64,000 nt of DNA from Sediminibacillus massiliensis (lineage in GTDB: Bacteria; Bacillota; Bacilli; Bacillales; Amphibacillaceae): assembly GCF_900156915.1 (NCBI RefSeq), contig NZ_LT732535.1:827480-891479 (forward strand), written 5' to 3'. Shown here piece by piece: positions 1-64,000 of the stretch (position 1 is the first letter of the stretch; each line of letters starts with the position of its first letter). The notes under the pieces were generated by a model that saw nothing but the letters and a program-made list of their open reading frames with translations, was not told the origin of the DNA and ran no database searches. Both the position numbers and the translations under genes were made by a program.

Positions 1-788
1 TCTTTAAAATATAGGTGATGTTCATCAACCCAAGCACCGTCCGGCTGTTTTGAATTTATGGAGAACGGTACCTTGTCAGCGTCTGAACCGTTTGCCAGCT
101 CTGAAATATGAGGATCATCGGCATTGTAGACGACAAAATCTTCATTGGTTTGATTTACCAGGATATTTCCCTTTGCCTGTTTATAATTCTCGAAGTTCTT
201 GTGGTAATCCAAGTGCGCTTCAAATAAATTTAATAATACGGCAACTTTTGGCTTGAATGTTTGAATCCCAAGCAATTGGAAGGATGATAATTCAATCACC
301 ATACTTTCTTCAGGCTCAAGAGTTTGAGCCACTTCACATGCAACATTTCCTATATTCCCGGCGATTTGTGCTTTGCGCCCGCTTTTGTTCAGCATTTCAT
401 TTATGAGTGTGGTAGTTGTCGTTTTTCCATTAGAGCCTGTTATTCCTATAATCGAGTCGTTAGCAAGTCTGCCTGCAAGTTCCACTTCTGTTATGATAGG
501 AATATTTCTGGATAAAGCTTCGCTGATTAATACATTCTCATATGGAATTCCAGGGTTTTTGACGATAATGTCTATACCGTCAAGGGCCGAAAGAGGGTGG
601 CCGCCAGTTATAACCTCTGCCCCCAGTTCACGAAGTTCCTTTACAACCGGATCGGTATCGTCCGCTTTATAGTCGTTGACCCTTACCTCTTTTTTACTAT
701 TAAGAAGAAGTTTTACGGCAGCAGTCCCGCTTTTCGCCAAACCCAATACAAGTATTTTATTATAAGGAAAATTTGTTAAAGTTTTCAA
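1..788 (-). CDS. murD: UDP-N-acetylmuramoylalanine--D-glutamate ligase MurD (5' part, runs off the left edge)
   Basis: MurD adds D-glutamate to UDP-MurNAc-L-Ala in the cytoplasm, the second amino acid of the peptidoglycan stem. About 262 residues are in the window; the C-terminal part lies beyond position 1. The N-terminal Rossmann-like segment ([10 protein letters not shown]) is followed by the ATP-binding loop [10 protein letters not shown] typical of Mur ligases and by NPGIP and the ELSSFQL stretch. The start is chosen as TTG at 788-786, because a GAGGTG ribosome site lies 8 bases upstream. This TTG overlaps the mraY stop (TTGA), so the two are probably translationally coupled. The gene follows mraY in the dcw operon. 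Identity is very firm; only the rare start codon is uncertain (a GTG 9 bases upstream is in frame, but it sits inside the ribosome site). Confidence 0.95.
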
Positions 789-1771
789 TTTGTCCACACC
801 TCGATATAAATGCCAAGTGCTGCAAAAATTATCCCGACTAGCCAGAAGGTCGTAACCACTCTCCACTCAGACCATCCAATCAATTCATAATGATGATGGA
901 GGGGACTCATCTTGAAGACACGCTTGCCAGTTGTTTTGAATGAAATCACCTGAATGATCACCGACAGGGTTTCTATTACAAAAACTCCCCCGATAATAAC
1001 AAGCAAAATTTCCAATTTAGTTAAGATTGCAATAGCAGCTATAGCACCGCCTAAAGCGAGAGAACCTGTATCTCCCATGAATACTTTTGCAGGATGGGCA
1101 TTGAATACCAGAAAACCCAACAATGCTCCGACAACAGCTAACGAAAATACGGTCACTTCAAATTGCGTCGTCCCGTACCATGCAAGAATAGCGAAAGCTC
1201 CGAAAGCAATCGCTGCTGTACCGGCAAGCAATCCATCTAAGCCATCGGTCAAATTGACTGCGTTTGATGCACCTACAAGCATAAAAAGAATAAGTATGGC
1301 ATAGCCCCAACCTAAATCCCATTGAAAGTCTGTTCCGGGAATTTGAATATAAGTGGGAAAATCATTAGCTCTCAAGATAAAATAAAAAACAAGTGCGATG
1401 ATTATTTGACCGGCCATTTTTTGTTTGGATGTAAGACCTAAATTCCGCTTCAGGGCTACCTTGATGAAGTCATCGAGAAAGCCAAGCAAACCGTATCCCA
1501 AAAGTACAATTAGCAGCAATACCACTTCATAACTTAATGGGTTTGGATTGAATTTGCTGGTCATAATCAGTGTCGTCACTGCAACACTCAAGAGTATCAT
1601 CACCCCGCCCATCGTCGGTGTTCCGGTCTTTGCCATGTGTGATTGCGGTCCTTCTTCTCTAATACTTTGTCCAAACTTTAATCTTCTTAAAAAAGGAATA
1701 AATACTGGAGAAATCAGGACGGTAATTAAAAAGGCGATAGCCATTGTTACTAACAAAACATATTCATTCAT
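785..1771 (-). CDS. mraY: Phospho-N-acetylmuramoyl-pentapeptide transferase MraY
   Basis: Membrane enzyme that transfers phospho-MurNAc-pentapeptide from UDP to undecaprenyl phosphate, making lipid I. The 328-residue protein has about ten hydrophobic segments, the usual size for the family. The catalytic signatures are visible: LDDFIK near residue 100, NLTDGLDGL near 173, FMGDTGS near 231 and the HHHYE histidine cluster near 289. It lies between murF and murD, as in many Firmicutes dcw clusters. Its stop codon overlaps the murD start. A good ribosome site (AAGGAGGAAA) precedes the ATG. Confidence 0.97.
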
Positions 1772-1818
1772 TCTTATTTCCTCCTTTGCTACAAAAACCC
1801 GTCCTCTTTTTGCAGTTT

Positions 1819-3177
1819 TTAATTTGTCATTTCTTCTAACAATTGCTCAAGCTTCATGCCCCGTGATGCTTTAAGCAGAATAAGCGTTCCTTCTGAAAGA
1901 AACCCGGAAATGGATTGTTGTAAATCACCCACTGTATTAAAATGAGTCAATTCGATGTCCAATCCCTTTTCCTTGACCGCTTTCGAAATTTCGACAGCAT
2001 CATGGCCAATAGTCAACAGCACATCGATTTCTTCGGTAATAACTTCCGCAACTTCGCGATGAAGACCTTTTGACCTTTCACCGAGTTCAAAAATATCACC
2101 CAGAACCAATACCTTCCTGTCATATGGGGTCATCTTTTTCACTACATTAATCGAGGCTTTCATTGAAGTCGGAGAGGCATTGTAGGCATCATTGATGATA
2201 GTAGCACCATTCAAGCCTTCAATTAGCTCAAAACGCATCCCGGTCAGCTGTAGATTGGCCAAAGCTTTCCTCACTTTTTCTTTAGGTATCGAAAGTTTCT
2301 CAGCGATTGAGATTGCAAATAATGCATTTTTCACATTATGTTCACCAAGCATCTTCAATCGGAATCTTTCACTTCCCAAAAGAAAGGTAGTGTCCTCTTT
2401 CCCCATTTGAAGCTCTCTGGCAACTACTTCATTATCGGTATTGAAGCCGCAAGTCAAAACATTATCCCGTTCTTTCAATTTTGCAAGCAATGGTTCATCA
2501 CCATCTATCAATAATAGACCATCCGCTTGCATACCGGCGAGTATTTCAGATTTGGCCTGGGCGATACCTTCCCTTGAACCTAAATATTCTATATGCGACT
2601 CGCCAATGTTGGTTATCACACCATAATCCGGAAGAGCAATATTTGATAAGACCTCAATCTCCCTGAATTGGCTCATTCCCATTTCCAACACCAGCATTTC
2701 CGTCTCCCTGGGCATGGACAGAATAGTCAGCGGCAGTCCGATATGGTTGTTCAGGTTGCCTTGCGTGCGATGTGTACGGTAGTGGGAAGACAATACCGTG
2801 CCAATTAAATCTTTCGTAGTGGTTTTGCCATTTGAGCCGGTTACTCCTATAACTACAGGATCGATATTTTTTCTGTATTCGTGGGCAAGTGTTTGCAGCC
2901 CTTGGATCGTGTCTTTCACAAAAAAGACGGGGAAATCGTTTGGCAAAAATGACGGCAAAGGCACCCCTTCCGCCCAAAGAGCCGCCACGGCCCCATTGTC
3001 AAAAGCCCCCTTGATAAATTCATGACCATCAAACGATTCGCCTTTAATCGGCACAAACAAAGACTTTTCTGCCTTTTTCCTACTATCGGTAGTTACTTCC
3101 TGAATAGGGATATCGTTTAATGCGGCTCCTTTGTAATCTTTAAAAATAGTTGCTAAAAAATTTGTAGAAAATAACAT
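1819..3177 (-). CDS. murF: UDP-N-acetylmuramoyl-tripeptide--D-alanyl-D-alanine ligase MurF
   Basis: MurF adds the D-Ala-D-Ala dipeptide to UDP-MurNAc-tripeptide, the last cytoplasmic step of the pentapeptide precursor. It is 452 residues, normal length. The N-terminal substrate domain (TTDSRK...[15 protein letters not shown]) precedes the ATP loop [13 protein letters not shown] near residues 111-123. The central and C-terminal Mur-ligase domains follow ([19 protein letters not shown]). It starts 3 bases after the murE stop, behind an AAGGAGAAAT ribosome site, so it is in one transcript with murE and mraY. In B. subtilis murF sits outside the dcw cluster next to ddl; here it is inside. Confidence 0.97.
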
Positions 3178-3180
3178 GTT

Positions 3181-4662
3181 CTATTTCTCCTTAGTTAGCT
3201 TTTTCTGTATCGCCTCAGCGGCGACTTTCCGATCATCGAAATCAATGATATTTCCATTTACCAGCTGATAAGTCTCATGTCCTTTTCCTGCAATCAGGAC
3301 AATATCCTCTTCTTGTGCATGATTTATCGCTTTAATTATCGCCGATCTGCGGTCTTCAACCACCAGGAAATTGTCACGGTCAAGCCCCTGAATCATATCT
3401 TCCAGAATGGCGGCCGGTTTCTCGGTTCTTGGATTGTCAGAGGTGAAAATGGCTAAATCAGATAGCTTGGATGCCACTTTTCCCATTAATGGCCGTTTTG
3501 ACCTGTCTCTGTCCCCACCGCATCCTATCACTACGATCACGCGTCCCTTAGCAAACGATTGAATTGTCATTAACACGTTTTCCAAGGAATCCGGTGTGTG
3601 GGCATAATCAACGATGACGCCAAATGCCTGGCCTTCTGTTACTGGTTCAAACCTTCCGCTGATTCCATTCGTTTTCTCAAGAGCTTTCTTGATAGTATGT
3701 AAAGGAACTCCGGCACATATAGCAGCTGATGCGGCTGCCAGCATATTGTAGATGCTGAATTTCCCCATCAGCCTGCTCGAAATTTTTAATTCTTCCCTAA
3801 CGTATCGTAATGTGAACTTTACTCCTTCGGCTCCCAACCTTATATTTGAAGCCACCACATCGGCTTCCGAATAAATACCATAGGTAATAACCGGTTGGGA
3901 AGTACTATTCATCAACCGTTGACTATAATGATCATCCAGATTTATTACTGCAAACTTTGGCTCTATAGAATCATAACTGTTTCCCAATTGGGAAAACAAC
4001 AGGCTTTTTGCACGAAAATAATCCTCCATCGAAGTATGATAGTCTAAATGATCCTGGGACAAGTTAGTGTACACAGCAATATTGAAATCACAGCCAAATA
4101 CCCTTCCCATCGATAAAGCATGGGATGAAACTTCCATGATCGCTGTATCTATTTGTCTTTCAACCATTTTATGAAAACTTTTCTGAAGGAAGAGTGAATC
4201 AGGTGTAGTATTCTTCACATTGAAGCACTGGTTATCTATTTTCATCTGGATTGTTCCAATAAGCCCAAGTTTGTGCCTGTGTTCACGCATAATCGATTCA
4301 AGCAGATATGTCACAGATGTTTTGCCGTTTGTACCTGTAACGCCGATAAGTCGGAGTTTATCTGTTGGGTAGTCAAAAAATTTATTGGATAGGATTGCCA
4401 TAGCCCTTACAGTATCGCGAACCATAATAACCGGAATCCGTACGTCAAGAGGTTTTTCAGCAACAATCGCTGCAGCGCCTTTTTCTTCGGCCTGCCGTGC
4501 AAAATCATGGCCGTCTGCAGTCAACCCGTTTATGCATATGAAAAGGTCCCCTTTTTTTATATTTCTCGAATCCATTTGAAGTCCGGTAATATCAGTATGA
4601 CCAAGATTTTGGGGTATAGATGTATAAATGTGCAAAGCCTCGGCAATTTGACTTAATTTCAC
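3181..4662 (-). CDS. murE: UDP-N-acetylmuramoyl-L-alanyl-D-glutamate--2,6-diaminopimelate ligase MurE
   Basis: MurE adds the third stem amino acid. The ATP loop GVTGTNGKTSVTYL lies near residues 105-118, and the DNPRTEKP motif near residue 405 is the signature of meso-diaminopimelate-specific enzymes, so the wall is predicted to be the DAP type. It is 493 residues. The start is GTG, with AAGGATG ten bases upstream. The 276 bases between it and spoVD hold no gene and may carry a separate promoter, which I could not define. Confidence in function is high. Confidence 0.97.
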   Translation of the reverse strand: MKLSQIAEALHIYTSIPQNLGHTDITGLQMDSRNIKKGDLFICINGLTADGHDFARQAEEKGAAAIVAEKPLDVRIPVIMVRDTVRAMAILSNKFFDYPTDKLRLIGVTGTNGKTSVTYLLESIMREHRHKLGLIGTIQMKIDNQCFNVKNTTPDSLFLQKSFHKMVERQIDTAIMEVSSHALSMGRVFGCDFNIAVYTNLSQDHLDYHTSMEDYFRAKSLLFSQLGNSYDSIEPKFAVINLDDHYSQRLMNSTSQPVITYGIYSEADVVASNIRLGAEGVKFTLRYVREELKISSRLMGKFSIYNMLAAASAAICAGVPLHTIKKALEKTNGISGRFEPVTEGQAFGVIVDYAHTPDSLENVLMTIQSFAKGRVIVVIGCGGDRDRSKRPLMGKVASKLSDLAIFTSDNPRTEKPAAILEDMIQGLDRDNFLVVEDRRSAIIKAINHAQEEDIVLIAGKGHETYQLVNGNIIDFDDRKVAAEAIQKKLTKEK

Positions 4663-4938
4663 TAGCTACACATCCTTACTTTCCGCTCTTTAAATTACCA
4701 TAATCACACCGGCCAATAAACCATACAAATATGTGTTACCCGAAAGTATATGTTTTAATCTTTCAATTTAATCTTTTGTTTTGCCGCTTCAGTGGAACAT
4801 ATCTGGAAATGTATAATTCCTAAAAAAACAAAACGCCGTTTTCCAGCAAAATGAGAAGCCTTCTGATAGGAGTAAACATCATTCCAAAGAAGTTCCACCT
4901 TATTATAACAGAACTTTTTTCCTGGCACGATTCTGGGA

Positions 4939-6879
4939 TTAATTTTCATCTGGTTTTTTGTCTGCCAGGTATATTCTGACCGTCTCGCCTTCTGCAACTT
5001 TTGATCCAGCTGCAGGAGCCTGATCAATAATATATTGACCGGAACCATTTGCTTCGATGGAAAGGTTCACCATATACTCCGTCAAATCTTTCTTATTCAA
5101 ACCAATCAAATCAGGAACTTCTACCAATGGTGTATCAGGCCATTGATATTCTTTTTCCAGACCATCTTTTCTTTTTTCGACTCCCAAAGCCATTAAGCTG
5201 TCACCAATGATATTGCCTACAATGGGAGCGGCCACAACCCCTCCGAATTGGACGGTGTTTTTGGGATTATCTACTGCGACATAAACGACGATTTCTGGAT
5301 CGTCAGCAGGGGCAAAGCCTATAAAAGAAACAATATGGTTATTGCTCATGTATTTCCCATCTTCTCCGACCTTTTGGGCAGTTCCCGTTTTACCGCCGAC
5401 GCGATAACCCTCGACGTAAGCACTCCTACCTGTCCCCTTTGCCACTACACTCTCAAGTGCTTCCCTGATTTGCTTGGAAGTATCATTGGATATAACTTTT
5501 CGAACCAATGTGGGTTCCGTTTTTTTCAACACTTCATTCGTTTTGCTGTCGATCCATTCCTCTGCCAGATAGGGTTCATATAAATACCCGCCATTGACAG
5601 CGGCTGCAACTGCCATAACTTGTTGAATAGGCGTAACAGATACACCCTGCCCAAAAGCTGTTGTAGCTAATTCGACAGGCCCCACGTTTTCGGGTTTAAA
5701 AAGTATCCCTCTTCCTTCGCCCTGCAAGTCTATCCCTGTTTTTTGACCGAATCCAAAATTATCGATATAGGAGAACAATTTATCTTTCCCTAGTTTTTCT
5801 CCCAATGCAATGAAGCCGGGGTTACATGAATTTTGGACAACTTCCAAGAAAGTCTGATGCCCATGGCCTCCCCGCTTCCAGCAATGAAGGGTTGCGCCGC
5901 CGACTTTCACTGAACCCCCATCATGAAACTCATCCTCATGCAGGTCGACCACTTTTTCTTCAAGCGCTGCAGCGAGGGTGATGATTTTGAAGGTCGAACC
6001 CGGCTCATACGTACTCCAGATTGGAAGGTTCCGGTTATATATGGAGGCTTCCGTTTGCTGATAATTTTCAGGATCGAAGTTCGGGCGTGAAGACATACCT
6101 AATACTCCCCCTGTTTTGGGATCGACAGCGATCGCTAAAGCCCCGTCCGGATTATATTTCGAAACGGCTAAATCCAATTCCCGTTCAATTATTGTCTGCA
6201 CACGAGTGTCAATGCTCAATTTCATGTTGTTTCCATCGACTGGTGCTTTATAAACATCTGCTAAATTAGGCATTCTCTGACCTTTCGCATCGGAAAAATA
6301 GGACAGACTTCCTTTGGTTCCGCTCAGAAAATCGTTATAATACAATTCCAAGCCCATTAACCCCTGGTTATCTATTCCACTGAATCCTAATACATGGGAT
6401 AAATAGTCACCATTTGGATAATGCCTCTTAGAGTCCTCGGCAATATAGACACCATCCAATCCAAGTGTCCTGATGGCTTCAGCCTTATCTTCTGAGATTT
6501 TTCTGCCCTCAGGATGAATCCTTACGATATTCTCATTTTTGGTTACTTCATTAAAAGCATCTTCCTCCTCCATCCCCAGAATTTCAGCCAGGTACTTAGC
6601 TGCTTTTTCTGGTTCTTTTACTTGACGGGGAACGACCATGACTGTAGGAGCAGACACATTTTCAGCCAGCACTTCGCCATTCTTGTCCAATATTTTTCCG
6701 CGTTCAGGTTCGAAAGTAATGTCACGGCTCCAAGATTCTTTGGCTTCTTCCATCAACCATTCTCCCAGCACGAATTGGACATAACCAAGGCGAATATCAA
6801 TAATCGCAAATATTAAAATTCCCAAAAGAAAAACAGTGACTAAACGTTTTCTCATCGTAACATTGGATACGCGCTTCAT
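4939..6879 (-). CDS. spoVD: Sporulation-specific penicillin-binding protein SpoVD
   Basis: Class B penicillin-binding protein for spore cortex peptidoglycan. It has a short cytoplasmic start, one membrane anchor (residues 13-35), a dimerisation domain, a transpeptidase domain and a single C-terminal PASTA domain. The catalytic motifs are STFK at 295-298, SCN at 351-353 and KTGTAQ near 495. At 646 residues it equals B. subtilis SpoVD. Cysteines at about 333 and 352 match the redox-controlled cysteine pair described for B. subtilis SpoVD (reduced by StoA), which helps to separate it from vegetative class B enzymes. It lies between pbpB and murE, as in B. subtilis. In B. subtilis it is SigE-dependent; I saw no convincing SigE promoter in the 92 bases upstream. 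Confidence 0.95.
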   Translation of the reverse strand: MKRVSNVTMRKRLVTVFLLGILIFAIIDIRLGYVQFVLGEWLMEEAKESWSRDITFEPERGKILDKNGEVLAENVSAPTVMVVPRQVKEPEKAAKYLAEILGMEEEDAFNEVTKNENIVRIHPEGRKISEDKAEAIRTLGLDGVYIAEDSKRHYPNGDYLSHVLGFSGIDNQGLMGLELYYNDFLSGTKGSLSYFSDAKGQRMPNLADVYKAPVDGNNMKLSIDTRVQTIIERELDLAVSKYNPDGALAIAVDPKTGGVLGMSSRPNFDPENYQQTEASIYNRNLPIWSTYEPGSTFKIITLAAALEEKVVDLHEDEFHDGGSVKVGGATLHCWKRGGHGHQTFLEVVQNSCNPGFIALGEKLGKDKLFSYIDNFGFGQKTGIDLQGEGRGILFKPENVGPVELATTAFGQGVSVTPIQQVMAVAAAVNGGYLYEPYLAEEWIDSKTNEVLKKTEPTLVRKVISNDTSKQIREALESVVAKGTGRSAYVEGYRVGGKTGTAQKVGEDGKYMSNNHIVSFIGFAPADDPEIVVYVAVDNPKNTVQFGGVVAAPIVGNIIGDSLMALGVEKRKDGLEKEYQWPDTPLVEVPDLIGLNKKDLTEYMVNLSIEANGSGQYIIDQAPAAGSKVAEGETVRIYLADKKPDEN

Positions 6880-6971
6880 AGAACCTCTCCTAACTTACAA
6901 AGGTTTGCTTGTATCCAATATATGAAAATGAGAAAACAGATAGAACACTGCTTTTCCGCTACATACCTGCG

Positions 6972-9188
6972 TTATTCAACCGTTTCGTTTTGTTCCTCCT
7001 GGTCTGAATCAGGCTTTTCGTCTTTTTCACGAACTCCAGAAGAGGAAGGTGGACTGAATTCAACAACCAAGTATTCTTCCCCTTTCAGGGCAGTCCCGAC
7101 TTTTATGCTTTGTTTCTTTGCAAAACCGTTCCCCATCGTTTCTACATCCAGCTTCAATAAATCTGCTAGTCTTAAAACATCCCTGACAGACCAGCCGCTG
7201 ATATCCGGCATGGTTGGTTCATCAGTAACCAACAACACTCTTTCGTTCGGCAGGAATTCATGATCAGCATCACCACTAACCGATTTCACTTCTTTCCCCT
7301 TGCCAATCTGGGTTACTTGAAGGCCGAGCGATTCCAACTCTTGTTTTGCTTTTTTCGATGACATGGATTCGACATCCGGAATGTTTATCGTTTTCACTTC
7401 ATGTTCACTATCCTGATCCGGCTCGATATTAAGATAATGCAAGCCATTCTCCATGACATTCTTAAAGATAAAAGATACAGGCGCAGATCCGTGTTCCCCT
7501 ACTTTTAATTCGGGCTGTTTTACAGATACAATCATCATTAACTGCGGGTCCTCCTTGGGAGCCATGCCCAAAAAGGAAAAAATGTGATTTTCCGAGCCTG
7601 TCATGTAGCCTCCACCATTCGGATTAGGTATTTGTGCTGTGCCGGTTTTGCCCGCAACCGAATAGTCATTCAAATCATAGATTCCGTGACCTGTGCCATT
7701 TTCCGATGTAATAACTGTTTCAAGGATATCTCTTACTTCTTTTGCCGTCTCTTCAGATACTGGCTTCCCTTTCGTTTCAGGTTGTTTCTCTTCAAGAACT
7801 TCCCCCGACTCGGAGTCGACGACTTTGGAGATAACATAAGGTTGAAGCATTTGTCCATTGTTGGCGATTGCTGAAGCCGCCTGCATTTGTTGGATAAGGG
7901 TTACGGTAGTCCCCTGTCCGTATGAAGCAGTGACTTTTTCGATTGGCCAGTCGTACAGAATCCTGCCGGCTTGTTCATTCGGTAAGTCTATGCCTGTCTT
8001 CTTATCGAAATCGAAATCTTTTAAATAATCCAGGAATTTGTCGGCCCCGATTTTTTCATAAACCAATTTTGCTGCTGCTACGTTTGAAGATCTTTGAATA
8101 CCTTCCAGAAAACTGATGGAACCCCATCCGCTTGGTTTATGGTCATGGATGGCAGTATTCATATCGTCGTTCTGATATTTGCCAGATTGATAGAATTCAT
8201 CCGGGTTGAATACACCTTCCTCTATGGCAGCTGCCAATGTGAATATTTTCATGGTAGAGCCTGGTTCGAACGGATTCGACACAGCATCATTGTACCAATT
8301 TTGAACCTCTCCAAGATCATTTGGATTGTAGCTTGGCCGATTCCCCATTGCTAGTATTTCTCCTGTTTTCGGATCCATTACAATAGCAGAAATCCGCTCG
8401 GGGTTATATTGTTCTTGTACTTCAGACATGGAATCTTCCAACAGGGTTTGAATCTTCTGATCAATCGTCAGAAAGACATCTTCTCCATTATCGGCTTTTT
8501 TGACGACCTCATCAGGGTTCAGCAATTTTGTATTATAGTTATCCCTTTTATAGGAAATATGTCCATCAGTCCCGGACAGGACGTCGTTTAACTGTCTTTC
8601 GATTCCGTTCATTCCCGATATTCCTTCTTCACCGCTTTGGGCCAGTCCAATTATATGAGAAGCGAACATACCATTCGGATAATATCGTTTCGTTTGTTGT
8701 GTGAAATTAATACCGGGCAAATCCAAAGCCTCAATTTCTTCCTTTGTCTCCTGGCTTAATTCTTTTCCGTTTGCCCCGAATTCGACTTGAAATAGATCTT
8801 TTTCTCTCCCTTCTTCAAGAATGGATGTTATTTCAGAAACATCCATATTTAAAAGGGGAGATAACTTTTCTGCAGTTTCTTTTATGTCTTTGACATGTTT
8901 AGGAGCTTCAAGGCCCTCTGAATAACTTTCATCTACAACAGCTGATAGTCGGTATGTAGCCCGATCATAAGCCAAAACCATGCCATTCCTGTCGAGGATT
9001 TTGCCTCTTTCAGCTTTAACGGTATAACTGTTTGTCCGTTTTTCGTCGGCCCACTGTTGTAATGAAATGCCTTCTACCTCTCCGGTACCTTGAATATAAA
9101 GAAACCGTCCTGTTATTACTAAAAATACTGCGATGAAGACTAGCATGAACACCGTTGCCATGACATGTGTTGTCTTATTCTTCTTCAC
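6972..9188 (-). CDS. pbpB: Penicillin-binding protein 2B, septal transpeptidase
   Basis: Class B penicillin-binding protein of the divisome, partner of FtsW in septal wall synthesis. It has one membrane anchor (residues 10-30), a dimerisation domain, a transpeptidase domain with STMK at 311-314, SSN near 367-369 and KTGTAQ near 515, and two PASTA domains (NIPDVESMSS and MPDISGWSV mark their starts). Its acidic C-terminal tail is rich in Glu and Asp. It is 738 residues, slightly longer than the B. subtilis enzyme. It follows ftsL by 19 bases, so the two are co-transcribed. Confidence 0.95.
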   Translation of the reverse strand: MKKNKTTHVMATVFMLVFIAVFLVITGRFLYIQGTGEVEGISLQQWADEKRTNSYTVKAERGKILDRNGMVLAYDRATYRLSAVVDESYSEGLEAPKHVKDIKETAEKLSPLLNMDVSEITSILEEGREKDLFQVEFGANGKELSQETKEEIEALDLPGINFTQQTKRYYPNGMFASHIIGLAQSGEEGISGMNGIERQLNDVLSGTDGHISYKRDNYNTKLLNPDEVVKKADNGEDVFLTIDQKIQTLLEDSMSEVQEQYNPERISAIVMDPKTGEILAMGNRPSYNPNDLGEVQNWYNDAVSNPFEPGSTMKIFTLAAAIEEGVFNPDEFYQSGKYQNDDMNTAIHDHKPSGWGSISFLEGIQRSSNVAAAKLVYEKIGADKFLDYLKDFDFDKKTGIDLPNEQAGRILYDWPIEKVTASYGQGTTVTLIQQMQAASAIANNGQMLQPYVISKVVDSESGEVLEEKQPETKGKPVSEETAKEVRDILETVITSENGTGHGIYDLNDYSVAGKTGTAQIPNPNGGGYMTGSENHIFSFLGMAPKEDPQLMMIVSVKQPELKVGEHGSAPVSFIFKNVMENGLHYLNIEPDQDSEHEVKTINIPDVESMSSKKAKQELESLGLQVTQIGKGKEVKSVSGDADHEFLPNERVLLVTDEPTMPDISGWSVRDVLRLADLLKLDVETMGNGFAKKQSIKVGTALKGEEYLVVEFSPPSSSGVREKDEKPDSDQEEQNETVE

Positions 9189-9207
9189 GTCACCTCTCCA
9201 CCTTTAT

Positions 9208-9588
9208 TCAATTGGAAATCTTTGTGGCTTGTTTTACTTCGGCGTTTTGGATTTTCAACCCATTATCTTTCGCTATATCAAGAATTCGATCGGGATTGCT
9301 CAACTCTTCCACTTTATATTCGAGATTGCTATTGATTTCCTGCTGCTTGTCAACATTCTGCTCAAGTGATTGGAGATCCCTGTTTAAAGAGTCCGTTGTG
9401 TTACTGAAAGATACGGTGAAATACAATCCAACGACCATCACACCACTAAACAAAGTATACAGGATTTTTTCTCCAGTTGTAACCCATCTTTTTTTATGTA
9501 TCTTGACTTTTACTTGTTTTTTCTTTTCCGGACTTCCGTGGGTCTGTTCCCAACTTTGTTGCCAATTTTTTACTGGTGCTGAACTCAT
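9208..9588 (-). CDS. ftsL: Cell division protein FtsL
   Basis: Small bitopic divisome protein that forms a complex with DivIB and DivIC. The 126-residue protein has a basic cytoplasmic N-terminus ([14 protein letters not shown]), one membrane helix at about residues 43-63 and an extracellular heptad-rich coiled coil ([19 protein letters not shown]). The ATG overlaps the rsmH stop (ATGA), indicating translational coupling. Sequence conservation in this family is weak, so the assignment rests on topology, size and position between rsmH and pbpB. Confidence 0.93.
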
Positions 9589-10565
9589 CTCTTATTCCAC
9601 CCTTCTTGATACTTGAAATTTTGATTCCAAGGTTTTATTTTCTCTAAAATTCTGAGTTTTGCAGATCTTGCTCTTCGATTTGTCTCTAGCTCATTATCGT
9701 CTGGAAGAATTGGTTTTCTATTTATTTGCCTGAATGGAGGCTTACTCTCTTCAGGGATAATCGGGATATTCTTCGGCAAAGGCGGAGTACTGCTCCACTT
9801 TTTGAAAGCTTGTTTACAAAGCCTGTCTTCAAGGGAGTGAAAAGTAATAACAGAAAGCCTTCCGTCTATTGATAACACTTCTGCTGCTTGATGGAGCGCT
9901 TCGTCGAAAGCATTCAATTCATCGTTTACGGCGATTCTGATTGCTTGAAATACCCTCTTACCTGGATGCCCTCCTTTTCTCCTTGCAGGAGCAGGAATCG
10001 CTTCTTTTATGATCTCCACTAGCTCGAAAGTTGTTTCAATCGGTGTTATTTCTCTTCTCTCTTCAATCTTTCTGGCAATCTGTTTGGAAAAATTCTCTTC
10101 ACCATATCTGTAAAAAATTTTGACAAGCTGTTGATATGACCAGTGATTCACCACTTCGTAAGCAGTAAAGTCTTGATTTTGATCCATTCGCATATCAAGT
10201 GGTGCATCGTTATGGTAACTGAATCCCCTGTCTGCCTGATCAAGCTGTGGAGAGGAAACCCCTAAATCAAACAAAACACCATCTACTTCCTTAACCCCTA
10301 TCTTCTCTAATTGTTCTTTAAGGTTTCGGAAATTTGAATGGACATATACCACTCGATCGCTGTAATCTGTCAATTTTTCTTTTGCTGCCGCCAAGGCATT
10401 TTCGTCTTGATCAAAAGCTATCAACTTGCCTCCGGGACCAAGCTGCCGGGCTATCAATTCTGAATGGCCACCACCGCCTAAAGTACAGTCAACATATGTA
10501 CCCTCAGCATGTATGTTCAATCCGTCGACAGCTTCCCGTTTTAAAACACTAACGTGCTCAAACAT
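9585..10565 (-). CDS. rsmH: 16S rRNA (cytosine(1402)-N(4))-methyltransferase RsmH
   Basis: Methylates N4 of C1402 in the decoding centre of 16S rRNA. The S-adenosylmethionine site is visible as [10 protein letters not shown], with [10 protein letters not shown] and the late [10 protein letters not shown] motif. A longer frame to 10592 exists, but the family begins MFEH and the ATG at 10565 has AGGTGA five bases upstream, so this start is chosen (326 residues). It is the second gene of the dcw operon after mraZ and ends inside the ftsL start. Confidence 0.96.
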
Positions 10566-10601
10566 TTTTTCACCTGCTTTAACATCATTCATTGCTATTT
10601 T

Positions 10602-11033
10602 TTAGATATCAAAATCCATCATATTCTCGGCTATCTCCGCAAATGATTCTTCTGACTCTTCTACATATGTTTCCCACTTGTTTCCTGCCCAGAATTCAAT
10701 TCTGTTGGATACACCGATGACCACGCATTCCTTATCTAGTTCTGCATATTTCCTCAATGGTGCCGGGATGTTTATCCTTCCCTGTTTATCTATTTCACAT
10801 TCAACTGCTCCTGAGAAAAAAAATCTTGTGAAGGCACGAGCGTCTTTCTTTGTCAGTGGCAGCTTTTTCAATTTTTCTTCGAGGAGGCGCCATTCGTTTT
10901 CCGGGTATGCAAACAAACATTGATCCAACCCACGGGTCAGTACAAAATTGTCTCCCAATCCATCTCTGAATTTTGCAGGGACTATTATGCGGCCTTTTGT
11001 ATCAATATTATGTTGGAATTCCCCCATAAACAT
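10602..11033 (-). CDS. mraZ: Transcriptional regulator MraZ
   Basis: DNA-binding repressor of the dcw operon made of two SpoVT-AbrB-like halves; both copies of the conserved element are visible ([13 protein letters not shown] near residue 12 and [13 protein letters not shown] in the second half). With the start at ATG 11033 the protein is 143 residues, the size of B. subtilis MraZ. The longer frame to 11048 would put the start inside the purine-rich ribosome site. First gene of the cluster. Four GTGG-type boxes lie immediately upstream (11039-11089), so autoregulation is likely. Confidence 0.96.
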
Positions 11034-11038
11034 ATAGT

Positions 11039-11089
11039 CCGCCCCCACTTTCTATTTTCATCCTACCACAATCCCCCACTATTCACCAC
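11039..11089 (-). promoter_or_regulatory. MraZ operator: repeated GTGG boxes in front of the dcw operon
   Basis: Read on the minus strand, three direct repeats follow each other at exactly 10-base steps: GTGGTGAATA (11089-11080), GTGGGGGATT (11079-11070) and GTGGTAGGAT (11069-11060). A fourth, GTGGGGGCGG, begins at 11048 (21 bases further) and overlaps the mraZ ribosome site. Known MraZ operators are tandem TGGGN-like boxes spaced about one helical turn, so the fit is good. The exact promoter hexamers are unclear; TAGGAT inside the third box could be a -10. Confidence 0.75.
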
Positions 11090-11222
11090 TCATTTTTTTC
11101 GTAAAATTTTTCACTGGAATTGCATGTTTGGACAAAAGTTTTAAGTCTGTCGGTGACGGCTTTCATCAAGATACTTTGCTCAGTGGCCCTTCCCTGTCGT
11201 TTCTTGCATTAAACCAATAAAT

Positions 11223-11261
11223 AAAAAAACACTTGGCGGACATGAGTCCGGCCAAGTGTTT
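11223..11261 (-). terminator. Intrinsic terminator after bshC
   Basis: Stem AAACACTTGGC/GCCAAGTGTTT with an inner GGAC/GTCC extension. On the minus strand it is followed by a run of seven T, so it ends the bshC transcript about 50 bases after its stop and insulates mraZ. Confidence 0.85.
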
Positions 11262-11311
11262 GCTATTCACCATTCCCCGAAGTGGAGGAAAGTGGGTGGT
11301 ATATGCCGCAA

Positions 11312-12937
11312 TTATAAAAAAGCGGCGTAATGCTCTTTTTGATAATCGTAGTCGTATTCAATCAGTTCATCCAAGAAGCCTCTGCCATACCGGTTTATCC
11401 ATGCCAGGACATTCCAGCTCCGTTCCTGTAATCCGCCCTCTGGGTGAAGCATTAATTGAATGTGATCATAATCGCTGATTGTTTTGCTGTGTTTTGCTTG
11501 TAATGCCTTAAAAACTCTGCGCTCCAGGTAATCAATGTCATTGAATAGATAAGCTAAATTCTTTTCTGCCACATCGTCCAAATCATCACTTATATCTGCG
11601 GCAGCTTTCCGTAAAGGTTTGTGAGCCACTTCGACCGTCTTTTTCAACTGATCGGCTATTTCCTTTATCGGTGGTGACATTTGGGAGGACAGCCAATTGA
11701 TTTTTTCGGTATCGACGCCCTTCCCCACAGCATCCGTTGCGGTGATGGACAATTTCTCCATCCTTTTCTCCAACTGACGGTCAATCAGCGTCAACGACAA
11801 CCTCGGCAATACAGGGGGCATTAGCAGGGTCAAAGCATGGAAAGCTGTTTTTAACACGGACCAGTATCCAACTTCACCAGGGCCTGCAATGAATGCGAGT
11901 GTAGGGAACAAAAACTCCTGCATCAATGGCCTTGTCACCACATTGTTGCTCAGTTTTTCCGGAGTATTTCTTGCGATGTCTATCAATTCCTCTGTAGTGA
12001 ATTCACACTCGCCCTGTTTCCCTTTCCAAAGGCCATCGGTATCTTTGAACAATAGAACTCTTTCTCCATCTATATGATAAAATATATGGCCGGCATCTTC
12101 TTCCGCGTCCATGGCAATTGGATAGCCATTCCCATTGCTATCGTTTAGTGAACGATTAACACCGCTGCTAATAATCGGTTGTTGTTCAATCATTTTGACA
12201 AAATGCTCACCCTCTAATTTCCGGAGATTGGGATCTCCAGAATCGATCAGTACAAGCCCATGCCCGTCAAGTAGCCGGAACGTTATTCTGGCAAAAAAAT
12301 CTACATAGGTAACAGATTGTTCCAATAGTGCTTCCAATTCCTCTAACAGACTGCGCGTATATTCTGTTTCTGTCTGGCGTTGGAAAACTCGCTTTAACCA
12401 TTTGTAACCAGCCTCCTTATCCATTTCAAGGTCGGAAACTGATTTTTTTTCCACCACATTATGATCAATTTTGATTTTTTTCATATTGGAGGAATCTTCG
12501 GCCATAATATGGTTTATTTCCGCGAAGTCATGATCTTCCCCCGCAATCCAGAAAACCGGAACTACAGGTATTTGCAACTGCTTCTCTTGTTCATGAGCGA
12601 AGTTAATAATGGAAATCATCTTATGTATGGTATATAAAGGTCCTGTCAGTAACCCCGCCTGTTGTCCACCGATAACAACGACACTGTCGGGATTCCTCAG
12701 TCTGTCAATGTTCGCCATCGTAGAATCGGGCGCATGCCATTTTTTATTTGCCTCTTCCAGAACAGCTGCCAGGCCAGCACGATCATAAACACGTTTGTTT
12801 AAATCAGAGACCCTTTTAGAATATGTATCGGAATCGAAAGGATTATAGTCGAATTTTTGGTGGATATATTTGTCTCCATTGCGGTAACCAGCCATGAGCC
12901 GGCTTTGAGTATTAAGATTTATCGGGTCAATCCGCAT
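11312..12937 (-). CDS. bshC: Putative cysteine ligase BshC (bacillithiol biosynthesis)
   Basis: BshC is the proposed enzyme adding cysteine to GlcN-malate, the last step in making bacillithiol, the main low-molecular-weight thiol of Bacillaceae. It is 541 residues, close to B. subtilis YllA. Visible family signatures are VVIGGQQAGLLTGPLYTIHK near residue 88 and PVFWIAGEDHDFAEINH near 128, both conserved in the nucleotide-binding fold. ATG with AAAAGGAG ten bases upstream. It lies directly before mraZ as in B. subtilis. Monocistronic, with its own terminator. Confidence 0.93.
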   Translation of the reverse strand: MRIDPINLNTQSRLMAGYRNGDKYIHQKFDYNPFDSDTYSKRVSDLNKRVYDRAGLAAVLEEANKKWHAPDSTMANIDRLRNPDSVVVIGGQQAGLLTGPLYTIHKMISIINFAHEQEKQLQIPVVPVFWIAGEDHDFAEINHIMAEDSSNMKKIKIDHNVVEKKSVSDLEMDKEAGYKWLKRVFQRQTETEYTRSLLEELEALLEQSVTYVDFFARITFRLLDGHGLVLIDSGDPNLRKLEGEHFVKMIEQQPIISSGVNRSLNDSNGNGYPIAMDAEEDAGHIFYHIDGERVLLFKDTDGLWKGKQGECEFTTEELIDIARNTPEKLSNNVVTRPLMQEFLFPTLAFIAGPGEVGYWSVLKTAFHALTLLMPPVLPRLSLTLIDRQLEKRMEKLSITATDAVGKGVDTEKINWLSSQMSPPIKEIADQLKKTVEVAHKPLRKAAADISDDLDDVAEKNLAYLFNDIDYLERRVFKALQAKHSKTISDYDHIQLMLHPEGGLQERSWNVLAWINRYGRGFLDELIEYDYDYQKEHYAAFL

Positions 12938-13049
12938 CTAATAACTGCTCCTTTTCAAAGTAATTGACGTAGAATGACCGGTGATACCAGCCACTTTGCT
13001 TACTATATCGTATTTTACATAATTCCCTTTCTAAATTCACTTTTTTTGT

Positions 13050-13433
13050 TTATATATCAATCAAAGCTTTCGCCAAGCCTAAAAAAACAAGACCGAAATA
13101 AACAGCGAAAAACAACAGGAAGCTGAAACGCCAAAACACTTTCCATGCGTGCCGGAAGATGATTTCTTCCTTTGTTTTCCACTGAATGAATACCGAGGCG
13201 GCAAGCAATACAATCAATAATACAAATATATAACCAAAATAGGACCTTCCAGTAATTACCTGAAGCAGTGTGCCGACTGAAATAATATAAATCAATGTAG
13301 AATAATTAACCGTAGTATGGATTGCCTTCCACTTATTTCTGAACAATTTTGCAGATGAGAAATAAATGAGGAAAGTGATGACAACAGGCACGGTTACGAT
13401 AACACCCGTTAAGTAGGCTATTATTTCTATCAA
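13050..13433 (-). CDS. DUF3397-type membrane protein
   Basis: 127-residue protein of unknown function with four predicted membrane helices and a short basic loop (WKTKEE). Its size, topology and position between panE and bshC match the DUF3397 family of Bacillaceae. The start (ATG) is 7 bases after the panE stop, so panE and this gene are probably one transcript. No catalytic motif is visible; the family name is from memory and not verified by search. Confidence 0.7.
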   Translation of the reverse strand: MIEIIAYLTGVIVTVPVVITFLIYFSSAKLFRNKWKAIHTTVNYSTLIYIISVGTLLQVITGRSYFGYIFVLLIVLLAASVFIQWKTKEEIIFRHAWKVFWRFSFLLFFAVYFGLVFLGLAKALIDI

Positions 13434-13439
13434 TTACTT

Positions 13440-14321
13440 TTATCCCCTTTCTCCTTTACTCTCCAAGGCTTTGACACTCTGATAAGCAAATGTAGTATAT
13501 GGCAAATAAACTGATGACTGTGAAAGAAGATACCCGGATATACCATCTATTTCCGTTTTTCTTCCAAGTTGGATATCTTTTTTCATCGAAGAATGGTTAG
13601 CACCGGTTTTTTCAATTATCTCCAAAACTCTTATCCATTGTTTTTTCTCATCAAGTCCCAATACACCGGACGCTTCCGCACAAAGACGCTTTGCCAAAAC
13701 AGCCAGGTGCGGATTCGTGAGGATCATGCCATTTTCTACTTGAAAGATGGCGGTCAGTGGATTGATTACTGCATTAACAACTAGTTTTTCAGCCATTATA
13801 CTAAACCAACTTTCTACTATTTCAACAGGGAACCAGTCCCTGTCGAGTGCCGATTGAACGTCTCTTTCGTTCTTCAACTCCCCTTTTACGACAGCCATTT
13901 TCATGTTCCCCATCCCGGTATGTTCCACTTTGTTATCAGCCATTTTAACAGCCCCGTGTTCTGTTACAGCTGTCAAAATGGCCTGTGGAACATCCAACCC
14001 GGAAATAAGCGGTATATGTCCCATTCCATTCTGCATAAATACAAGCGGTGCTCCACTTTTCTCTTGGAGAACAGGAAATACCTCTTCTAAATGATATTGT
14101 TTGACGCCAATAAACAATAAATCTTCTCTTTTCAATTCACTGACTAATCTTGCTTCTATATAAAAACTCTCTTGAAGAGGTAATAAGATAATTCCTTGTT
14201 TTCTAATAAGAGTCATTTGAGATTCTCTGTTTACGTAAATAGTGACCCTGTGATTTTCCTTTGCGAAATAAGCGGCTGTCAAAAGACCGACAGCACCTCC
14301 GCCGATAATCCCTATGTCCAT
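13440..14321 (-). CDS. panE: 2-dehydropantoate 2-reductase family protein (PanE/ApbA)
   Basis: NADPH-dependent reductase of the ketopantoate reductase fold; ketopantoate to pantoate is a step to coenzyme A. The N-terminal nucleotide-binding loop GIIGGGAVG starts at residue 4. The MQNGMGH, AVTEHGAV and VVNAVINPLTAIF stretches match substrate-binding and C-terminal helical parts of the family. It is 293 residues, normal size. The position matches B. subtilis ylbQ. coaD, the later CoA-pathway gene, is 7 kb away. Substrate is inferred from the family. Confidence 0.88.
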   Translation of the reverse strand: MDIGIIGGGAVGLLTAAYFAKENHRVTIYVNRESQMTLIRKQGIILLPLQESFYIEARLVSELKREDLLFIGVKQYHLEEVFPVLQEKSGAPLVFMQNGMGHIPLISGLDVPQAILTAVTEHGAVKMADNKVEHTGMGNMKMAVVKGELKNERDVQSALDRDWFPVEIVESWFSIMAEKLVVNAVINPLTAIFQVENGMILTNPHLAVLAKRLCAEASGVLGLDEKKQWIRVLEIIEKTGANHSSMKKDIQLGRKTEIDGISGYLLSQSSVYLPYTTFAYQSVKALESKGERG

Positions 14322-14618
14322 TACATTTCACCTTCTATTCAAAACATCCTCTGCTTATTGTAGCAAACAATAGGTGAATTTTCTGTCTAAACTCGTCTCA
14401 AACTTAATAAATTTGCAATTCATTTCATTCTGAAAATTTTTGTATTATAATAAAGGTACAGAGAAATAACCGAATATTGCGAAGAGGCATGAAAAAGAAG
14501 AAAAACCTTTATAAAAATCAAGTTATCTTCCAGCAGGCCAGAATATGCATTTAATTATTAGCAGCATGCCTTTTCAAATTTTGATCAATCTTCGTTCGTA
14601 GGGAAAGGGGTAATCAAT

Positions 14619-15098
14619 GTGGACTCGATAAAAGTGGAAAGATTGTTAGTCAATTACAAGACATTAGAGATGTTCACCAGATTCAAAGAATACGGAAACC
14701 AGGAATTATCGATGTGGGAAGACTTACAAAGTAACATTATTGAGAATGACAGCGAATCTCCTTTTTTCGGCATTTATTATGGGAACGCTTTAGTAGCAAG
14801 GATGAGCTTGTATAAAATATCCGCCAAGTACGATAAATACTTCGATCCTCCCCAAGATTATCTTGAATTATGGAAGTTGGAAGTGTTGCCGGATTACAGG
14901 GAAAAGGGATACGGTACTGCATTAGTAGAATTCGCCAAACAATATCAAATGCCTATCAAGACTAATCCCAGAATTAATTCCCATGAGTTTTGGGAGAAAA
15001 TGGGGTTTCAGAAAGCAAAGTATGACATGGAAAGGGATCTTGGAGAAAACCCACTGATTTGGACGCCGCCTGGTGTCGCTGAACAAAATGCTTCCTGA
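14619..15098 (+). CDS. ylbP: GNAT family N-acetyltransferase YlbP
   Basis: 159-residue protein of the Gcn5-related acetyltransferase fold; the acetyl-CoA loop is YREKGYGTAL near residue 100, preceded by the beta strand LELWKLEVLP. The tail MERDLGENPLIW is characteristic of YlbP orthologues. The start is GTG at 14619 with AAAGGGG eight bases upstream. The substrate is unknown. Divergent from panE and convergent with gerR, as in B. subtilis. The roughly 300 bases before it contain a TATAAT hexamer but no -35 that I trust. Confidence 0.9.
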   Translation: MDSIKVERLLVNYKTLEMFTRFKEYGNQELSMWEDLQSNIIENDSESPFFGIYYGNALVARMSLYKISAKYDKYFDPPQDYLELWKLEVLPDYREKGYGTALVEFAKQYQMPIKTNPRINSHEFWEKMGFQKAKYDMERDLGENPLIWTPPGVAEQNAS

Positions 15099-15114
15099 CG
15101 AATAGATACCATAA

Positions 15115-15186
15115 AAAAGTCGTCTTATGATCTTTATCGCTTTCCCGCAGAGACACAGGGACACGCAGATCATTCTGACGACTTCT
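15115..15186 (-). terminator. Long imperfect hairpin terminating gerR
   Basis: AAGTCGTC (15117-15124) pairs with GACGACTT (15177-15184); inside it ATGATCT pairs with AGATCAT, and the remaining loop carries CCCTGTGTC-like pairing. On the minus strand the outer stem ends in TTTTTTAT, fitting an intrinsic terminator for gerR. The plus side has no T run, so any effect on ylbP is weaker. Confidence 0.7.
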
Positions 15187-15193
15187 TCAATGA

Positions 15194-15688
15194 TTATTTA
15201 TCGACGGTTTGTTTATCACTAGATGGGGTCTCCACCCATTTCCAAAGCACACCTATTTCCCTCCAAGCTTCTTGGTACCTCTTCAGCCTGCTTTTTAGGA
15301 TTTTGTTTTCCTCGATCAGTTTTTCCAGTTCTTCCTCGCTAGAATCCCGACTATTAATGGAATTGTAATTAGTCCTCATTTTTTCCAATAAAGAGATAGC
15401 AGCATCCAGGGTGACTTCCCCTTCTCCGCTATCCTTCACAGGCATATACGTCTCCAGAGTGTCTCCTTGCTTTCTATCTTTTTTTGCAAGTTCAATAGCC
15501 TTTTGATATTGCTTCCTAATTGCTGCATTCCATCTGAATCCGCAAGCCGCCGGGGTCCTGGACAAGCGATTGGCCACTTCCTTGAAGGCTTCCAATTGGG
15601 TCTTCCCATCTCTTATATATCGCAAAACGGTTTCAGCCAGAAGCACATCTTCATCTTGGCTCCAGGCATCCTGTCTCGTATTGTTCAT
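15194..15688 (-). CDS. gerR: RsfA-family sporulation transcription factor GerR (YlbO)
   Basis: 164-residue protein with an N-terminal Myb/SANT-like DNA-binding region ([18 protein letters not shown] ... [17 protein letters not shown]), a variable middle and a C-terminal coiled coil ([20 protein letters not shown]). This is the layout of RsfA and its paralogue GerR. B. subtilis ylbO, next to ylbP, is gerR, a SigE-dependent mother-cell regulator, so synteny selects GerR. ATG preceded by GGAGGG. A near-consensus SigE -10 lies upstream. Confidence 0.87.
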
Positions 15689-15717
15689 ACCATCCCTCCT
15701 GTATACGGTTTGCTATC

Positions 15718-15746
15718 AATGTATGCAAAAGATAGGTATGATAGAC
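15718..15746 (-). promoter_or_regulatory. Candidate SigE promoter of gerR
   Basis: On the minus strand CATACATT (15725-15718) matches the SigE -10 consensus CATACAHT exactly. The -35 region, GTCTAT at 15746-15741, lies 15 bases upstream and is only a partial match. Known SigE control of gerR in B. subtilis supports the call. Confidence 0.5.
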
Positions 15747-15787
15747 TAAATATCTCACTCTATTTTTAATTACATGTAAAAAAATTA

Positions 15788-15832
15788 AAAACACCTTTCA
15801 AACAGACAACAGGTTTGTTTGAAAGGTGTTTT
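15788..15832 (-). terminator. Intrinsic terminator after rpmF
   Basis: Stem AACACCTTTCAAAC/GTTTGAAAGGTGTT followed on the minus strand by TTTTTAATTTTTTT. Ends the DUF177-rpmF transcript 15 bases past the rpmF stop. Confidence 0.88.
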
Positions 15833-15846
15833 ATTGAATCAGCGGT

Positions 15847-16020
15847 TTATTGTTCTACCACTTGTTTTCCATCGTAATGTCCGCAAGATTTGCAAACACG
15901 GTGAGGTTTTGTGTATTCTCCACAATTTGAGCATTCAATCATGCCAGGTAAATGCAACTTTTTGTGGGTACGACGTTGATTTTTAACTTTCTTTGAAGTT
16001 CTTCTTTTTGGTACTGCCAT
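15847..16020 (-). CDS. rpmF: 50S ribosomal protein L32
   Basis: 57-residue ribosomal protein starting [10 protein letters not shown], the typical L32 beginning. Four cysteines in two pairs (CSNC and CKSC, residues 30-46) make the zinc-binding form. ATG with a GGAGGTG ribosome site. It follows the DUF177 gene by 66 bases, an arrangement conserved across bacteria. The start, stop and translation were read directly from the sequence. Confidence 0.97.
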
Positions 16021-16086
16021 GTCTTACACCTCCTTCAATCCTTACGAAAATCTGACCTTACTTATAATAAGGATCCATAGGTAATC

Positions 16087-16617
16087 CTATCGATTTTCTT
16101 TATTTTCCTGATCATTTAATAATGATTGCAGTTTTTCCAGGCGGGGATCAATTTTCTTTTCTTTCTTTGCTTCGGTTTGTAGTTCCCAGCCTTCCCCTTC
16201 TGTCAAAGCATTTTCTTGAACAGCCTTATCTTCAGAAAAAACTCTGAACGGTACTTCCAATAAAACATTTTCCTTGATATAAGGCGTTAAGTCAAGCATT
16301 TCTCCATCGACAGGATGAATTTCCGATTCATCTTCCTCTTGATAATAAGGAGACGTGGAAAACACTTCAATAGCATCCACATGAAACGGGTACGGGACAT
16401 CGACTAACGTTCGTGCGCACGGTAAGATCATTTCACCATCAATCGAGAAATGACAGGTAACTTCATTTCCCTGCATAGTAGCGTGGCCTTTGACATGAAC
16501 GGGGTCAATTTTACGGATATCATTTTTCATTTCTGCAATTTCAGAGATATCTTCCGTTTCTTCAAAATAGACAGGTTCTGATCCTGCTATTTTAAGTTTT
16601 TGGAGAGAAATTTTCAT
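16087..16617 (-). CDS. ylbN: YceD/DUF177 family protein (YlbN)
   Basis: 176-residue acidic protein of the YceD (DUF177) family, which is found upstream of rpmF in most bacteria and has been linked to 23S rRNA metabolism. The motif CHFSIDGEMILPCARTL shows the conserved C...CAR segment near residue 65. The start is ATG 16617, with GAGGTGA five bases upstream; the longer frame would start inside that ribosome site. C-terminal residues are charged (KKEKKIDPRLEKL). Molecular function remains inferred. Confidence 0.9.
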   Translation of the reverse strand: MKISLQKLKIAGSEPVYFEETEDISEIAEMKNDIRKIDPVHVKGHATMQGNEVTCHFSIDGEMILPCARTLVDVPYPFHVDAIEVFSTSPYYQEEDESEIHPVDGEMLDLTPYIKENVLLEVPFRVFSEDKAVQENALTEGEGWELQTEAKKEKKIDPRLEKLQSLLNDQENKENR

Positions 16618-16873
16618 ATAAATCACCTCAAGGCAACAAGAGTAATTTTAAAAGGAAATTGACGATTTGTCAACATTTTTTCTTTACAGACTATTAAATA
16701 CTTTATCCATAATCCAAAACCTTATAACTTTTTTCGTTCATTCATCTTAACACAATTATCCCTGTATATCCACGCATTGAGAATACAGCCTGTATATTCC
16801 TTTTCCAGTGACTTTTGCTGTTGGAGCATACACCATGGTAAAATGAACACATCTTAACACAGGAGTTGACAAA

Positions 16874-18088
16874 ATGGATGCTTGCGGACTTATTGTAGAA
16901 TACAATCCTTTCCACTTCGGTCATAAATATCATTTAGAACAGTCAAGGCAATTATCAGGTGCTGATTGCATGGTTGCTGTAATGAGCGGTAATTTCCTGC
17001 AGAGGGGAGAACCTGCAATAATCGATAAATTTGAGCGTGCCAAAGCAGCCATCGACTCTGGCGTAGATTTAGTAGTAGAACTCCCCACCTTGTATGCTGT
17101 CCAGAATAGCGATTACTTCGCTAAAGGTGCTTTGATGATTTTAGGGGAACTAGGTGTTGACTCTATTTGCTTCGGAAGTGAACAAGGCAAGACCGAACCT
17201 TTTTTGCATGCGCGGAAAACGCTTGAGGAACAGAGTGATAAATACACTGATATATTAAAACACGGGTTGTCTGATGGCTTGTCTTTTCCTGAAGCGAGCC
17301 GATCTGCTTATGAAACCATTGGTCTTTCCAACAAGGAGATCGATTTAACAAAACCCAACAATATTTTGGGATTTAGTTATATAAAGGCCATACATCAATT
17401 GAAATTATCCATCAGACCGATGACGATAAAAAGAATCCACAATGATTACCATGATACAGAAATACAACATCAAATCGCAAGCGCCACAAGTATCAGGAAA
17501 GAGCTGCATAAGCACAGAAAGCTGACGGAACCGGTTAATTCTACACTTCCTGGTCCTTCGAAAAGAGCATTAGAGCGATACTTACAAAAAGCAAAAACAT
17601 GGCATAACTGGGAAGCTTACTTTTCCATTCTACAATACAGGGTGTTAACTATGCCGGTCGATCAACTGAAAAATGTATTCGGGATAAGAGAAGGACTGGA
17701 ATACCGACTGAAAAAGACAGCCAAAGAGGCAGATTCTTTTGAATCCTGGATGCAGCTTTTAAAGACCAAAAGGTACACATGGACAAGACTGCAGCGTGTC
17801 TTTGTAAATATTTTGCTACATAACGAAGCAGATTCGGTAAGTAGAATGTTAGAAAATGATGCGGCACCTTACATAAGGATTCTGGCTATGTCACCTGCAG
17901 GTAGAAGTTACCTTAACTTGATGAAAAAAAAGCTCAACTCCCCGCTGTATTCAAAACTTCCTAGAGAGAACAACCCTGTACTTGCCTTGGAGGAACGGGC
18001 TACTGATGGTTATTATAGTATCCTCCCTCCCCGTATAAGAAAAGAGCTGCGTAAAAAAGAAATTATGCCGCCATACATGGCGACATAA
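16874..18088 (+). CDS. tmcAL: tRNA(Met) cytidine acetate ligase TmcAL (YlbM)
   Basis: Makes N4-acetylcytidine at the wobble position of elongator tRNA-Met from acetate and ATP. It is 404 residues. The N-terminal nucleotidyltransferase signature EYNPFHFGHKYHL (residues 9-21), with AVMSGNFLQRGEPAI following, is diagnostic of the YlbM family, and SQ..SGADC and RAKAAIDSGVDLVVELP complete the domain. Divergent from ylbN and convergent with ylbL, as in B. subtilis. ATG with CAGGAG upstream. Confidence 0.94.
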   Translation: MDACGLIVEYNPFHFGHKYHLEQSRQLSGADCMVAVMSGNFLQRGEPAIIDKFERAKAAIDSGVDLVVELPTLYAVQNSDYFAKGALMILGELGVDSICFGSEQGKTEPFLHARKTLEEQSDKYTDILKHGLSDGLSFPEASRSAYETIGLSNKEIDLTKPNNILGFSYIKAIHQLKLSIRPMTIKRIHNDYHDTEIQHQIASATSIRKELHKHRKLTEPVNSTLPGPSKRALERYLQKAKTWHNWEAYFSILQYRVLTMPVDQLKNVFGIREGLEYRLKKTAKEADSFESWMQLLKTKRYTWTRLQRVFVNILLHNEADSVSRMLENDAAPYIRILAMSPAGRSYLNLMKKKLNSPLYSKLPRENNPVLALEERATDGYYSILPPRIRKELRKKEIMPPYMAT

Positions 18089-18096
18089 ATATACAA

Positions 18097-18148
18097 AAAA
18101 ACTGTCCGGGCCGCCCTTTTTCAAGGTATATAGCCCTGACAGTTTTTT
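18097..18148. terminator. Bidirectional terminator between tmcAL and ylbL
   Basis: Stem AAACTGTC.CGGG / CCC.TGACAGTTT with A and T runs on either side; it fits termination of both convergent genes. Confidence 0.8.
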
Positions 18149-19173
18149 TATCCAATGGACTGCATTTCGTTTAGATAATCTACGGCCTCCTGGAAAGTGT
18201 CAACAGGAACAATTTTCATATCTGTACCTATTTCTTCGGCAGTCTCTTTAGCGACTGAGTAATTGGAATTTTCTGCTCCATTTTCATTCGGAGCAAAAAA
18301 GACATCGCATCCCTCTTGATCTGCTGCAATTACTTTCTTGTCTATGCCGCCTATCCTGCCGACTTCCCCTTCATAGTTTATTTCTCCTGTACCGGCGATT
18401 TGGTATCCTTTTGTCATATCTTCTTCTGTCAGCTGATCATAGATTTCCAAACTGAACATTAATCCAGCACTTGGGCCGCCGATATTTCCACTTGCGAACG
18501 ACAAGGCTGGCTCTACTTCTACTTCCCGGTCTGTTACTAATTGAATCCCGATGCCAATCCGTTCATCCTGACCAGGAAACAGTTCAAGTTCAATACTTTC
18601 TGTAATTTGTTCGCCATCTCTATTCACAGTGACTTCAATCTTGTCACCAGCTTCTTTGGTTGAGATGTAATCGATCATCTGATCAGATGTTTCCATTTCT
18701 TCCCCATCTATCCGCAAAATTCTGTCCCCTGCCTTCAGTTTACCATCAGCAGGCATTTCCCTTATTACAGTGACAACGTAAATTCCCTTATATTCGATTT
18801 CAATTTCCTCACCAGCCGCCTGGTAAGCAACTACTGTGGATGCTTCTTGGGAATTTTCCATCATCTGGAGCTGTGCATCAAAATATTCATCTTGAGAAAT
18901 TCCTTCTGGGAAGACTTCGTCAATTGGCTGAATTTCCTGATAGGGTCTTATCGATGCCAGCAAATACTGAAGCGGTGTAGCCTGTCCCCCTCTGATTGTC
19001 ACCAAATGCATATCTCCCTCACTTTTATAGCCATCCGCAACCTCTACAATCGGATTAAGCGCATCCGCACCGCCCGGTTTATAAATGTAATATGGCAGCC
19101 GATAGCTAACTAGAAAGACAGCAATAATTAAAATGATAATTGCCGAAAACATTCCACGCTTGTTGAATCTCAT
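18148..19173 (-). CDS. ylbL: PDZ-containing Lon-like serine protease YlbL/DdcP
   Basis: Membrane-anchored protease with the active site outside the membrane. It has one N-terminal helix (residues 8-27), a PDZ domain around residues 128-205 (GIYVVTVIREMPADGKLKAGD) and a Lon-type catalytic domain with serine in GGPSAGLMFSL (near 235) and lysine in GGIDKKVIAA (near 280). In B. subtilis this protein (DdcP) degrades the division inhibitor YneA to end the DNA-damage checkpoint; the same role is inferred. Start overlaps the ylbK stop by 4 bases, so the two are coupled. Confidence 0.92.
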   Translation of the reverse strand: MRFNKRGMFSAIIILIIAVFLVSYRLPYYIYKPGGADALNPIVEVADGYKSEGDMHLVTIRGGQATPLQYLLASIRPYQEIQPIDEVFPEGISQDEYFDAQLQMMENSQEASTVVAYQAAGEEIEIEYKGIYVVTVIREMPADGKLKAGDRILRIDGEEMETSDQMIDYISTKEAGDKIEVTVNRDGEQITESIELELFPGQDERIGIGIQLVTDREVEVEPALSFASGNIGGPSAGLMFSLEIYDQLTEEDMTKGYQIAGTGEINYEGEVGRIGGIDKKVIAADQEGCDVFFAPNENGAENSNYSVAKETAEEIGTDMKIVPVDTFQEAVDYLNEMQSIG

Positions 19174-19958
19174 TTATTCTTCTCCTTCCACTTCTCGATG
19201 CATTGTTCTATCTCGGACAGTTTTCTTTTTGCCTCTTTTTCCCCTTCTCTTATGATATCCATGGTATCTTTAAAAGCTCGTGAACTGTAGGTGGAAACTT
19301 CCGGCTTGAGCATAATGTCGGCTCGGGTTCCTATAGTCTTTACCAGTTCATCCTGCATGATGTCAATACTTTGAATGATAACATCATAAATGGAATAAAT
19401 TCCTGTATTCGGTGTGTAATGAGCACAATCAACGCCTATGACGATGTCAGCCCCCATTGTTTTGGCGACTGAAACCGGCACCCTGTCAATCACTCCTCCG
19501 TCAATATACAGCTGATCTTCAATCCGTTCCGGAATGAAGATACCGGGGATGGATATACTTGCCCTTACCGCCGATGCAGCACTGCCTTCATAAAATACCT
19601 TTTTATTCCCATCATACAAATTCGTAGCGACGACTCCTATAGGAAGGTCAAACTCCTCTAGTTTTTTATTGAATGTTAGTAACTTGATATATTCTTTTAT
19701 TCTTTCTCCTTGTAAAAGACCCATTTTAGGAAGGGTAAAATCCAAAAAATATTTCCTTTTAAAAGTGGAAGCAAGTCGATAAAGACTATCGATATCCTGC
19801 CCTGCAGCATGCAATGATCCTACTAAAGCACCCATACTGCTGCCAGCTATCAGGTCGAATTTTATACCTGATTCCGACAAGACTTTGATCACCCCGACAT
19901 GTGCAAAGCCTCTCGCTCCTCCCGATCCAAGCGCCAATCCGATCGTCGGCTCACCCAC
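19170..19958 (-). CDS. ylbK: Patatin-like phospholipase family protein YlbK
   Basis: Serine acyl hydrolase of the patatin/RssA type. The oxyanion loop GSGGARGFAHVG, nucleophile elbow GSSMG and the aspartate of DGGVIDRVP are all present, giving the Ser-Asp dyad. The substrate is unknown. I place the start at GTG 19958 (VGEPTIGLALGS), because a GGGGGGAGA ribosome site lies at suitable distance; the longer ATG frame to 19994 lacks one and adds residues absent from the family. Co-transcribed with ylbL. Confidence 0.88.
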   Translation of the reverse strand: MGEPTIGLALGSGGARGFAHVGVIKVLSESGIKFDLIAGSSMGALVGSLHAAGQDIDSLYRLASTFKRKYFLDFTLPKMGLLQGERIKEYIKLLTFNKKLEEFDLPIGVVATNLYDGNKKVFYEGSAASAVRASISIPGIFIPERIEDQLYIDGGVIDRVPVSVAKTMGADIVIGVDCAHYTPNTGIYSIYDVIIQSIDIMQDELVKTIGTRADIMLKPEVSTYSSRAFKDTMDIIREGEKEAKRKLSEIEQCIEKWKEKNK

Positions 19959-20130
19959 AAGCATTCTCCCCCCGGACGAAATGTTTTTAAACATATTATG
20001 GCATAAATGATGGATCTATGAGCGTATATTGTTAAAGAATTGCTTGTACTATTCGGGCTATCCATATTCTACTATTTACCAATACAGAAGTACAGAAATG
20101 TGAGAGCATATCAGCTGGGAGGACATGAAT

Positions 20131-21339
20131 TTGAAATCAAAAATAAAATCAATTGTTCTTGCCTTCATTGCACTATTTCTTGCTGCATCCCTTATTTTGT
20201 ACCCTGATGAGGCTCTGGAGGCCAGTATAAGAGGACTCAATATGTGGTGGGAAATTGTCTTTCCATCCCTACTGCCATTTTTTATCACTGCAGAACTTTT
20301 GATTGGATTTGGGGTCGTCCGGTTTATCGGAATTCTTTTCGAACCTATCATGAGACCATTATTCAATGTGCCGGGAGTGGGAAGTTTTGTCTGGGCGATG
20401 GGAATGGCGAGCGGGTACCCGTCCGGAGCGAAATTGACGACAAGACTGCGGTTGGAGAATCAATTGACTAAAACAGAAGCTGAACGCTTGGTTTCTTTTA
20501 CCAATGCATCAAACCCTCTTTTTATATTCGGTGCTGTTTCAGTCGGGTTTTTCCATGATGCCAAACTGGGAATCCTTCTGGCAACCTGCCACTATCTGGG
20601 CAACACTCTTGTCGGTATATGCATGAGGTTCTACGGAATGAAAAACGACGACAATAAGGAAAGGGAAAAAAGCAAAATCTCGCTTTATGGTGCTCTTCAG
20701 GCTTTACATCGTACAAGATTGGAAGATTCCCGACCATTCGGGAAGATTTTCGGTGATGCAGTCATTAACTCCATCCAGACTTTGCTTATGATCGGCGGGT
20801 TCATCATTATGTTTTCCGTATTTACAAAACTGATTTTTTTAATTGGAATTTCCGGTTTCTTTGCCACCTTCATCTCCATAGGATTTCAATTGATCGGCAT
20901 ACCGGGTGAACTCTCCATTCCATTCTTTTCCGGATTGTTTGAGATAACGCTGGGAGCCCAAATGATTTCCCACACGGACGTTACCAATCTGCTTGCACCT
21001 GTTACGGTCGTATGTTTTATTCTTGCTTTTAATGGTTTTTCTGTTCAAGCCCAGGTCGCAAGCATTATAGCGGAAAGCGACATCAGTTTTGTTCCATACT
21101 TTTTCGCAAGGCTTTTGCATGGATTGTTTGCCAGCATACTCGCAGTAATCTTGTTCAAACCTTTATATTTAGATCAACAAACATTCGAATTTAATAACAT
21201 CCCGGTTTTTTCAACTAATAATAGTGATCGATGGTTTGATGTCCTCTATTTTTTGAAGGATATCGGGCCTCTCATAACCCTGATTTCACTTACATTCGCA
21301 GTTATCCTATTGTTCGGAAGAAGCTTCGGATCCAAATAA
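20131..21339 (+). CDS. ylbJ: Sporulation integral membrane protein YlbJ
   Basis: Polytopic membrane protein of about 402 residues with eight or more hydrophobic segments and the nucleoside-recognition (Gate) type core; WEIVFPSLLPFFITAELLIGFG and GMASGYPSGAKLTTRL are characteristic. B. subtilis YlbJ is SigE-controlled and needed for normal cortex formation. GGGAGG at 20117-20122 gives 8 bases to TTG 20131 but only 2 to ATG 20125, so TTG is preferred. Upstream, CATATT (20063-20068) followed by AATACAG is a weak SigE-like pair with short spacing. Divergent from ylbK. Confidence 0.9.
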   Translation: MKSKIKSIVLAFIALFLAASLILYPDEALEASIRGLNMWWEIVFPSLLPFFITAELLIGFGVVRFIGILFEPIMRPLFNVPGVGSFVWAMGMASGYPSGAKLTTRLRLENQLTKTEAERLVSFTNASNPLFIFGAVSVGFFHDAKLGILLATCHYLGNTLVGICMRFYGMKNDDNKEREKSKISLYGALQALHRTRLEDSRPFGKIFGDAVINSIQTLLMIGGFIIMFSVFTKLIFLIGISGFFATFISIGFQLIGIPGELSIPFFSGLFEITLGAQMISHTDVTNLLAPVTVVCFILAFNGFSVQAQVASIIAESDISFVPYFFARLLHGLFASILAVILFKPLYLDQQTFEFNNIPVFSTNNSDRWFDVLYFLKDIGPLITLISLTFAVILLFGRSFGSK

Positions 21340-21345
21340 ACAAAA

Positions 21346-21384
21346 ACAAGTCAGGAAAAGATTGAGAGCTTTCCCTGACTTTCA
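21346..21384. terminator. Bidirectional terminator between ylbJ and coaD
   Basis: Stem AAGTCAGGAAAAG/CTTTCCCTGACTT with an 8-base loop lies between the two convergent stops. Confidence 0.78.
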
Positions 21385-21394
21385 CTGTTGGCGT

Positions 21395-22457
<1,063 letters not shown>

Positions 22458-22558
22458 TGCAGGCACTCCCTCTTCCTATTTATGCTCGCAATTAATCCTA
22501 CCATAAAACATCCTATTCAGGAAATAATGACAATATTTTTCAAAATATGAAACGTTAT

Positions 22559-22587
22559 GTATATTATTTCTGTCTTCGTCCATAATA
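22559..22587 (+). promoter_or_regulatory. SigG/SigF-type promoter of csfG
   Basis: GTATA (22559-22563), 17 bases, then CATAATA (22581-22587). This matches the forespore SigG consensus (GHATR -35, CATNNTA -10) at every defined position; SigF recognises related sites. Predicted start near 22594. Position directly before the structured RNA supports it. Confidence 0.72.
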
Positions 22588-22593
22588 ATCTAG

Positions 22594-22748
22594 TGAAGCG
22601 GCTGTTTATCAGCAGCTGCTTCAGAACACGGAGAAGACTTACGTTTCCCCATAAGTTCTTCCTCCGGTTTCTCCTCTCCCTTTGCCTTTTTGGCTACCGC
22701 TGGTAACCAAAAAGGGCCTGCAGATTTTTATCTGCAGGCTTTTTTTTA
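22594..22748 (+). ncRNA. csfG: Sporulation small RNA CsfG
   Basis: About 155 bases between ylbH (rsmD) and ylbG, the position of the conserved sporulation RNA CsfG in endospore formers. Three hairpins are visible: GAAGCGGCTG/CAGCAGCTGCTTC at about 22594-22622; CCTTTTTGGCTACC/GGTAACCAAAAAGG at about 22685-22715; and a terminator GCCTGCAGA/TCTGCAGGC (22716-22739) with eight T. Between the first two is an unpaired C/U-rich stretch with TCCCCAT, TTCCTCC and TCTCCTCTCCC, which is complementary to ribosome-binding sites. No plausible plus-strand reading frame is present. Identification is by synteny, promoter type and architecture; a covariance-model search was not possible. Confidence 0.78.
22716..22748 (+). 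terminator. Terminator of csfG
   Basis: Nine-base perfect stem GCCTGCAGA/TCTGCAGGC, 6-base loop, then a T run. Confidence 0.92.
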
Positions 22749-23030
22749 TAAAGTTGTTTTCTATTGTTTTTTCAGTCATACCGTACTTGCGAACATTTCA
22801 GTGCAGAAAATTGGGTATTTTCAGGGGGAAGACCCCGCCTTAACGAAAGTCCTTATTCATCCAAGATATGAACAACTCTAAATCAGATTATCACTGGTGC
22901 GCATTTTGATATAAAAAGCATCTGAACTTATGGGGAGAACCTTTACATAAGATATTATTCTGTCCTCCTTATATTTTAATTTGATCTCTTCCATGCTAAA
23001 GTAAGCAATACGGGAAGGAGAGTAAATACA

Positions 23031-23411
23031 ATGAAAAAATTTATTCAATTGGGTGAAGGCCTTTCAGATTTCTATGAACTTTTGGAGCTGGCAAATCAAA
23101 TGCCTCAAAGAGTCAATAGTTTTGTATCACTGCCTACAGAAAAAAACGGCTATCATGTAACTTCGCTGGTATTAATCATGCAACCGGCCAGACAAGGTGA
23201 ATTCCAACCCATTTATGTTTGTCTTGAAGGAATACCTGATCCGAATCACAAACCGAATCAACGGTTTGATTTGTTCAAAGAAACAGCGGATCGGTTAAAC
23301 AAGCGGATTATCGAGCTTCAGATAAAGCCATCTACTGATTTTTATGAAACAGAATTGTACTTTCAGTATGTAATGGGCATCTTTCAAATGAACCGTTTAC
23401 TGAAAATATAA
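23031..23411 (+). CDS. Conserved Bacillaceae protein, DUF7147-like
   Basis: 126-residue soluble protein beginning KKFIQLGEGLSDFYEL. It has no signal peptide, membrane segment or recognisable catalytic motif. Related proteins at this position in Bacillaceae have sometimes been labelled methylthioribose kinase, but it is far too short to be that kinase; DUF7147 is my tentative family name from memory. It has a strong GGAAGGAGAG ribosome site. It lies between csfG and ylbG and shares a bidirectional terminator with ylbG. The 280 bases before it, back to the csfG terminator, hold nothing else that I can identify. Confidence 0.72.
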   Translation: MKKFIQLGEGLSDFYELLELANQMPQRVNSFVSLPTEKNGYHVTSLVLIMQPARQGEFQPIYVCLEGIPDPNHKPNQRFDLFKETADRLNKRIIELQIKPSTDFYETELYFQYVMGIFQMNRLLKI

Positions 23412-23412
23412 C

Positions 23413-23450
23413 GAAAAGCAATCAGGAAACGATCTCCTGATTGCTTTTTC
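23413..23450. terminator. Bidirectional terminator
   Basis: Stem AAAGCAATCAGGA/TCCTGATTGCTTT with 7-base loop and T runs on both strands, between the 126-residue protein and ylbG. Confidence 0.9.
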
Positions 23451-23455
23451 ACAGC

Positions 23456-23734
23456 CTATATTCCCATTTTATAATCATATTCTTTTGCCTTATCCATTTT
23501 GGCATTCTCGAATTCTGTTTTTACAGAAGGCTTATGAGAGAATTCTACCTTCGTAATATAAGGCAGTTCGTTTAATCGTGCGGCTTTTTCTTCCAATTCT
23601 TCTTGATTAACATATAATACAGCGTATTTAAGCTCCTTTGACACATAAATCAAGTGGCCAAAGCGCTTAATCTGTTTAACGTTTTTCATATGGTGAAACC
23701 ATACGATTAACCCTTGGCGTTTTGTTCTCATCAT
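23456..23734 (-). CDS. ylbG: YlbG family protein (UPF0298/DUF2129)
   Basis: 92-residue cytoplasmic protein of unknown function. The opening RQGLIVWFHHMKNVKQIKRFG, followed by LIYVSKELKYAVLYVN, is typical of YlbG. Flanked by csfG on one side and ylbF on the other as in B. subtilis, which also anchors the csfG call. Confidence 0.9.
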   Translation of the reverse strand: MMRTKRQGLIVWFHHMKNVKQIKRFGHLIYVSKELKYAVLYVNQEELEEKAARLNELPYITKVEFSHKPSVKTEFENAKMDKAKEYDYKMGI

Positions 23735-23827
23735 GTTTTCCCCGCTTATAGCATTATTGTTTTATTTTAACAGAATATTCTTTATGCAACAAGATGGAGG
23801 AAAGGAACTGATACACCATGAATCTGT

Positions 23828-24271
23828 TTAAGATGCCTGGCATCCACAACCACTGCTGCCGCTTCCACAGCCACAGCCTCCATCTTGCAAGGCTGCACCA
23901 TCTTTTGGAACCTTCACTTGCTTGCTCACACTGAAGGCAACCAGTTCACTGACTTCATCAAGAAAAGCCTGCAAATTTCTTTCGGCAATTTTGAAAGAAG
24001 CGACCTTGTCGTTCATATCGAGTTCCCTTTTAATAGAACGAATGTCCTTCATAATTTGGCTGTAATCAGGATGGTATCGGCCGAACCTCTGGACATCTTC
24101 GTACTGCTCTTTGGTACCCTTGAATTCGGCAATTAATTTTTGTGCTTCTGGATCTTCATCCAACGCTTGTTTTGCCAAATTATATTGTTCCATTACATCA
24201 GAATTAAGTATCATTTTACCGATCTGTTCTGATTTATCTATCATATCAACTATTTCTAAAGTAGCAATCAT
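23828..24271 (-). CDS. ricF: RicF (YlbF), subunit of the Ric/Y-complex
   Basis: 147-residue helical protein of the YlbF/YmcA family. In B. subtilis RicF joins RicA and RicT in a complex that carries iron-sulfur clusters and acts with RNase Y on polycistronic RNA and in the phosphorelay. The cysteine-rich C-terminus (GCGCGSGSSGCGC) matches the cluster-binding end of YlbF and separates it from YmcA. GGAGGTG ribosome site five bases before the ATG. Confidence 0.92.
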   Translation of the reverse strand: MIATLEIVDMIDKSEQIGKMILNSDVMEQYNLAKQALDEDPEAQKLIAEFKGTKEQYEDVQRFGRYHPDYSQIMKDIRSIKRELDMNDKVASFKIAERNLQAFLDEVSELVAFSVSKQVKVPKDGAALQDGGCGCGSGSSGCGCQAS

Positions 24272-24332
24272 ATTTGCACCTCCACAATACCTATGATAGC
24301 AACTTTTTACAATAAATAAAAGAGGGCAGGCA

Positions 24333-24566
24333 TCAATCTTTCATTGCACCTGCCATCTGGATCAACATAGAAACCATTTGCATCTGACTGCTAATTCTTT
24401 CTATTTTCTGTGGTACCGTCTTCCCATAAAAAACCTTTGCTTCTTTTTCCAACTGCGTTATTAATGATGGATCCCTGGTCAACATTCTATACCATAGCGG
24501 ATTCATCCTGATAAAATGCCGGAGATCTTTTCGGTCCATTAGATACTGCATCAGTGTCGGCTGCAC
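24333..24566 (-). CDS. ylbE: YlbE-like protein
   Basis: 77-residue helical protein of unknown function; YLMDRKDLRHFIRMNPLWYRML matches the YlbE family, in the expected place between ylbF and ylbD. GTG 24566 sits 7 bases after AAGGGAG; the ATG at 24572 would be only one base away, so GTG is preferred. Begins 17 bases after the ylbD stop, so the pair is probably one transcript. Confidence 0.82.
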   Translation of the reverse strand: MQPTLMQYLMDRKDLRHFIRMNPLWYRMLTRDPSLITQLEKEAKVFYGKTVPQKIERISSQMQMVSMLIQMAGAMKD

Positions 24567-24583
24567 AATCATGCTCCCTTCCG

Positions 24584-24994
24584 CTAATCTTTACTCCAAT
24601 TAAAAGGTTGGCTTTTTTTTGTGCCGATATTTCCTTGTCTTTTTATTTCCTGGAACTGGCCTACGAGTGTCTGGATGTTGGAAATAGCACCGTTTAGTTG
24701 ATGGATATGATGCTGGACTTTGTTAAGATCGACATTTTCGATCATTTTCATAAATTGTCCCGTCAACTCTTGTTGTTTATCTTTTTTTGTTTCTTTATCT
24801 GTTTTCCCTGCTTGGCTGTCTGATGTGGCATCAGTTCGATAACGATTCCAAGTATCGTCCTCTTCACCCAATAAAACCCATTTTTCATAGTAATCCTGCC
24901 AATTGCCATGGTTCTCTTTAACTTCTTTAATCAAGAGGGGATGGCGTTTGACGAATTCCTTGAATTCTTTAACAGTAGGATGCACATCCTTCAT
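24584..24994 (-). CDS. ylbD: YlbD family putative spore coat protein
   Basis: 136-residue hydrophilic protein with the YlbD opening VKEFKEFVKRHPLLIKEV followed by WQDYYEKWVLLGEED. The middle is Lys/Asp rich and low in complexity (KTDKETKKDKQQEL), and the C-terminus is helical. B. subtilis YlbD is listed as a sporulation-linked coat candidate; the role here is inferred from family and position only. Confidence 0.83.
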   Translation of the reverse strand: MKDVHPTVKEFKEFVKRHPLLIKEVKENHGNWQDYYEKWVLLGEEDDTWNRYRTDATSDSQAGKTDKETKKDKQQELTGQFMKMIENVDLNKVQHHIHQLNGAISNIQTLVGQFQEIKRQGNIGTKKSQPFNWSKD

Positions 24995-25171
24995 TTGCGT
25001 TCACCTCGATTTTTCCCTTTTAACCTTTTGACTATTCGTACTTAAAGATGTTGATAGTTTTGTTTTTATTTTATGATGAACAAAAAAAAATCGTGCCAAA
25101 CGTCTATATACAGCTTGTCAACAAAAAAATGCCTGAGAACTTATGCGTCCTCAGGCTGATGATCTATCGCT

Positions 25172-26239
25172 TTATGGTTTTTGCAGAAAATTCTGTGTGT
25201 AATAATATTTGTGCACTCCTACCCCCAGATGCGTGTATTCCTCTTTCAGCAGGGCTTCTCGATGCCCCTCACTGTTCAACCAGCCTTCAACTGCTGCAGG
25301 TCCATCAGTATATTGTGCGGCAATGTTTTCACCGGCAGTATAGTATGAAATGTCACTTGCTGCGAGCCGCTCTTTCAATCCTTTTCCGTCTTGAGTGTAG
25401 TGCGAAAAATAATTGTTTTGATCCATATCTTTGCTATGTCCAAATGCTACATCTGCAACCGGATCATCCCAATCTAATTTTCCTTTTGCGAAGCGGTGGC
25501 GGTAAATATTTGTGATATCAAAAATTTGCTGTTCCATACCTGATTGCACTTTTGTCCATTCCCCGTCAGTAAGCACGGGCGCTTCCGGCAGTTTGCCTCG
25601 ATAGAAGATTTCATATGGACGTTGTACTAGCAATATGTCTGCATTCATTAATCTAAAAGATGACAAAGAATTAGTAAAGGTATCAAAATATAATTGCAGA
25701 AAAAGGTCGTCATCCACTTTTACAAGCGGCTCGGATTTCAGTTGCTCTTCGGTCAGGCGGAAACGATAGGAGGTTACTCCTTTAGATAACGTTACTTCTT
25801 GGCCGAAATCAAATTCTGCTTGGACTTGCTCATAATCCTGCCCGATCTCCAATGGCTCATACTCCACCTCATTGCCGGTCGCAAACAAGGTAACAATCTC
25901 CCCATCCATTACACCGAACTGGAAATATTCATTCTCATAGTCGGTAAATACCCACCATTCATAACCATACGAGCTTTGGTCGATTCTTTCCGGATCCCCT
26001 AGCTTTTCTTCTAGTTCACGGGCCTCTCTGCCAACCCAGTTAAACATACTCTCCTCAACATCAACATCCGCCGATGTCAGTTTCTCTGGAGTCTCTTTCT
26101 CTTTCATTTCTGTCTCTTTTGTATGTAATCTTTCTTCTTTCCAGGCAGCCTTCTCTTCTTTTGAAAACCCAGAACCCAAAAAATAATAAATTCCTGCACA
26201 GATTACTAATAATACTATTACTGTCTTAACTGCTCTCAT
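25172..26239 (-). CDS. ylbC: Membrane-anchored CAP/SCP-like domain protein (YlbC type)
   Basis: 355 residues: an N-terminal signal anchor (residues 5-22), a CAP-associated N-terminal domain around 70-210 (MFNWVGREARELEEKLGDP) and a C-terminal CAP domain (DITNIYRHRFAKGKLDWDDP ... SHYTQDGKGLKERL ... AGENIAAQY ... NSEGHREALLKEEYTHLGVG). CAP domains of bacteria are secreted proteins without a settled activity. It closes the ylb block. A 176-base gap separates it from ylbD. Confidence 0.88.
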   Translation of the reverse strand: MRAVKTVIVLLVICAGIYYFLGSGFSKEEKAAWKEERLHTKETEMKEKETPEKLTSADVDVEESMFNWVGREARELEEKLGDPERIDQSSYGYEWWVFTDYENEYFQFGVMDGEIVTLFATGNEVEYEPLEIGQDYEQVQAEFDFGQEVTLSKGVTSYRFRLTEEQLKSEPLVKVDDDLFLQLYFDTFTNSLSSFRLMNADILLVQRPYEIFYRGKLPEAPVLTDGEWTKVQSGMEQQIFDITNIYRHRFAKGKLDWDDPVADVAFGHSKDMDQNNYFSHYTQDGKGLKERLAASDISYYTAGENIAAQYTDGPAAVEGWLNSEGHREALLKEEYTHLGVGVHKYYYTQNFLQKP

Positions 26240-26503
26240 AGGCCCTTAACTCCTTTTCACCGCTTATAAAATTATAGTAGTATGTACCAAAAATTATGAA
26301 AAAACATTATCTTATAAAATGTTAGTTTACCAAATTTATCCGAACCTGTGTTGTAAAAACAGAAGGATTCCTGCTAAGTACTCATTTTCGGGGCTGTCCG
26401 GCAAGGAGCATAAAGGAACGGCCGTGACGGAATATTAATTGCAAGTTGAACGGATTCATACTATTATAAGATTAGTCAGAACAATTTTTGTGAGGTGGAA
26501 GGA

Positions 26504-26869
26504 ATGAAAATAGAAGGAACAGGAATCGAAGGAACATTTATTGATTTAAAGCCACTGGACCATATCATGGATACGATTGCTTTCGTCCGTGCAGGACAGT
26601 GGGATTATGAGCGTGTTACATACGATTATAAAGTTGGTTCTGCTGAGAAAAACATAACCTATTACATACGTATTCAAGGCTATGCGGTGGAAGGAGACGT
26701 TGATAAGGGCGATGCAGTCATCAAACTTGGCACCCCGCTTTTAGGCAAGCATTACTATCCACATGGAGTGGAATATGGTGAACAAGAAGGCTTTCCGGAA
26801 AGCCTTGTAGACAAAACAAAACGGGTCCTTTCCAAAGCCAAAAATGAGCTTGACAGCTTTGAAAAATAA
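26504..26869 (+). CDS. YugN-like family protein
   Basis: 121-residue soluble protein of the YugN-like family (function unknown); GQWDYERVTYDYK and YYIRIQGYAVEGDVD are the recognisable stretches. The ATG at 26504 is chosen, since GAGGTGG lies 5 bases upstream; the frame extends 9 bases further but only into that site. Followed by a strong terminator, so monocistronic. Confidence 0.82.
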   Translation: MKIEGTGIEGTFIDLKPLDHIMDTIAFVRAGQWDYERVTYDYKVGSAEKNITYYIRIQGYAVEGDVDKGDAVIKLGTPLLGKHYYPHGVEYGEQEGFPESLVDKTKRVLSKAKNELDSFEK

Positions 26870-26874
26870 TATTA

Positions 26875-26912
26875 AAAAGCTGCTGATTACTCTGGATCAG
26901 CAGCTTTTTTAA
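26875..26912 (+). terminator. Terminator of the yugN-like gene
   Basis: Stem AAAGCTGCTGAT/ATCAGCAGCTTT followed by TTTTTT. Confidence 0.9.
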
Positions 26913-26952
26913 ATTTTTGTTTCCCCCGATTCCTTCACAACAATAATTTAGC

Positions 26953-27004
26953 GTAACATGTTACTATTTAGTTAAAGCATTATAACTAACTTAATTTATA
27001 ATGC
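26953..27004 (+). promoter_or_regulatory. Two palindromic sites upstream of the ytvI-like gene
   Basis: GTAACATGTTAC (26953-26964) is a perfect 12-base palindrome. Twelve bases later GCATTATAA (26977-26985) and TTATAATGC (26996-27004) form a perfect 9-base inverted repeat with a 10-base spacer; the right arm contains TATAAT (26997-27002). This looks like operator-promoter architecture, but no regulator is identified and no good -35 is visible. Confidence 0.4.
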
Positions 27005-27116
27005 TACCTATTCAAAATGTAAACTTCGTGCTATATTTTGAATAATGTTGCATGATAATTGCTCAACAGTAAACTTTCAGATGTGTTCCATATGCACACT
27101 ATCTTTTTTTATCATT

Positions 27117-28208
27117 ATGCGTTCCTTAGAAAGGAGATACATAAGCAAATTGTTCCGTTACATAAGCAAACGTCAATTAATCATAATCATATCAATAATC
27201 ATCTTAGCAATTGCAGGTTATTTTATATTGCCAGTCTCCATCCCGTTGATTTTGGCATTGCTGACAGCATTATGCCTGAACCCCGCGATCAGATGGCTTC
27301 AACTGCGATTCAAAATAAACCGAAAAATTTCCGTTACAATCGTATTTTTGATCTTTTTGCTATTGATTAGTTTGATCGGCACGTATTTTGTCACGCGCGC
27401 TGTTACACATGTCGTGAATTTCGCAGAAAATGCTCCAGTGTATGTGAACCAACTCAATACGAAATTTATCGAGTGGGAATCAGACTTAGACAGATTTACA
27501 GAAGACTTACCTGCAGAATTTGTAACCGAAGTAAAAGACGGCATTATCAGCAACTTGCAAATATTTAATGAGAAGGTGAAGCAATATTTGGAGCTGGATA
27601 AAATAGCTTCAGCAGCTGCGAAGATACCTGAATATCTGGTGAGCCTGCTCGTTTATTTAATAGCTCTATTCCTGTTTATGTTAGAACTTCCGCGTCTCAA
27701 GTCAAAATCTTATGATCATTTGACCCCTAACACTGCGGAAAAAGTTAAATTTATGAATGCTCGGTTATCTTATGTAATACTCGGATTTCTGAAAGCCCAG
27801 TTTCTGGTCAGTATAATCATTTTTATTGTTTCTCTATTAGGCCTGTTGTATATATCACCAGAGGTTGCCATCATTATGTCCATTGTCATCTGGATAGTCG
27901 ACTTCATTCCCATTATTGGGTCCATTGTCATTCTGGGACCGTGGTCACTCTATATGTATTTGGCAGGCGATCCAATAATGGGGACCAAGCTGGCCATATT
28001 GGCTATCATCTTGCTCGCCATCAGAAGAACGGTTGAACCAAAAGTAATGGGACGACACATAGGTCTTTCTCCGTTGGCGACCCTCATAGCAATGTATTTA
28101 GGTTTGCAGTTGATCGGCATCGTCGGCTTTATCCTTGGACCATTGCTCGTCATTGCATTTAACTCTGCAAAAGAAGCCGGAATCATTAAATGGAACTTCA
28201 AGGTATAA
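27117..28208 (+). CDS. ytvI: AI-2E family permease, YtvI-like sporulation membrane protein
   Basis: About 364 residues with seven or eight membrane helices and a hydrophilic segment in the middle (ENAPVYVNQLNTKFIEWESDLDRF), the layout of the AI-2E exporter family. The end RRTVEPKVMGRHIGLSPLATL resembles YtvI, a SigE-controlled sporulation protein. The start is unsettled: the frame is open from 27045, ATG 27117 has no ribosome site, and the only good one (AAAGGAG, 27130-27136) precedes ATA 27141 and TTG 27150 at awkward distances. Not in the B. subtilis ylb/cta order, so this is a local insertion or rearrangement. Confidence 0.82.
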   Translation: MRSLERRYISKLFRYISKRQLIIIISIIILAIAGYFILPVSIPLILALLTALCLNPAIRWLQLRFKINRKISVTIVFLIFLLLISLIGTYFVTRAVTHVVNFAENAPVYVNQLNTKFIEWESDLDRFTEDLPAEFVTEVKDGIISNLQIFNEKVKQYLELDKIASAAAKIPEYLVSLLVYLIALFLFMLELPRLKSKSYDHLTPNTAEKVKFMNARLSYVILGFLKAQFLVSIIIFIVSLLGLLYISPEVAIIMSIVIWIVDFIPIIGSIVILGPWSLYMYLAGDPIMGTKLAILAIILLAIRRTVEPKVMGRHIGLSPLATLIAMYLGLQLIGIVGFILGPLLVIAFNSAKEAGIIKWNFKV

Positions 28209-28216
28209 CAAACAAA

Positions 28217-28262
28217 GAAAGACAAGGCACTCTGTCTTATAGAGGAAGTGCCTTGTCTTTCG
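28217..28262. terminator. Bidirectional terminator
   Basis: Stem AAAGACAAGGCACT/AGTGCCTTGTCTTT between the convergent ytvI-like and acetyltransferase genes. Confidence 0.85.
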
Positions 28263-28272
28263 TTTTGTCCAT

Positions 28273-28806
28273 TCAACTATTCGTGGACTGGTAATTTTTT
28301 TCGTACACTTTTCTTAATTTCTCGTAAATCAATATACCTTTCTCATTTCCTACCTTTTTAAATCCGTTATGCTTCAACACTTTTTGTGATGCCTTGTTTT
28401 CTTTATCGCAGCAGGCTGTTATTTTTTTGACACCCTGATAAAACGCCCATTGACATATGGCTTCGACAGCTTCAGTTGCATACCCTGCACCTTGATACTT
28501 TTCAATTATCTGATAACCTAATTCCAATGTGTTTTCATGGTCATCAAAACCGTTAAAGCCAATTTCTCCAATAATGTTACCTTTATATTTATCTTTGATT
28601 ATCCACGGCCCATAGCCGAGGGCTTTGTCGTCATTTTCCAGATCTTCTAAGTATAAAGGCAATAAAACTTTTAGTGAATCATGCGGCCAATCCAACTCAT
28701 ATGGAATTTGGTGACTATAATAGTACTCCATAGGGTTCCTGATCAACATCTGCCCATCGTCCAGGGTAACAGGTTCTATGATTAATCGAGAACTTTCTAT
28801 ATCCAT
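28273..28806 (-). CDS. GNAT family N-acetyltransferase (RimJ/RimL type)
   Basis: 177-residue acetyltransferase. It starts SSRLIIEPVTLDD, typical of the RimJ/RimL subgroup, and carries GEIGFNGF, ELGYQIIEKYQGAGYATEAV (acetyl-CoA loop) and NKASQKVLKHNGFKKVG. The ATG at 28806 has AAAGGA nine bases upstream; the longer frame to 28860 lacks a site. Substrate unknown. Single gene between two hairpins. Confidence 0.86.
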   Translation of the reverse strand: MDIESSRLIIEPVTLDDGQMLIRNPMEYYYSHQIPYELDWPHDSLKVLLPLYLEDLENDDKALGYGPWIIKDKYKGNIIGEIGFNGFDDHENTLELGYQIIEKYQGAGYATEAVEAICQWAFYQGVKKITACCDKENKASQKVLKHNGFKKVGNEKGILIYEKLRKVYEKNYQSTNS

Positions 28807-28873
28807 TGTAACCGTTCCTTTCGTTTCAGTACTTTTATACACTATATTCCTTGTAAACAATTACCTTAAACGT

Positions 28874-28905
28874 AAGGAGCTGTCCTATTTTTAGGACAGC
28901 TCCTT
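28874..28905. terminator. Strong hairpin between ctaM and the acetyltransferase gene
   Basis: Perfect 14-base stem AAGGAGCTGTCCTA/TAGGACAGCTCCTT with a 4-base loop. The better T-rich flank (TTTTAATTTT) is on the plus strand; on the minus strand, where ctaM is transcribed, the tail is TTACGTTTA, weaker. Probably the end of the ctaG-ctaM transcript. Confidence 0.65.
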
Positions 28906-28953
28906 TTAATTTTAGTATGAGCATTTGCTTAATGTATTATGACCAGCTTTTTC

Positions 28954-29409
28954 TTAAAATCCCAATATGGCCTTTATCATACTAGTTGTTTCTCCGCCAT
29001 CATAGATAATGTATAAAAGCAAATAAACAGCCACGCCGGTAATAGCAGTAAAAAACCAAATTATACTGGTTACAGGGCCGATTTTCCGATGTTTTCTTAT
29101 TTTTCGTTTAAATGCAAGAGTCAAAGTGACTATACCAAATACTGCCCCGGTTGTTGCTAGGATTATATGGAAAATCAAAAAAATCGTATAATAAATCTTT
29201 ATATCTTGTGGTCCTCCAAAACTTGTATTTCCGATGAAGATTGTTCTGGAAGCATAAATGATGAAAAATAATAAAGCACTCACAGCAGCCATAATCATGG
29301 TAACTTTATGAGCTTTGAATCTGTTCCGGGCAATGAACACCCAGCCTATAGCTACTAAGATTGCTGATAAAACGATAAAAAAAGTACTAAATGTTGGAAG
29401 TAATGGCAT
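28954..29409 (-). CDS. ctaM: DUF420 family cytochrome oxidase assembly protein CtaM
   Basis: 151-residue membrane protein with four helices and the DUF420 pattern (HKVTMIMAAVSALLFFIIYASR ... HIILATTGAVFGIVTLTLAF). In Staphylococcus aureus CtaM is needed for a working terminal oxidase; the B. subtilis relative is YozB. The ATG at 29409 has AAAGGA nine bases upstream and removes 14 non-conserved residues. Directly follows ctaG. Confidence 0.88.
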   Translation of the reverse strand: MPLLPTFSTFFIVLSAILVAIGWVFIARNRFKAHKVTMIMAAVSALLFFIIYASRTIFIGNTSFGGPQDIKIYYTIFLIFHIILATTGAVFGIVTLTLAFKRKIRKHRKIGPVTSIIWFFTAITGVAVYLLLYIIYDGGETTSMIKAILGF

Positions 29410-29447
29410 ATTACTAAATCCTTTCAATTGACACTGGTTAAATTTAT

Positions 29448-30353
29448 TCAAACTTCACTTGAAGTCGTAGAAGATGCTGGCAGCGGATCGATTTTGTCGG
29501 CATCCTGTTTGAACCATGCAAAAAATATCCGAGCCAGAACGATTCCATATACAATTTCCTGTGTTACTTTCATTAAAATACCGCCGAGCTGCTGATCATC
29601 TATTACCGGTATCGGAGAAAACATCTGTGGCCCCGTCAAAGTTAGTCCGTCCAGAACATTGGCAGGTACACAAAGCGACATTGCCTGTACCCATCCCGAC
29701 GGATCGCTGTAAGTCGAATATAGAGAATGACCGGCAAAAATAATCAATCCACATGCAGGAGTAATTAATACACCATTGGCGAAAATAAAACCGATTTTTA
29801 ACAACGGTGACAAAGTATCCATTTCCTTTATCGGGGTAAAGATCGGCCACCACACTAAAAACGCTGTAACCAATATAACTGTCGTAATCACCGCATGTGA
29901 CAAAGTGTTTGCTTTTGCAAAGTCAAATATGACTGGATAATGGTACATAGAAAATAAGCCATTGAACAATAACAGGGCCACCAATGGTTTTGTCAAAACA
30001 GCAAACATTTGCTTGATAACCGGAATGGAAAGGACTTTTCTCCAAATCCATTCAGGGATACCTTTAATAATAAAGATCGGAAAAACAAGGTAATAAACAG
30101 CCATTTGCACCATATGGGAAGTAAACATTATATGGGAAATCAAATCTACCGGCGACCCCTTGACTATATAAAGAAGGGCCAATCCAGAATAAAAGAAAGC
30201 AAACTGACTTGCACTCGGTCTTTCCCCATTACCTAATTTATCTTTCCAAACAACTGTTATTAAATAGTATAATACACCCAAACCAACGACAAACAATAAA
30301 TAGTAAGGGCTCCACAAGGCTCTGAAACCAAAAATTTGTAATTCAAGCCACAT
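29448..30353 (-). CDS. ctaG: Cytochrome c oxidase assembly factor CtaG (caa3 type)
   Basis: 301-residue membrane protein with seven helices of the caa3_CtaG family, required for maturation of cytochrome caa3 in B. subtilis. Histidines in HIMFTSHMVQM and FAGHSLYS could be metal or heme contacts. It follows ctaF after 149 bases that contain a terminator hairpin, so expression is either from its own promoter or by read-through. Confidence 0.93.
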   Translation of the reverse strand: MWLELQIFGFRALWSPYYLLFVVGLGVLYYLITVVWKDKLGNGERPSASQFAFFYSGLALLYIVKGSPVDLISHIMFTSHMVQMAVYYLVFPIFIIKGIPEWIWRKVLSIPVIKQMFAVLTKPLVALLLFNGLFSMYHYPVIFDFAKANTLSHAVITTVILVTAFLVWWPIFTPIKEMDTLSPLLKIGFIFANGVLITPACGLIIFAGHSLYSTYSDPSGWVQAMSLCVPANVLDGLTLTGPQMFSPIPVIDDQQLGGILMKVTQEIVYGIVLARIFFAWFKQDADKIDPLPASSTTSSEV

Positions 30354-30460
30354 TTTATTTCACTCCATAATTAATTGCTCTTTTAATTATAACGCATATC
30401 GGCCAAAAATCTCTATTCTATTGTGACAATTTAAAAACAAGTGCATGTACACTTAATACG

Positions 30461-30493
30461 AAAGAAAGAGACCAGGAAAAATCCCGGCCTCTC
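30461..30493 (-). terminator. Terminator after ctaF
   Basis: Minus strand stem AGAGGCCGGGA/TCCTGGTCTCT, then TTTCTTTC, 10 bases past the ctaF stop. Confidence 0.72.
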
Positions 30494-30502
30494 GTAATGT
30501 AA

Positions 30503-30820
30503 TTACCACCAAATTAATACAGATAGTGTCAAGACTGTCAAAAAAGCAACACCTGCTCCACTAAACAGCATCAAAGCCGGCATCTCATGCCCTTTATGAC
30601 TCATATGCATGAAATAGTAAAGCTGAAAACCTACTTGTACTACCGCCAGGATGATCAGAACAGGCATAACAAATAGACTGTCAAGTCCTCCATACACCAT
30701 ACCAAAAGCTATGACGGTGAAGGCTATCATCAAAGCGAATGTAATTACTTGCTGCTTCATTTCTTCTTTGTTTTTCTTTTTACGATATTCTGCTTGTGTA
30801 GTGTTAACTTTATCTGCCAT
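30503..30820 (-). CDS. ctaF: Cytochrome c oxidase subunit IV (CtaF)
   Basis: 105-residue small subunit of caa3 oxidase with three membrane helices; QLYYFMHMSHKGHE between helices two and three is typical of COX4_pro proteins. Last gene of ctaCDEF, 3 bases after ctaE, followed by a terminator. Confidence 0.93.
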   Translation of the reverse strand: MADKVNTTQAEYRKKKNKEEMKQQVITFALMIAFTVIAFGMVYGGLDSLFVMPVLIILAVVQVGFQLYYFMHMSHKGHEMPALMLFSGAGVAFLTVLTLSVLIWW

Positions 30821-30823
30821 GGC

Positions 30824-31444
30824 TTAAATCACCCCCATGAGGTACACAACTGTGAAGATGAAAACCCAAACAACATCGATAAAGTGCCAGTAAAGACTTG
30901 CAATGTAGAACTTAGGTGCATTATACAAGTTCAATCCACGTTTTGCATTCCTTACCATCAATACGATAATCCACAAGAGTCCGAAAGTTACGTGACCACC
31001 ATGGAAACCAACCAATGTATAGAAAGCAGATCCGAAAGCGGAAGATCTCAGTGTAAATCCTTCGCCATGAATATAGTGGTAGAATTCATATAGTTCACAT
31101 CCAAGGAATCCTAATCCCAATAACACTGTAATTCCAAGCCATATTTGCATTTTACCAAAATCATTGTTTTTCATATGGTACATAGCATAAACACTAGTCA
31201 AAGAACTTGTCAGCAATAACATGGTCATGATGAATACAAGTTCAAGCCCAAAGAGTTCTTCAGCACCAGGTCCATTGTTGGTCGAATTGTTCAATGCCAA
31301 ATAGGTGCCGAACAGGCTTGCAAATAATACTGTTTCCCCTCCAAGGAAAAACCAAAAACCTAAGAACTTGTTTTTACCTTCAAGGGTGGCTCTTTCGGGC
31401 TGCTCCGGCATAGTCTCCGGATTCAATGTTTGATCACTGCTCAT
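30824..31444 (-). CDS. ctaE: Cytochrome c oxidase subunit III (CtaE)
   Basis: 206-residue subunit III with five helices. Motifs FLGFWFFLGGETVLFASLFGTY and GFHGGHVTFGLLWI, followed by YWHFIDVVWVFIFTVVYL, are the family hallmarks. Start overlaps the ctaD stop by one base (TAATG), indicating coupled translation. Confidence 0.96.
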   Translation of the reverse strand: MSSDQTLNPETMPEQPERATLEGKNKFLGFWFFLGGETVLFASLFGTYLALNNSTNNGPGAEELFGLELVFIMTMLLLTSSLTSVYAMYHMKNNDFGKMQIWLGITVLLGLGFLGCELYEFYHYIHGEGFTLRSSAFGSAFYTLVGFHGGHVTFGLLWIIVLMVRNAKRGLNLYNAPKFYIASLYWHFIDVVWVFIFTVVYLMGVI

Positions 31445-33300
31445 TAATGATCAGCCCCCTTTTCAAGATCTTCTTTGTGTATATGATGTCCCAGATCATC
31501 CTTGACTGAACGGGTAAACATCGCGCCCAGTGTAATACCCATCCCAAGGATGACTACCCATAGCCATGCAAGATTGTCAACTTGATAAATAAAGCCGAAG
31601 CCGGCAATAAATAACCCGACCGACATTACGAATGGCAGGATAGAAGGATTCGGCATATGAATGTCATCCAGCGGCTCTGCTGGAGTTATACCTTTCCTAC
31701 CTTCCATTTTTTCGATCCATAATGGATCAAGTCCCCTTACAAGAGGAGTCTGTTTAAAGTTGTAGTGTGGAGGCGGTGATGGAATCGCCCATTCAAGTGT
31801 TCTGCCATCCCATGGGTCCCCTCCAACTTTTTCAGCTTTGAGTGATGTGTAAATAACATTAATGATAAATACGATTGCGCCAATTGCCATTAAGAATGCC
31901 CCAATAGTACTTATCAAGTTTCCAGTGTCCAAGTTTGAATTCGGCATATATGTCCAGTAACGACGAGGCATACCCATCAAACCAAGGAAATGCTGGATAA
32001 AGAACGTAAGATGGAAACCGATGAAAAATGTCCAGAATGTAATCTGTCCCAATGTTTCGTTAAGGATTTTACCGAACATCTTAGGCCACCAATAATGCAT
32101 GGCACAGAAAAGACCTGATACGACTCCGCCAACAATGACATAGTGGAAATGGGCTACAACAAAGTAAGTATCATGATATTGATAGTCAGCAGCTGCTGCT
32201 GCGAGCATTACTCCTGTCGTCCCTCCGATGGTAAAGGAAGGGATAAAACCCAGTGCCCACAACATGGCGGAATTGATTGTGATTGTTCCTCCCCATAAAG
32301 TGAACAACCAGTTGAAAATTTTGATTCCCGTCGGTACTGCAATTGCCATTGTCGCGATTGCGAAAATGGAGTTAGCGGCAGGTCCAAGGCCTGTTGCAAA
32401 CATATGATGGGCCCAAACCATGAAACCAAGAAAACCAATTAAAGTAGTCGCAAAAACCATCGCCGTGTATCCAAATAGACGTTTTTTTGAAAAAGCAGAT
32501 AAAACATCACTAAAGACACCGAAAGCCGGCAAAATAAGGATATAAACTTCAGGGTGACCAAAAATCCAAAACAGATGTTCCCAAATAACAGAGTTACCTC
32601 CCATTGAGGCATTGAAAAATCCGGAACCGAACAATCTGTCGAACATTAATAAAAACAGGCCGACTGTAAGCGCCGGAAAAGCAAATAGAATTAGTACGCT
32701 TGTCACCAAGGCCGTCCAAGTGAACAAAGGCATACGCATATATGTCATACCTGGAGCCCTCATATTTATGATCGTTACAAGGAAGTTAATACCACCTATT
32801 AACGTACCCGCACCGGATATCTGAAGCCCTAATACATAATAATCGACTCCATGTCCTGGAGATACTGCTGATAATGGGGCATATGCTGTCCACCCCGCAT
32901 CAGGCGCCCCTCCCAGAAACCAACTGCAATTAAGCAGAAGGCCGCCAAAGAAAAACAACCAAAATCCTAAAGAATTCAAAAACGGAAATGCAACGTCCCT
33001 AGCCCCAATTTGTAACGGAACTACTGCATTCATGATGGCAAAGATCAATGGCATCGCTGCCAAGAAGATCATTGTCGTACCGTGCATCGTTAACAATTCA
33101 TTGTAAAAACCTGCACTAACAAAGTCGTTGCCAGGTTTAATTAACTGAATCCGTATCAATAATGCTTCAAGTCCTCCAATAAGGAAAAACAATCCACCGG
33201 ACACTAAATACAAATGTGCGATTTTTTTGTGATCAACGGTTGTCAGGTAATCCCATATGAAGGCGCCAAAGCTTTGTTTTTGCGCAATTGTGCTACTCAC
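31444..33300 (-). CDS. ctaD: Cytochrome c oxidase subunit I (CtaD)
   Basis: Catalytic subunit holding heme a and the heme a3-CuB centre; reduces oxygen to water and pumps protons. 618 residues with about 14 helices. Heme and copper ligands lie in LLTMHGTTMIF, FGHPEVYILILPAFG, WAHHMFATG and VVAHFHYVIVGG. The length and C-terminal extension are those of Bacillus caa3 enzymes. Between ctaC and ctaE in the operon. Confidence 0.98.
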   Translation of the reverse strand: MSSTIAQKQSFGAFIWDYLTTVDHKKIAHLYLVSGGLFFLIGGLEALLIRIQLIKPGNDFVSAGFYNELLTMHGTTMIFLAAMPLIFAIMNAVVPLQIGARDVAFPFLNSLGFWLFFFGGLLLNCSWFLGGAPDAGWTAYAPLSAVSPGHGVDYYVLGLQISGAGTLIGGINFLVTIINMRAPGMTYMRMPLFTWTALVTSVLILFAFPALTVGLFLLMFDRLFGSGFFNASMGGNSVIWEHLFWIFGHPEVYILILPAFGVFSDVLSAFSKKRLFGYTAMVFATTLIGFLGFMVWAHHMFATGLGPAANSIFAIATMAIAVPTGIKIFNWLFTLWGGTITINSAMLWALGFIPSFTIGGTTGVMLAAAAADYQYHDTYFVVAHFHYVIVGGVVSGLFCAMHYWWPKMFGKILNETLGQITFWTFFIGFHLTFFIQHFLGLMGMPRRYWTYMPNSNLDTGNLISTIGAFLMAIGAIVFIINVIYTSLKAEKVGGDPWDGRTLEWAIPSPPPHYNFKQTPLVRGLDPLWIEKMEGRKGITPAEPLDDIHMPNPSILPFVMSVGLFIAGFGFIYQVDNLAWLWVVILGMGITLGAMFTRSVKDDLGHHIHKEDLEKGADH

Positions 33301-33340
33301 GCTTATAAACCTCCCTTAACCTCATCCATCCCTTTATTTA

Positions 33341-34399
33341 TTACTCTTCGCTACCCGCTGATTGCGGAGTAATTTCTGATGGTTGTAATTGTAGTAAGTA
33401 ATCGGCTATCTTGCCTGCTTCTTCTTCTGATACTTCATAATCTGCATCAGCCATTTTGTTGCCCGGTTTCATTTTTTCCGGGTTCATAATCCACTTTACG
33501 ATGTTTTCTTTTGTATGGTCTTCGATCCCGGCAAGCGTAGTTCTGTCACCAAAGTTAGTAAGGTTCGGGCCTACTGCTGCAGGAGACGAGCCGATCGCAT
33601 GACATCCGATACAACTGTTTTCCTCGAATAATGCTTGACCTTCTTGGGCATCAGCGGATTCCGGCTGTGCTTCAGGGTCTACATTCTGCATATCCTGTAC
33701 CCACTGGTCGTATTCTTCAGGACTTACCGCGATAACTTTGAAGTCCATCAATGAATGAGAAGTGCCACAGAATTCAGCACATTTCCCTTCATATACTCCT
33801 TCTTCATCTGCTTGTATGAACATGGTATTTTCGTTTTCTGGATGCAAATCCATTTTACCAGCTAAAGCAGGCACCCAGAATGAATGCAGTACATCGCTGG
33901 TCATCATGTTTAAATATACCTTTTCACCAGTTGGAATATAAAGATCCTGACTGGTCTGGATTTCTTCACCTTCATAGTTAAAATGCCACCAGAACTGGTT
34001 ACCTGTCACATTGACATTTATGGAGTCTCCAGCAGCGCTTTCGTCAGCAAGGTCAAAAGTTAGTGTAATAGTAGGAATTGCAATAATAACGAGTAATATG
34101 ATCGGAATAACCGTCCAAATCACTTCCAGTGCTTTATTGCCCTCTGTTTGCTGTGGTATGTAGTCCTCTTGACCTTTCTTTTTCCTGAAACGGATCAGTA
34201 CGACAGTATATATAATCATTACGACTATAAATACAAAAATCATTACCGCCAAAGAAATATTGATTAGATCCAGGATAGCTTTGGAACCATAGCCTTTAGG
34301 CATTAAGGCACTTAAGTTTTCTTTCCCACACCCTGAAAGGACCAGCATCAAGGTGCCAATCAAGAAGAATGCCCGGAATTTTCCCATCCAACCTTTCAT
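33341..34399 (-). CDS. ctaC: Cytochrome c oxidase subunit II with fused cytochrome c domain (CtaC)
   Basis: 352-residue lipoprotein: signal peptide with lipobox LSGC (residues 21-24), two membrane helices, a cupredoxin CuA domain (CAEFCGTSHSLMDF) and a C-terminal cytochrome c domain with heme motif CIGCH and later methionine ligand candidates (MNPEKMKPGNKM). The fused heme makes this a caa3-type oxidase. First gene of ctaCDEF; 130 bases with a hairpin separate it from ctaB. Confidence 0.97.
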   Translation of the reverse strand: MKGWMGKFRAFFLIGTLMLVLSGCGKENLSALMPKGYGSKAILDLINISLAVMIFVFIVVMIIYTVVLIRFRKKKGQEDYIPQQTEGNKALEVIWTVIPIILLVIIAIPTITLTFDLADESAAGDSINVNVTGNQFWWHFNYEGEEIQTSQDLYIPTGEKVYLNMMTSDVLHSFWVPALAGKMDLHPENENTMFIQADEEGVYEGKCAEFCGTSHSLMDFKVIAVSPEEYDQWVQDMQNVDPEAQPESADAQEGQALFEENSCIGCHAIGSSPAAVGPNLTNFGDRTTLAGIEDHTKENIVKWIMNPEKMKPGNKMADADYEVSEEEAGKIADYLLQLQPSEITPQSAGSEE

Positions 34400-34458
34400 T
34401 CATAATACCTCTCTTTCTCTATAATCCTCTTTTTATTTAAATAATTAGAATAAAACAT

Positions 34459-34515
34459 GGTTATCCAGGGAACGCAAATTCCATGTTCCTTTTCTCAGCA
34501 TTTCCCTGGATAACT
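34459..34515 (-). terminator. Hairpin between ctaB and ctaC
   Basis: Perfect 13-base arms GTTATCCAGGGAA (34460-34472) and TTCCCTGGATAAC (34502-34514) enclose 29 bases. The minus-strand tail is CATGTTTTATT, a moderate T tract. It could end ctaB messages or attenuate read-through into ctaC. Confidence 0.7.
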
Positions 34516-34529
34516 GATTATATCCTAAT

Positions 34530-35465
34530 TTAATTAATAACACCTGGTAAAGTGACAATTATCATTGTCAAAAATATGATCATCAAATAATTTAATGAGT
34601 ACACAAACATCAAGTTTGCCCACTTCATGTGATTTTTCATAATAAATCCGTAAATACTCATTACAAGCCAGCCAACATTCAATAATGTGGCAATTATCAG
34701 GAACACGTTTCCTAAAGCAGACATATAGAAAGGAAGCGGCAACAAACACGTTACATATATTACCATCTGCCTTCTGGTGATTGCAAATCCGTGAACTACC
34801 GGAAGCATCGGAACTCCCGCTGCTTTATATTCGTCACGTTTCTTCACAGCAAGCGCCAAGAAATGCGGAGTTTGCCACATGAACATAATTAAAAACAGAA
34901 CATATGCAGCAAAATGCAAATCAGGATCGACGGCAGCCCAGCCGATCAATGGCGGTACGGCACCAGAAACACTTCCTATTGCCGTGTTGATGGTATATTT
35001 TCGTTTTGACCACATGGTGTATAAAACCACATAGGTAAACCAGCCGATCGTTCCTATCACGGCTGCTTGTACAGATGTGAAAGATAAGAGTGCCACACCT
35101 GCTGCGGAAGAAACTATTCCCATTAGCAAAATTACTTTCAATGGTATCGTGCCGGTTACTGTAGCACGTTTTTTCGTCCTTTTCATTACCGGATCGATAT
35201 CCCGATCATAATAATTGTTTAGTATACAACCTCCGGCAATTACAAGAGCAGTACCGACTAAAGTTAACAGCAAGGTGCCCCAGTGCGTTGAAAGGCTTTC
35301 ACCTGCATAATACAAAGCCAGCCAAAAACCGGCAAAGGCTGTCAATAAATTGGAATTGATGATTCCGACTTTGATGAGAGCCATCATATCCGCCCAGAGA
35401 GTAGACCCTTCTTTGCTGTCAGTCTTCCCTATTACTTGGGAAGAAGTTGCTTCTATTTTATTCAT
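34530..35465 (-). CDS. ctaB: Protoheme IX farnesyltransferase (heme O synthase) CtaB
   Basis: UbiA-family prenyltransferase that adds a farnesyl group to heme B. 311 residues, about eight helices. The first aspartate motif is NNYYDRDIDPVMKRTKKRA, the second lies around YKAAGVPMLP. Divergent from ctaA, which uses its product; both are as in B. subtilis. Confidence 0.96.
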   Translation of the reverse strand: MNKIEATSSQVIGKTDSKEGSTLWADMMALIKVGIINSNLLTAFAGFWLALYYAGESLSTHWGTLLLTLVGTALVIAGGCILNNYYDRDIDPVMKRTKKRATVTGTIPLKVILLMGIVSSAAGVALLSFTSVQAAVIGTIGWFTYVVLYTMWSKRKYTINTAIGSVSGAVPPLIGWAAVDPDLHFAAYVLFLIMFMWQTPHFLALAVKKRDEYKAAGVPMLPVVHGFAITRRQMVIYVTCLLPLPFYMSALGNVFLIIATLLNVGWLVMSIYGFIMKNHMKWANLMFVYSLNYLMIIFLTMIIVTLPGVIN

Positions 35466-35950
35466 CTTAGCCTACAACCCTCCTTCCAGCTCCCCATGCA
35501 AATTATCCATTGAATTCGATAACACGATTAATCTTAAAACAAGTCATGGAAAAAGTACATGTGCAACTACTATTGTATCATGGAATTAAGATAACATCTA
35601 TTTAACTATACGCTTAATTGCCTGTCACGTGCAGATGAAAGTTATGACAATTTTGTGACGGGAAATCCATTAATGATTTTGAGTTGATTCCACAGCACTT
35701 CAACCGCCGCCACCGCATACATGACGGTCTCTTATCCCATGTTAGACAATTAAATCCATATTCCAATCCTCTTATTTATTTCTAGCAAACAACCACAAAC
35801 AATGCAAGGCTTTTTTGTTTATTTCTAGTGAAAATGACACGGAAACATGATAGTATATTTTTTGTATGTTTACCATGGATTTAAGGAAAACGACATCAGG
35901 CAGGTGAATGTCTGCCTCTATTCATTTGTATAGGATTGCGAGGCAATGTC
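35466..35950. other. ctaB-ctaA divergent intergenic region
   Basis: 485 bases without a gene. The promoters of ctaB (minus) and ctaA (plus) must lie here. Visible: TTTTGTGAC at 35651-35659, loosely like ResD/Fnr-type half sites; and a direct repeat TTATTTATTTCTAG (35772-35785) and TTGTTTATTTCTAG (35815-35828), 43 bases apart, just upstream of ctaA. No reading frame with a ribosome site. Confidence 0.5.
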
Positions 35951-36862
35951 ATGATCAAAGTATTAAAAAGGCTGTCTATTGTAGCAACGTTAACGATGAT
36001 TCTTGTACTCCTTGGCGGTGCTCTTGTAACCAAAACCGATTCTGGTATGGGTTGTGGAGCGAACTGGCCTGTTTGCGAGGGGGAAATATCTTCAGAGTTA
36101 TTTATCGAATTAAGTCACAGACTTGTTTCCGGTACGGCGGGAATAGTAGTTTTGCTATTATCGTTTCTGGCATGGAGACATGTAGGACATATCAGAGAAG
36201 TTAAGTTTCTTTCCTTCATATCTGTTTTTTTTCTGGTCCTCCAAGGTCTTATAGGAGCTGCGGCTGTACTGTGGCCACAGTCTGATTTTGTATTAGCCAT
36301 GCATTTTGGAATTTCTCTTATTTCATTTGCAGCTGTTCTGCTGCTTACATTGTTGATATTTGAAATAGACAAGAAATTTGATGCTAATTCATTAGTTATT
36401 GACAAAGGGTTACGCCGTCACTTTTATGGACTGGCAGCATACATACTCGGCGTTGTTTACACAGGAGCATTAGTCAGACATGCCAATTCCAGTATGGCTT
36501 GTGGGAGCTGGCCATTTTGCGACAATACAAACCCTTTTTCGATTCCCCATAACTTCGGTCAATGGATACAGATGGGACATCGGCTCGCTGCTGCATTCGC
36601 GTTCATTTGGACTATATATTTGTTATTCCGGATTACTAAGAGCTATCGTAATCACAGGGTTATGTATCGGGGCTGGTTAATAGCTTCTTCTCTGATTTTC
36701 TTACAAGTCGCTACAGGCGCGATGATCATTTTCACTTACGTCAACCTGTTTGTAGCACTGCTTCACGCTTTGATCATCTCCCTATTCTTTGGAATATTGA
36801 GTTACTTTTTGTTGCTATGTTCCAGGAGTGCAAAATTTGAAAAAGTTAATAAAGCTTCATGA
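35951..36862 (+). CDS. ctaA: Heme A synthase CtaA
   Basis: Membrane monooxygenase converting heme O to heme A. About 303 residues, eight helices in two similar halves. Each half has heme-ligand histidines (ELSHRLVSG and QMGHRLAAA) and an extracellular cysteine pair (GCGANWPVC and ACGSWPFC). The ATG at 35951 has GAGG seven bases upstream; the TTG frame from 35936 would start over that site. In B. subtilis pycA lies between ftsW and ctaA, but here ctaA faces ftsW directly. Confidence 0.96.
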   Translation: MIKVLKRLSIVATLTMILVLLGGALVTKTDSGMGCGANWPVCEGEISSELFIELSHRLVSGTAGIVVLLLSFLAWRHVGHIREVKFLSFISVFFLVLQGLIGAAAVLWPQSDFVLAMHFGISLISFAAVLLLTLLIFEIDKKFDANSLVIDKGLRRHFYGLAAYILGVVYTGALVRHANSSMACGSWPFCDNTNPFSIPHNFGQWIQMGHRLAAAFAFIWTIYLLFRITKSYRNHRVMYRGWLIASSLIFLQVATGAMIIFTYVNLFVALLHALIISLFFGILSYFLLLCSRSAKFEKVNKAS

Positions 36863-36867
36863 AATGA

Positions 36868-36910
36868 CAAAAAACTCCGCATTGTCCAGAAAGACAATGT
36901 GGAGTTTTTA
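36868..36910. terminator. Bidirectional terminator between ctaA and ftsW
   Basis: Stem AAAACTCCGCATTGTC/GACAATGTGGAGTTTT with a 6-base loop. Confidence 0.9.
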
Positions 36911-36921
36911 TTTTAAAGCAA

Positions 36922-38121
36922 TCAATTCAAGCGTGTCCTGCCGCCTTTTGCCATATTAAATTTTGACTGATTTTCCGTTGAGTCCATTTGATCTGGCTCT
37001 TTGGAAATACGATGCTCTTTTGCTCTGACATGGCGGGCGATATTGTTCAATATACCTACCGAAATCATTAGCTGCAACAAGGACGACCCGCCATAACTTA
37101 CAAAAGGAAGAGTCACACCGGTTATAGGTAGTAAACCGCTCATAGCTCCAAGATTGATAAAAGACTGGATGCCAATCATAGAAGAAATTCCGATGGCAAC
37201 CAAAGAGCCAAAACTATCGTCACAAATGCGAGCAATATAAAAGCCTCTCAGCACAATTGTGGCCAACAGTCCGATCACAATAATCACACCAATAAAGCCC
37301 AGTTCTTCCGCTATGACAGCCATTATGAAATCGGTATGAGGCTCAGGCAAATAACCAAGCTTCTGAACACCTTGTCCCAACCCTTCACCGGTTATACCGC
37401 CTGTACCTATGGCAAGATATGATTGGATTAAATGGTAACCTGCTAAATCGGGGTCTTCAAATGGCTTATATGCACCAGTGAACCTTGATATTCTTTCAGT
37501 TGTCACCATCTGAGTAGCAGCCAATCCAACCAGGCCTATTCCGGTTGCCGCCAGTATGGCTAAATGCTTAAACCGGATACCAGAACTGAATATTACTGAA
37601 CAGGCAATCAAAAATACTACCGCGGCAGTACCTATGTCAGGCTGTAATACAATCAAGCCAACAATTATCCCGGTAAGAATCAACGGGGGCAATACAGCCT
37701 TGTTAAAATCATCAATATATTTTTGCTTTTTCGAATAAACAGATGCAAGATACAGAATCAAGCCTATTTTCACAAATTCGGCAGGTTGAATTCTTAGCGA
37801 TCCGATCTGCAGCCAGGATTGAGCATTGTTTGTTGCCACACCAAATAACTTTACAACAAGCAGTAAACCGACCATCCCGATAACTATTAGCTTTACAAGC
37901 CTGGCATAGTGGCGGTAGGCAAACATACTGAAAAAAACATACAGGAATAAACCTAGAGCGAACCACTGCAATTGCTTTATAAGGAAGTAATTACTAGGCA
38001 CATCATATGTAACTACGGCCACAACCATACTCGCACTATATACCATCACAATTCCAAAACAAGTCAGGAGTAACGGAGATATAAAAAGCGTAAAATCAAA
38101 ATCTTTCCATTTATGTTTCAA
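36922..38121 (-). CDS. ftsW: Peptidoglycan polymerase FtsW (SEDS family)
   Basis: Glycosyltransferase that polymerises lipid II at the septum with PBP2B. 399 residues, about ten helices. The SEDS signatures LQIGSLRIQPAEFVKIG, LVLQPDIGTA-like (IVLQPDIGTAAVV), the large loop around ERISRFTGAYKPFEDP and GVTLPFVSYGGSS are present. It occupies the ylaO position of B. subtilis, so it is called FtsW, not RodA or SpoVE; SpoVE would be expected downstream of murD. Confidence 0.93.
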   Translation of the reverse strand: MKHKWKDFDFTLFISPLLLTCFGIVMVYSASMVVAVVTYDVPSNYFLIKQLQWFALGLFLYVFFSMFAYRHYARLVKLIVIGMVGLLLVVKLFGVATNNAQSWLQIGSLRIQPAEFVKIGLILYLASVYSKKQKYIDDFNKAVLPPLILTGIIVGLIVLQPDIGTAAVVFLIACSVIFSSGIRFKHLAILAATGIGLVGLAATQMVTTERISRFTGAYKPFEDPDLAGYHLIQSYLAIGTGGITGEGLGQGVQKLGYLPEPHTDFIMAVIAEELGFIGVIIVIGLLATIVLRGFYIARICDDSFGSLVAIGISSMIGIQSFINLGAMSGLLPITGVTLPFVSYGGSSLLQLMISVGILNNIARHVRAKEHRISKEPDQMDSTENQSKFNMAKGGRTRLN

Positions 38122-38233
38122 TGAAATTACTCCTTATTCATATTCTACTAATACGGTAAGAAGGCTGCTCCCTGCTTTCTGCTACCAACACTCCGTAAAT
38201 TTTCTATTCAGTTAGTGTAATGATCTTTTTTTC

Positions 38234-38270
38234 AAAAAAACCTCGCCGGAAATGCTGGCAAGGATTTTTG
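38234..38270 (-). terminator. Terminator after ylaN
   Basis: Minus strand stem CCTTGCC/GGCGAGG (with wobble) followed by TTTTTTT. Confidence 0.75.
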
Positions 38271-38304
38271 TTTCTATCTTTATAGAGTATTGCCCAAAAT
38301 CACC

Positions 38305-38586
38305 TTAGGAACTTTGAGCAGCTTCATGTAAGACATTCAACTGTCTTTCCAAGTTCTCAAGAAGTGCTTTGCCATCTTCCTCTTTGACTAAATTTAGCCT
38401 AACCGCAAAATCAATTTCCCGGGACAAGCCGAACATTTGTGTATCTAATACCTCTTCATACAAAGGGCACTGCGGCATAGTCAAGTTATCCATCTGTACT
38501 TTAATTAACTTTAGAATTTTATTTGCATCAGCCTCAAGAAGGGCATAGGCTTTATCACGGTTACTAACAGCCACTTCAGGTATCAC
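38305..38586 (-). CDS. ylaN: YlaN family iron-responsive protein
   Basis: 93-residue protein; the core [20 protein letters not shown] and [17 protein letters not shown] are nearly invariant in the family. YlaN has been reported to bind iron and act on Fur in Bacillus and Staphylococcus and is essential under iron limitation. The start is GTG 38586, five bases after GGAGGGG, giving the exact B. subtilis length; the long upstream extension to 38706 is not conserved. Confidence 0.93.
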
Positions 38587-38751
38587 TAAATCCCCTCCGA
38601 TAAACAGACTTTCTTCTATTAATATTAGCCTGTATAGCTTGAAATTGCAAGGTAAGAAAGCAAATATTAAAGAAAACTTGGTAAAACAAATCACTTGGCC
38701 CACCACTCTTGAAGTCGCCTTTGAACTAACAAGAGCACTTGGATAGCCTGC

Positions 38752-39684
38752 CTAGTATATAGATAGATCTCCCTGTTTCGTTATATACTCCAGCAACTTC
38801 AGCCCAGCCACGCTATTACCCTTTTCATCCAATGCTGGACCAAATACGGCAATACCGCCATAATGTTTGACACTGCACATGATAGCTCCGGAAACACCAC
38901 TTTTTGCAGGTATCCCTATCTTGATGGCAAACTCTCCTGAAGCATCGTACATCCCGCAAGTCACCATAAATGATTTACATATTCTCGCCAAATTTCTGGG
39001 AATGATCGGTCTTAAGGTTTCAAGGTCGTAACCATCATTAGCGAATACTGCGCCAAGTCTGGCTAACTGCTTAATATTCATCTCTATCGAGCACTGCTTA
39101 GTGTACGCATCTAAAACGTCTTCCACCTCCCCATTTATTACTCCATGTTGCTTCATGAAATAGCATAAAGACCTGTTCAAGAATGCTGATTGGAATTCTG
39201 ATTCGGCTACTTGTTGATTGAAGTGGATAGTTTTATCACTCGTCAAATCATGTATGAAACTTAAAATACGACCAACTTTCTCATCCGGTGTATTACCCTG
39301 AATTAAATCCGTCACTGCCAAAGCTCCGGCATTTATCATCGGATTCAATGGTTTCGACGGCTTGGAGGTTTCCAACTTAACAATAGAATGAAAGGGATCG
39401 CCACTCGGCTCCATTCCGACATGGGAAAAAACTCTCTCTTCTCCATTGTCCAGCAATGCCAGAGCAAGCGCGATCACTTTCGAAACACTTTGTAAAGTAA
39501 ATAAATGATCTGCCTTTCCTGCATATACAGTCTGCCCGCTGACTCTGTGAATGCCGACCGCCAAATGTCTAGGGTCCTGTGAGGCCAGTGCAGGAATATA
39601 ATCGGCCACCTTTCCTATTTCGGCGATATCTTTTACATGAAGTAACCAATCCTCCAACAGTTCTTTCGACATTTCTCTTTCCAT
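38752..39684 (-). CDS. glsA: Glutaminase
   Basis: Serine-dependent glutaminase of the beta-lactamase-like fold, converting glutamine to glutamate and ammonia. 310 residues. Active-site SVSK (66-69) in LQSVSKV, with PLNPMINAGALAV and the late AKSGVSGAIM motif. Position matches B. subtilis ylaM (glsA2). ATG has AAGGGGG upstream. Confidence 0.95.
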   Translation of the reverse strand: MEREMSKELLEDWLLHVKDIAEIGKVADYIPALASQDPRHLAVGIHRVSGQTVYAGKADHLFTLQSVSKVIALALALLDNGEERVFSHVGMEPSGDPFHSIVKLETSKPSKPLNPMINAGALAVTDLIQGNTPDEKVGRILSFIHDLTSDKTIHFNQQVAESEFQSAFLNRSLCYFMKQHGVINGEVEDVLDAYTKQCSIEMNIKQLARLGAVFANDGYDLETLRPIIPRNLARICKSFMVTCGMYDASGEFAIKIGIPAKSGVSGAIMCSVKHYGGIAVFGPALDEKGNSVAGLKLLEYITKQGDLSIY

Positions 39685-39774
39685 TGTGACCCCCTTAGTG
39701 AAATTAATTAAAATGTTTGCTATGCTAATATTGATTAATAGATAAAATTAATATTTTGAAAGGCGGTAAATACA

Positions 39775-40272
39775 TTGATCATTCAACTAACAGGCAAGGT
39801 AAAATATCCATTGACTTTAGATCCGACTGTCTGGATTTTCGATGACAGAAAAGTAACGTTTGAGCAGGCATTCGAATCTAAGGATGTTGTTTCTGAAATA
39901 GATGAAGGAAAGGAATTAAAGAAAGCTTCAGAGCGCTGGAATCAGGAAATCTATCAACAAAGAGTCAAGCCACCGGTAAATAAAAGTATTAACCGTTATC
40001 AAAAAGAGCAAATCCTGAATGGTACCTTTTTGATGCCGATATACGATTTTATCGCCACTTCGGAAATAAACGAGGAAGCAGAACAAGCCAAGTTGATTTT
40101 AATGAATGAAGAAAGCATCAGTATTTCTATAAACCAATTGGAAAACGCATACTTGTTGTTTGCCGAGAACGGAAAACCTGTCAAAGAGAATGGCCCGGTC
40201 CATCTCTTTTTTCGAGACGGATCAAATCGGGAAGAACCAATCCAAGGTATTACCAAAATAATTGTCGAGTAA
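39775..40272 (+). CDS. ylaL: YlaL-like peptidyl-prolyl cis-trans isomerase-annotated protein
   Basis: 165-residue soluble protein without signal peptide. TLDPTVWIFDDRKV and a long helical middle are seen; no isomerase active site can be recognised, so the database label often given to this family is not supported here. TTG start with AAAGGCGG upstream. Divergent from glsA, upstream of ylaJ, in the ylaL position. Confidence 0.8.
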   Translation: MIIQLTGKVKYPLTLDPTVWIFDDRKVTFEQAFESKDVVSEIDEGKELKKASERWNQEIYQQRVKPPVNKSINRYQKEQILNGTFLMPIYDFIATSEINEEAEQAKLILMNEESISISINQLENAYLLFAENGKPVKENGPVHLFFRDGSNREEPIQGITKIIVE

Positions 40273-40384
40273 TTGCATTTTGTCCTTAACACGGAAAAGA
40301 AATACATAAAAGTTGCCATACATGTTATTCTCCCTTTTGCCAATAATATCGAGTATAACCTTGATATTGAAAAGGAGGAGTATC

Positions 40385-40987
40385 ATGAAAGGCATTCGTT
40401 TCTTTAGCTTTTGTACAATTTCTTTGATTCTTGTCATGACTGGATGCCAGCAGGAGGAAAGCCTGCCGGAACAAGAGAACCAAAATCCGACCATCCAAGT
40501 GAAAGATTCAGATCCAAATAACCAGGAACGGGAAAATTACTCAAATGAGGAAATAGCTGACCACTTAGCCAACCTCGCATCAGAGGTACCGAATGTAAAT
40601 GATGCAGCATCCGTAGTAGCCGGACCTTATGCGGTAGTCGGAATCGATGTTGATAAGGACTTAGACAGATCTCGGGTGGGAACAATCAAATATTCTGTTG
40701 CAGAAGCGCTTTATCATGATCCTTACGGAAAAACAGCAGTAGTCGTAGCGGATGCTGATGGGGCAGAGCGGATAAGAATGATGGCAGACAAGGTAGCACA
40801 AGGCCACCCAATCCAAGGAATTGTTGATGAGTTATCTGCCATAGTAGGCAGATATATGCCAGAATTCCCTATAAATGAAGATCAGCCACAGGAACCTGAT
40901 CAAAATAAACAAATAACCCCTCAACAAGACGAAAAAGAATTGGAAAATATCGAAAACGATCAATCAAAAAATCAAATGAATAACTAA
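40385..40987 (+). CDS. ylaJ: YhcN/YlaJ family sporulation lipoprotein
   Basis: 200-residue lipoprotein: signal peptide with lipobox MTGC (near residue 20), acidic linker, then a YhcN/YlaJ domain (IADHLANLASEVPNVNDAASVV ... YAVVGIDVDKDLDRSRVGTIKYSVAEAL) and an Asn/Gln-rich tail. Relatives are spore-associated lipoproteins. AAAGGAGGAG is six bases before ATG 40385; the longer frame from 40313 crosses that site and is rejected. Confidence 0.9.
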   Translation: MKGIRFFSFCTISLILVMTGCQQEESLPEQENQNPTIQVKDSDPNNQERENYSNEEIADHLANLASEVPNVNDAASVVAGPYAVVGIDVDKDLDRSRVGTIKYSVAEALYHDPYGKTAVVVADADGAERIRMMADKVAQGHPIQGIVDELSAIVGRYMPEFPINEDQPQEPDQNKQITPQQDEKELENIENDQSKNQMNN

Positions 40988-40995
40988 TTGTATGC

Positions 40996-41035
40996 ACTGC
41001 CCGGTTGTACAGGCTATACCGGGCAGTCCTTTTTG
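40996..41035 (+). terminator. Terminator of ylaJ
   Basis: Stem ACTGCCCGG/CCGGGCAGT followed by CCTTTTTGT. Confidence 0.85.
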
Positions 41036-41200
41036 TATGTTCTGTTATTTCTTCTAAATCTATCGAGAAATTGATAACTAACAAGTTCGTCCGAAATCTC
41101 CCGGCATTTATGAAATGAAAAAGAAGTTTATATGGACTAGGAGAACACTTGCTTCTATGTTAGTATGGATAAAAAGGGTTGCTAAAAGAGGTGAATGAAC

Positions 41201-41404
41201 TTGAGAGTAAAATGTGTGCTATGTGATACAGTTGAGAAGATTGATAGTAACTCCTTGCAGGCAAAACGGTTGAGAAATCGCAGAATCCATATGTACTTAT
41301 GTCAGACATGCGACAAAAGAATCGAAGTGAACACTAAAAAAAGACATGAGACAGGTAACTTCAAGTTATACAAAAAGAAGAAACAGAGTAACAGTTTGAT
41401 ATAA
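41201..41404 (+). CDS. ylaI: YlaI family protein (DUF2197), probable zinc ribbon
   Basis: 67-residue protein with cysteine pairs CVLC (residues 5-8) and CQTC (near 35-38), consistent with a zinc ribbon. AKRLRNRRIHMYLC is the family core. TTG 41201 gives MRVKCVLCD, as in B. subtilis YlaI, and is 6 bases after GAGGTGA; the ATG at 41195 abuts the ribosome site. Function unknown. Confidence 0.87.
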   Translation: MRVKCVLCDTVEKIDSNSLQAKRLRNRRIHMYLCQTCDKRIEVNTKKRHETGNFKLYKKKKQSNSLI

Positions 41405-41409
41405 AGACA

Positions 41410-41443
41410 AAAAAGGCTCCCTTTTAAGAAGGAAGCCTTTTTA
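41410..41443. terminator. Bidirectional terminator between ylaI and ylaH
   Basis: Stem AAAGGCT(C)CCTT/AAGG(A)AGCCTTT with A and T runs on either flank. Confidence 0.8.
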
Positions 41444-41782
41444 TGTATTTCTTTGTTTCCGTTCTTGATACAACCTGAACCTGTATGTGCCCAAAACCAA
41501 GACTATAATGATCAAACACTCGGCCATCGGCAATTTCAATCCCAAAATGGCAATCACGAAGGCACCGATAAGCAAGACGATATATACTACCACTGATTTC
41601 AATACAGGCAACTTTCTTGCAAAACCAAGTTTAAAACTGGCAGCAAGCAATATTGCGATTGTTATATATAATAGAAAAAAACCCAGTAAGAGGTTGTCTT
41701 CTCCATTGGCGACTGTATTGAATAAAAAATCAACCACAGGGAGATTATTGCCAATATCTATTGATCCACTGTTCCCTTCCAA
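41441..41782 (-). CDS. ylaH: YlaH-like membrane protein
   Basis: 113-residue protein with three membrane helices (about 32-55, 64-82 and 84-100) and a basic C-terminus (YRFRLYQERKQRN). TTG 41782 is chosen, four bases after GAGAGGTGGAA; the longer frame passes through that site. Position between ylaI and ylaF supports YlaH. Function unknown. Confidence 0.8.
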   Translation of the reverse strand: MEGNSGSIDIGNNLPVVDFLFNTVANGEDNLLLGFFLLYITIAILLAASFKLGFARKLPVLKSVVVYIVLLIGAFVIAILGLKLPMAECLIIIVLVLGTYRFRLYQERKQRNT

Positions 41783-41918
41783 AGTTCCACCTCTCAATCC
41801 TTTCCATTCCAATAACTATCATACTAAAACTTTTAAACAGGCGCTACCTTTTATTTATAGGGTTTAACACAAAGCCAAAATTCCGTTATAATACATTTAG
41901 AGAAGAAGAGGTGAAACA

Positions 41919-42098
41919 ATGAAAAAAATTCAATTTCCTATGCTTGTTTTGGCAATGCTTGTCATTTTCTCTTTCTTGGCCGTCGGGGTTGCCATTGGTT
42001 TCCGAAATTACTGGTTAACGGCGTTCTTCTTTTTCATGGGATTTGCCATCATGGGATACGGTCTTTCCTTAAAAAGAAAGAAACAGTTCAACAGTTAA
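41919..42098 (+). CDS. ylaF: YlaF-like two-helix membrane protein (DUF5325)
   Basis: 59-residue protein MKKIQFPML... with two membrane helices separated by FRNYW and a basic C-terminal tail (KRKKQ). GAGGTGA five bases before the ATG. It stands where B. subtilis has ylaF, but the next gene there, typA, is absent. Read directly from the nucleotide sequence. Function unknown. Confidence 0.82.
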   Translation: MKKIQFPMLVLAMLVIFSFLAVGVAIGFRNYWLTAFFFFMGFAIMGYGLSLKRKKQFNS

Positions 42099-42108
42099 TT
42101 CTTCATTT

Positions 42109-42144
42109 AAAAACAGCCCATCCGTTTCGGAATGGGCCGTTTTT
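42109..42144. terminator. Bidirectional terminator between ylaF and suhB
   Basis: AAACAGCCCAT/ATGGGCCGTTT stem with T tracts on both strands; it touches the suhB stop. Confidence 0.85.
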
Positions 42145-42953
42145 CATTCACCCTTTAAGCGGACATATTGGGTGGTTACAGTTTCATGGATACGTTTGTT
42201 TCCTGAAAAGATCGTATTTACGTTAAGCAAATCCAATGGCTGGCCGTCTGCTTTTGTAGTTAAGCCTCCAACCTCATTAACAATCACCATTCCAGCCGCA
42301 AAATCCCACGGGGCCAATTTCATGGTTAAATATCCATCCACAACCCCTTCGGCAACATAAGCCAGCTCAAGTGCTGCAGAACCATACGAACGGGTTCCCC
42401 TCACCTTTCTGACTAGGTCTTGAATCCCTTTTTCGTCTACTCGCTTATTTTCGCAAGACCAGTGACTGTTAATCACTAGAATAGACTCTTCCAGAACAAG
42501 TTCATTTTTCAGTTCAGGTATTTTTTGTCCGTTTTTGAAAGCACCCTCGCCTTTTTCTGCACTATACAGAATATCGTTCATCACATCATAAATAAAGCCT
42601 ATCTCTCCAATGCCATCATGGTAGATACCGATGGATATTGCGAAATTTCTTTTTTGATGCACAAAATTCATGGTGCCATCTATCGGATCAATTATCCAAA
42701 CTGTCCCCTTATCGGACTCCAGATCGTCACCATAGCCTTCTTCACTAACTATATAATGATCCGGATAAGTGCTCCTGATTTTTTGTGTGAAAAATTTCTC
42801 CGTATTTTGGTCCATTTGTGTTACCAAGTCATTTGCGTTCGACTTTGTATTAATTTTCAACGGTTCGTCAATCGTTTCACGTATATTTTTGCCAGCTTCG
42901 AGTATCCACTCTTTTGCTGTTTGAAATACTTCTTTCCTGATTCTAAGCTCCAT
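42144..42953 (-). CDS. suhB: Inositol monophosphatase family protein (SuhB/YktC)
   Basis: Mg-dependent, Li-sensitive phosphatase fold. 269 residues. Metal-binding motifs are EEGYG (near 70), WIIDPIDGTMNF (near 87) and APWDFAAGMVIVNEVGG near the C-terminus. B. subtilis YktC dephosphorylates inositol phosphate and NADP; the true substrate here is open. The ATG at 42953 (MELRIRK) is preferred over 42983, since GAGGGTG lies just upstream of it. Confidence 0.92.
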   Translation of the reverse strand: MELRIRKEVFQTAKEWILEAGKNIRETIDEPLKINTKSNANDLVTQMDQNTEKFFTQKIRSTYPDHYIVSEEGYGDDLESDKGTVWIIDPIDGTMNFVHQKRNFAISIGIYHDGIGEIGFIYDVMNDILYSAEKGEGAFKNGQKIPELKNELVLEESILVINSHWSCENKRVDEKGIQDLVRKVRGTRSYGSAALELAYVAEGVVDGYLTMKLAPWDFAAGMVIVNEVGGLTTKADGQPLDLLNVNTIFSGNKRIHETVTTQYVRLKGE

Positions 42954-43104
42954 ATTCACACCCTCTTCCCATTTACCATCCATACTACCAGATTAACAAG
43001 ACGTATGCATGAAGTATAACCTTGTAGATAATAAATAATGTAAGTATTATTAATCTCTAAAGGTGATTTTGTCGATTCCAACCAGCATGAAAAAAAAACG
43101 ATAA

Positions 43105-43133
43105 GAAAAAAGAACGAGCATTTCTGCTCATTC
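43105..43133 (-). terminator. Terminator after ykzI
   Basis: Minus-strand stem GAATGAGCA/TGCTCGTTC followed by TTTTTTC. Confidence 0.82.
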
Positions 43134-43135
43134 TA

Positions 43136-43321
43136 TTAAGAAAGTTCGTATAATTGCTCTCTTAATTCATTCAGCCTATGTTTCGTACGTTCGATTTCCT
43201 GCTGGTCATTTTCTTGTAATGCATCATGTAATGTCACTAGTTCATAATCGATTTCCATCCGGATTCCTGGTATTTTTTCTTGGGCCTCTCTTTGCTTTAA
43301 AGCTTCCATTACGTATTTCAT
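43136..43321 (-). CDS. ykzI: YkzI-like small helical protein
   Basis: 61-residue charged protein, predicted to be two helices (MKYVMEALKQREAQE and RTKHRLNELREQLYEL). Position between suhB (yktC) and yktB fits B. subtilis ykzI. The ATG at 43321 is chosen; the GTG at 43330 is too near AAAAGGAA. Function unknown; the gene name rests mostly on synteny. Confidence 0.7.
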   Translation of the reverse strand: MKYVMEALKQREAQEKIPGIRMEIDYELVTLHDALQENDQQEIERTKHRLNELREQLYELS

Positions 43322-43498
43322 CCGTATCACTTCCTTTTGTTATTGTTATATAGAGGCGTCATTCTTTGATTCATCATGTTAATTTTTTTATACCCCGGTC
43401 CCTTATAAGTTAAACACTGGGCAATTCCGTTTAACTGAAAGATTGCCTATGTTAAAATAAGTTATACAATTTGTCGAAACATGGAAGGAAGATGAAAT

Positions 43499-44116
43499 TT
43501 GACTTTTACAGGATTCGAGACGAAAGACTTCGATACTTTTCAAATTGATGGTCTTGATGCCAGAATGGAAGCTATTCAATCCAGAATTCAGCCGAAGTTC
43601 CAGGAATTAGGGGCAGAGTTGACCGAGTATCTTACAGAACAACTAAATAATGAGATGTTCTTGCATATCGCAAAACACGCTAGACGATCTGTCAATCCCC
43701 CTAATGATACTTGGCTTGCAATAGCAGGCAACAAGAGAGGATATAAAAAGCACCCCCATTTTCAAGTGGGACTGTTCGATGATCATGTTTTCATCTGGCT
43801 TGCCTTGATATATGAACTCCCTGAAAAGAAAGAAATCGCAGAATTATATCTACAAGAAATGAATGAGTTTAAAAACCTTCCGGATGATTTTGTTGTTTCT
43901 ATGGATCATACAAAAAAAGATGCCTTTAAAACTGCAGATTTAACAGAAAATCATCTTAAACGATTCAGGGATATTAAAAAAGCAGAATTTCTAGTCGGAA
44001 GACAAATAGGCGCTGAAAAAACAGCGGCAATGGATGCTGAAGATTTCATCGCACTTACCAAGCAAACTTTTGAAAAGCTAATTCCTTATTATAAATTGGC
44101 TGTTTCAGAAAAATAG
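43499..44116 (+). CDS. yktB: UPF0637/DUF1054 family protein YktB
   Basis: 205-residue soluble protein of unknown function; the opening FETKDFDTFQIDGLDARM and the segment HAKHARRSVNPPNDTW-like (IAKHARRSVNPPNDTWLAI) and KKHPHFQVGLFDDHVFIWLA are hallmarks of the family. TTG start with GGAAGGAAG about nine bases upstream. Convergent with yktA. Confidence 0.9.
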   Translation: MTFTGFETKDFDTFQIDGLDARMEAIQSRIQPKFQELGAELTEYLTEQLNNEMFLHIAKHARRSVNPPNDTWLAIAGNKRGYKKHPHFQVGLFDDHVFIWLALIYELPEKKEIAELYLQEMNEFKNLPDDFVVSMDHTKKDAFKTADLTENHLKRFRDIKKAEFLVGRQIGAEKTAAMDAEDFIALTKQTFEKLIPYYKLAVSEK

Positions 44117-44122
44117 CAGTTA

Positions 44123-44180
44123 AAAAACCGTTTGAAGCTCGGAGGTCGATACCCTCTTTATAGTCTTCAAACGGTTTTTT
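44123..44180. terminator. Bidirectional terminator between yktB and yktA
   Basis: Outer stem AAAACCGTTTGAAG/CTTCAAACGGTTTT with an inner GAGG/CCTC pairing. Confidence 0.88.
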
Positions 44181-44181
44181 C

Positions 44182-44451
44182 CTACATCTGCACTTTTTCT
44201 CCATTGTTTAGTTGTTTTGCTTTTTGAATAGTCCTGTAACATGAATATCCAGATTCTCTCTCAAATTTGTTGCATAATTGCTTTTCTTCGCTTTTTGAAG
44301 GAACTATTTGTTTGAAACGCGTATAAGCAATCATGATATCCTGGCTTCCCACTCCTGATTCATATGCTTTTTCAACTAAAGAATAGAAATTTACTACATC
44401 AATAATCTCCTGCTTAGACCAAGACTCATCAATTGGATAGCTATAATTCAT
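44182..44451 (-). CDS. yktA: UPF0223 family protein YktA
   Basis: 89-residue helical protein; SWSKQEIIDVVNFYSLVEKAYE, FKQIVPSKSEEKQLCNKFE and SGYSCYRTIQKAK are the family pattern. Unknown function. Next to yktB and speA as in B. subtilis. Confidence 0.9.
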   Translation of the reverse strand: MNYSYPIDESWSKQEIIDVVNFYSLVEKAYESGVGSQDIMIAYTRFKQIVPSKSEEKQLCNKFERESGYSCYRTIQKAKQLNNGEKVQM

Positions 44452-44630
44452 CGAATTACCCCTTTACTATTTACATTATTTAATCCCTTGCTGTATATTT
44501 TAATTTTATTTTATCCTATCATGCCATTAATCCATTTTGCTAAAATTAGCTATTCATGTTACTGTTTGCTATAATTTCATTTGCATATCCAACAAGATTT
44601 TTTGCTTAATTCTTTATAAGAGGTGTAAAC

Positions 44631-46103
44631 ATGTCTTCACAAAAAAATACTCCCCTATTTTCTGGCTTGCTTCATCATACAAACCAGAAACCTATACAAT
44701 TTCATATACCCGGCCATAAAGCAGGCAAAGGCATGAATCCAGATTTCCGCTCTTTCATCGGAGATAACGCGTTATCCATTGATTTGATTAACATTGAACC
44801 ATTGGACGATCTTCATCATCCACAAGGCATGATTAAAGAAGCGCAGGATTTAGCAGCAGATGCTTTCGGAGCAGATTATACTTTTTTTTCTGTCCAAGGA
44901 ACAAGCGGGGCTATCATGACGATGGTATTAAGTGTGTGTGGTCCAGGCGACAAAATAATCGTTCCGAGAAATGTCCATAAATCAGTAACGACTGCCATAA
45001 TATTTTCTGGTGCAACCCCTATTTTCATTCATCCAGAACTAGATAAGGAGCTGGGTATCTCTCACGGTATCACACCGACGGCAGTAAACAAAGCACTTCA
45101 CGCCCATCCGGATGCTAAAGCAGTATTGGTTATCAATCCGACATACTTTGGCATAGCAGCTGATTTGAAAGAAATCGTCAAAATTTCCCATTCATTCGAT
45201 GTACCAGTATTAGTAGACGAAGCACACGGTGTTCATATCCACTTCCATGGTGAATTACCCTTGTCAGCCATGCAAGCTGGAGCAGATTTGGCAGCAACAA
45301 GTGTTCATAAACTCGGAGGATCGCTGACACAAAGTTCTGTTTTAAACTTGCGGGAAGGATTAGTCTCACATGAAAAGGTACAAAGCGTATTATCTATGTT
45401 GACCACCACGTCAACATCTTATCTTTTATTGGCTTCTATCGACACTGCCAGGAAACAATTGGCCATAAACGGTAAACAGTCGATTGACCTTGCATTAAAT
45501 TTGGCAGAAACTATTCGCCGCTCAATCAATCGAATTCCTAACCTATATTGTGTAGGCAGAGAAATTCTAGGCAGTGATGCAACATACAGCTACGATCCAA
45601 CAAAGCTTATAATATCTGTTAAGAATCTAGGCCTGACTGGGTACGATGTGGAAGTATGGTTGAGGAAGCATTATCGGATCGAAGTAGAACTTTCCGATAT
45701 GTATAATATACTTTGCATTATAACTCCTGGAGACACCAATGAAGAGGCAAGCCTTTTGGTGGAAGCCTTGGATCAACTGGCTTGGGAAAGAAAGGAATAT
45801 GCCATCCAAAAAAGTATTCCTGTCAAAATTCCGGAAATCCCCTTATTGGCGATGTCGCCTCGAGATGCCTTTTATGCGGAAACAGAAGTAATTCCTTTTC
45901 ATTCTGCAACCGGCAGAATCAGTGCTGAATCGATTATGGTTTATCCGCCTGGCATCCCTATTTTTATCCCTGGGGAAATAATTACGAAAGAAAATATCAT
46001 TTATATTAAAGAGAACCTTGAAGCAGGACTGCCTGTACAGGGATTAGAGGATGAAACACTTAATATGATCCGGGTCATTAAAGAACACAAAGCATTCCGG
46101 TAA
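44631..46103 (+). CDS. speA: Arginine/lysine/ornithine decarboxylase (SpeA type)
   Basis: PLP-dependent fold-type I decarboxylase; in B. subtilis SpeA makes agmatine from arginine, the entry to polyamine synthesis. 490 residues, the short Bacillus form without the N-terminal wing domain. Visible: FHIPGHKAGKG at the start, VDEAHGVHIHFH and the PLP lysine in SVHKLGGSLTQSS near residue 225. In B. subtilis SR1 lies between pdhD and speA; here SR1 is convergent just after speA. Substrate preference is inferred. Confidence 0.92.
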   Translation: MSSQKNTPLFSGLLHHTNQKPIQFHIPGHKAGKGMNPDFRSFIGDNALSIDLINIEPLDDLHHPQGMIKEAQDLAADAFGADYTFFSVQGTSGAIMTMVLSVCGPGDKIIVPRNVHKSVTTAIIFSGATPIFIHPELDKELGISHGITPTAVNKALHAHPDAKAVLVINPTYFGIAADLKEIVKISHSFDVPVLVDEAHGVHIHFHGELPLSAMQAGADLAATSVHKLGGSLTQSSVLNLREGLVSHEKVQSVLSMLTTTSTSYLLLASIDTARKQLAINGKQSIDLALNLAETIRRSINRIPNLYCVGREILGSDATYSYDPTKLIISVKNLGLTGYDVEVWLRKHYRIEVELSDMYNILCIITPGDTNEEASLLVEALDQLAWERKEYAIQKSIPVKIPEIPLLAMSPRDAFYAETEVIPFHSATGRISAESIMVYPPGIPIFIPGEIITKENIIYIKENLEAGLPVQGLEDETLNMIRVIKEHKAFR

Positions 46104-46108
46104 TGATT

Positions 46109-46291
46109 AAAAAAACTGCCTGATTAAATTTCAGGCAGTTTTTTCTTCTTATTCTTTTCCACAAGTCGGACATTTTCCATAAAGCGTAGATACTTTCTCA
46201 TCCTCATAATGATCAATGATACACTGACAATCCTGACAAACGATCGTACCCATTAAACGTCCAACCCCTTTAAATTAGTAATTTTGTATTC
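46109..46291 (-). ncRNA. sr1: SR1-like dual-function regulatory RNA
   Basis: Predicted minus-strand transcript from about 46291 to the terminator AACTGCCTGA/TCAGGCAGTT (46114-46140). Length about 180 bases, close to the roughly 205 of B. subtilis SR1. It contains the SR1P reading frame, a TTGAAA-N17-TATAAT promoter and a cre box. B. subtilis SR1 pairs with ahrC mRNA and encodes SR1P. The base-pairing segments could not be checked here, because ahrC is outside the window. Antisense overlap with speA is nil; the terminator is shared. Confidence 0.78.
46149..46253 (-). CDS. sr1P: GapA-binding peptide SR1P
   Basis: 34-residue peptide MGTIVCQDCQCIIDHYEDEK followed by a strand (VSTLYG) and a second cysteine pair (CPTC). 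The first nine residues and the acidic YEDEKV stretch match SR1P, the peptide that binds glyceraldehyde-3-phosphate dehydrogenase GapA and promotes its contact with RNase J1. An AAAGGGG site lies upstream at 11 bases. Cysteine spacing (CxxCxC and CxxC) suggests metal binding. Confidence 0.85.
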   Translation of the reverse strand: MGTIVCQDCQCIIDHYEDEKVSTLYGKCPTCGKE

Positions 46292-46326
46292 GTTTTCATT
46301 ATAATATCATAATTAGCGATTTTCAA
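46284..46326 (-). promoter_or_regulatory. SR1 promoter with catabolite-responsive element
   Basis: Minus strand: TTGAAA (46326-46321), 17 bases, TATAAT (46303-46298), then ATGAAAACGAATACAA (46299-46284), which agrees with the CcpA cre consensus WTGNNARCGNWWWCAW at every position and covers the predicted start. In B. subtilis SR1 is repressed mainly by CcpN and weakly by CcpA; no CcpN site was sought beyond this. Confidence 0.8.
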
Positions 46327-46372
46327 GGGTTATATGTTACATTTTTATATAATTATGTCATACAATTAGGCA

Positions 46373-46412
46373 TAATAAAACCCCATTGCAGTATATGCAA
46401 TGGAGTTGGTTT
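46373..46412 (-). terminator. Terminator of the NodB-type lipoprotein gene
   Basis: Minus-strand stem CCATTGCA/TGCAATGG flanked by AACT and GGTTTTATT; the hairpin starts at the stop codon. Confidence 0.8.
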
Positions 46413-47287
46413 TATTCCGGTGTTTCTAATAATTTCGGATCTATCGGTTCAAAACCTTTGTTTCTCAGACCTTTTACTATATCTTCCAAAGCATTCGCTG
46501 TCCATTCCCTATCGTGCATTAGCAAATTTGCTCCATTGCCAAGCAACTCGGTGTTGACCATGATATCAGCTATAGCTTCTTTTGTCATATACTCTTCGTT
46601 CCAATCATATCCATATGACCAGTTCATTAGCAACATTCCTTCTTCTTCCGCCAGTTTCTTCGAGTAGTCGGTATTCTGGCCGTGTGGCGCCCTGAAAAAC
46701 TTAGGCCTTTCCCCAATGATATCTTCAATCAAGTCATTCAATTTTATTATTTCTTCTTTTTGTGTTTGTTCGTCTACCTCTCCCAGTGCCTGGTGATTAA
46801 AGGTATGATTTCCGATAAGGAATCCCATTTCATGGATTTTTCTCAATGTGTCTTTTTCCTCTTCAGTATCAAGAAAGTGGCCATTAACGAAAAATATCGC
46901 TCCGGCATCCAATTCGTTTAGTGTTTCAGCCATTTGAAGAGCATGTTCGTCAGGCGCATCGTCAATAGTCAAAAGAACAACTTGCTCATCGACTCCATCT
47001 TCCAGAGGTTTTACACGCCAGTTTTCTGTTAGTTCATACTTTGGCGAGATTTCTACTTCCGGGCTCTCTTGTTCTTCTTGTTCTTCTTGTTCTTCCTCTA
47101 CATCCAATTCATCTGGTTGTCCGCTGGTTTCTACCTCCCCATCGTTGGATTTATCCGAATCTTCCTCTTTTACTTCGTTTGCATTTGACAACTCTTCTGA
47201 ATCTGTTTCCGTACTGGAATCGGCAGCATTACTGCAAGCCGATAGGATAAACAGCCCTAACAGAGTCATAAACAAATATTTCTTCAA
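46412..47287 (-). CDS. Polysaccharide deacetylase (NodB) lipoprotein
   Basis: 291 residues: signal peptide with lipobox LSAC (15-18), a Glu/Ser/Asp-rich linker of about 70 residues containing EEQ repeats, then a NodB homology domain. Motif 1 is TIDDAP (usually TFDDGP), motif 2 HTFNH, motif 3 RAPHGQ; the metal-binding Asp-His-His set is kept, so activity on peptidoglycan or another N-acetylated polymer is plausible. Not in the B. subtilis order at this place. Divergent from the BCCT gene. Confidence 0.88.
   Translation of the reverse strand: MKKYLFMTLLGLFILSACSNAADSSTETDSEELSNANEVKEEDSDKSNDGEVETSGQPDELDVEEEQEEQEEQESPEVEISPKYELTENWRVKPLEDGVDEQVVLLTIDDAPDEHALQMAETLNELDAGAIFFVNGHFLDTEEEKDTLRKIHEMGFLIGNHTFNHQALGEVDEQTQKEEIIKLNDLIEDIIGERPKFFRAPHGQNTDYSKKLAEEEGMLLMNWSYGYDWNEEYMTKEAIADIMVNTELLGNGANLLMHDREWTANALEDIVKGLRNKGFEPIDPKLLETPE
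47068..47094 (-). repeat. Three-unit 9-base tandem repeat inside the lipoprotein linker
   Basis: CTTGTTCTT occurs three times head to tail (47068-47076, 47077-47085, 47086-47094, plus-strand notation) and encodes the EEQEEQEEQ run. Copy-number change would keep the frame and only alter linker length. Confidence 0.8.
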
Positions 47288-47417
47288 AAAAAGACCCCCT
47301 GATAATGAAAAAACTTCTCCCCTATTATAACGGAAAAATATTTATATTGTGACATTTTTTGTTAAATCATTGTCATATTTTAGATGTTTTGATTGCATGT
47401 GATTTCTTTCTGGTTTT

Positions 47418-47443
47418 GTTTATAGCCGAGAGGGTTTGGGTAG
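47418..47443 (+). promoter_or_regulatory. Candidate SigB promoter for the BCCT transporter
   Basis: GTTTAT (47418-47423), 14 bases, GGGTAG (47438-47443) resembles the general stress consensus GTTTAA-N12/15-GGGTAT with one mismatch in each half. It lies about 200 bases before the gene. B. subtilis osmoprotectant transporters opuD and opuE have SigB promoters. The rest of the 354-base gap between the lipoprotein and BCCT genes (47288-47641) is AT-rich with no gene. Confidence 0.45.
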
Positions 47444-47641
47444 TAGATTATAATGTAACGCGCAGTTCATAATTTTGTATCTTTCAACTTGTTAAGGACA
47501 TATTATAAACGCTTGTCGAAAAAATCACTATAAAACACGGCAAATCATTTTAAATTAGTCAACAATTATGTTTTAATACTTAAATGTGGCTTAAAATATC
47601 CTTATTTGAAAAATTAAACCAAAATGAAAGGAATGATATGG

Positions 47642-49174
47642 ATGAATAGAATTACAAGAGTATTTTGGATTTCACTCGCAGTAGCAGTAATATTCATAGC
47701 CTGGGGTATCATCCCGGAATCTGTCCTTCCAAACGGAAACTTGGACAACGTTACAAGCATCGTCCAAGGATTCATTGTAGAAAAATTCGGTTGGTTTTAC
47801 TTACTATCCGCTACAGGCTTTCTAGTATTTGCAATATTCCTCATTTTTTCTAAGTATGGGAATATCAAGCTTGGTAAGCCGGATGACCAACCGGAGTATA
47901 ATTACTTAACTTGGTTCGCCATGCTTTTCAGTGCCGGAATGGGTATCGGCCTTGTTTTCTGGGGAGCGGCCGAACCATTGTCACATTTCCACACACCGCC
48001 TGATGCAGATATCACTCCGGGATCAGGAGATGCAGCACGTACAGCTATGCGTTACAGTTTCTTCCACTGGGGTTTGCATCCGTGGGGAATCTATGCAGTA
48101 ATTGCTCTGGCATTAGCATATTTCAAATTCCGAAAAGGTGCCCCTGGGCTTGTCAGTTCCATATTGGAACCACTGTTCGGCGAGAAAATAAAAGGCGGCT
48201 GGGGAACACTTGTTGATTTCATTGTAGTTTTTGCGACTATATTCGGTGTTGCTACATCACTTGGTCTTGGCGCAATCCAAATCAGCGGAGGCTTAGCATT
48301 TATCTTTCCTGGTATTGACAGAACGATTTCCGTCCAACTAATTATAATTGGAGTCGTCACAGTGCTTTACCTTCTATCAGCTATGACCGGTCTTAACAAG
48401 GGAATCAAGTATTTAAGTAACACTAATATTGTCCTTGCCATTCTACTAATGCTGTTCTTGCTTTTTGCTGGTCCGACAAACTTTATCATGGACCTATTTA
48501 CCACTTCACTTGGTAACTATGCCGCAAATATTACTGGCATGAGCTTCAGGTTGACACCATTTGATCAGAACAACACATGGATTCAAGGCTGGACGATATT
48601 CTATTGGGCTTGGTGGATTGCCTGGGCGCCATTTGTAGGTACCTTTATTGCCCGTGTTTCTAAAGGCCGGACAATCAGAGAATTTGTACTTGGGGTACTT
48701 TTAGTTCCAACTATTTTCGGTGCCTTATGGTTTTCAGTATTCGGCGGATCTGCCATCAACCTAGAGTTTTATGGCGGTCAAGACATCATTCACTATGTTA
48801 ATGATATGGGTACAGAGGTTGCGTTGTTCGCAGTATTGGAAAGCTATCCTTTAGGCATTGTTATGTCCATCATTGCCGTATTGCTTATCAGTACCTTTTT
48901 TATCACTTCAGCAGACTCGGCTACGTTTGTATTGGGCATGCAGACAACAGGCGGCGGCTTGAACCCTCAAAACAAAATCAAATTTGTTTGGGGCATCATT
49001 CAGTCTGCAGCTGCAGCTATCCTTCTGTGGCAAGGTGGCTTAGAAACATTACAAACAGCATCTATAATTGCAGCTTTTCCTTTCGCAATCATTATGATAT
49101 TGATCGTATTCTCGCTGGTCAAATCATTTAAAGAGGAAGCAAAGCAGATGGATTTGAGAAGGCCAAAAAATTAA
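47642..49174 (+). CDS. BCCT family osmoprotectant transporter (OpuD-like)
   Basis: 510-residue membrane protein with 12 helices, of the betaine-choline-carnitine family; imports compatible solutes with sodium. The signature region WTIFYWAWWIAWAPFVGTF near residue 315 and the glycine-rich FSAGMGIGLVFWGAAEP near 100 are diagnostic. Only short termini are present, so it may lack the long regulatory tail seen in BetP. ATG 47642 has AAAGGA nine bases upstream; the frame can be extended to 47624, but that ATG has no site. Substrate (betaine, choline or proline betaine) not determinable. Confidence 0.92.
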   Translation: MNRITRVFWISLAVAVIFIAWGIIPESVLPNGNLDNVTSIVQGFIVEKFGWFYLLSATGFLVFAIFLIFSKYGNIKLGKPDDQPEYNYLTWFAMLFSAGMGIGLVFWGAAEPLSHFHTPPDADITPGSGDAARTAMRYSFFHWGLHPWGIYAVIALALAYFKFRKGAPGLVSSILEPLFGEKIKGGWGTLVDFIVVFATIFGVATSLGLGAIQISGGLAFIFPGIDRTISVQLIIIGVVTVLYLLSAMTGLNKGIKYLSNTNIVLAILLMLFLLFAGPTNFIMDLFTTSLGNYAANITGMSFRLTPFDQNNTWIQGWTIFYWAWWIAWAPFVGTFIARVSKGRTIREFVLGVLLVPTIFGALWFSVFGGSAINLEFYGGQDIIHYVNDMGTEVALFAVLESYPLGIVMSIIAVLLISTFFITSADSATFVLGMQTTGGGLNPQNKIKFVWGIIQSAAAAILLWQGGLETLQTASIIAAFPFAIIMILIVFSLVKSFKEEAKQMDLRRPKN

Positions 49175-49180
49175 TACGAC

Positions 49181-49220
49181 AAAAAACACCTCTTTTTGCT
49201 ATTGCAGAAGAGGTGTTTTT
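49181..49220 (+). terminator. Terminator of the BCCT gene
   Basis: Stem AAAACACCTCTT/AAGAGGTGTTTT followed by T residues. Confidence 0.9.
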
Positions 49221-49374
49221 AAATAGGAACTAATCCTACCGAGAATGCTAATCAAACTATTTTACAGTATTTTTCGCATATCACTCTCCTTTTTCATTTG
49301 TATAACATTTACGTAACATCGGCATATAATGACAAATTATTTGTTAGAATGTAAACAAATCTTGATAAAGGAAG

Positions 49375-49770
49375 GTGCCTCCTATCCATACAAAAAAATG
49401 GTTTCCATTTGTTTTCTTAGTCATGATTTTCTTTATCAGCAGCTGCAGTCATGAGAAACCTGTTGAAATTGTGGAATTCAGCCCAAGCGATTATAAGGTT
49501 CAATTCTTTTCAGATAAATCAGATCTTGAATTGGAAGATGAATACTTGAGTGCAATTCTTGATTTGAAAAATTCATACCCCTCTTTAATCAATAAAATAG
49601 AACTGAAGGAAACTTCAGTGTCAGCTATAAAAGCAGATTCAATCACCGAAACGCCTGCCCTGGTAATTACGAAGGATGGACAAACCATTACGAAACTTAG
49701 CGGACAGACTTCCAAATCCGATGTCCTTTCCGAATTAAAAAAAATAGTGGATGCAGAAAAAGCTTTGTAG
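49375..49770 (+). CDS. slp: Small lipoprotein, Slp-like
   Basis: 131 residues: basic start, hydrophobic segment and lipobox ISSC (near 21-24), then a compact domain in which FFSDKSDL and TPALVITKDGQTITKLSG look like a thioredoxin-fold remnant without the CxxC. It lies next to pdhD, where B. subtilis has the small peptidoglycan-associated lipoprotein slp; the name rests on position and size. The GTG start directly follows AAGGAAG, which is close, so the start is uncertain. Hairpin at its stop. Confidence 0.65.
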   Translation: MPPIHTKKWFPFVFLVMIFFISSCSHEKPVEIVEFSPSDYKVQFFSDKSDLELEDEYLSAILDLKNSYPSLINKIELKETSVSAIKADSITETPALVITKDGQTITKLSGQTSKSDVLSELKKIVDAEKAL

Positions 49771-49795
49771 GCAGCGCTACAAAGCTTTTCTTATT
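49756..49795 (+). terminator. Terminator of the slp-like gene
   Basis: Stem AAAAGCTTTGTAG/CTACAAAGCTTTT overlaps the stop codon, followed by CTTATTTCT. Confidence 0.78.
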
Positions 49796-49844
49796 TCTAT
49801 TTAACGCGATATCCCTTAGTCTTCTGGCAAGGCAGCCGGGTCAT

Positions 49845-49896
49845 CAAAAAAGCTGTATCAGAAAGTCCTTTAGAGACTTCTGATACAGCTTTTTCC
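49845..49896. terminator. Terminator of the pdh operon
   Basis: Stem AAAAAGCTGTATCAGAAGTC-like arms (AGCTGTATCAGAAAGTC / GACTTCTGATACAGCT) with A and T runs on either side; ends pdhABCD on the minus strand and may back up slp. Confidence 0.88.
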
Positions 49897-49921
49897 TATT
49901 TATCAAATATCTATTCTGTTA

Positions 49922-51331
49922 TTACTTAGCAATGTGGATAGGAGTTCCCATGGCAACCTCTGCAGCTTCCATAACAATCTCTCCTAGAGTTGGATGGGCA
50001 TGGATAGTAAGTGCTAAATCTTCCGCTGTCATACCAGCTTCCACAGCCAAGCCAATTTCAGCAATCATGTCACTGGCATTCGGGCCTGCAATCTGGCCAC
50101 CAAGTACCAATCCATCTTCTTTTCTAGTAATCAACTTAACAAAACCATCGCTATCGTTCAGTGATAATGCTCGACCATTTGCAGCGAATGGGAATTTAGC
50201 AGCTGTTACTTCATAACCAGCATCTTTGGCACTTTGCTCGTCATGACCGACAGTAGCAAGTTCAGGTTCAGAGAAAACAACAGCTGGAATACCATTATAA
50301 TCAATAGCTGCTTTTTCACCGCTGATCGCTTCAGCTGCAATCTTTCCTTCATAAGATGCTTTATGAGCCAATGGCGGTCCAGGTACGATATCACCGATAG
50401 CATAAATGTTCTCTACATTTGTGCGGCACTGCTCGTCAATTTTAATAATGCCTTTATCATCCATTTCGATTCCTACTTGCTCAAGGCCGATTTCTTCTGT
50501 GTTCGGACGGCGGCCAACAGTCACCAATACATAATCCGCTTCGATTTTTTCTTCTTTATCTTTCGCTTCATACGTAACAGTTACGCCACTATCAGTTTCT
50601 TCAACGCCTTTGGCCATGGCTTGAGTAACAACCTCTACACCTTTTTTCTTCAGGCGTCTTTTAACAAGGGAAGTCATTTGTTTTTCGAAACCACCCAAGA
50701 TATCTTTCGTACCTTCGAGAATAGTTACTTGGGTGCCAAAGTTTGCATAGGCAGTACCCAGCTCAGTTCCGATATAACCTCCACCGATAACTACAAGCTT
50801 TTCAGGAATTTCTTCAAGGGCCAAAGCGCCTGTCGAATCAATTACCCTGTTGGAGTATTTGAAAGTTGGCAATTCAATAGGTCTTGAACCAGTAGCAATA
50901 ATGCAATTATTGAATGTATAGGTTTGAGAGTTTTTCTCATCCATTACCCGAACAGTATTTTTATCGACAAAATAAACTTCACCTTTGACGATATCTACTT
51001 TGTTCGCTTTCAATAGTCCTTCAACACCTGTAGTAAGTTTGTTAACTACTCCGCCTTTCCATTCTTGGACTTTGGAAAAATCAACAGAAACATTTTCAGC
51101 TTTAATGCCCATGTCATCTTCCCCGTGTGCATACTCAACACGGTGTCCAGCCTGGATCAATGCTTTGGAAGGAATACATCCAACGTTCAAACAAACGCCG
51201 CCCAAATTTCCTTTATCGACAATTGTAACTTTTTGTCCAGTTTGCGCAGCGCGGATGGCGGCTACATAGCCGCCAGGTCCTGCACCAACAACAAGAGTGT
51301 CTAATTCAATTGGAAAATCTCCTACTACCAT
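49922..51331 (-). CDS. pdhD: Dihydrolipoyl dehydrogenase (E3) PdhD
   Basis: FAD- and NAD-dependent disulfide oxidoreductase, E3 of pyruvate dehydrogenase and probably of other 2-oxoacid complexes. 469 residues. FAD loop [17 protein letters not shown], redox disulfide [13 protein letters not shown] (near 43-55), NAD loop [13 protein letters not shown] and the C-terminal catalytic pair HAHPTLGE are present. Three bases after pdhC. Confidence 0.98.
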
Positions 51332-51334
51332 ACT

Positions 51335-52624
51335 TTACGCCTCCATCATGATTAATTGTGGATCGTTCAACAAACGCTTGATCTGGTTCAATGCCATTTG
51401 TGCTGTTGCACCATCTACAATACGGTGGTCAAAGCTCAAGGATAGGGACAATACAGGAGCTACAACGATTTCTCCGTCACGAACTACCGGTTTTTCGGCA
51501 ATTCGACCAATACCGAGAATTGCAGCTTCCGGATAGTTAAGAACCGGAGTAAACCACTGTCCACCTGCAGAACCGATGTTAGAAATAGTGCTTGAAGCAC
51601 CCTTCATTTCATTCGGTCCTAGTTTACCATCTCTAGCTTTAACTGCCAATTCATTAATTTCTTGAGAAATAGCAAAGATAGATTTAGCATCTGCATTTTT
51701 CACGACAGGAACTAACAATCCTTTATCCGTATCAGCAGCAATACCGATATTATAGTAATGCTTTTGAACTATTTCATCTGTATTTTCATCGATAGATGCG
51801 TTCAAGATTGGATATTTTCTCAATGCAGAAACTAGAGCTTTAACTACATAAGGAAGATAAGTAAGTTTAATTTCCTGTTCAGCAGCAACAGCTTTGAATT
51901 TCTTACGATGAGCAACCAGCTCGGTTACGTCGACATCGTCGTGTAAAGTAACGTGTGGAGCTTTTGTTTTAGAATTCACCATTGCTTTCGCGATAGATTT
52001 GCGAATACCGCTCATTTTCTCGCGAGTTTCAGGGAATTCGCCGGCTGGTGCAGTTTGCTGAGTAGCAGCACTTTGTTCTTCAGGCTGTTGTTCAGTTTGT
52101 TCTTGCTGATCAGCTGTAGCAGTCTGCTGTCCACCGCCTAAATAACTGTCTACATCTTCTTTGACGATACGACCGTTTTTTCCGGAACCTTGGACCTTGC
52201 GGATGTCTACATCGTTGTCACGAGCGTATTTACGAACAGACGGCATAGCAATAATAGTGCCATTGTTTACTTCTTCGTCTGATCCTGTTTCTTCTTCCGT
52301 TTGCGTTTTTGCGGCAGGCTCGTTCTGGCTGCCTTCTTCCGCTGCAGGTTCAGAAGCTTCTTCCGTACTTTCTTCTGACTCATATCCTTCAGCATCGATA
52401 GAGATGATAACATCACCTACTACTGCCACAGTACCTTCTTCTACTTTCACATCTTTAACGGTTCCTTCTACAGGAGAAGGGATTTCTACTACCGCTTTAT
52501 CATTTTGCACTTCACAAAGAACGTCGTCTTCTTTAATTTCGTCGCCTTCTTTGACGAACCATTTTACAATTTCACCTTCATGGATACCTTCACCGATATC
52601 CGGTAGCTTAAATTCAAAAGCCAT
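51335..52624 (-). CDS. pdhC: Dihydrolipoamide acetyltransferase (E2) PdhC
   Basis: E2 core of the pyruvate dehydrogenase complex. 429 residues: one lipoyl domain with lipoylated lysine in NDKAVVE (near 42), a Glu/Ala-rich linker, a subunit-binding domain ([18 protein letters not shown], 124-160), a Gln/Ala-rich linker and the catalytic domain ending with [11 protein letters not shown] with GGAGGT upstream. Confidence 0.98.
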
Positions 52625-52651
52625 AAATATTACCTCCCATCTCAGGTTCTA

Positions 52652-53629
52652 TTAAAAGTTAACTACTTGATTTACTTTCTCTACGATGTCGTTGTAATTC
52701 GGCAACCAAACTTCTTCCGCTTGCGAGAATGCATAAACGGTATCAGGTGCAGTAACTCGAAGAACAGGCGCTTCCAAGTGCAGAATTGCTCTTTCCTGGA
52801 TTTCAGCGATGATATGGGAAGCCATACCAGCTTGACGTTGAGCTTCTTGAACCACCACGACACGATTAGTCTTTTCCACAGATTTCAAAATTGTTTCCAT
52901 GTCTATCGGCATAACAGTTCTTAAGTCGATTACCTCTGCCTGGATGCCGTTCTTTTCTAATTCTTCAGCTGCTTTCAGGGAAGAATGGACCATCGCACCG
53001 TATGCAATTAAAGTAACGTCGCTGCCTTCTCTCTTGATGTCTGCTTTACCAAGATCAATAGTATATTCTTCTTCAGGTACTTCCCCACGGAAAGAACGAT
53101 AAAGTTTCATATGCTCAAGAAATACAACTGGATCATTATCACGAATGGAAGAAATCAACAATCCTTTCGCATCATATGGAGTAGAAGGAATGACCACTTT
53201 CATTCCCGGCTGTTGAGCAATCAACCCTTCTAATGAGTCTGCATGCAACTCAGGAGTGTGTACCCCTCCACCGAAAGGCGAACGGATAGTAATTGGTTGT
53301 TCAACCGTACCTCCTGATCTGTAACGCAATCGAGCCATCTGGCCATTGATTGCATCCATAGCCTCATAAACGAAGCCAAAGAACTGAATTTCGGGAACAG
53401 GACGGAACCCTTGCAAAGCAAGACCGATAGAAATTCCGCCAATACCTGACTCTGCAAGAGGGGTATCGAATACACGGTCTTCGCCAAACTCGGCTTGAAG
53501 CCCTTCAGTAGCACGGAAAACTCCACCGTTTTGTCCAACGTCTTCACCGTAGACAAGCACATTTTCGTCATTTTTAAGTTCTGTGCGCAAGGCATCAGTG
53601 ATTGCTTGAATCATTGTCATTTGTGCCAT
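52652..53629 (-). CDS. pdhB: Pyruvate dehydrogenase E1 beta subunit PdhB
   Basis: 325-residue transketolase-like subunit. It begins [15 protein letters not shown] and has [18 protein letters not shown] and the [11 protein letters not shown] motif typical of E1 beta. It completes the thiamine diphosphate site with PdhA. Starts 3 bases after pdhA. Confidence 0.98.
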
Positions 53630-53632
53630 GAT

Positions 53633-54721
<1,089 letters not shown>

Positions 54722-54739
54722 TCACCTCTTCCTTTCTCT

Positions 54740-54855
54740 TATCCTTTAAATTTTCCCGTAACTACGGGTAGGTTAGTAAGACTGAGTTTTGATAAGCCGA
54801 GCTTCTAGTCCGAATAAGGACTATCAGCCGTACGCAGCGGGAATTTTCCCTTTAC
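54740..54855 (-). other. Candidate structured leader of the pdh operon
   Basis: Minus-strand RNA between the promoter region and pdhA with three local hairpins in series: GGGAA/TTCCC (about 54850-54838); GCT.GA.TAGTCC/GGACTA.GA.AGC (about 54827-54801), whose internal loop is a tandem G-A pair arrangement; and CCCGT/ACGGG (about 54768-54755) just before the ribosome site. No family known to me matches (not T-box, TPP or c-di-AMP by their core motifs). Could be a regulatory leader or chance pairing. Confidence 0.4.
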
Positions 54856-55005
54856 CGTTTTAGCCTTCCCAAAAGATGAAAAAATCTGTACCATAATATA
54901 AAATACAATACCCTGTATGTATTTTTTTAATCTTGATCACTAGTAGCAAGAAACTGTTACATTTATATACATCAATTTGACTGGTACAATTTTCACTCTG
55001 ATATT

Positions 55006-55034
55006 AGTTTAGCTCATCCATTTCCCATGGTCAA
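55006..55034 (-). promoter_or_regulatory. Candidate SigA promoter for pdhABCD
   Basis: Minus strand TTGACC (55034-55029), 17 bases, TAAACT (55011-55006). Predicted start near 54999, giving a leader of about 280 bases. The rest of the 510-base gap (54716-55225) is AT-rich without reading frames. Confidence 0.5.
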
Positions 55035-55184
55035 ACACTTTAACCTGTATTTTTATTTATTTTTATCAAAAACTTTCATGGTTTCCTATATAAATAACTT
55101 TTTCTCAAGCCGTCTACAACCACCCTGTTTCATTTGAAACAGAGAACTGTATTAATGAATGGTTGACGACCCGCCTTAATTCCC

Positions 55185-55224
55185 AACAAAAAAAACTTCC
55201 CTTTAAATGGAAGTTTTTTTGTTG
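55185..55224 (-). terminator. Terminator of ykyA
   Basis: AAAAAAACTTCC/GGAAGTTTTTTT stem with T run, ending at the ykyA stop; insulates pdh. Confidence 0.9.
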
Positions 55225-55225
55225 A

Positions 55226-55909
55226 TTATTCTTCGGTTTCGCCCGATTCAGTTGCTTCGTCATACTCGACATCTATACCTGCTGCTTCATAAAACGATTG
55301 TTTCAATTGATTATATTGTTCCGTATAGTCGTTGAAGCTCTGGTTTGCCGAAATCACTTCGTCATATTGATTGTTGATCGTATCAATCTGCTTTCTCAAT
55401 TCTTCCTCTTTCAGTTCTTGATTTTGGAGTAATTCGTATAAGGTTCTGTCTTGTTCAAGGGCGGAAGTGTAAGATTCATTCAAATCCTGATATGCTTGGT
55501 AACGATCATTCATAGTTGAGACCATTTCTTCCGCTTTCCCCTTGACCTCTTCTTCTTCCAGCTCGTCAACCATTTCTGCCGCTTTATCAAATTCCTCTTT
55601 GGCATCTTCAATGCTTTGCTTCTCTGTTTTCAGCTTCTCTTCGCGCTCATCGATAATACTTATTGCTTCTTGGGATAATTCTTCGACCTGATCGAATTCT
55701 TCCATTCCCAGGTTAATAATTTCATTATAAATTTCTTTCTCCCGTTGTTCCAATTCAACCAGGGGCTGCTGTTGTTCAGCAAAGGCCTCCTCCAAAGCGA
55801 CAGCTTCTTCCAGATGCTCATACATTTGCTCAGAAGTCGATTGATTATTGCAAGCAGCCAGCACAAGTAAGAAAACTGCAGATATGTATGCAAATACTCT
55901 CTTTCCCAA
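55226..55909 (-). CDS. ykyA: YkyA family cell-wall-binding lipoprotein
   Basis: 227 residues: signal peptide with lipobox LAAC (near 17-20), then an almost wholly helical, Glu-rich coiled-coil domain (YkyA type) and an acidic C-terminus. TTG 55909 is preferred because GGAGGAG is about seven bases upstream; the frame extends to 56020, but those 37 residues precede the signal peptide and lack a site. Between def and pdhA as in B. subtilis. Role unknown. Confidence 0.88.
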   Translation of the reverse strand: MGKRVFAYISAVFLLVLAACNNQSTSEQMYEHLEEAVALEEAFAEQQQPLVELEQREKEIYNEIINLGMEEFDQVEELSQEAISIIDEREEKLKTEKQSIEDAKEEFDKAAEMVDELEEEEVKGKAEEMVSTMNDRYQAYQDLNESYTSALEQDRTLYELLQNQELKEEELRKQIDTINNQYDEVISANQSFNDYTEQYNQLKQSFYEAAGIDVEYDEATESGETEE

Positions 55910-56136
55910 CACTTCTCCTCCTAACTCTTGATGGGTACCTTGTTTATGTATAAAATATGTACGATTACAATAATATAACAATTTTCGCAGATAATAAAGG
56001 ATTTTCCAAGCTTTATACAACCGTTTTCTTTATAGGAAATTCCGGACTGAGAAGTGCTTGTGTTTAACGCAACAATTGAAGGAAGTTCTGTGTTAAACTT
56101 ATATCAGTAAAAGAAGGCTTATAGGAGTGAAGAAGA

Positions 56137-56688
56137 ATGATCACCATGAAAGATATCGTACGGGAAGGAAACCCAATTCTAAATAAAGTAGCCGAGGAGG
56201 TACCACTACCTGCATCGGCATCTGATAAAGAGACACTTGAAGAAATGCTTCAATACTTGAAAAACAGCCAAGATGAGGAAGTGTCTTCTAAATACGGATT
56301 AAGACCTGGAGTCGGCCTTGCTGCTCCACAAATCGGATTGTCCAAACGTATGATTGCCGTACATTTCGATGATCTGGATGACAAACATTACAGTTACGGT
56401 CTGTTTAACCCGAAAATTGTCAGCCATTCCGTTGAAAAAGCATATCTGTCATCTGGAGAAGGATGCCTTTCAGTAGACAGGGAAATTCCAGGTTATGTCC
56501 CAAGATATGCGAGAATAACTGTTAAGGCTGTCGACTTGGACGGTAATGAAGTGAAATTACGCTTGCGAGGTTATGCAGCAATCGTGTTCCAACATGAAAT
56601 AGACCATCTGAACGGTGTTATGTTTTATGATTATATTAATCCGGAAAATCCGTTTGAAGCACCTGAAAACGCAAAACCAATCGAATAA
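56137..56688 (+). CDS. def: Peptide deformylase
   Basis: Removes the formyl group from nascent N-termini. 183 residues, type II form with the insertion typical of Gram-positives. Metal and active-site motifs are [10 protein letters not shown] (58-67), EGCLSV with metal-binding Cys110, and HEIDH with His153 and His157. Corresponds to defB (ykrB). AGGAGTG seven bases before the ATG. Confidence 0.97.
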
Positions 56689-56696
56689 ATCGAGCA

Positions 56697-56734
56697 AAAC
56701 ACTGGCCGGAATGATTTCCGGCCAGTGTTTTTTC
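56697..56734 (+). terminator. Terminator of def
   Basis: Perfect stem AAAACACTGGCCGGAA/TTCCGGCCAGTGTTTT with T run. Confidence 0.94.
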
Positions 56735-57068
56735 TTCCTATATATTATTGACTCCCACAATTCATTGACAGACCGGTCACTGGTCATGTAGCGGCCGATA
56801 TCGTAAATCCTTTTATGGCTGCCCGACTATTCAGCCCTCCCTTGCCTGTGACTGCATAAGCAGCCCCATTCAGAAAAAACTACTACGAAAGCAGACGAAA
56901 AAGACTTACAAGATGGCACCTGATGGATTTTTTTCTATATAAAAGTGTGTTTCTATTTCAATATTTGCCAATTCATACTATACTATTAAGTAATAGGGAT
57001 TGGATCGGATCGGTAAAAACGTTTTTGTTGCTTTGCTTTTTGTATAAGGAAAGGAGCTGTAAGCAATA
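56735..57068. other. Intergenic region upstream of rpoY-rnjA
   Basis: About 330 bases without a recognisable gene. GGCTGC and GCAGCC bracket a 35-base C-rich stretch near 56817-56865. A TATACT hexamer near 56978 could be a -10, but its -35 is poor. An AAAGGAG ribosome site at its end serves the small frame starting at 57069. Confidence 0.4.
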
Positions 57069-57155
57069 ATGTTAAAACGTTTGAGGGAAAAATTAAAGAA
57101 AAGATGGAAAGGTCTATTGGGACGCAAAGGTGTGCCCAGCACTTTTCGAAAATAA
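57069..57155 (+). CDS. Possible 28-residue basic peptide upstream of rpoY
   Basis: ATG frame encoding MLKRLREKLKKRWKGLLGRK plus eight residues, ending TAA. Eleven Arg/Lys against one Glu; amphipathic over the first 17 residues. AAAGGAG lies upstream, but 12 bases away, longer than usual. I do not recognise the peptide. It could be a true small protein, an upstream peptide controlling rpoY-rnjA, or chance. Codon use is unremarkable. Confidence 0.35.
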   Translation: MLKRLREKLKKRWKGLLGRKGVPSTFRK

Positions 57156-57260
57156 GATTGTCGTTGACCCATTACCGCGAATTGAACCACTAAATGCTGA
57201 TAATAAATTTGCTATATAGGAAAAAAAACTGTAATAAAGAACATAAGGAGAGATATAGAA

Positions 57261-57470
57261 ATGGTTTATAAAGTACTATATCAGGAACTCCCATACGAAG
57301 TTCCTGTAAGAGAAAGAACAAAAAGTTTATATTTTGAAGCTGAATCAGAAAGAGAAGTACGCAAAGAGCTTTCCAATCGCAATATCAACATCGAGTTTAT
57401 CCAGTTACTTGATGCAGCACATTTAGACTACGAAAAAGAGTCGGAAGACTTCCAAGTGGAGAATCTATAA
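57261..57470 (+). CDS. rpoY: RNA polymerase epsilon subunit RpoY
   Basis: 69-residue small subunit of Gram-positive RNA polymerase (B. subtilis YkzG). The opening [22 protein letters not shown] and the [20 protein letters not shown] segment are characteristic. AAGGAGA nine bases before the ATG. Three bases before rnjA, so one transcript. Confidence 0.93.
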
Positions 57471-57473
57471 TCG

Positions 57474-59141
57474 ATGAAATTTGTTAAAAACGACCAAACA
57501 GCTGTCTTTGCACTCGGCGGCTTAGGTGAAATTGGCAAAAACATGTATGGCGTACAGTTCCAGGATGAGATTGTTCTTATAGATTCAGGAATCAAATTTC
57601 CTGAAGACGAACTTCTTGGAATTGATTATGTCATCCCAGACTACACCTACCTGGTGCAAAATCAAGATAAAATCAAAGGGCTGTTCATCACTCATGGACA
57701 CGAAGACCATATTGGAGGCATCCCTTATCTCCTAAAACAAATAAATGTGCCTATCTATGCTGGAAAACTTGCGATTGGACTAATTAAAAACAAATTGGAT
57801 GAACACGGACTTTTACGAAATGCTAAGCTTAACACATTTCAAGAAGACGATATAATTAAATTCAGAAAAACTTCAGTTACTTTTTTCCGTACCACACATA
57901 GCATTCCAGATTCCTATGGAATAGTAGTCAAAACACCTCCTGGAAACATCGTCCATACCGGGGACTTCAAATTTGATTTCACCCCGGTCGGTGAACCGGC
58001 AAATTTAGCCAAAATGGCTGAAATCGGTAAAGAAGGAGTTTTATGTTTATTATCAGACAGCACAAATAGTGAAGTTCCGGGATTTACTATGTCCGAACGC
58101 GTTGTAGGTGAAAGCATTAACGATATATTCAGCCGTACTAACGGCAGGCTGATATTTGCGACTTTCGCTTCCAATATCCATCGACTTCAGCAGGTTGTGG
58201 AATCAGCGGTAAGACATAATCGAAAAGTTGCGGTATTCGGAAGAAGCATGGAAGCGGCAATCACAATCGGTCAGGAGTTAGGTTATATACAAGCTCCTAA
58301 AGATACGTTTATCGATGCTCACCAACTAAACAGGTTACCTGCCAACGAAGTTACAATTCTTTGTACTGGCTCCCAAGGAGAACCAATGGCCGCTTTATCA
58401 AGGGTAGCTAACGGAACCCATAGACAAATCCAGATAATGCCTGGCGATACGGTAGTATTTTCTTCTTCACCAATCCCTGGAAATACCGTAAGCGTCAGCA
58501 GAACCATCAATATGTTATATCGAGCTGGTGCGGAAGTCATTCATGGCCCTCTAAATGACATCCATACTTCCGGTCATGGTAGTCAGCAAGAGCAAATGCT
58601 CATGCTTCGATTAATCCAGCCGAAGTATTTCATGGCTATACATGGAGAATACCGGATGCTTAAAGAGCATACAAAATTGGCCAATGCTTGTGATATCGAT
58701 CCAGGTAATTGTTTTGTAATGGATAATGGCGATGTACTTGCCCTTGGCAAAGACAGTGCTTCGATTGCTGGTAAAATCCCGTCCGGTTCTATATATGTGG
58801 ATGGAAGCGGCATTGGCGACATCGGTAATATCGTTTTGAGAGACCGTCGCATTTTGTCCGAAGAAGGACTTGTTATTGTAGTAGTAAGCATTGATATGAA
58901 AGAATTCAAGATAGCTTCTGGACCAGATATCATTTCAAGAGGCTTCGTATATATGAGAGAATCAGAAGACTTGATCAAGGAAGCTCAAAAAATGGTTTCC
59001 GGCCATTTAAACAAAGTAATGGAAAGAAGAACAACACAATGGTCCGAAATCAAAAATGAAATCACCGATACAATCGCTCCGTTCCTATATGAAAAAACAA
59101 AACGGAGACCGATGATCCTTCCAATAATCATGGAAGTATAA
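57474..59141 (+). CDS. rnjA: Ribonuclease J1
   Basis: Metallo-beta-lactamase/beta-CASP ribonuclease with 5' exonuclease and endonuclease activity; central to RNA decay and 16S maturation. 555 residues. Zinc motif HGHEDHIGG (74-82), HTGDFKFD, the beta-CASP domain ([17 protein letters not shown]) and the C-terminal [10 protein letters not shown] stretch are present. SR1P, 11 kb away, is known to modulate the GapA-RNase J1 contact in B. subtilis. Confidence 0.97.
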
Positions 59142-59174
59142 AAAAAACCGCCCTTCACAGGGCGGTTTTTTTAT
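59140..59174. terminator. Bidirectional terminator between rnjA and ktrC
   Basis: AAAAAAACCGCCC/GGGCGGTTTTTTT. Confidence 0.93.
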
Positions 59175-59183
59175 AGCATATTT

Positions 59184-59852
59184 TTAATCATCCTCAACTA
59201 CCAATTGCTTTTCAAACCGCGATATATCTTTATCCGCGCCGATGACAATTAAAATATCTTCAGAACTCAACCTTTCATCTGCCATCGGAGAAACGTTTAT
59301 CTCTTTAGCTTGTCTGATGGCAACCACGTTGCAGCCAAACTGGGCCCGGATATCCAATTCTTGCAATGTTCTGCCGCTCATCTTCCTTCCGGCCTTCACT
59401 TCAGCAATACTGTGGTCTTCCGATAATTCCAAGTGATCGAGTATATTATTGGAGATGATACTATGTGCAATCCTTTTTCCCATGTCTCTTTCGGGATGGA
59501 CTACTTGATCGGCTCCCATCTTATTCAGAATTTTGGCATGATAATCATTTTGTGCTTTTACAGTGATTCTTTTGACCCCTAGTTCTTTCAGCATCAGCGT
59601 GGTCAGGATACTCGATTGGATATTGTCTCCGATTGCTACAATTACATGGTCAATATTTCTGATTCCCAATTCTTTCAACACTTTCTCATCGGTTGTATCT
59701 GCAATCACAGCATGTGAAGCGACATCTTTATATTCGTTTACTTTATCTTCTTCCAAATCAATAGCAAGTACATTCATACCTTCACTGCTTAATTCCCGGC
59801 ATATGCTACCGCCGAAGCGTCCAAGTCCGATTACAGCAAAATCTCGTTTCAT
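59184..59852 (-). CDS. ktrC: Potassium uptake regulatory subunit KtrC (RCK/TrkA family)
   Basis: Cytoplasmic gating ring of a Ktr potassium channel. 222 residues: an N-terminal TrkA-N domain with GLGRFGGSICREL and the acidic AIDLEEDK, and a C-terminal TrkA-C domain from about 140. In B. subtilis KtrA/KtrC bind ATP/ADP and c-di-AMP. The membrane partner (KtrB/KtrD) is not in the window. Position next to rnjA selects KtrC (ykqB). Confidence 0.92.
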   Translation of the reverse strand: MKRDFAVIGLGRFGGSICRELSSEGMNVLAIDLEEDKVNEYKDVASHAVIADTTDEKVLKELGIRNIDHVIVAIGDNIQSSILTTLMLKELGVKRITVKAQNDYHAKILNKMGADQVVHPERDMGKRIAHSIISNNILDHLELSEDHSIAEVKAGRKMSGRTLQELDIRAQFGCNVVAIRQAKEINVSPMADERLSSEDILIVIGADKDISRFEKQLVVEDD

Positions 59853-59960
59853 GATATTTCCTCCATCTACGATAAATCTTTCCTACCCGGATTTTAGTTA
59901 CCGAGTTACAATTTCCATGATTAGTCTAACACATTTTGAATATAAATAGCGTGAAATGTC

Positions 59961-60974
59961 TCACTTTTTTCCTTTGACATAATCAGCATCGAACAAGAAC
60001 ATTTTCATTAACAAATATAATGAAGGAATTAACAGACAAAGACCTAGGATGAAACTTATTACCAAGGCTAACCCCATCGTTTCATGTGTGGCGCCTTCTT
60101 GAATCGTTACATATGGATATAATAAATATGGTAAATGTCCTGCTCCGTATCCAAAAAAGGCGAAAAAGAATTGGAACATAACAAATATAAATGCGGCGCC
60201 ATAGTGTCTCTCTTGATAAATCAGCCATATTGCAACAGAAAAACAAGCCAAGGAGAGACCGAACATCCACCATAAATCAATTAAGTTTTGATAGTGTTCC
60301 ATATTATGCTGACTTAATGCTATGAACGCTGTTAAACTGGCAATCATCGTAGGAAAACTCCAGATTAAGGCGTAAGACCTTAGCAGACGAAGTGCTGGTT
60401 GATCATCTGCTCGATCAGCATAATATGTCAAAAAGGCCGCACTGATAAATAACACAGAAACGATTGCCAGGAAAACAACACTCCATGAAAACGGACTTGT
60501 CAGCAATTTAGAAGTCATCAGCGATACATTGTCCTCCTTTACTTGAATAAATCCCCCCTCCGAGATGGTGAGTGCAGTTGAAAGCGAAGCAGGTATGAGG
60601 AGACCTGTAGCACCGTATAAAAACATATAAACGGGACTCTTTTTCGATCCATAGTTTTCAAATGCATAAAAAGAGCCTCTTATTGCTATCAAAACGATTG
60701 CAATACTGCCAGGTATCAATAAGGTTTGACCATAATAAAAAGCTGTATCAGGAAAGAAACCAACAAGCCCTACAAAGAAAAAAACAAAAAACACATTGGT
60801 AACTTCCCAAACCGGCGATAAATATCTGGAGATCAGTTGATTAACAATATGATCCTTTTTTGTTTGTTTCGCATAATAAGCAAAGAAACCTGCTCCGAAA
60901 TCTACGGAGGCAACAATCAGGTAACCATATAGGAATAACCAGAGTACTATAATTCCGGCCATTTCATAACTCAT
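59961..60974 (-). CDS. cydB: Cytochrome bd-type quinol oxidase subunit II (CydB/YthB)
   Basis: 337-residue membrane subunit with eight or nine helices; VDFGAGFFAYYA near residue 25 and the overall pattern are those of CydB. It starts inside the cydA stop (ATGA overlap). The length and sequence feel nearer to the B. subtilis YthAB (cyanide-insensitive-like) branch than to classical CydAB, which is an inference. Confidence 0.9.
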   Translation of the reverse strand: MSYEMAGIIVLWLFLYGYLIVASVDFGAGFFAYYAKQTKKDHIVNQLISRYLSPVWEVTNVFFVFFFVGLVGFFPDTAFYYGQTLLIPGSIAIVLIAIRGSFYAFENYGSKKSPVYMFLYGATGLLIPASLSTALTISEGGFIQVKEDNVSLMTSKLLTSPFSWSVVFLAIVSVLFISAAFLTYYADRADDQPALRLLRSYALIWSFPTMIASLTAFIALSQHNMEHYQNLIDLWWMFGLSLACFSVAIWLIYQERHYGAAFIFVMFQFFFAFFGYGAGHLPYLLYPYVTIQEGATHETMGLALVISFILGLCLLIPSLYLLMKMFLFDADYVKGKK

Positions 60975-62323
60975 TTGAAATCATCCTTTTTAGAGATATT
61001 CGGATATCGCTTTTCCAGTTCCAATTCGGCTGGATTATCTTTGAACAGTTTTCTTAGAACTCCTACCCCCATCACACCAAGAATCAGATAAAGTGTTAAG
61101 AATAAAAGAAACATCCAGCCAACATTGGGAGATGTTGTAGCTGCTTCGGCGACTTTCATGTAACCTCTCAAAATCCAAGGCTGTCTGCCAACTTCCGCGA
61201 GTATCCACCCTAATTCAATGGCAAGCATTGCGAGCGGGCCATTGAGGAAAATCAGCCAAAGCAATAGTCTGTTTTCTTCATTCCATTTCCGGATTCTCTC
61301 AAAAAGAAGGTAAAGCATAGAGATTCCCAACGCAAACATACCTATCATTACCATCCCATCAAACAAATAATGGATCCATAATGGAGGTGTTACATCCTTT
61401 TTAAATTCCTCAAGTCCAATTACTTCACTATTGAAGTCACCATGGGATAAAAAACTTAGAAACTTTGGAAATCTGATTGCATTTTCCACTTCGTTATTTT
61501 CATTCAAGGTTCCGAAGAAAATCAAGTCAGCACCTGCTTCTGTCTCGAAATGCCATTCATATGCCGCCAATTTCTCAGGCTGGTTGTTGGCGAGATATTT
61601 TGCAGATACATCTCCGGCAACAGCGGTTAACAAAGCAAAAATCAAAGTTGCCGTCATCGATAGCTTCAACGCTTTTTTGTGATATGGACTCGACTGTTTT
61701 TTCAGAATGGTAAACGCCGTAATGGCGGCCAATATTGCTGCACCTGTCAACCAGGCAGACGACACCACATGAAACACTTTCGCAGGGGTCGCTGGATTAA
61801 AAAAAGCTGCTATTGGATCGATTGCTGTTATCGTACGTCCCTCCAGTGTAAAACCCTGAGGAGCATTCATAAAAGCATTCACCACCGTAATGAACACTGC
61901 TGACAATGTAGCTCCTGCTACTACAGGTATAGATAATAACCAGTGGGTGTACGGATTTTTAAATCGATCCCAAGTATATAAATAGGCACCGAGAAATATT
62001 GCTTCGAAAAAGAAGGCAAAAGTCTCCAAAAATAAAGGCAGGCTGATAACATTACCGGCTATTTGCATAAAGGAGGGCCACAATAAGGAGAGCTGAAGTC
62101 CGATTGCCGTGCCGGTCACAACTCCAATTGCAACGGTTATGACGAAACCTCTCGCCCATCTTCTTGCAAGCAGCAGGTAGTGGGGATCCTGCTTTTTTAT
62201 ACCGATTAGTTCTGCCAATGAAATCATGAAGGGCACCCCAACACCGATCGTGGCAAAAATTATATGGAAGCCTAACGTCAAAGACGTCAACGCCCTGCTC
62301 ATCATGACGCTGTCTTCAAACAT
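60971..62323 (-). CDS. cydA: Cytochrome bd-type quinol oxidase subunit I (CydA/YthA)
   Basis: 450 residues, about nine helices. Candidate heme ligand His20 in LGFHIIFATIG, a later histidine in the fifth helix region and the GRQPW motif near the C-terminus are typical. The quinol loop is short, as in the Bacillus type. Reduces oxygen with quinol without proton pumping, complementing the caa3 oxidase. A 314-base upstream region holds a possible structured leader. Confidence 0.92.
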   Translation of the reverse strand: MFEDSVMMSRALTSLTLGFHIIFATIGVGVPFMISLAELIGIKKQDPHYLLLARRWARGFVITVAIGVVTGTAIGLQLSLLWPSFMQIAGNVISLPLFLETFAFFFEAIFLGAYLYTWDRFKNPYTHWLLSIPVVAGATLSAVFITVVNAFMNAPQGFTLEGRTITAIDPIAAFFNPATPAKVFHVVSSAWLTGAAILAAITAFTILKKQSSPYHKKALKLSMTATLIFALLTAVAGDVSAKYLANNQPEKLAAYEWHFETEAGADLIFFGTLNENNEVENAIRFPKFLSFLSHGDFNSEVIGLEEFKKDVTPPLWIHYLFDGMVMIGMFALGISMLYLLFERIRKWNEENRLLLWLIFLNGPLAMLAIELGWILAEVGRQPWILRGYMKVAEAATTSPNVGWMFLLFLTLYLILGVMGVGVLRKLFKDNPAELELEKRYPNISKKDDFK

Positions 62324-62362
62324 CGATTATCACCTCAAATAAAGTATGTATTCAGTAAAAAG

Positions 62363-62487
62363 AGCAAGATTTCCAGCCTCAAGGTTTAGCGCGCTGCATA
62401 TTGCCAGAGTGATAGCCAAACCAAGCGGGGAATCATATCTTTCCGCCTTATTTGCCTTAAATTTACCGCGGAAGTATGAATCTTGCC
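62363..62487 (-). other. Candidate three-stem leader RNA upstream of cydAB
   Basis: On the minus strand GCAAGATT (62486-62479) pairs with AATCTTGC (62371-62364), plus a wobble, closing a 125-base region. Inside, TTCCGC/GCGGAA (62473-62468 with 62446-62441) and GGTTTGGC/GCTAAACC (62422-62415 with 62390-62383, one G-U) form two arms. The closing stem is followed at once by TCTTTTT, as in a terminator. It does not resemble a riboswitch class I know. Chance pairing is possible; the remaining bases of 62324-62637 hold nothing else but a terminator. Confidence 0.35.
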
Positions 62488-62591
62488 GGAAAAATAAAAA
62501 CCTGCTTATTCCCAATATCCTTTCTCTTTAAGCTATAAACATTTCGAATAATATTTCTTTGTATAGATCGAGCAAAAAAATTAACGCATAC

Positions 62592-62634
62592 AAAAAAATA
62601 GACCCGGCCGGAACAGCCATGGGTCTATTTTTGT
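62592..62634 (-). terminator. Terminator of the ABC exporter gene
   Basis: AAATAGACCC/GGGTCTATTT with T runs on the minus strand, just after the stop codon. Confidence 0.88.
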
Positions 62635-62637
62635 ATT

Positions 62638-64000
62638 CTATAAATCATTCAGCATTTGAAATTGAGACTTCACCAAGTCAAAATACTCTCCCCGTTTATC
62701 CATTAATTCGCGGTGATTGCCCTGTTCAAGAATCTTTCCGTGTTCGAGGACTATGATGTTATCGGCTTCCCGTATAGTAGACAATCTGTGGGCAATCATG
62801 ATGGCTGTACGTCCTTTTAACAGCTTTTTCAAAGCTTGTTGAATTTTCACTTCTGTCTCTGTATCAATACTTGCAGTCGCTTCATCTAATATTAATATTC
62901 TCGGATCTGCCAACAATGCCCTCGCAAAAGATAACAGTTGTCTTTCACCGGCAGAAAGGATATTACCTCTTTCTTCAACTTCCGTTTCATAACCATCAGC
63001 CAAGCGCTTGATAAAATCTTCCGCTCCCACTACCCTTGCAGCTTGATATACTTCCTCCTCACTTGCATCAGGCCGGCCGAATCGGATGTTTTCCAGAATT
63101 GTTCCGGAAAAAATGAACGTATCCTGCAGTACTACGCTGATATTTTGCCGGAGGCTATCCAACTTTATATCTTTTAAGTCATGGCCGTCTATTCGTACGG
63201 CCCCCTTGGTCGGGTCGTAAAAACGACTGATTAGATTCGCTATCGTCGATTTTCCAGATCCAGTATGACCTACAAGAGCCACTGTTTCACCCGGCTTCAT
63301 TTCAAGAGATATTTCATGTAATGCAATTCTATCTTCATCATAGGAGAACTGTACACGGTCAAATTCAATATGCCCTTTCATGTCCTTTAATTCAATCGCT
63401 TCCTTCTTCTCTACAACATTCGGCCTTTCATCCAAAAATTCGAATATTCGTTCCGAAGAAGCCATAGCTACCAATAACTGATTATATATTTGACCCAATC
63501 GGGATATTGGTTCCCAGAACATCCCCAGGAAAAAAGCAAACGAGACGAAGTCCCCGATAGCAATTCCACCGTTGGTCTCCCCCATTAAAAGCAAGTGGGC
63601 ACCATAGGAGATGAGGATGACTGTACCAATAGCATTACTCATTTCGACGAACGGCCCGAAATAGGCACTTTTCTTAGTTGCCAGCCTTTCACTTTCAAAG
63701 TTGTCTTTGTTCACCCCGTCGAAGAACTCGGTGTTTTCTGTTTCTTGAGAAAAGGATTGTGTGATGCGGATGCCTTGCATACTTTCATTAAGATGCGAAT
63801 TCAATCTGGATTTTTGAATCCTGACTTCTTGCCAGGACCTCCGTATATTCCTTCTCAGTCTTGTTGAAATATAAAACATTAACGGCAGGATGATCAATAC
63901 AGCCAAAGCAAGTTTTGGACTCAGCACGAAAAGGATTACCACGATACCCAGCAGCATGACGGTATCCATCAACAAATTGATAATACCGTTAGTAAATAGT
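62638..64000 (-). CDS. ABC exporter with fused membrane and ATPase domains (5' end outside the window)
   Basis: 454 C-terminal residues of a half-size exporter; the reading frame continues beyond 64000, so the N-terminus is missing and no start is given. Part of the membrane domain (about the last four helices) is followed by an ATPase domain with Walker A GHTGSGKST, signature LSAGERQLLSFAR, Walker B ILILDEATAS and the H-loop MIAHRLSTI, all intact. Type: multidrug/lipid exporter family (YheH/YknU-like); substrate unknown. Confidence 0.92.
   Translation of the reverse strand, partial: LFTNGIINLLMDTVMLLGIVVILFVLSPKLALAVLIILPLMFYISTRLRRNIRRSWQEVRIQKSRLNSHLNESMQGIRITQSFSQETENTEFFDGVNKDNFESERLATKKSAYFGPFVEMSNAIGTVILISYGAHLLLMGETNGGIAIGDFVSFAFFLGMFWEPISRLGQIYNQLLVAMASSERIFEFLDERPNVVEKKEAIELKDMKGHIEFDRVQFSYDEDRIALHEISLEMKPGETVALVGHTGSGKSTIANLISRFYDPTKGAVRIDGHDLKDIKLDSLRQNISVVLQDTFIFSGTILENIRFGRPDASEEEVYQAARVVGAEDFIKRLADGYETEVEERGNILSAGERQLLSFARALLADPRILILDEATASIDTETEVKIQQALKKLLKGRTAIMIAHRLSTIREADNIIVLEHGKILEQGNHRELMDKRGEYFDLVKSQFQMLNDL

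Follow-up and report, generated by a model that had tools for sequence, protein, structure and literature searches.

A csfG orthologue in Sediminibacillus massiliensis: strand, forespore promoter and conserved C-rich segments

The csfG locus and its forespore promoter

The DNA analysed here is a 64,000-nucleotide window of the Sediminibacillus massiliensis genome (contig NZ_LT732535.1), in which a non-coding unit lies beside rsmD (ylbH), on the opposite strand (Table 1). An earlier note on this DNA had placed csfG between rsmD and ylbG. Profile matches confirm both flanking genes, and the RNA does lie in the interval between them; ylbG is not, however, the immediate right-hand neighbour, as one additional open reading frame precedes it. 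This 126-aa gene gave no NCBIfam match in the profile search. Close by on the same strand as csfG we also observed ylbJ, a gene for a sporulation membrane protein (TIGR02871, 20125-21339).

Table 1. Features of the csfG locus (positions within the window).
Feature	Position	Strand	Basis or remark
rsmD (ylbH), left neighbour	21885..22466	-	TIGR00095, 182.9 bits against a cut-off of 117.5
Sigma-G-type forespore promoter, GTATA-N17-CATAATA	22559..22587	+	Exact match; conserved across genera
CsfG RNA, ~155 nt, non-coding	22594..22747	+	Fold z -8.3; conserved in 39 of 41 related genera; alignment A1
SL1, 5' hairpin, 13 bp	22594..22623	+	Fold; compensatory pairs; outside the Rfam model
RF00516 'ylbH leader' match, reverse complement of CsfG	22626..22749	-	105.6 bits, E 1.4e-21
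SL2 hairpin, C-rich loop UUUCCCCA at 22644-22651	22629..22666	+	Pairs of the Rfam model
CU-rich unpaired linker GUUUCUCCUCUCCCUUUGCC, candidate seed	22667..22686	+	Column identity 0.94
SL3 hairpin, variable in sequence and length	22685..22715	+	Fold
Intrinsic terminator, 10-bp stem and U8	22716..22747	+	Sequence
126-aa gene, conserved, uncharacterised, between csfG and ylbG	23031..23411	+	Open reading frame; similar one in a subset of relatives
ylbG, right neighbour	23456..23734	-	NF002777, 121.7 bits against a cut-off of 115

The 5' end of the RNA is inferred to lie 6-8 nt past the -10 element and its 3' end was set at the U-run. Folding of positions 22594-22748 gave a free energy of -69.6 kcal/mol (z = -8.3), a stability reached by none of 200 shuffled sequences. 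Where the earlier note had described two clear stems, the fold contains four hairpins with the terminator included. The terminator itself was correctly recognised: its stem (22716-22739) runs directly into eight T residues (22740-22747). An automated terminator scan flagged a terminator-like site on the minus strand only, but the stem and T-run of the plus strand are plain from the sequence.

The description of a non-coding unit of some 155 bases likewise stands, as no conserved open reading frame was found inside the RNA across the 39 sequences compared. Frames of at least 20 aa that start within the RNA occur in nine of the 39, and could be taken to suggest that it encodes a small peptide. 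Most of the sequences lack such a frame, however, and neither its start, its phase nor its ribosome-binding site is shared among those that have one; conservation acts at the level of bases and tracks the loops, leaving a peptide-coding role highly improbable.

Upstream of the RNA, GTATA (22559-22563) and CATAATA (22581-22587), separated by a 17-nt spacer, match the sigma-G-type promoter consensus at all defined positions. The sigma-F consensus carries in addition a GG ahead of the -10 element, where the window has GT. The joint SigG/SigF promoter proposed earlier thus fits the sigma-G-type consensus and lacks this part of the sigma-F one. GG is an auxiliary trait that does not define CsfG by itself; it is present in six of 39 loci, and the loci without it are otherwise alike. 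The csfG promoter is the single exact match to GYATA-N17-CATANTA within the window. Across the 4.35-Mb genome GTATA-N17-CATANTA occurs three times, against four occurrences of the reversed control pattern. The motif alone is therefore weak evidence, being near chance genome-wide, and the weight rests on the promoter's place and conservation. At the same place upstream of the RNA, at least 11 of the 12 positions are present in 31 of 39 genera, a score reached by 0.7% of shuffled upstream stretches; all defined positions are present in 18 genera and a degenerate version in two. The two genera L032 and L036 retain the RNA behind a strongly degenerate forespore promoter (GAATA, without CATANTA).

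Strand and identity of the element

The earlier note had advised a search with an Rfam CsfG model. Our search of the window returned no family of that name. It did return a family that covers the element, RF00516, at more than twice its gathering score of 50, but as the 'ylbH leader' and on the minus strand. The only other Rfam family above threshold was the small RNA SR1 (RF02376, 61.1 bits; 46109-46300, minus strand), with an intact 34-aa open reading frame, MGTIVCQDCQCIIDHYEDEKVSTLYGKCPTCGKE, at 46253-46149 that resembles the SR1P peptide; in Bacillus subtilis SR1 acts on sporulation too.

The RF00516 match raises the question of whether the element is instead a cis-acting leader of rsmD, transcribed from the minus strand. 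The element does lie upstream of rsmD, and a stable fold is likewise obtained for its minus strand (z -8.2). To compare the strands we used alignment A1, which spans 39 genera and in which paired columns were chosen without favouring either strand. A G-U pair of one strand reads as A-C on the other, and paired columns read on the plus strand hold 70 G-U cells and 20 A-C cells (p = 1e-7, a value that treats cells as independent, which phylogeny means they are not). Of the 8 nt that follow the terminator stem on its 3' side, at least six are U in 38 of the 39 loci on the plus strand and in five on the minus strand. A consensus fold restricted to Watson-Crick pairs retained too few helices to inform the strand question. 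The conserved promoter also points along the plus strand, opposite to rsmD. RF00516 itself opens with A-runs and then a hairpin, as a terminator does when read in reverse complement. In B. subtilis, northern blots detected RNA from the CsfG strand only, which was identified as CsfG, and attention was drawn to the misassigned strand of the 'ylbH leader' as early as 2013 (PMC3574147). The error persists in the Rfam copy used here.

The distribution of the RNA bears on the same question. Of 41 related genera, 39 have it, and the remaining two are exactly those that lack sigF/sigG above curated cut-offs. Among 151 genomes of the class (sigG called at E of at most 1e-100), 102 carry the RNA and all 102 of these have sigG; 11 have sigG and no RNA, and none of the 38 genomes without sigG carries the RNA, with class-wide negatives derived from tallies where unlisted. 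In both comparisons the RNA is thus restricted to endospore formers. A leader of an rRNA methyltransferase gene has no reason to track sigG in this way, and together with the wobble pairs, the U-run, the promoter and the northern blots this makes the leader reading scarcely credible.

Six of the 11 genomes with sigG and no RNA belong to one family (f23), in which sigG is divergent. As an observation in its own right, the f23 genomes G066, G100, G115, G140, G161 and G182 are apparent sporulators without an RF00516 match; CsfG may have been lost there or have diverged too far.

The element matches CsfG in locus, promoter type and strand, in being non-coding and in its terminator, and the RNA tracks sigG; we regard it as nearly certain that this is a true csfG orthologue, complete in its parts, as the earlier note had proposed. 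It is the csfG of a Bacillaceae-type genome and an ordinary additional orthologue of a known small RNA, one that spore-forming Bacilli produce in the developing spore. The 39-genus comparison adds an independent test of the strand and a map of the constrained bases. Rfam still lists CsfG, in reverse complement, as a cis-regulatory leader, and annotating genomes with RF00516 would place a false leader on rsmD.

Conserved bases and a possible mode of action

Few small RNAs of spore formers are conserved as well as CsfG, and this conservation is unevenly distributed. Mean pairwise column identity across the 39 genera is 0.94 in both the SL2 loop and the linker, 0.85 in the SL2 stem, 0.74 in the terminator stem, 0.50 in the SL1 stem and 0.23 in SL3. 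The linker core, UUCUCCUCUCCC, is invariant in all 39 genera. SL1 varies in sequence while compensatory changes preserve its pairing, and the sequences of this 5' hairpin and of SL3 are lineage-specific. Fold, alignment A1 and column identity agree on C-rich unpaired regions, and the higher identity there than elsewhere points to two such segments, the SL2 loop and the linker, as above all the sequence-specific parts of the RNA. In total about 40 nt, the SL2 stem included, are near-invariant across 17 families.

These observations suggest a working model. In the forespore, RNA polymerase with sigma-G, perhaps with sigma-F earlier, would transcribe csfG, and transcription would stop at the intrinsic terminator to release an untranslated RNA. 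SL1, SL3 and the terminator would serve as interchangeable scaffolding, and the C/U-rich unpaired loop and linker as the working parts, with the loop and the linker segment GUUUCUCCUCUCCC as candidate mRNA-pairing segments. Most likely these would pair with forespore mRNAs at their G-rich Shine-Dalgarno regions and, if the sign of regulation is as we infer, block translation, as RoxS and FsrA do with C-rich regions of their own. The highest conservation falls in C-rich unpaired segments, as expected of an RNA that base-pairs with G-rich ribosome-binding sites, and on this basis CsfG probably acts by pairing with mRNA; we hold the csfG identity and this action, taken together, to be likewise probable.

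Despite this, complement searches of the S. massiliensis genome and of 41 genomes found no conserved CsfG target, and none was known in the literature consulted (PMC9147052, PMC8216469); disruption of csfG in B. subtilis reportedly causes no obvious sporulation defect (PMC9147052). Exact complements of a 10-nt stretch of the linker ahead of ATG codons in the 41 genomes precede unrelated genes, save one orthologous pair in two genera. With up to three mismatches, near-complements of linker or loop in the S. massiliensis genome are unique and mostly within genes, so that no rRNA or other multi-copy partner appears there.

Two individual candidates were set aside. One of two genes in this genome with the 10-nt linker complement at the ribosome-binding site is mntP, for which strong pairing is predicted in several relatives; it was dropped, having been picked after the fact and performing no better than another gene family from the same loci. 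The second is a perfect 13-nt complement of the SL2 loop and 3' arm, GAACTTATGGGGA (22926-22938, plus strand), upstream of the 126-aa gene. It is absent from the other 38 loci and from eight further relatives, and we rate it as a probable chance match because it is found in this genome only.

One feature does not sit easily with the pairing model. The roughly 40 near-invariant nucleotides, with the SL2 stem among them, exceed what a single mRNA seed needs. CsfG might instead act mainly through a protein or another RNA, for instance through Hfq, a ribosomal factor or as an RNA sponge. The want of a conserved mRNA target in our searches would fit such a role, as would the co-purification of CsfG with Hfq in B. 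subtilis, although loss of Hfq lowers the CsfG level only modestly (PMC3574147). The most invariant parts are, moreover, unpaired and C-rich, like the regions through which RoxS and FsrA pair (PMC8216469, PMC4409812), and we consider action through such a partner possible but rather unlikely. A narrower version, in which CsfG serves one highly conserved forespore partner (protein or RNA) instead of a handful of mRNAs, and in this genome might use the perfect 13-nt complement to bind the 126-aa gene's leader as well, would account for the near-invariant bases across 17 families; we hold it to be more doubtful still. Pairing with mRNA is the reading that we prefer.

Comparison with known systems

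The closest known relative is CsfG (S547) of B. subtilis, reportedly described by Marchais et al. in 2011, a paper to which PMC3574147 and PMC8216469 refer. Compared by description, the two share the ylbG–ylbH (rsmD) locus and a strand opposite to rsmD, together with a forespore-type promoter, C-rich segments and a terminator. They differ in the additional 126-aa gene that here stands between csfG and ylbG, and in the lineage-specific sequences of the 5' hairpin and SL3. The RF00516 'ylbH leader' is the same element modelled from the complementary strand; Rfam classes it as a cis-regulatory leader, and its model leaves out the 5' hairpin. C-rich regions are common to CsfG, RoxS and FsrA (PMC8216469; PMC4409812). 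In RoxS/RsaE and FsrA, too, these regions are unpaired, and those of RoxS pair with target mRNAs; transcriptional control (ResDE and Fur, respectively) and structure are different. The likeness to RoxS and FsrA is accordingly one of mode of action, not of family membership, and it is in this respect that they offer the model for how the conserved loop and linker of CsfG may work.
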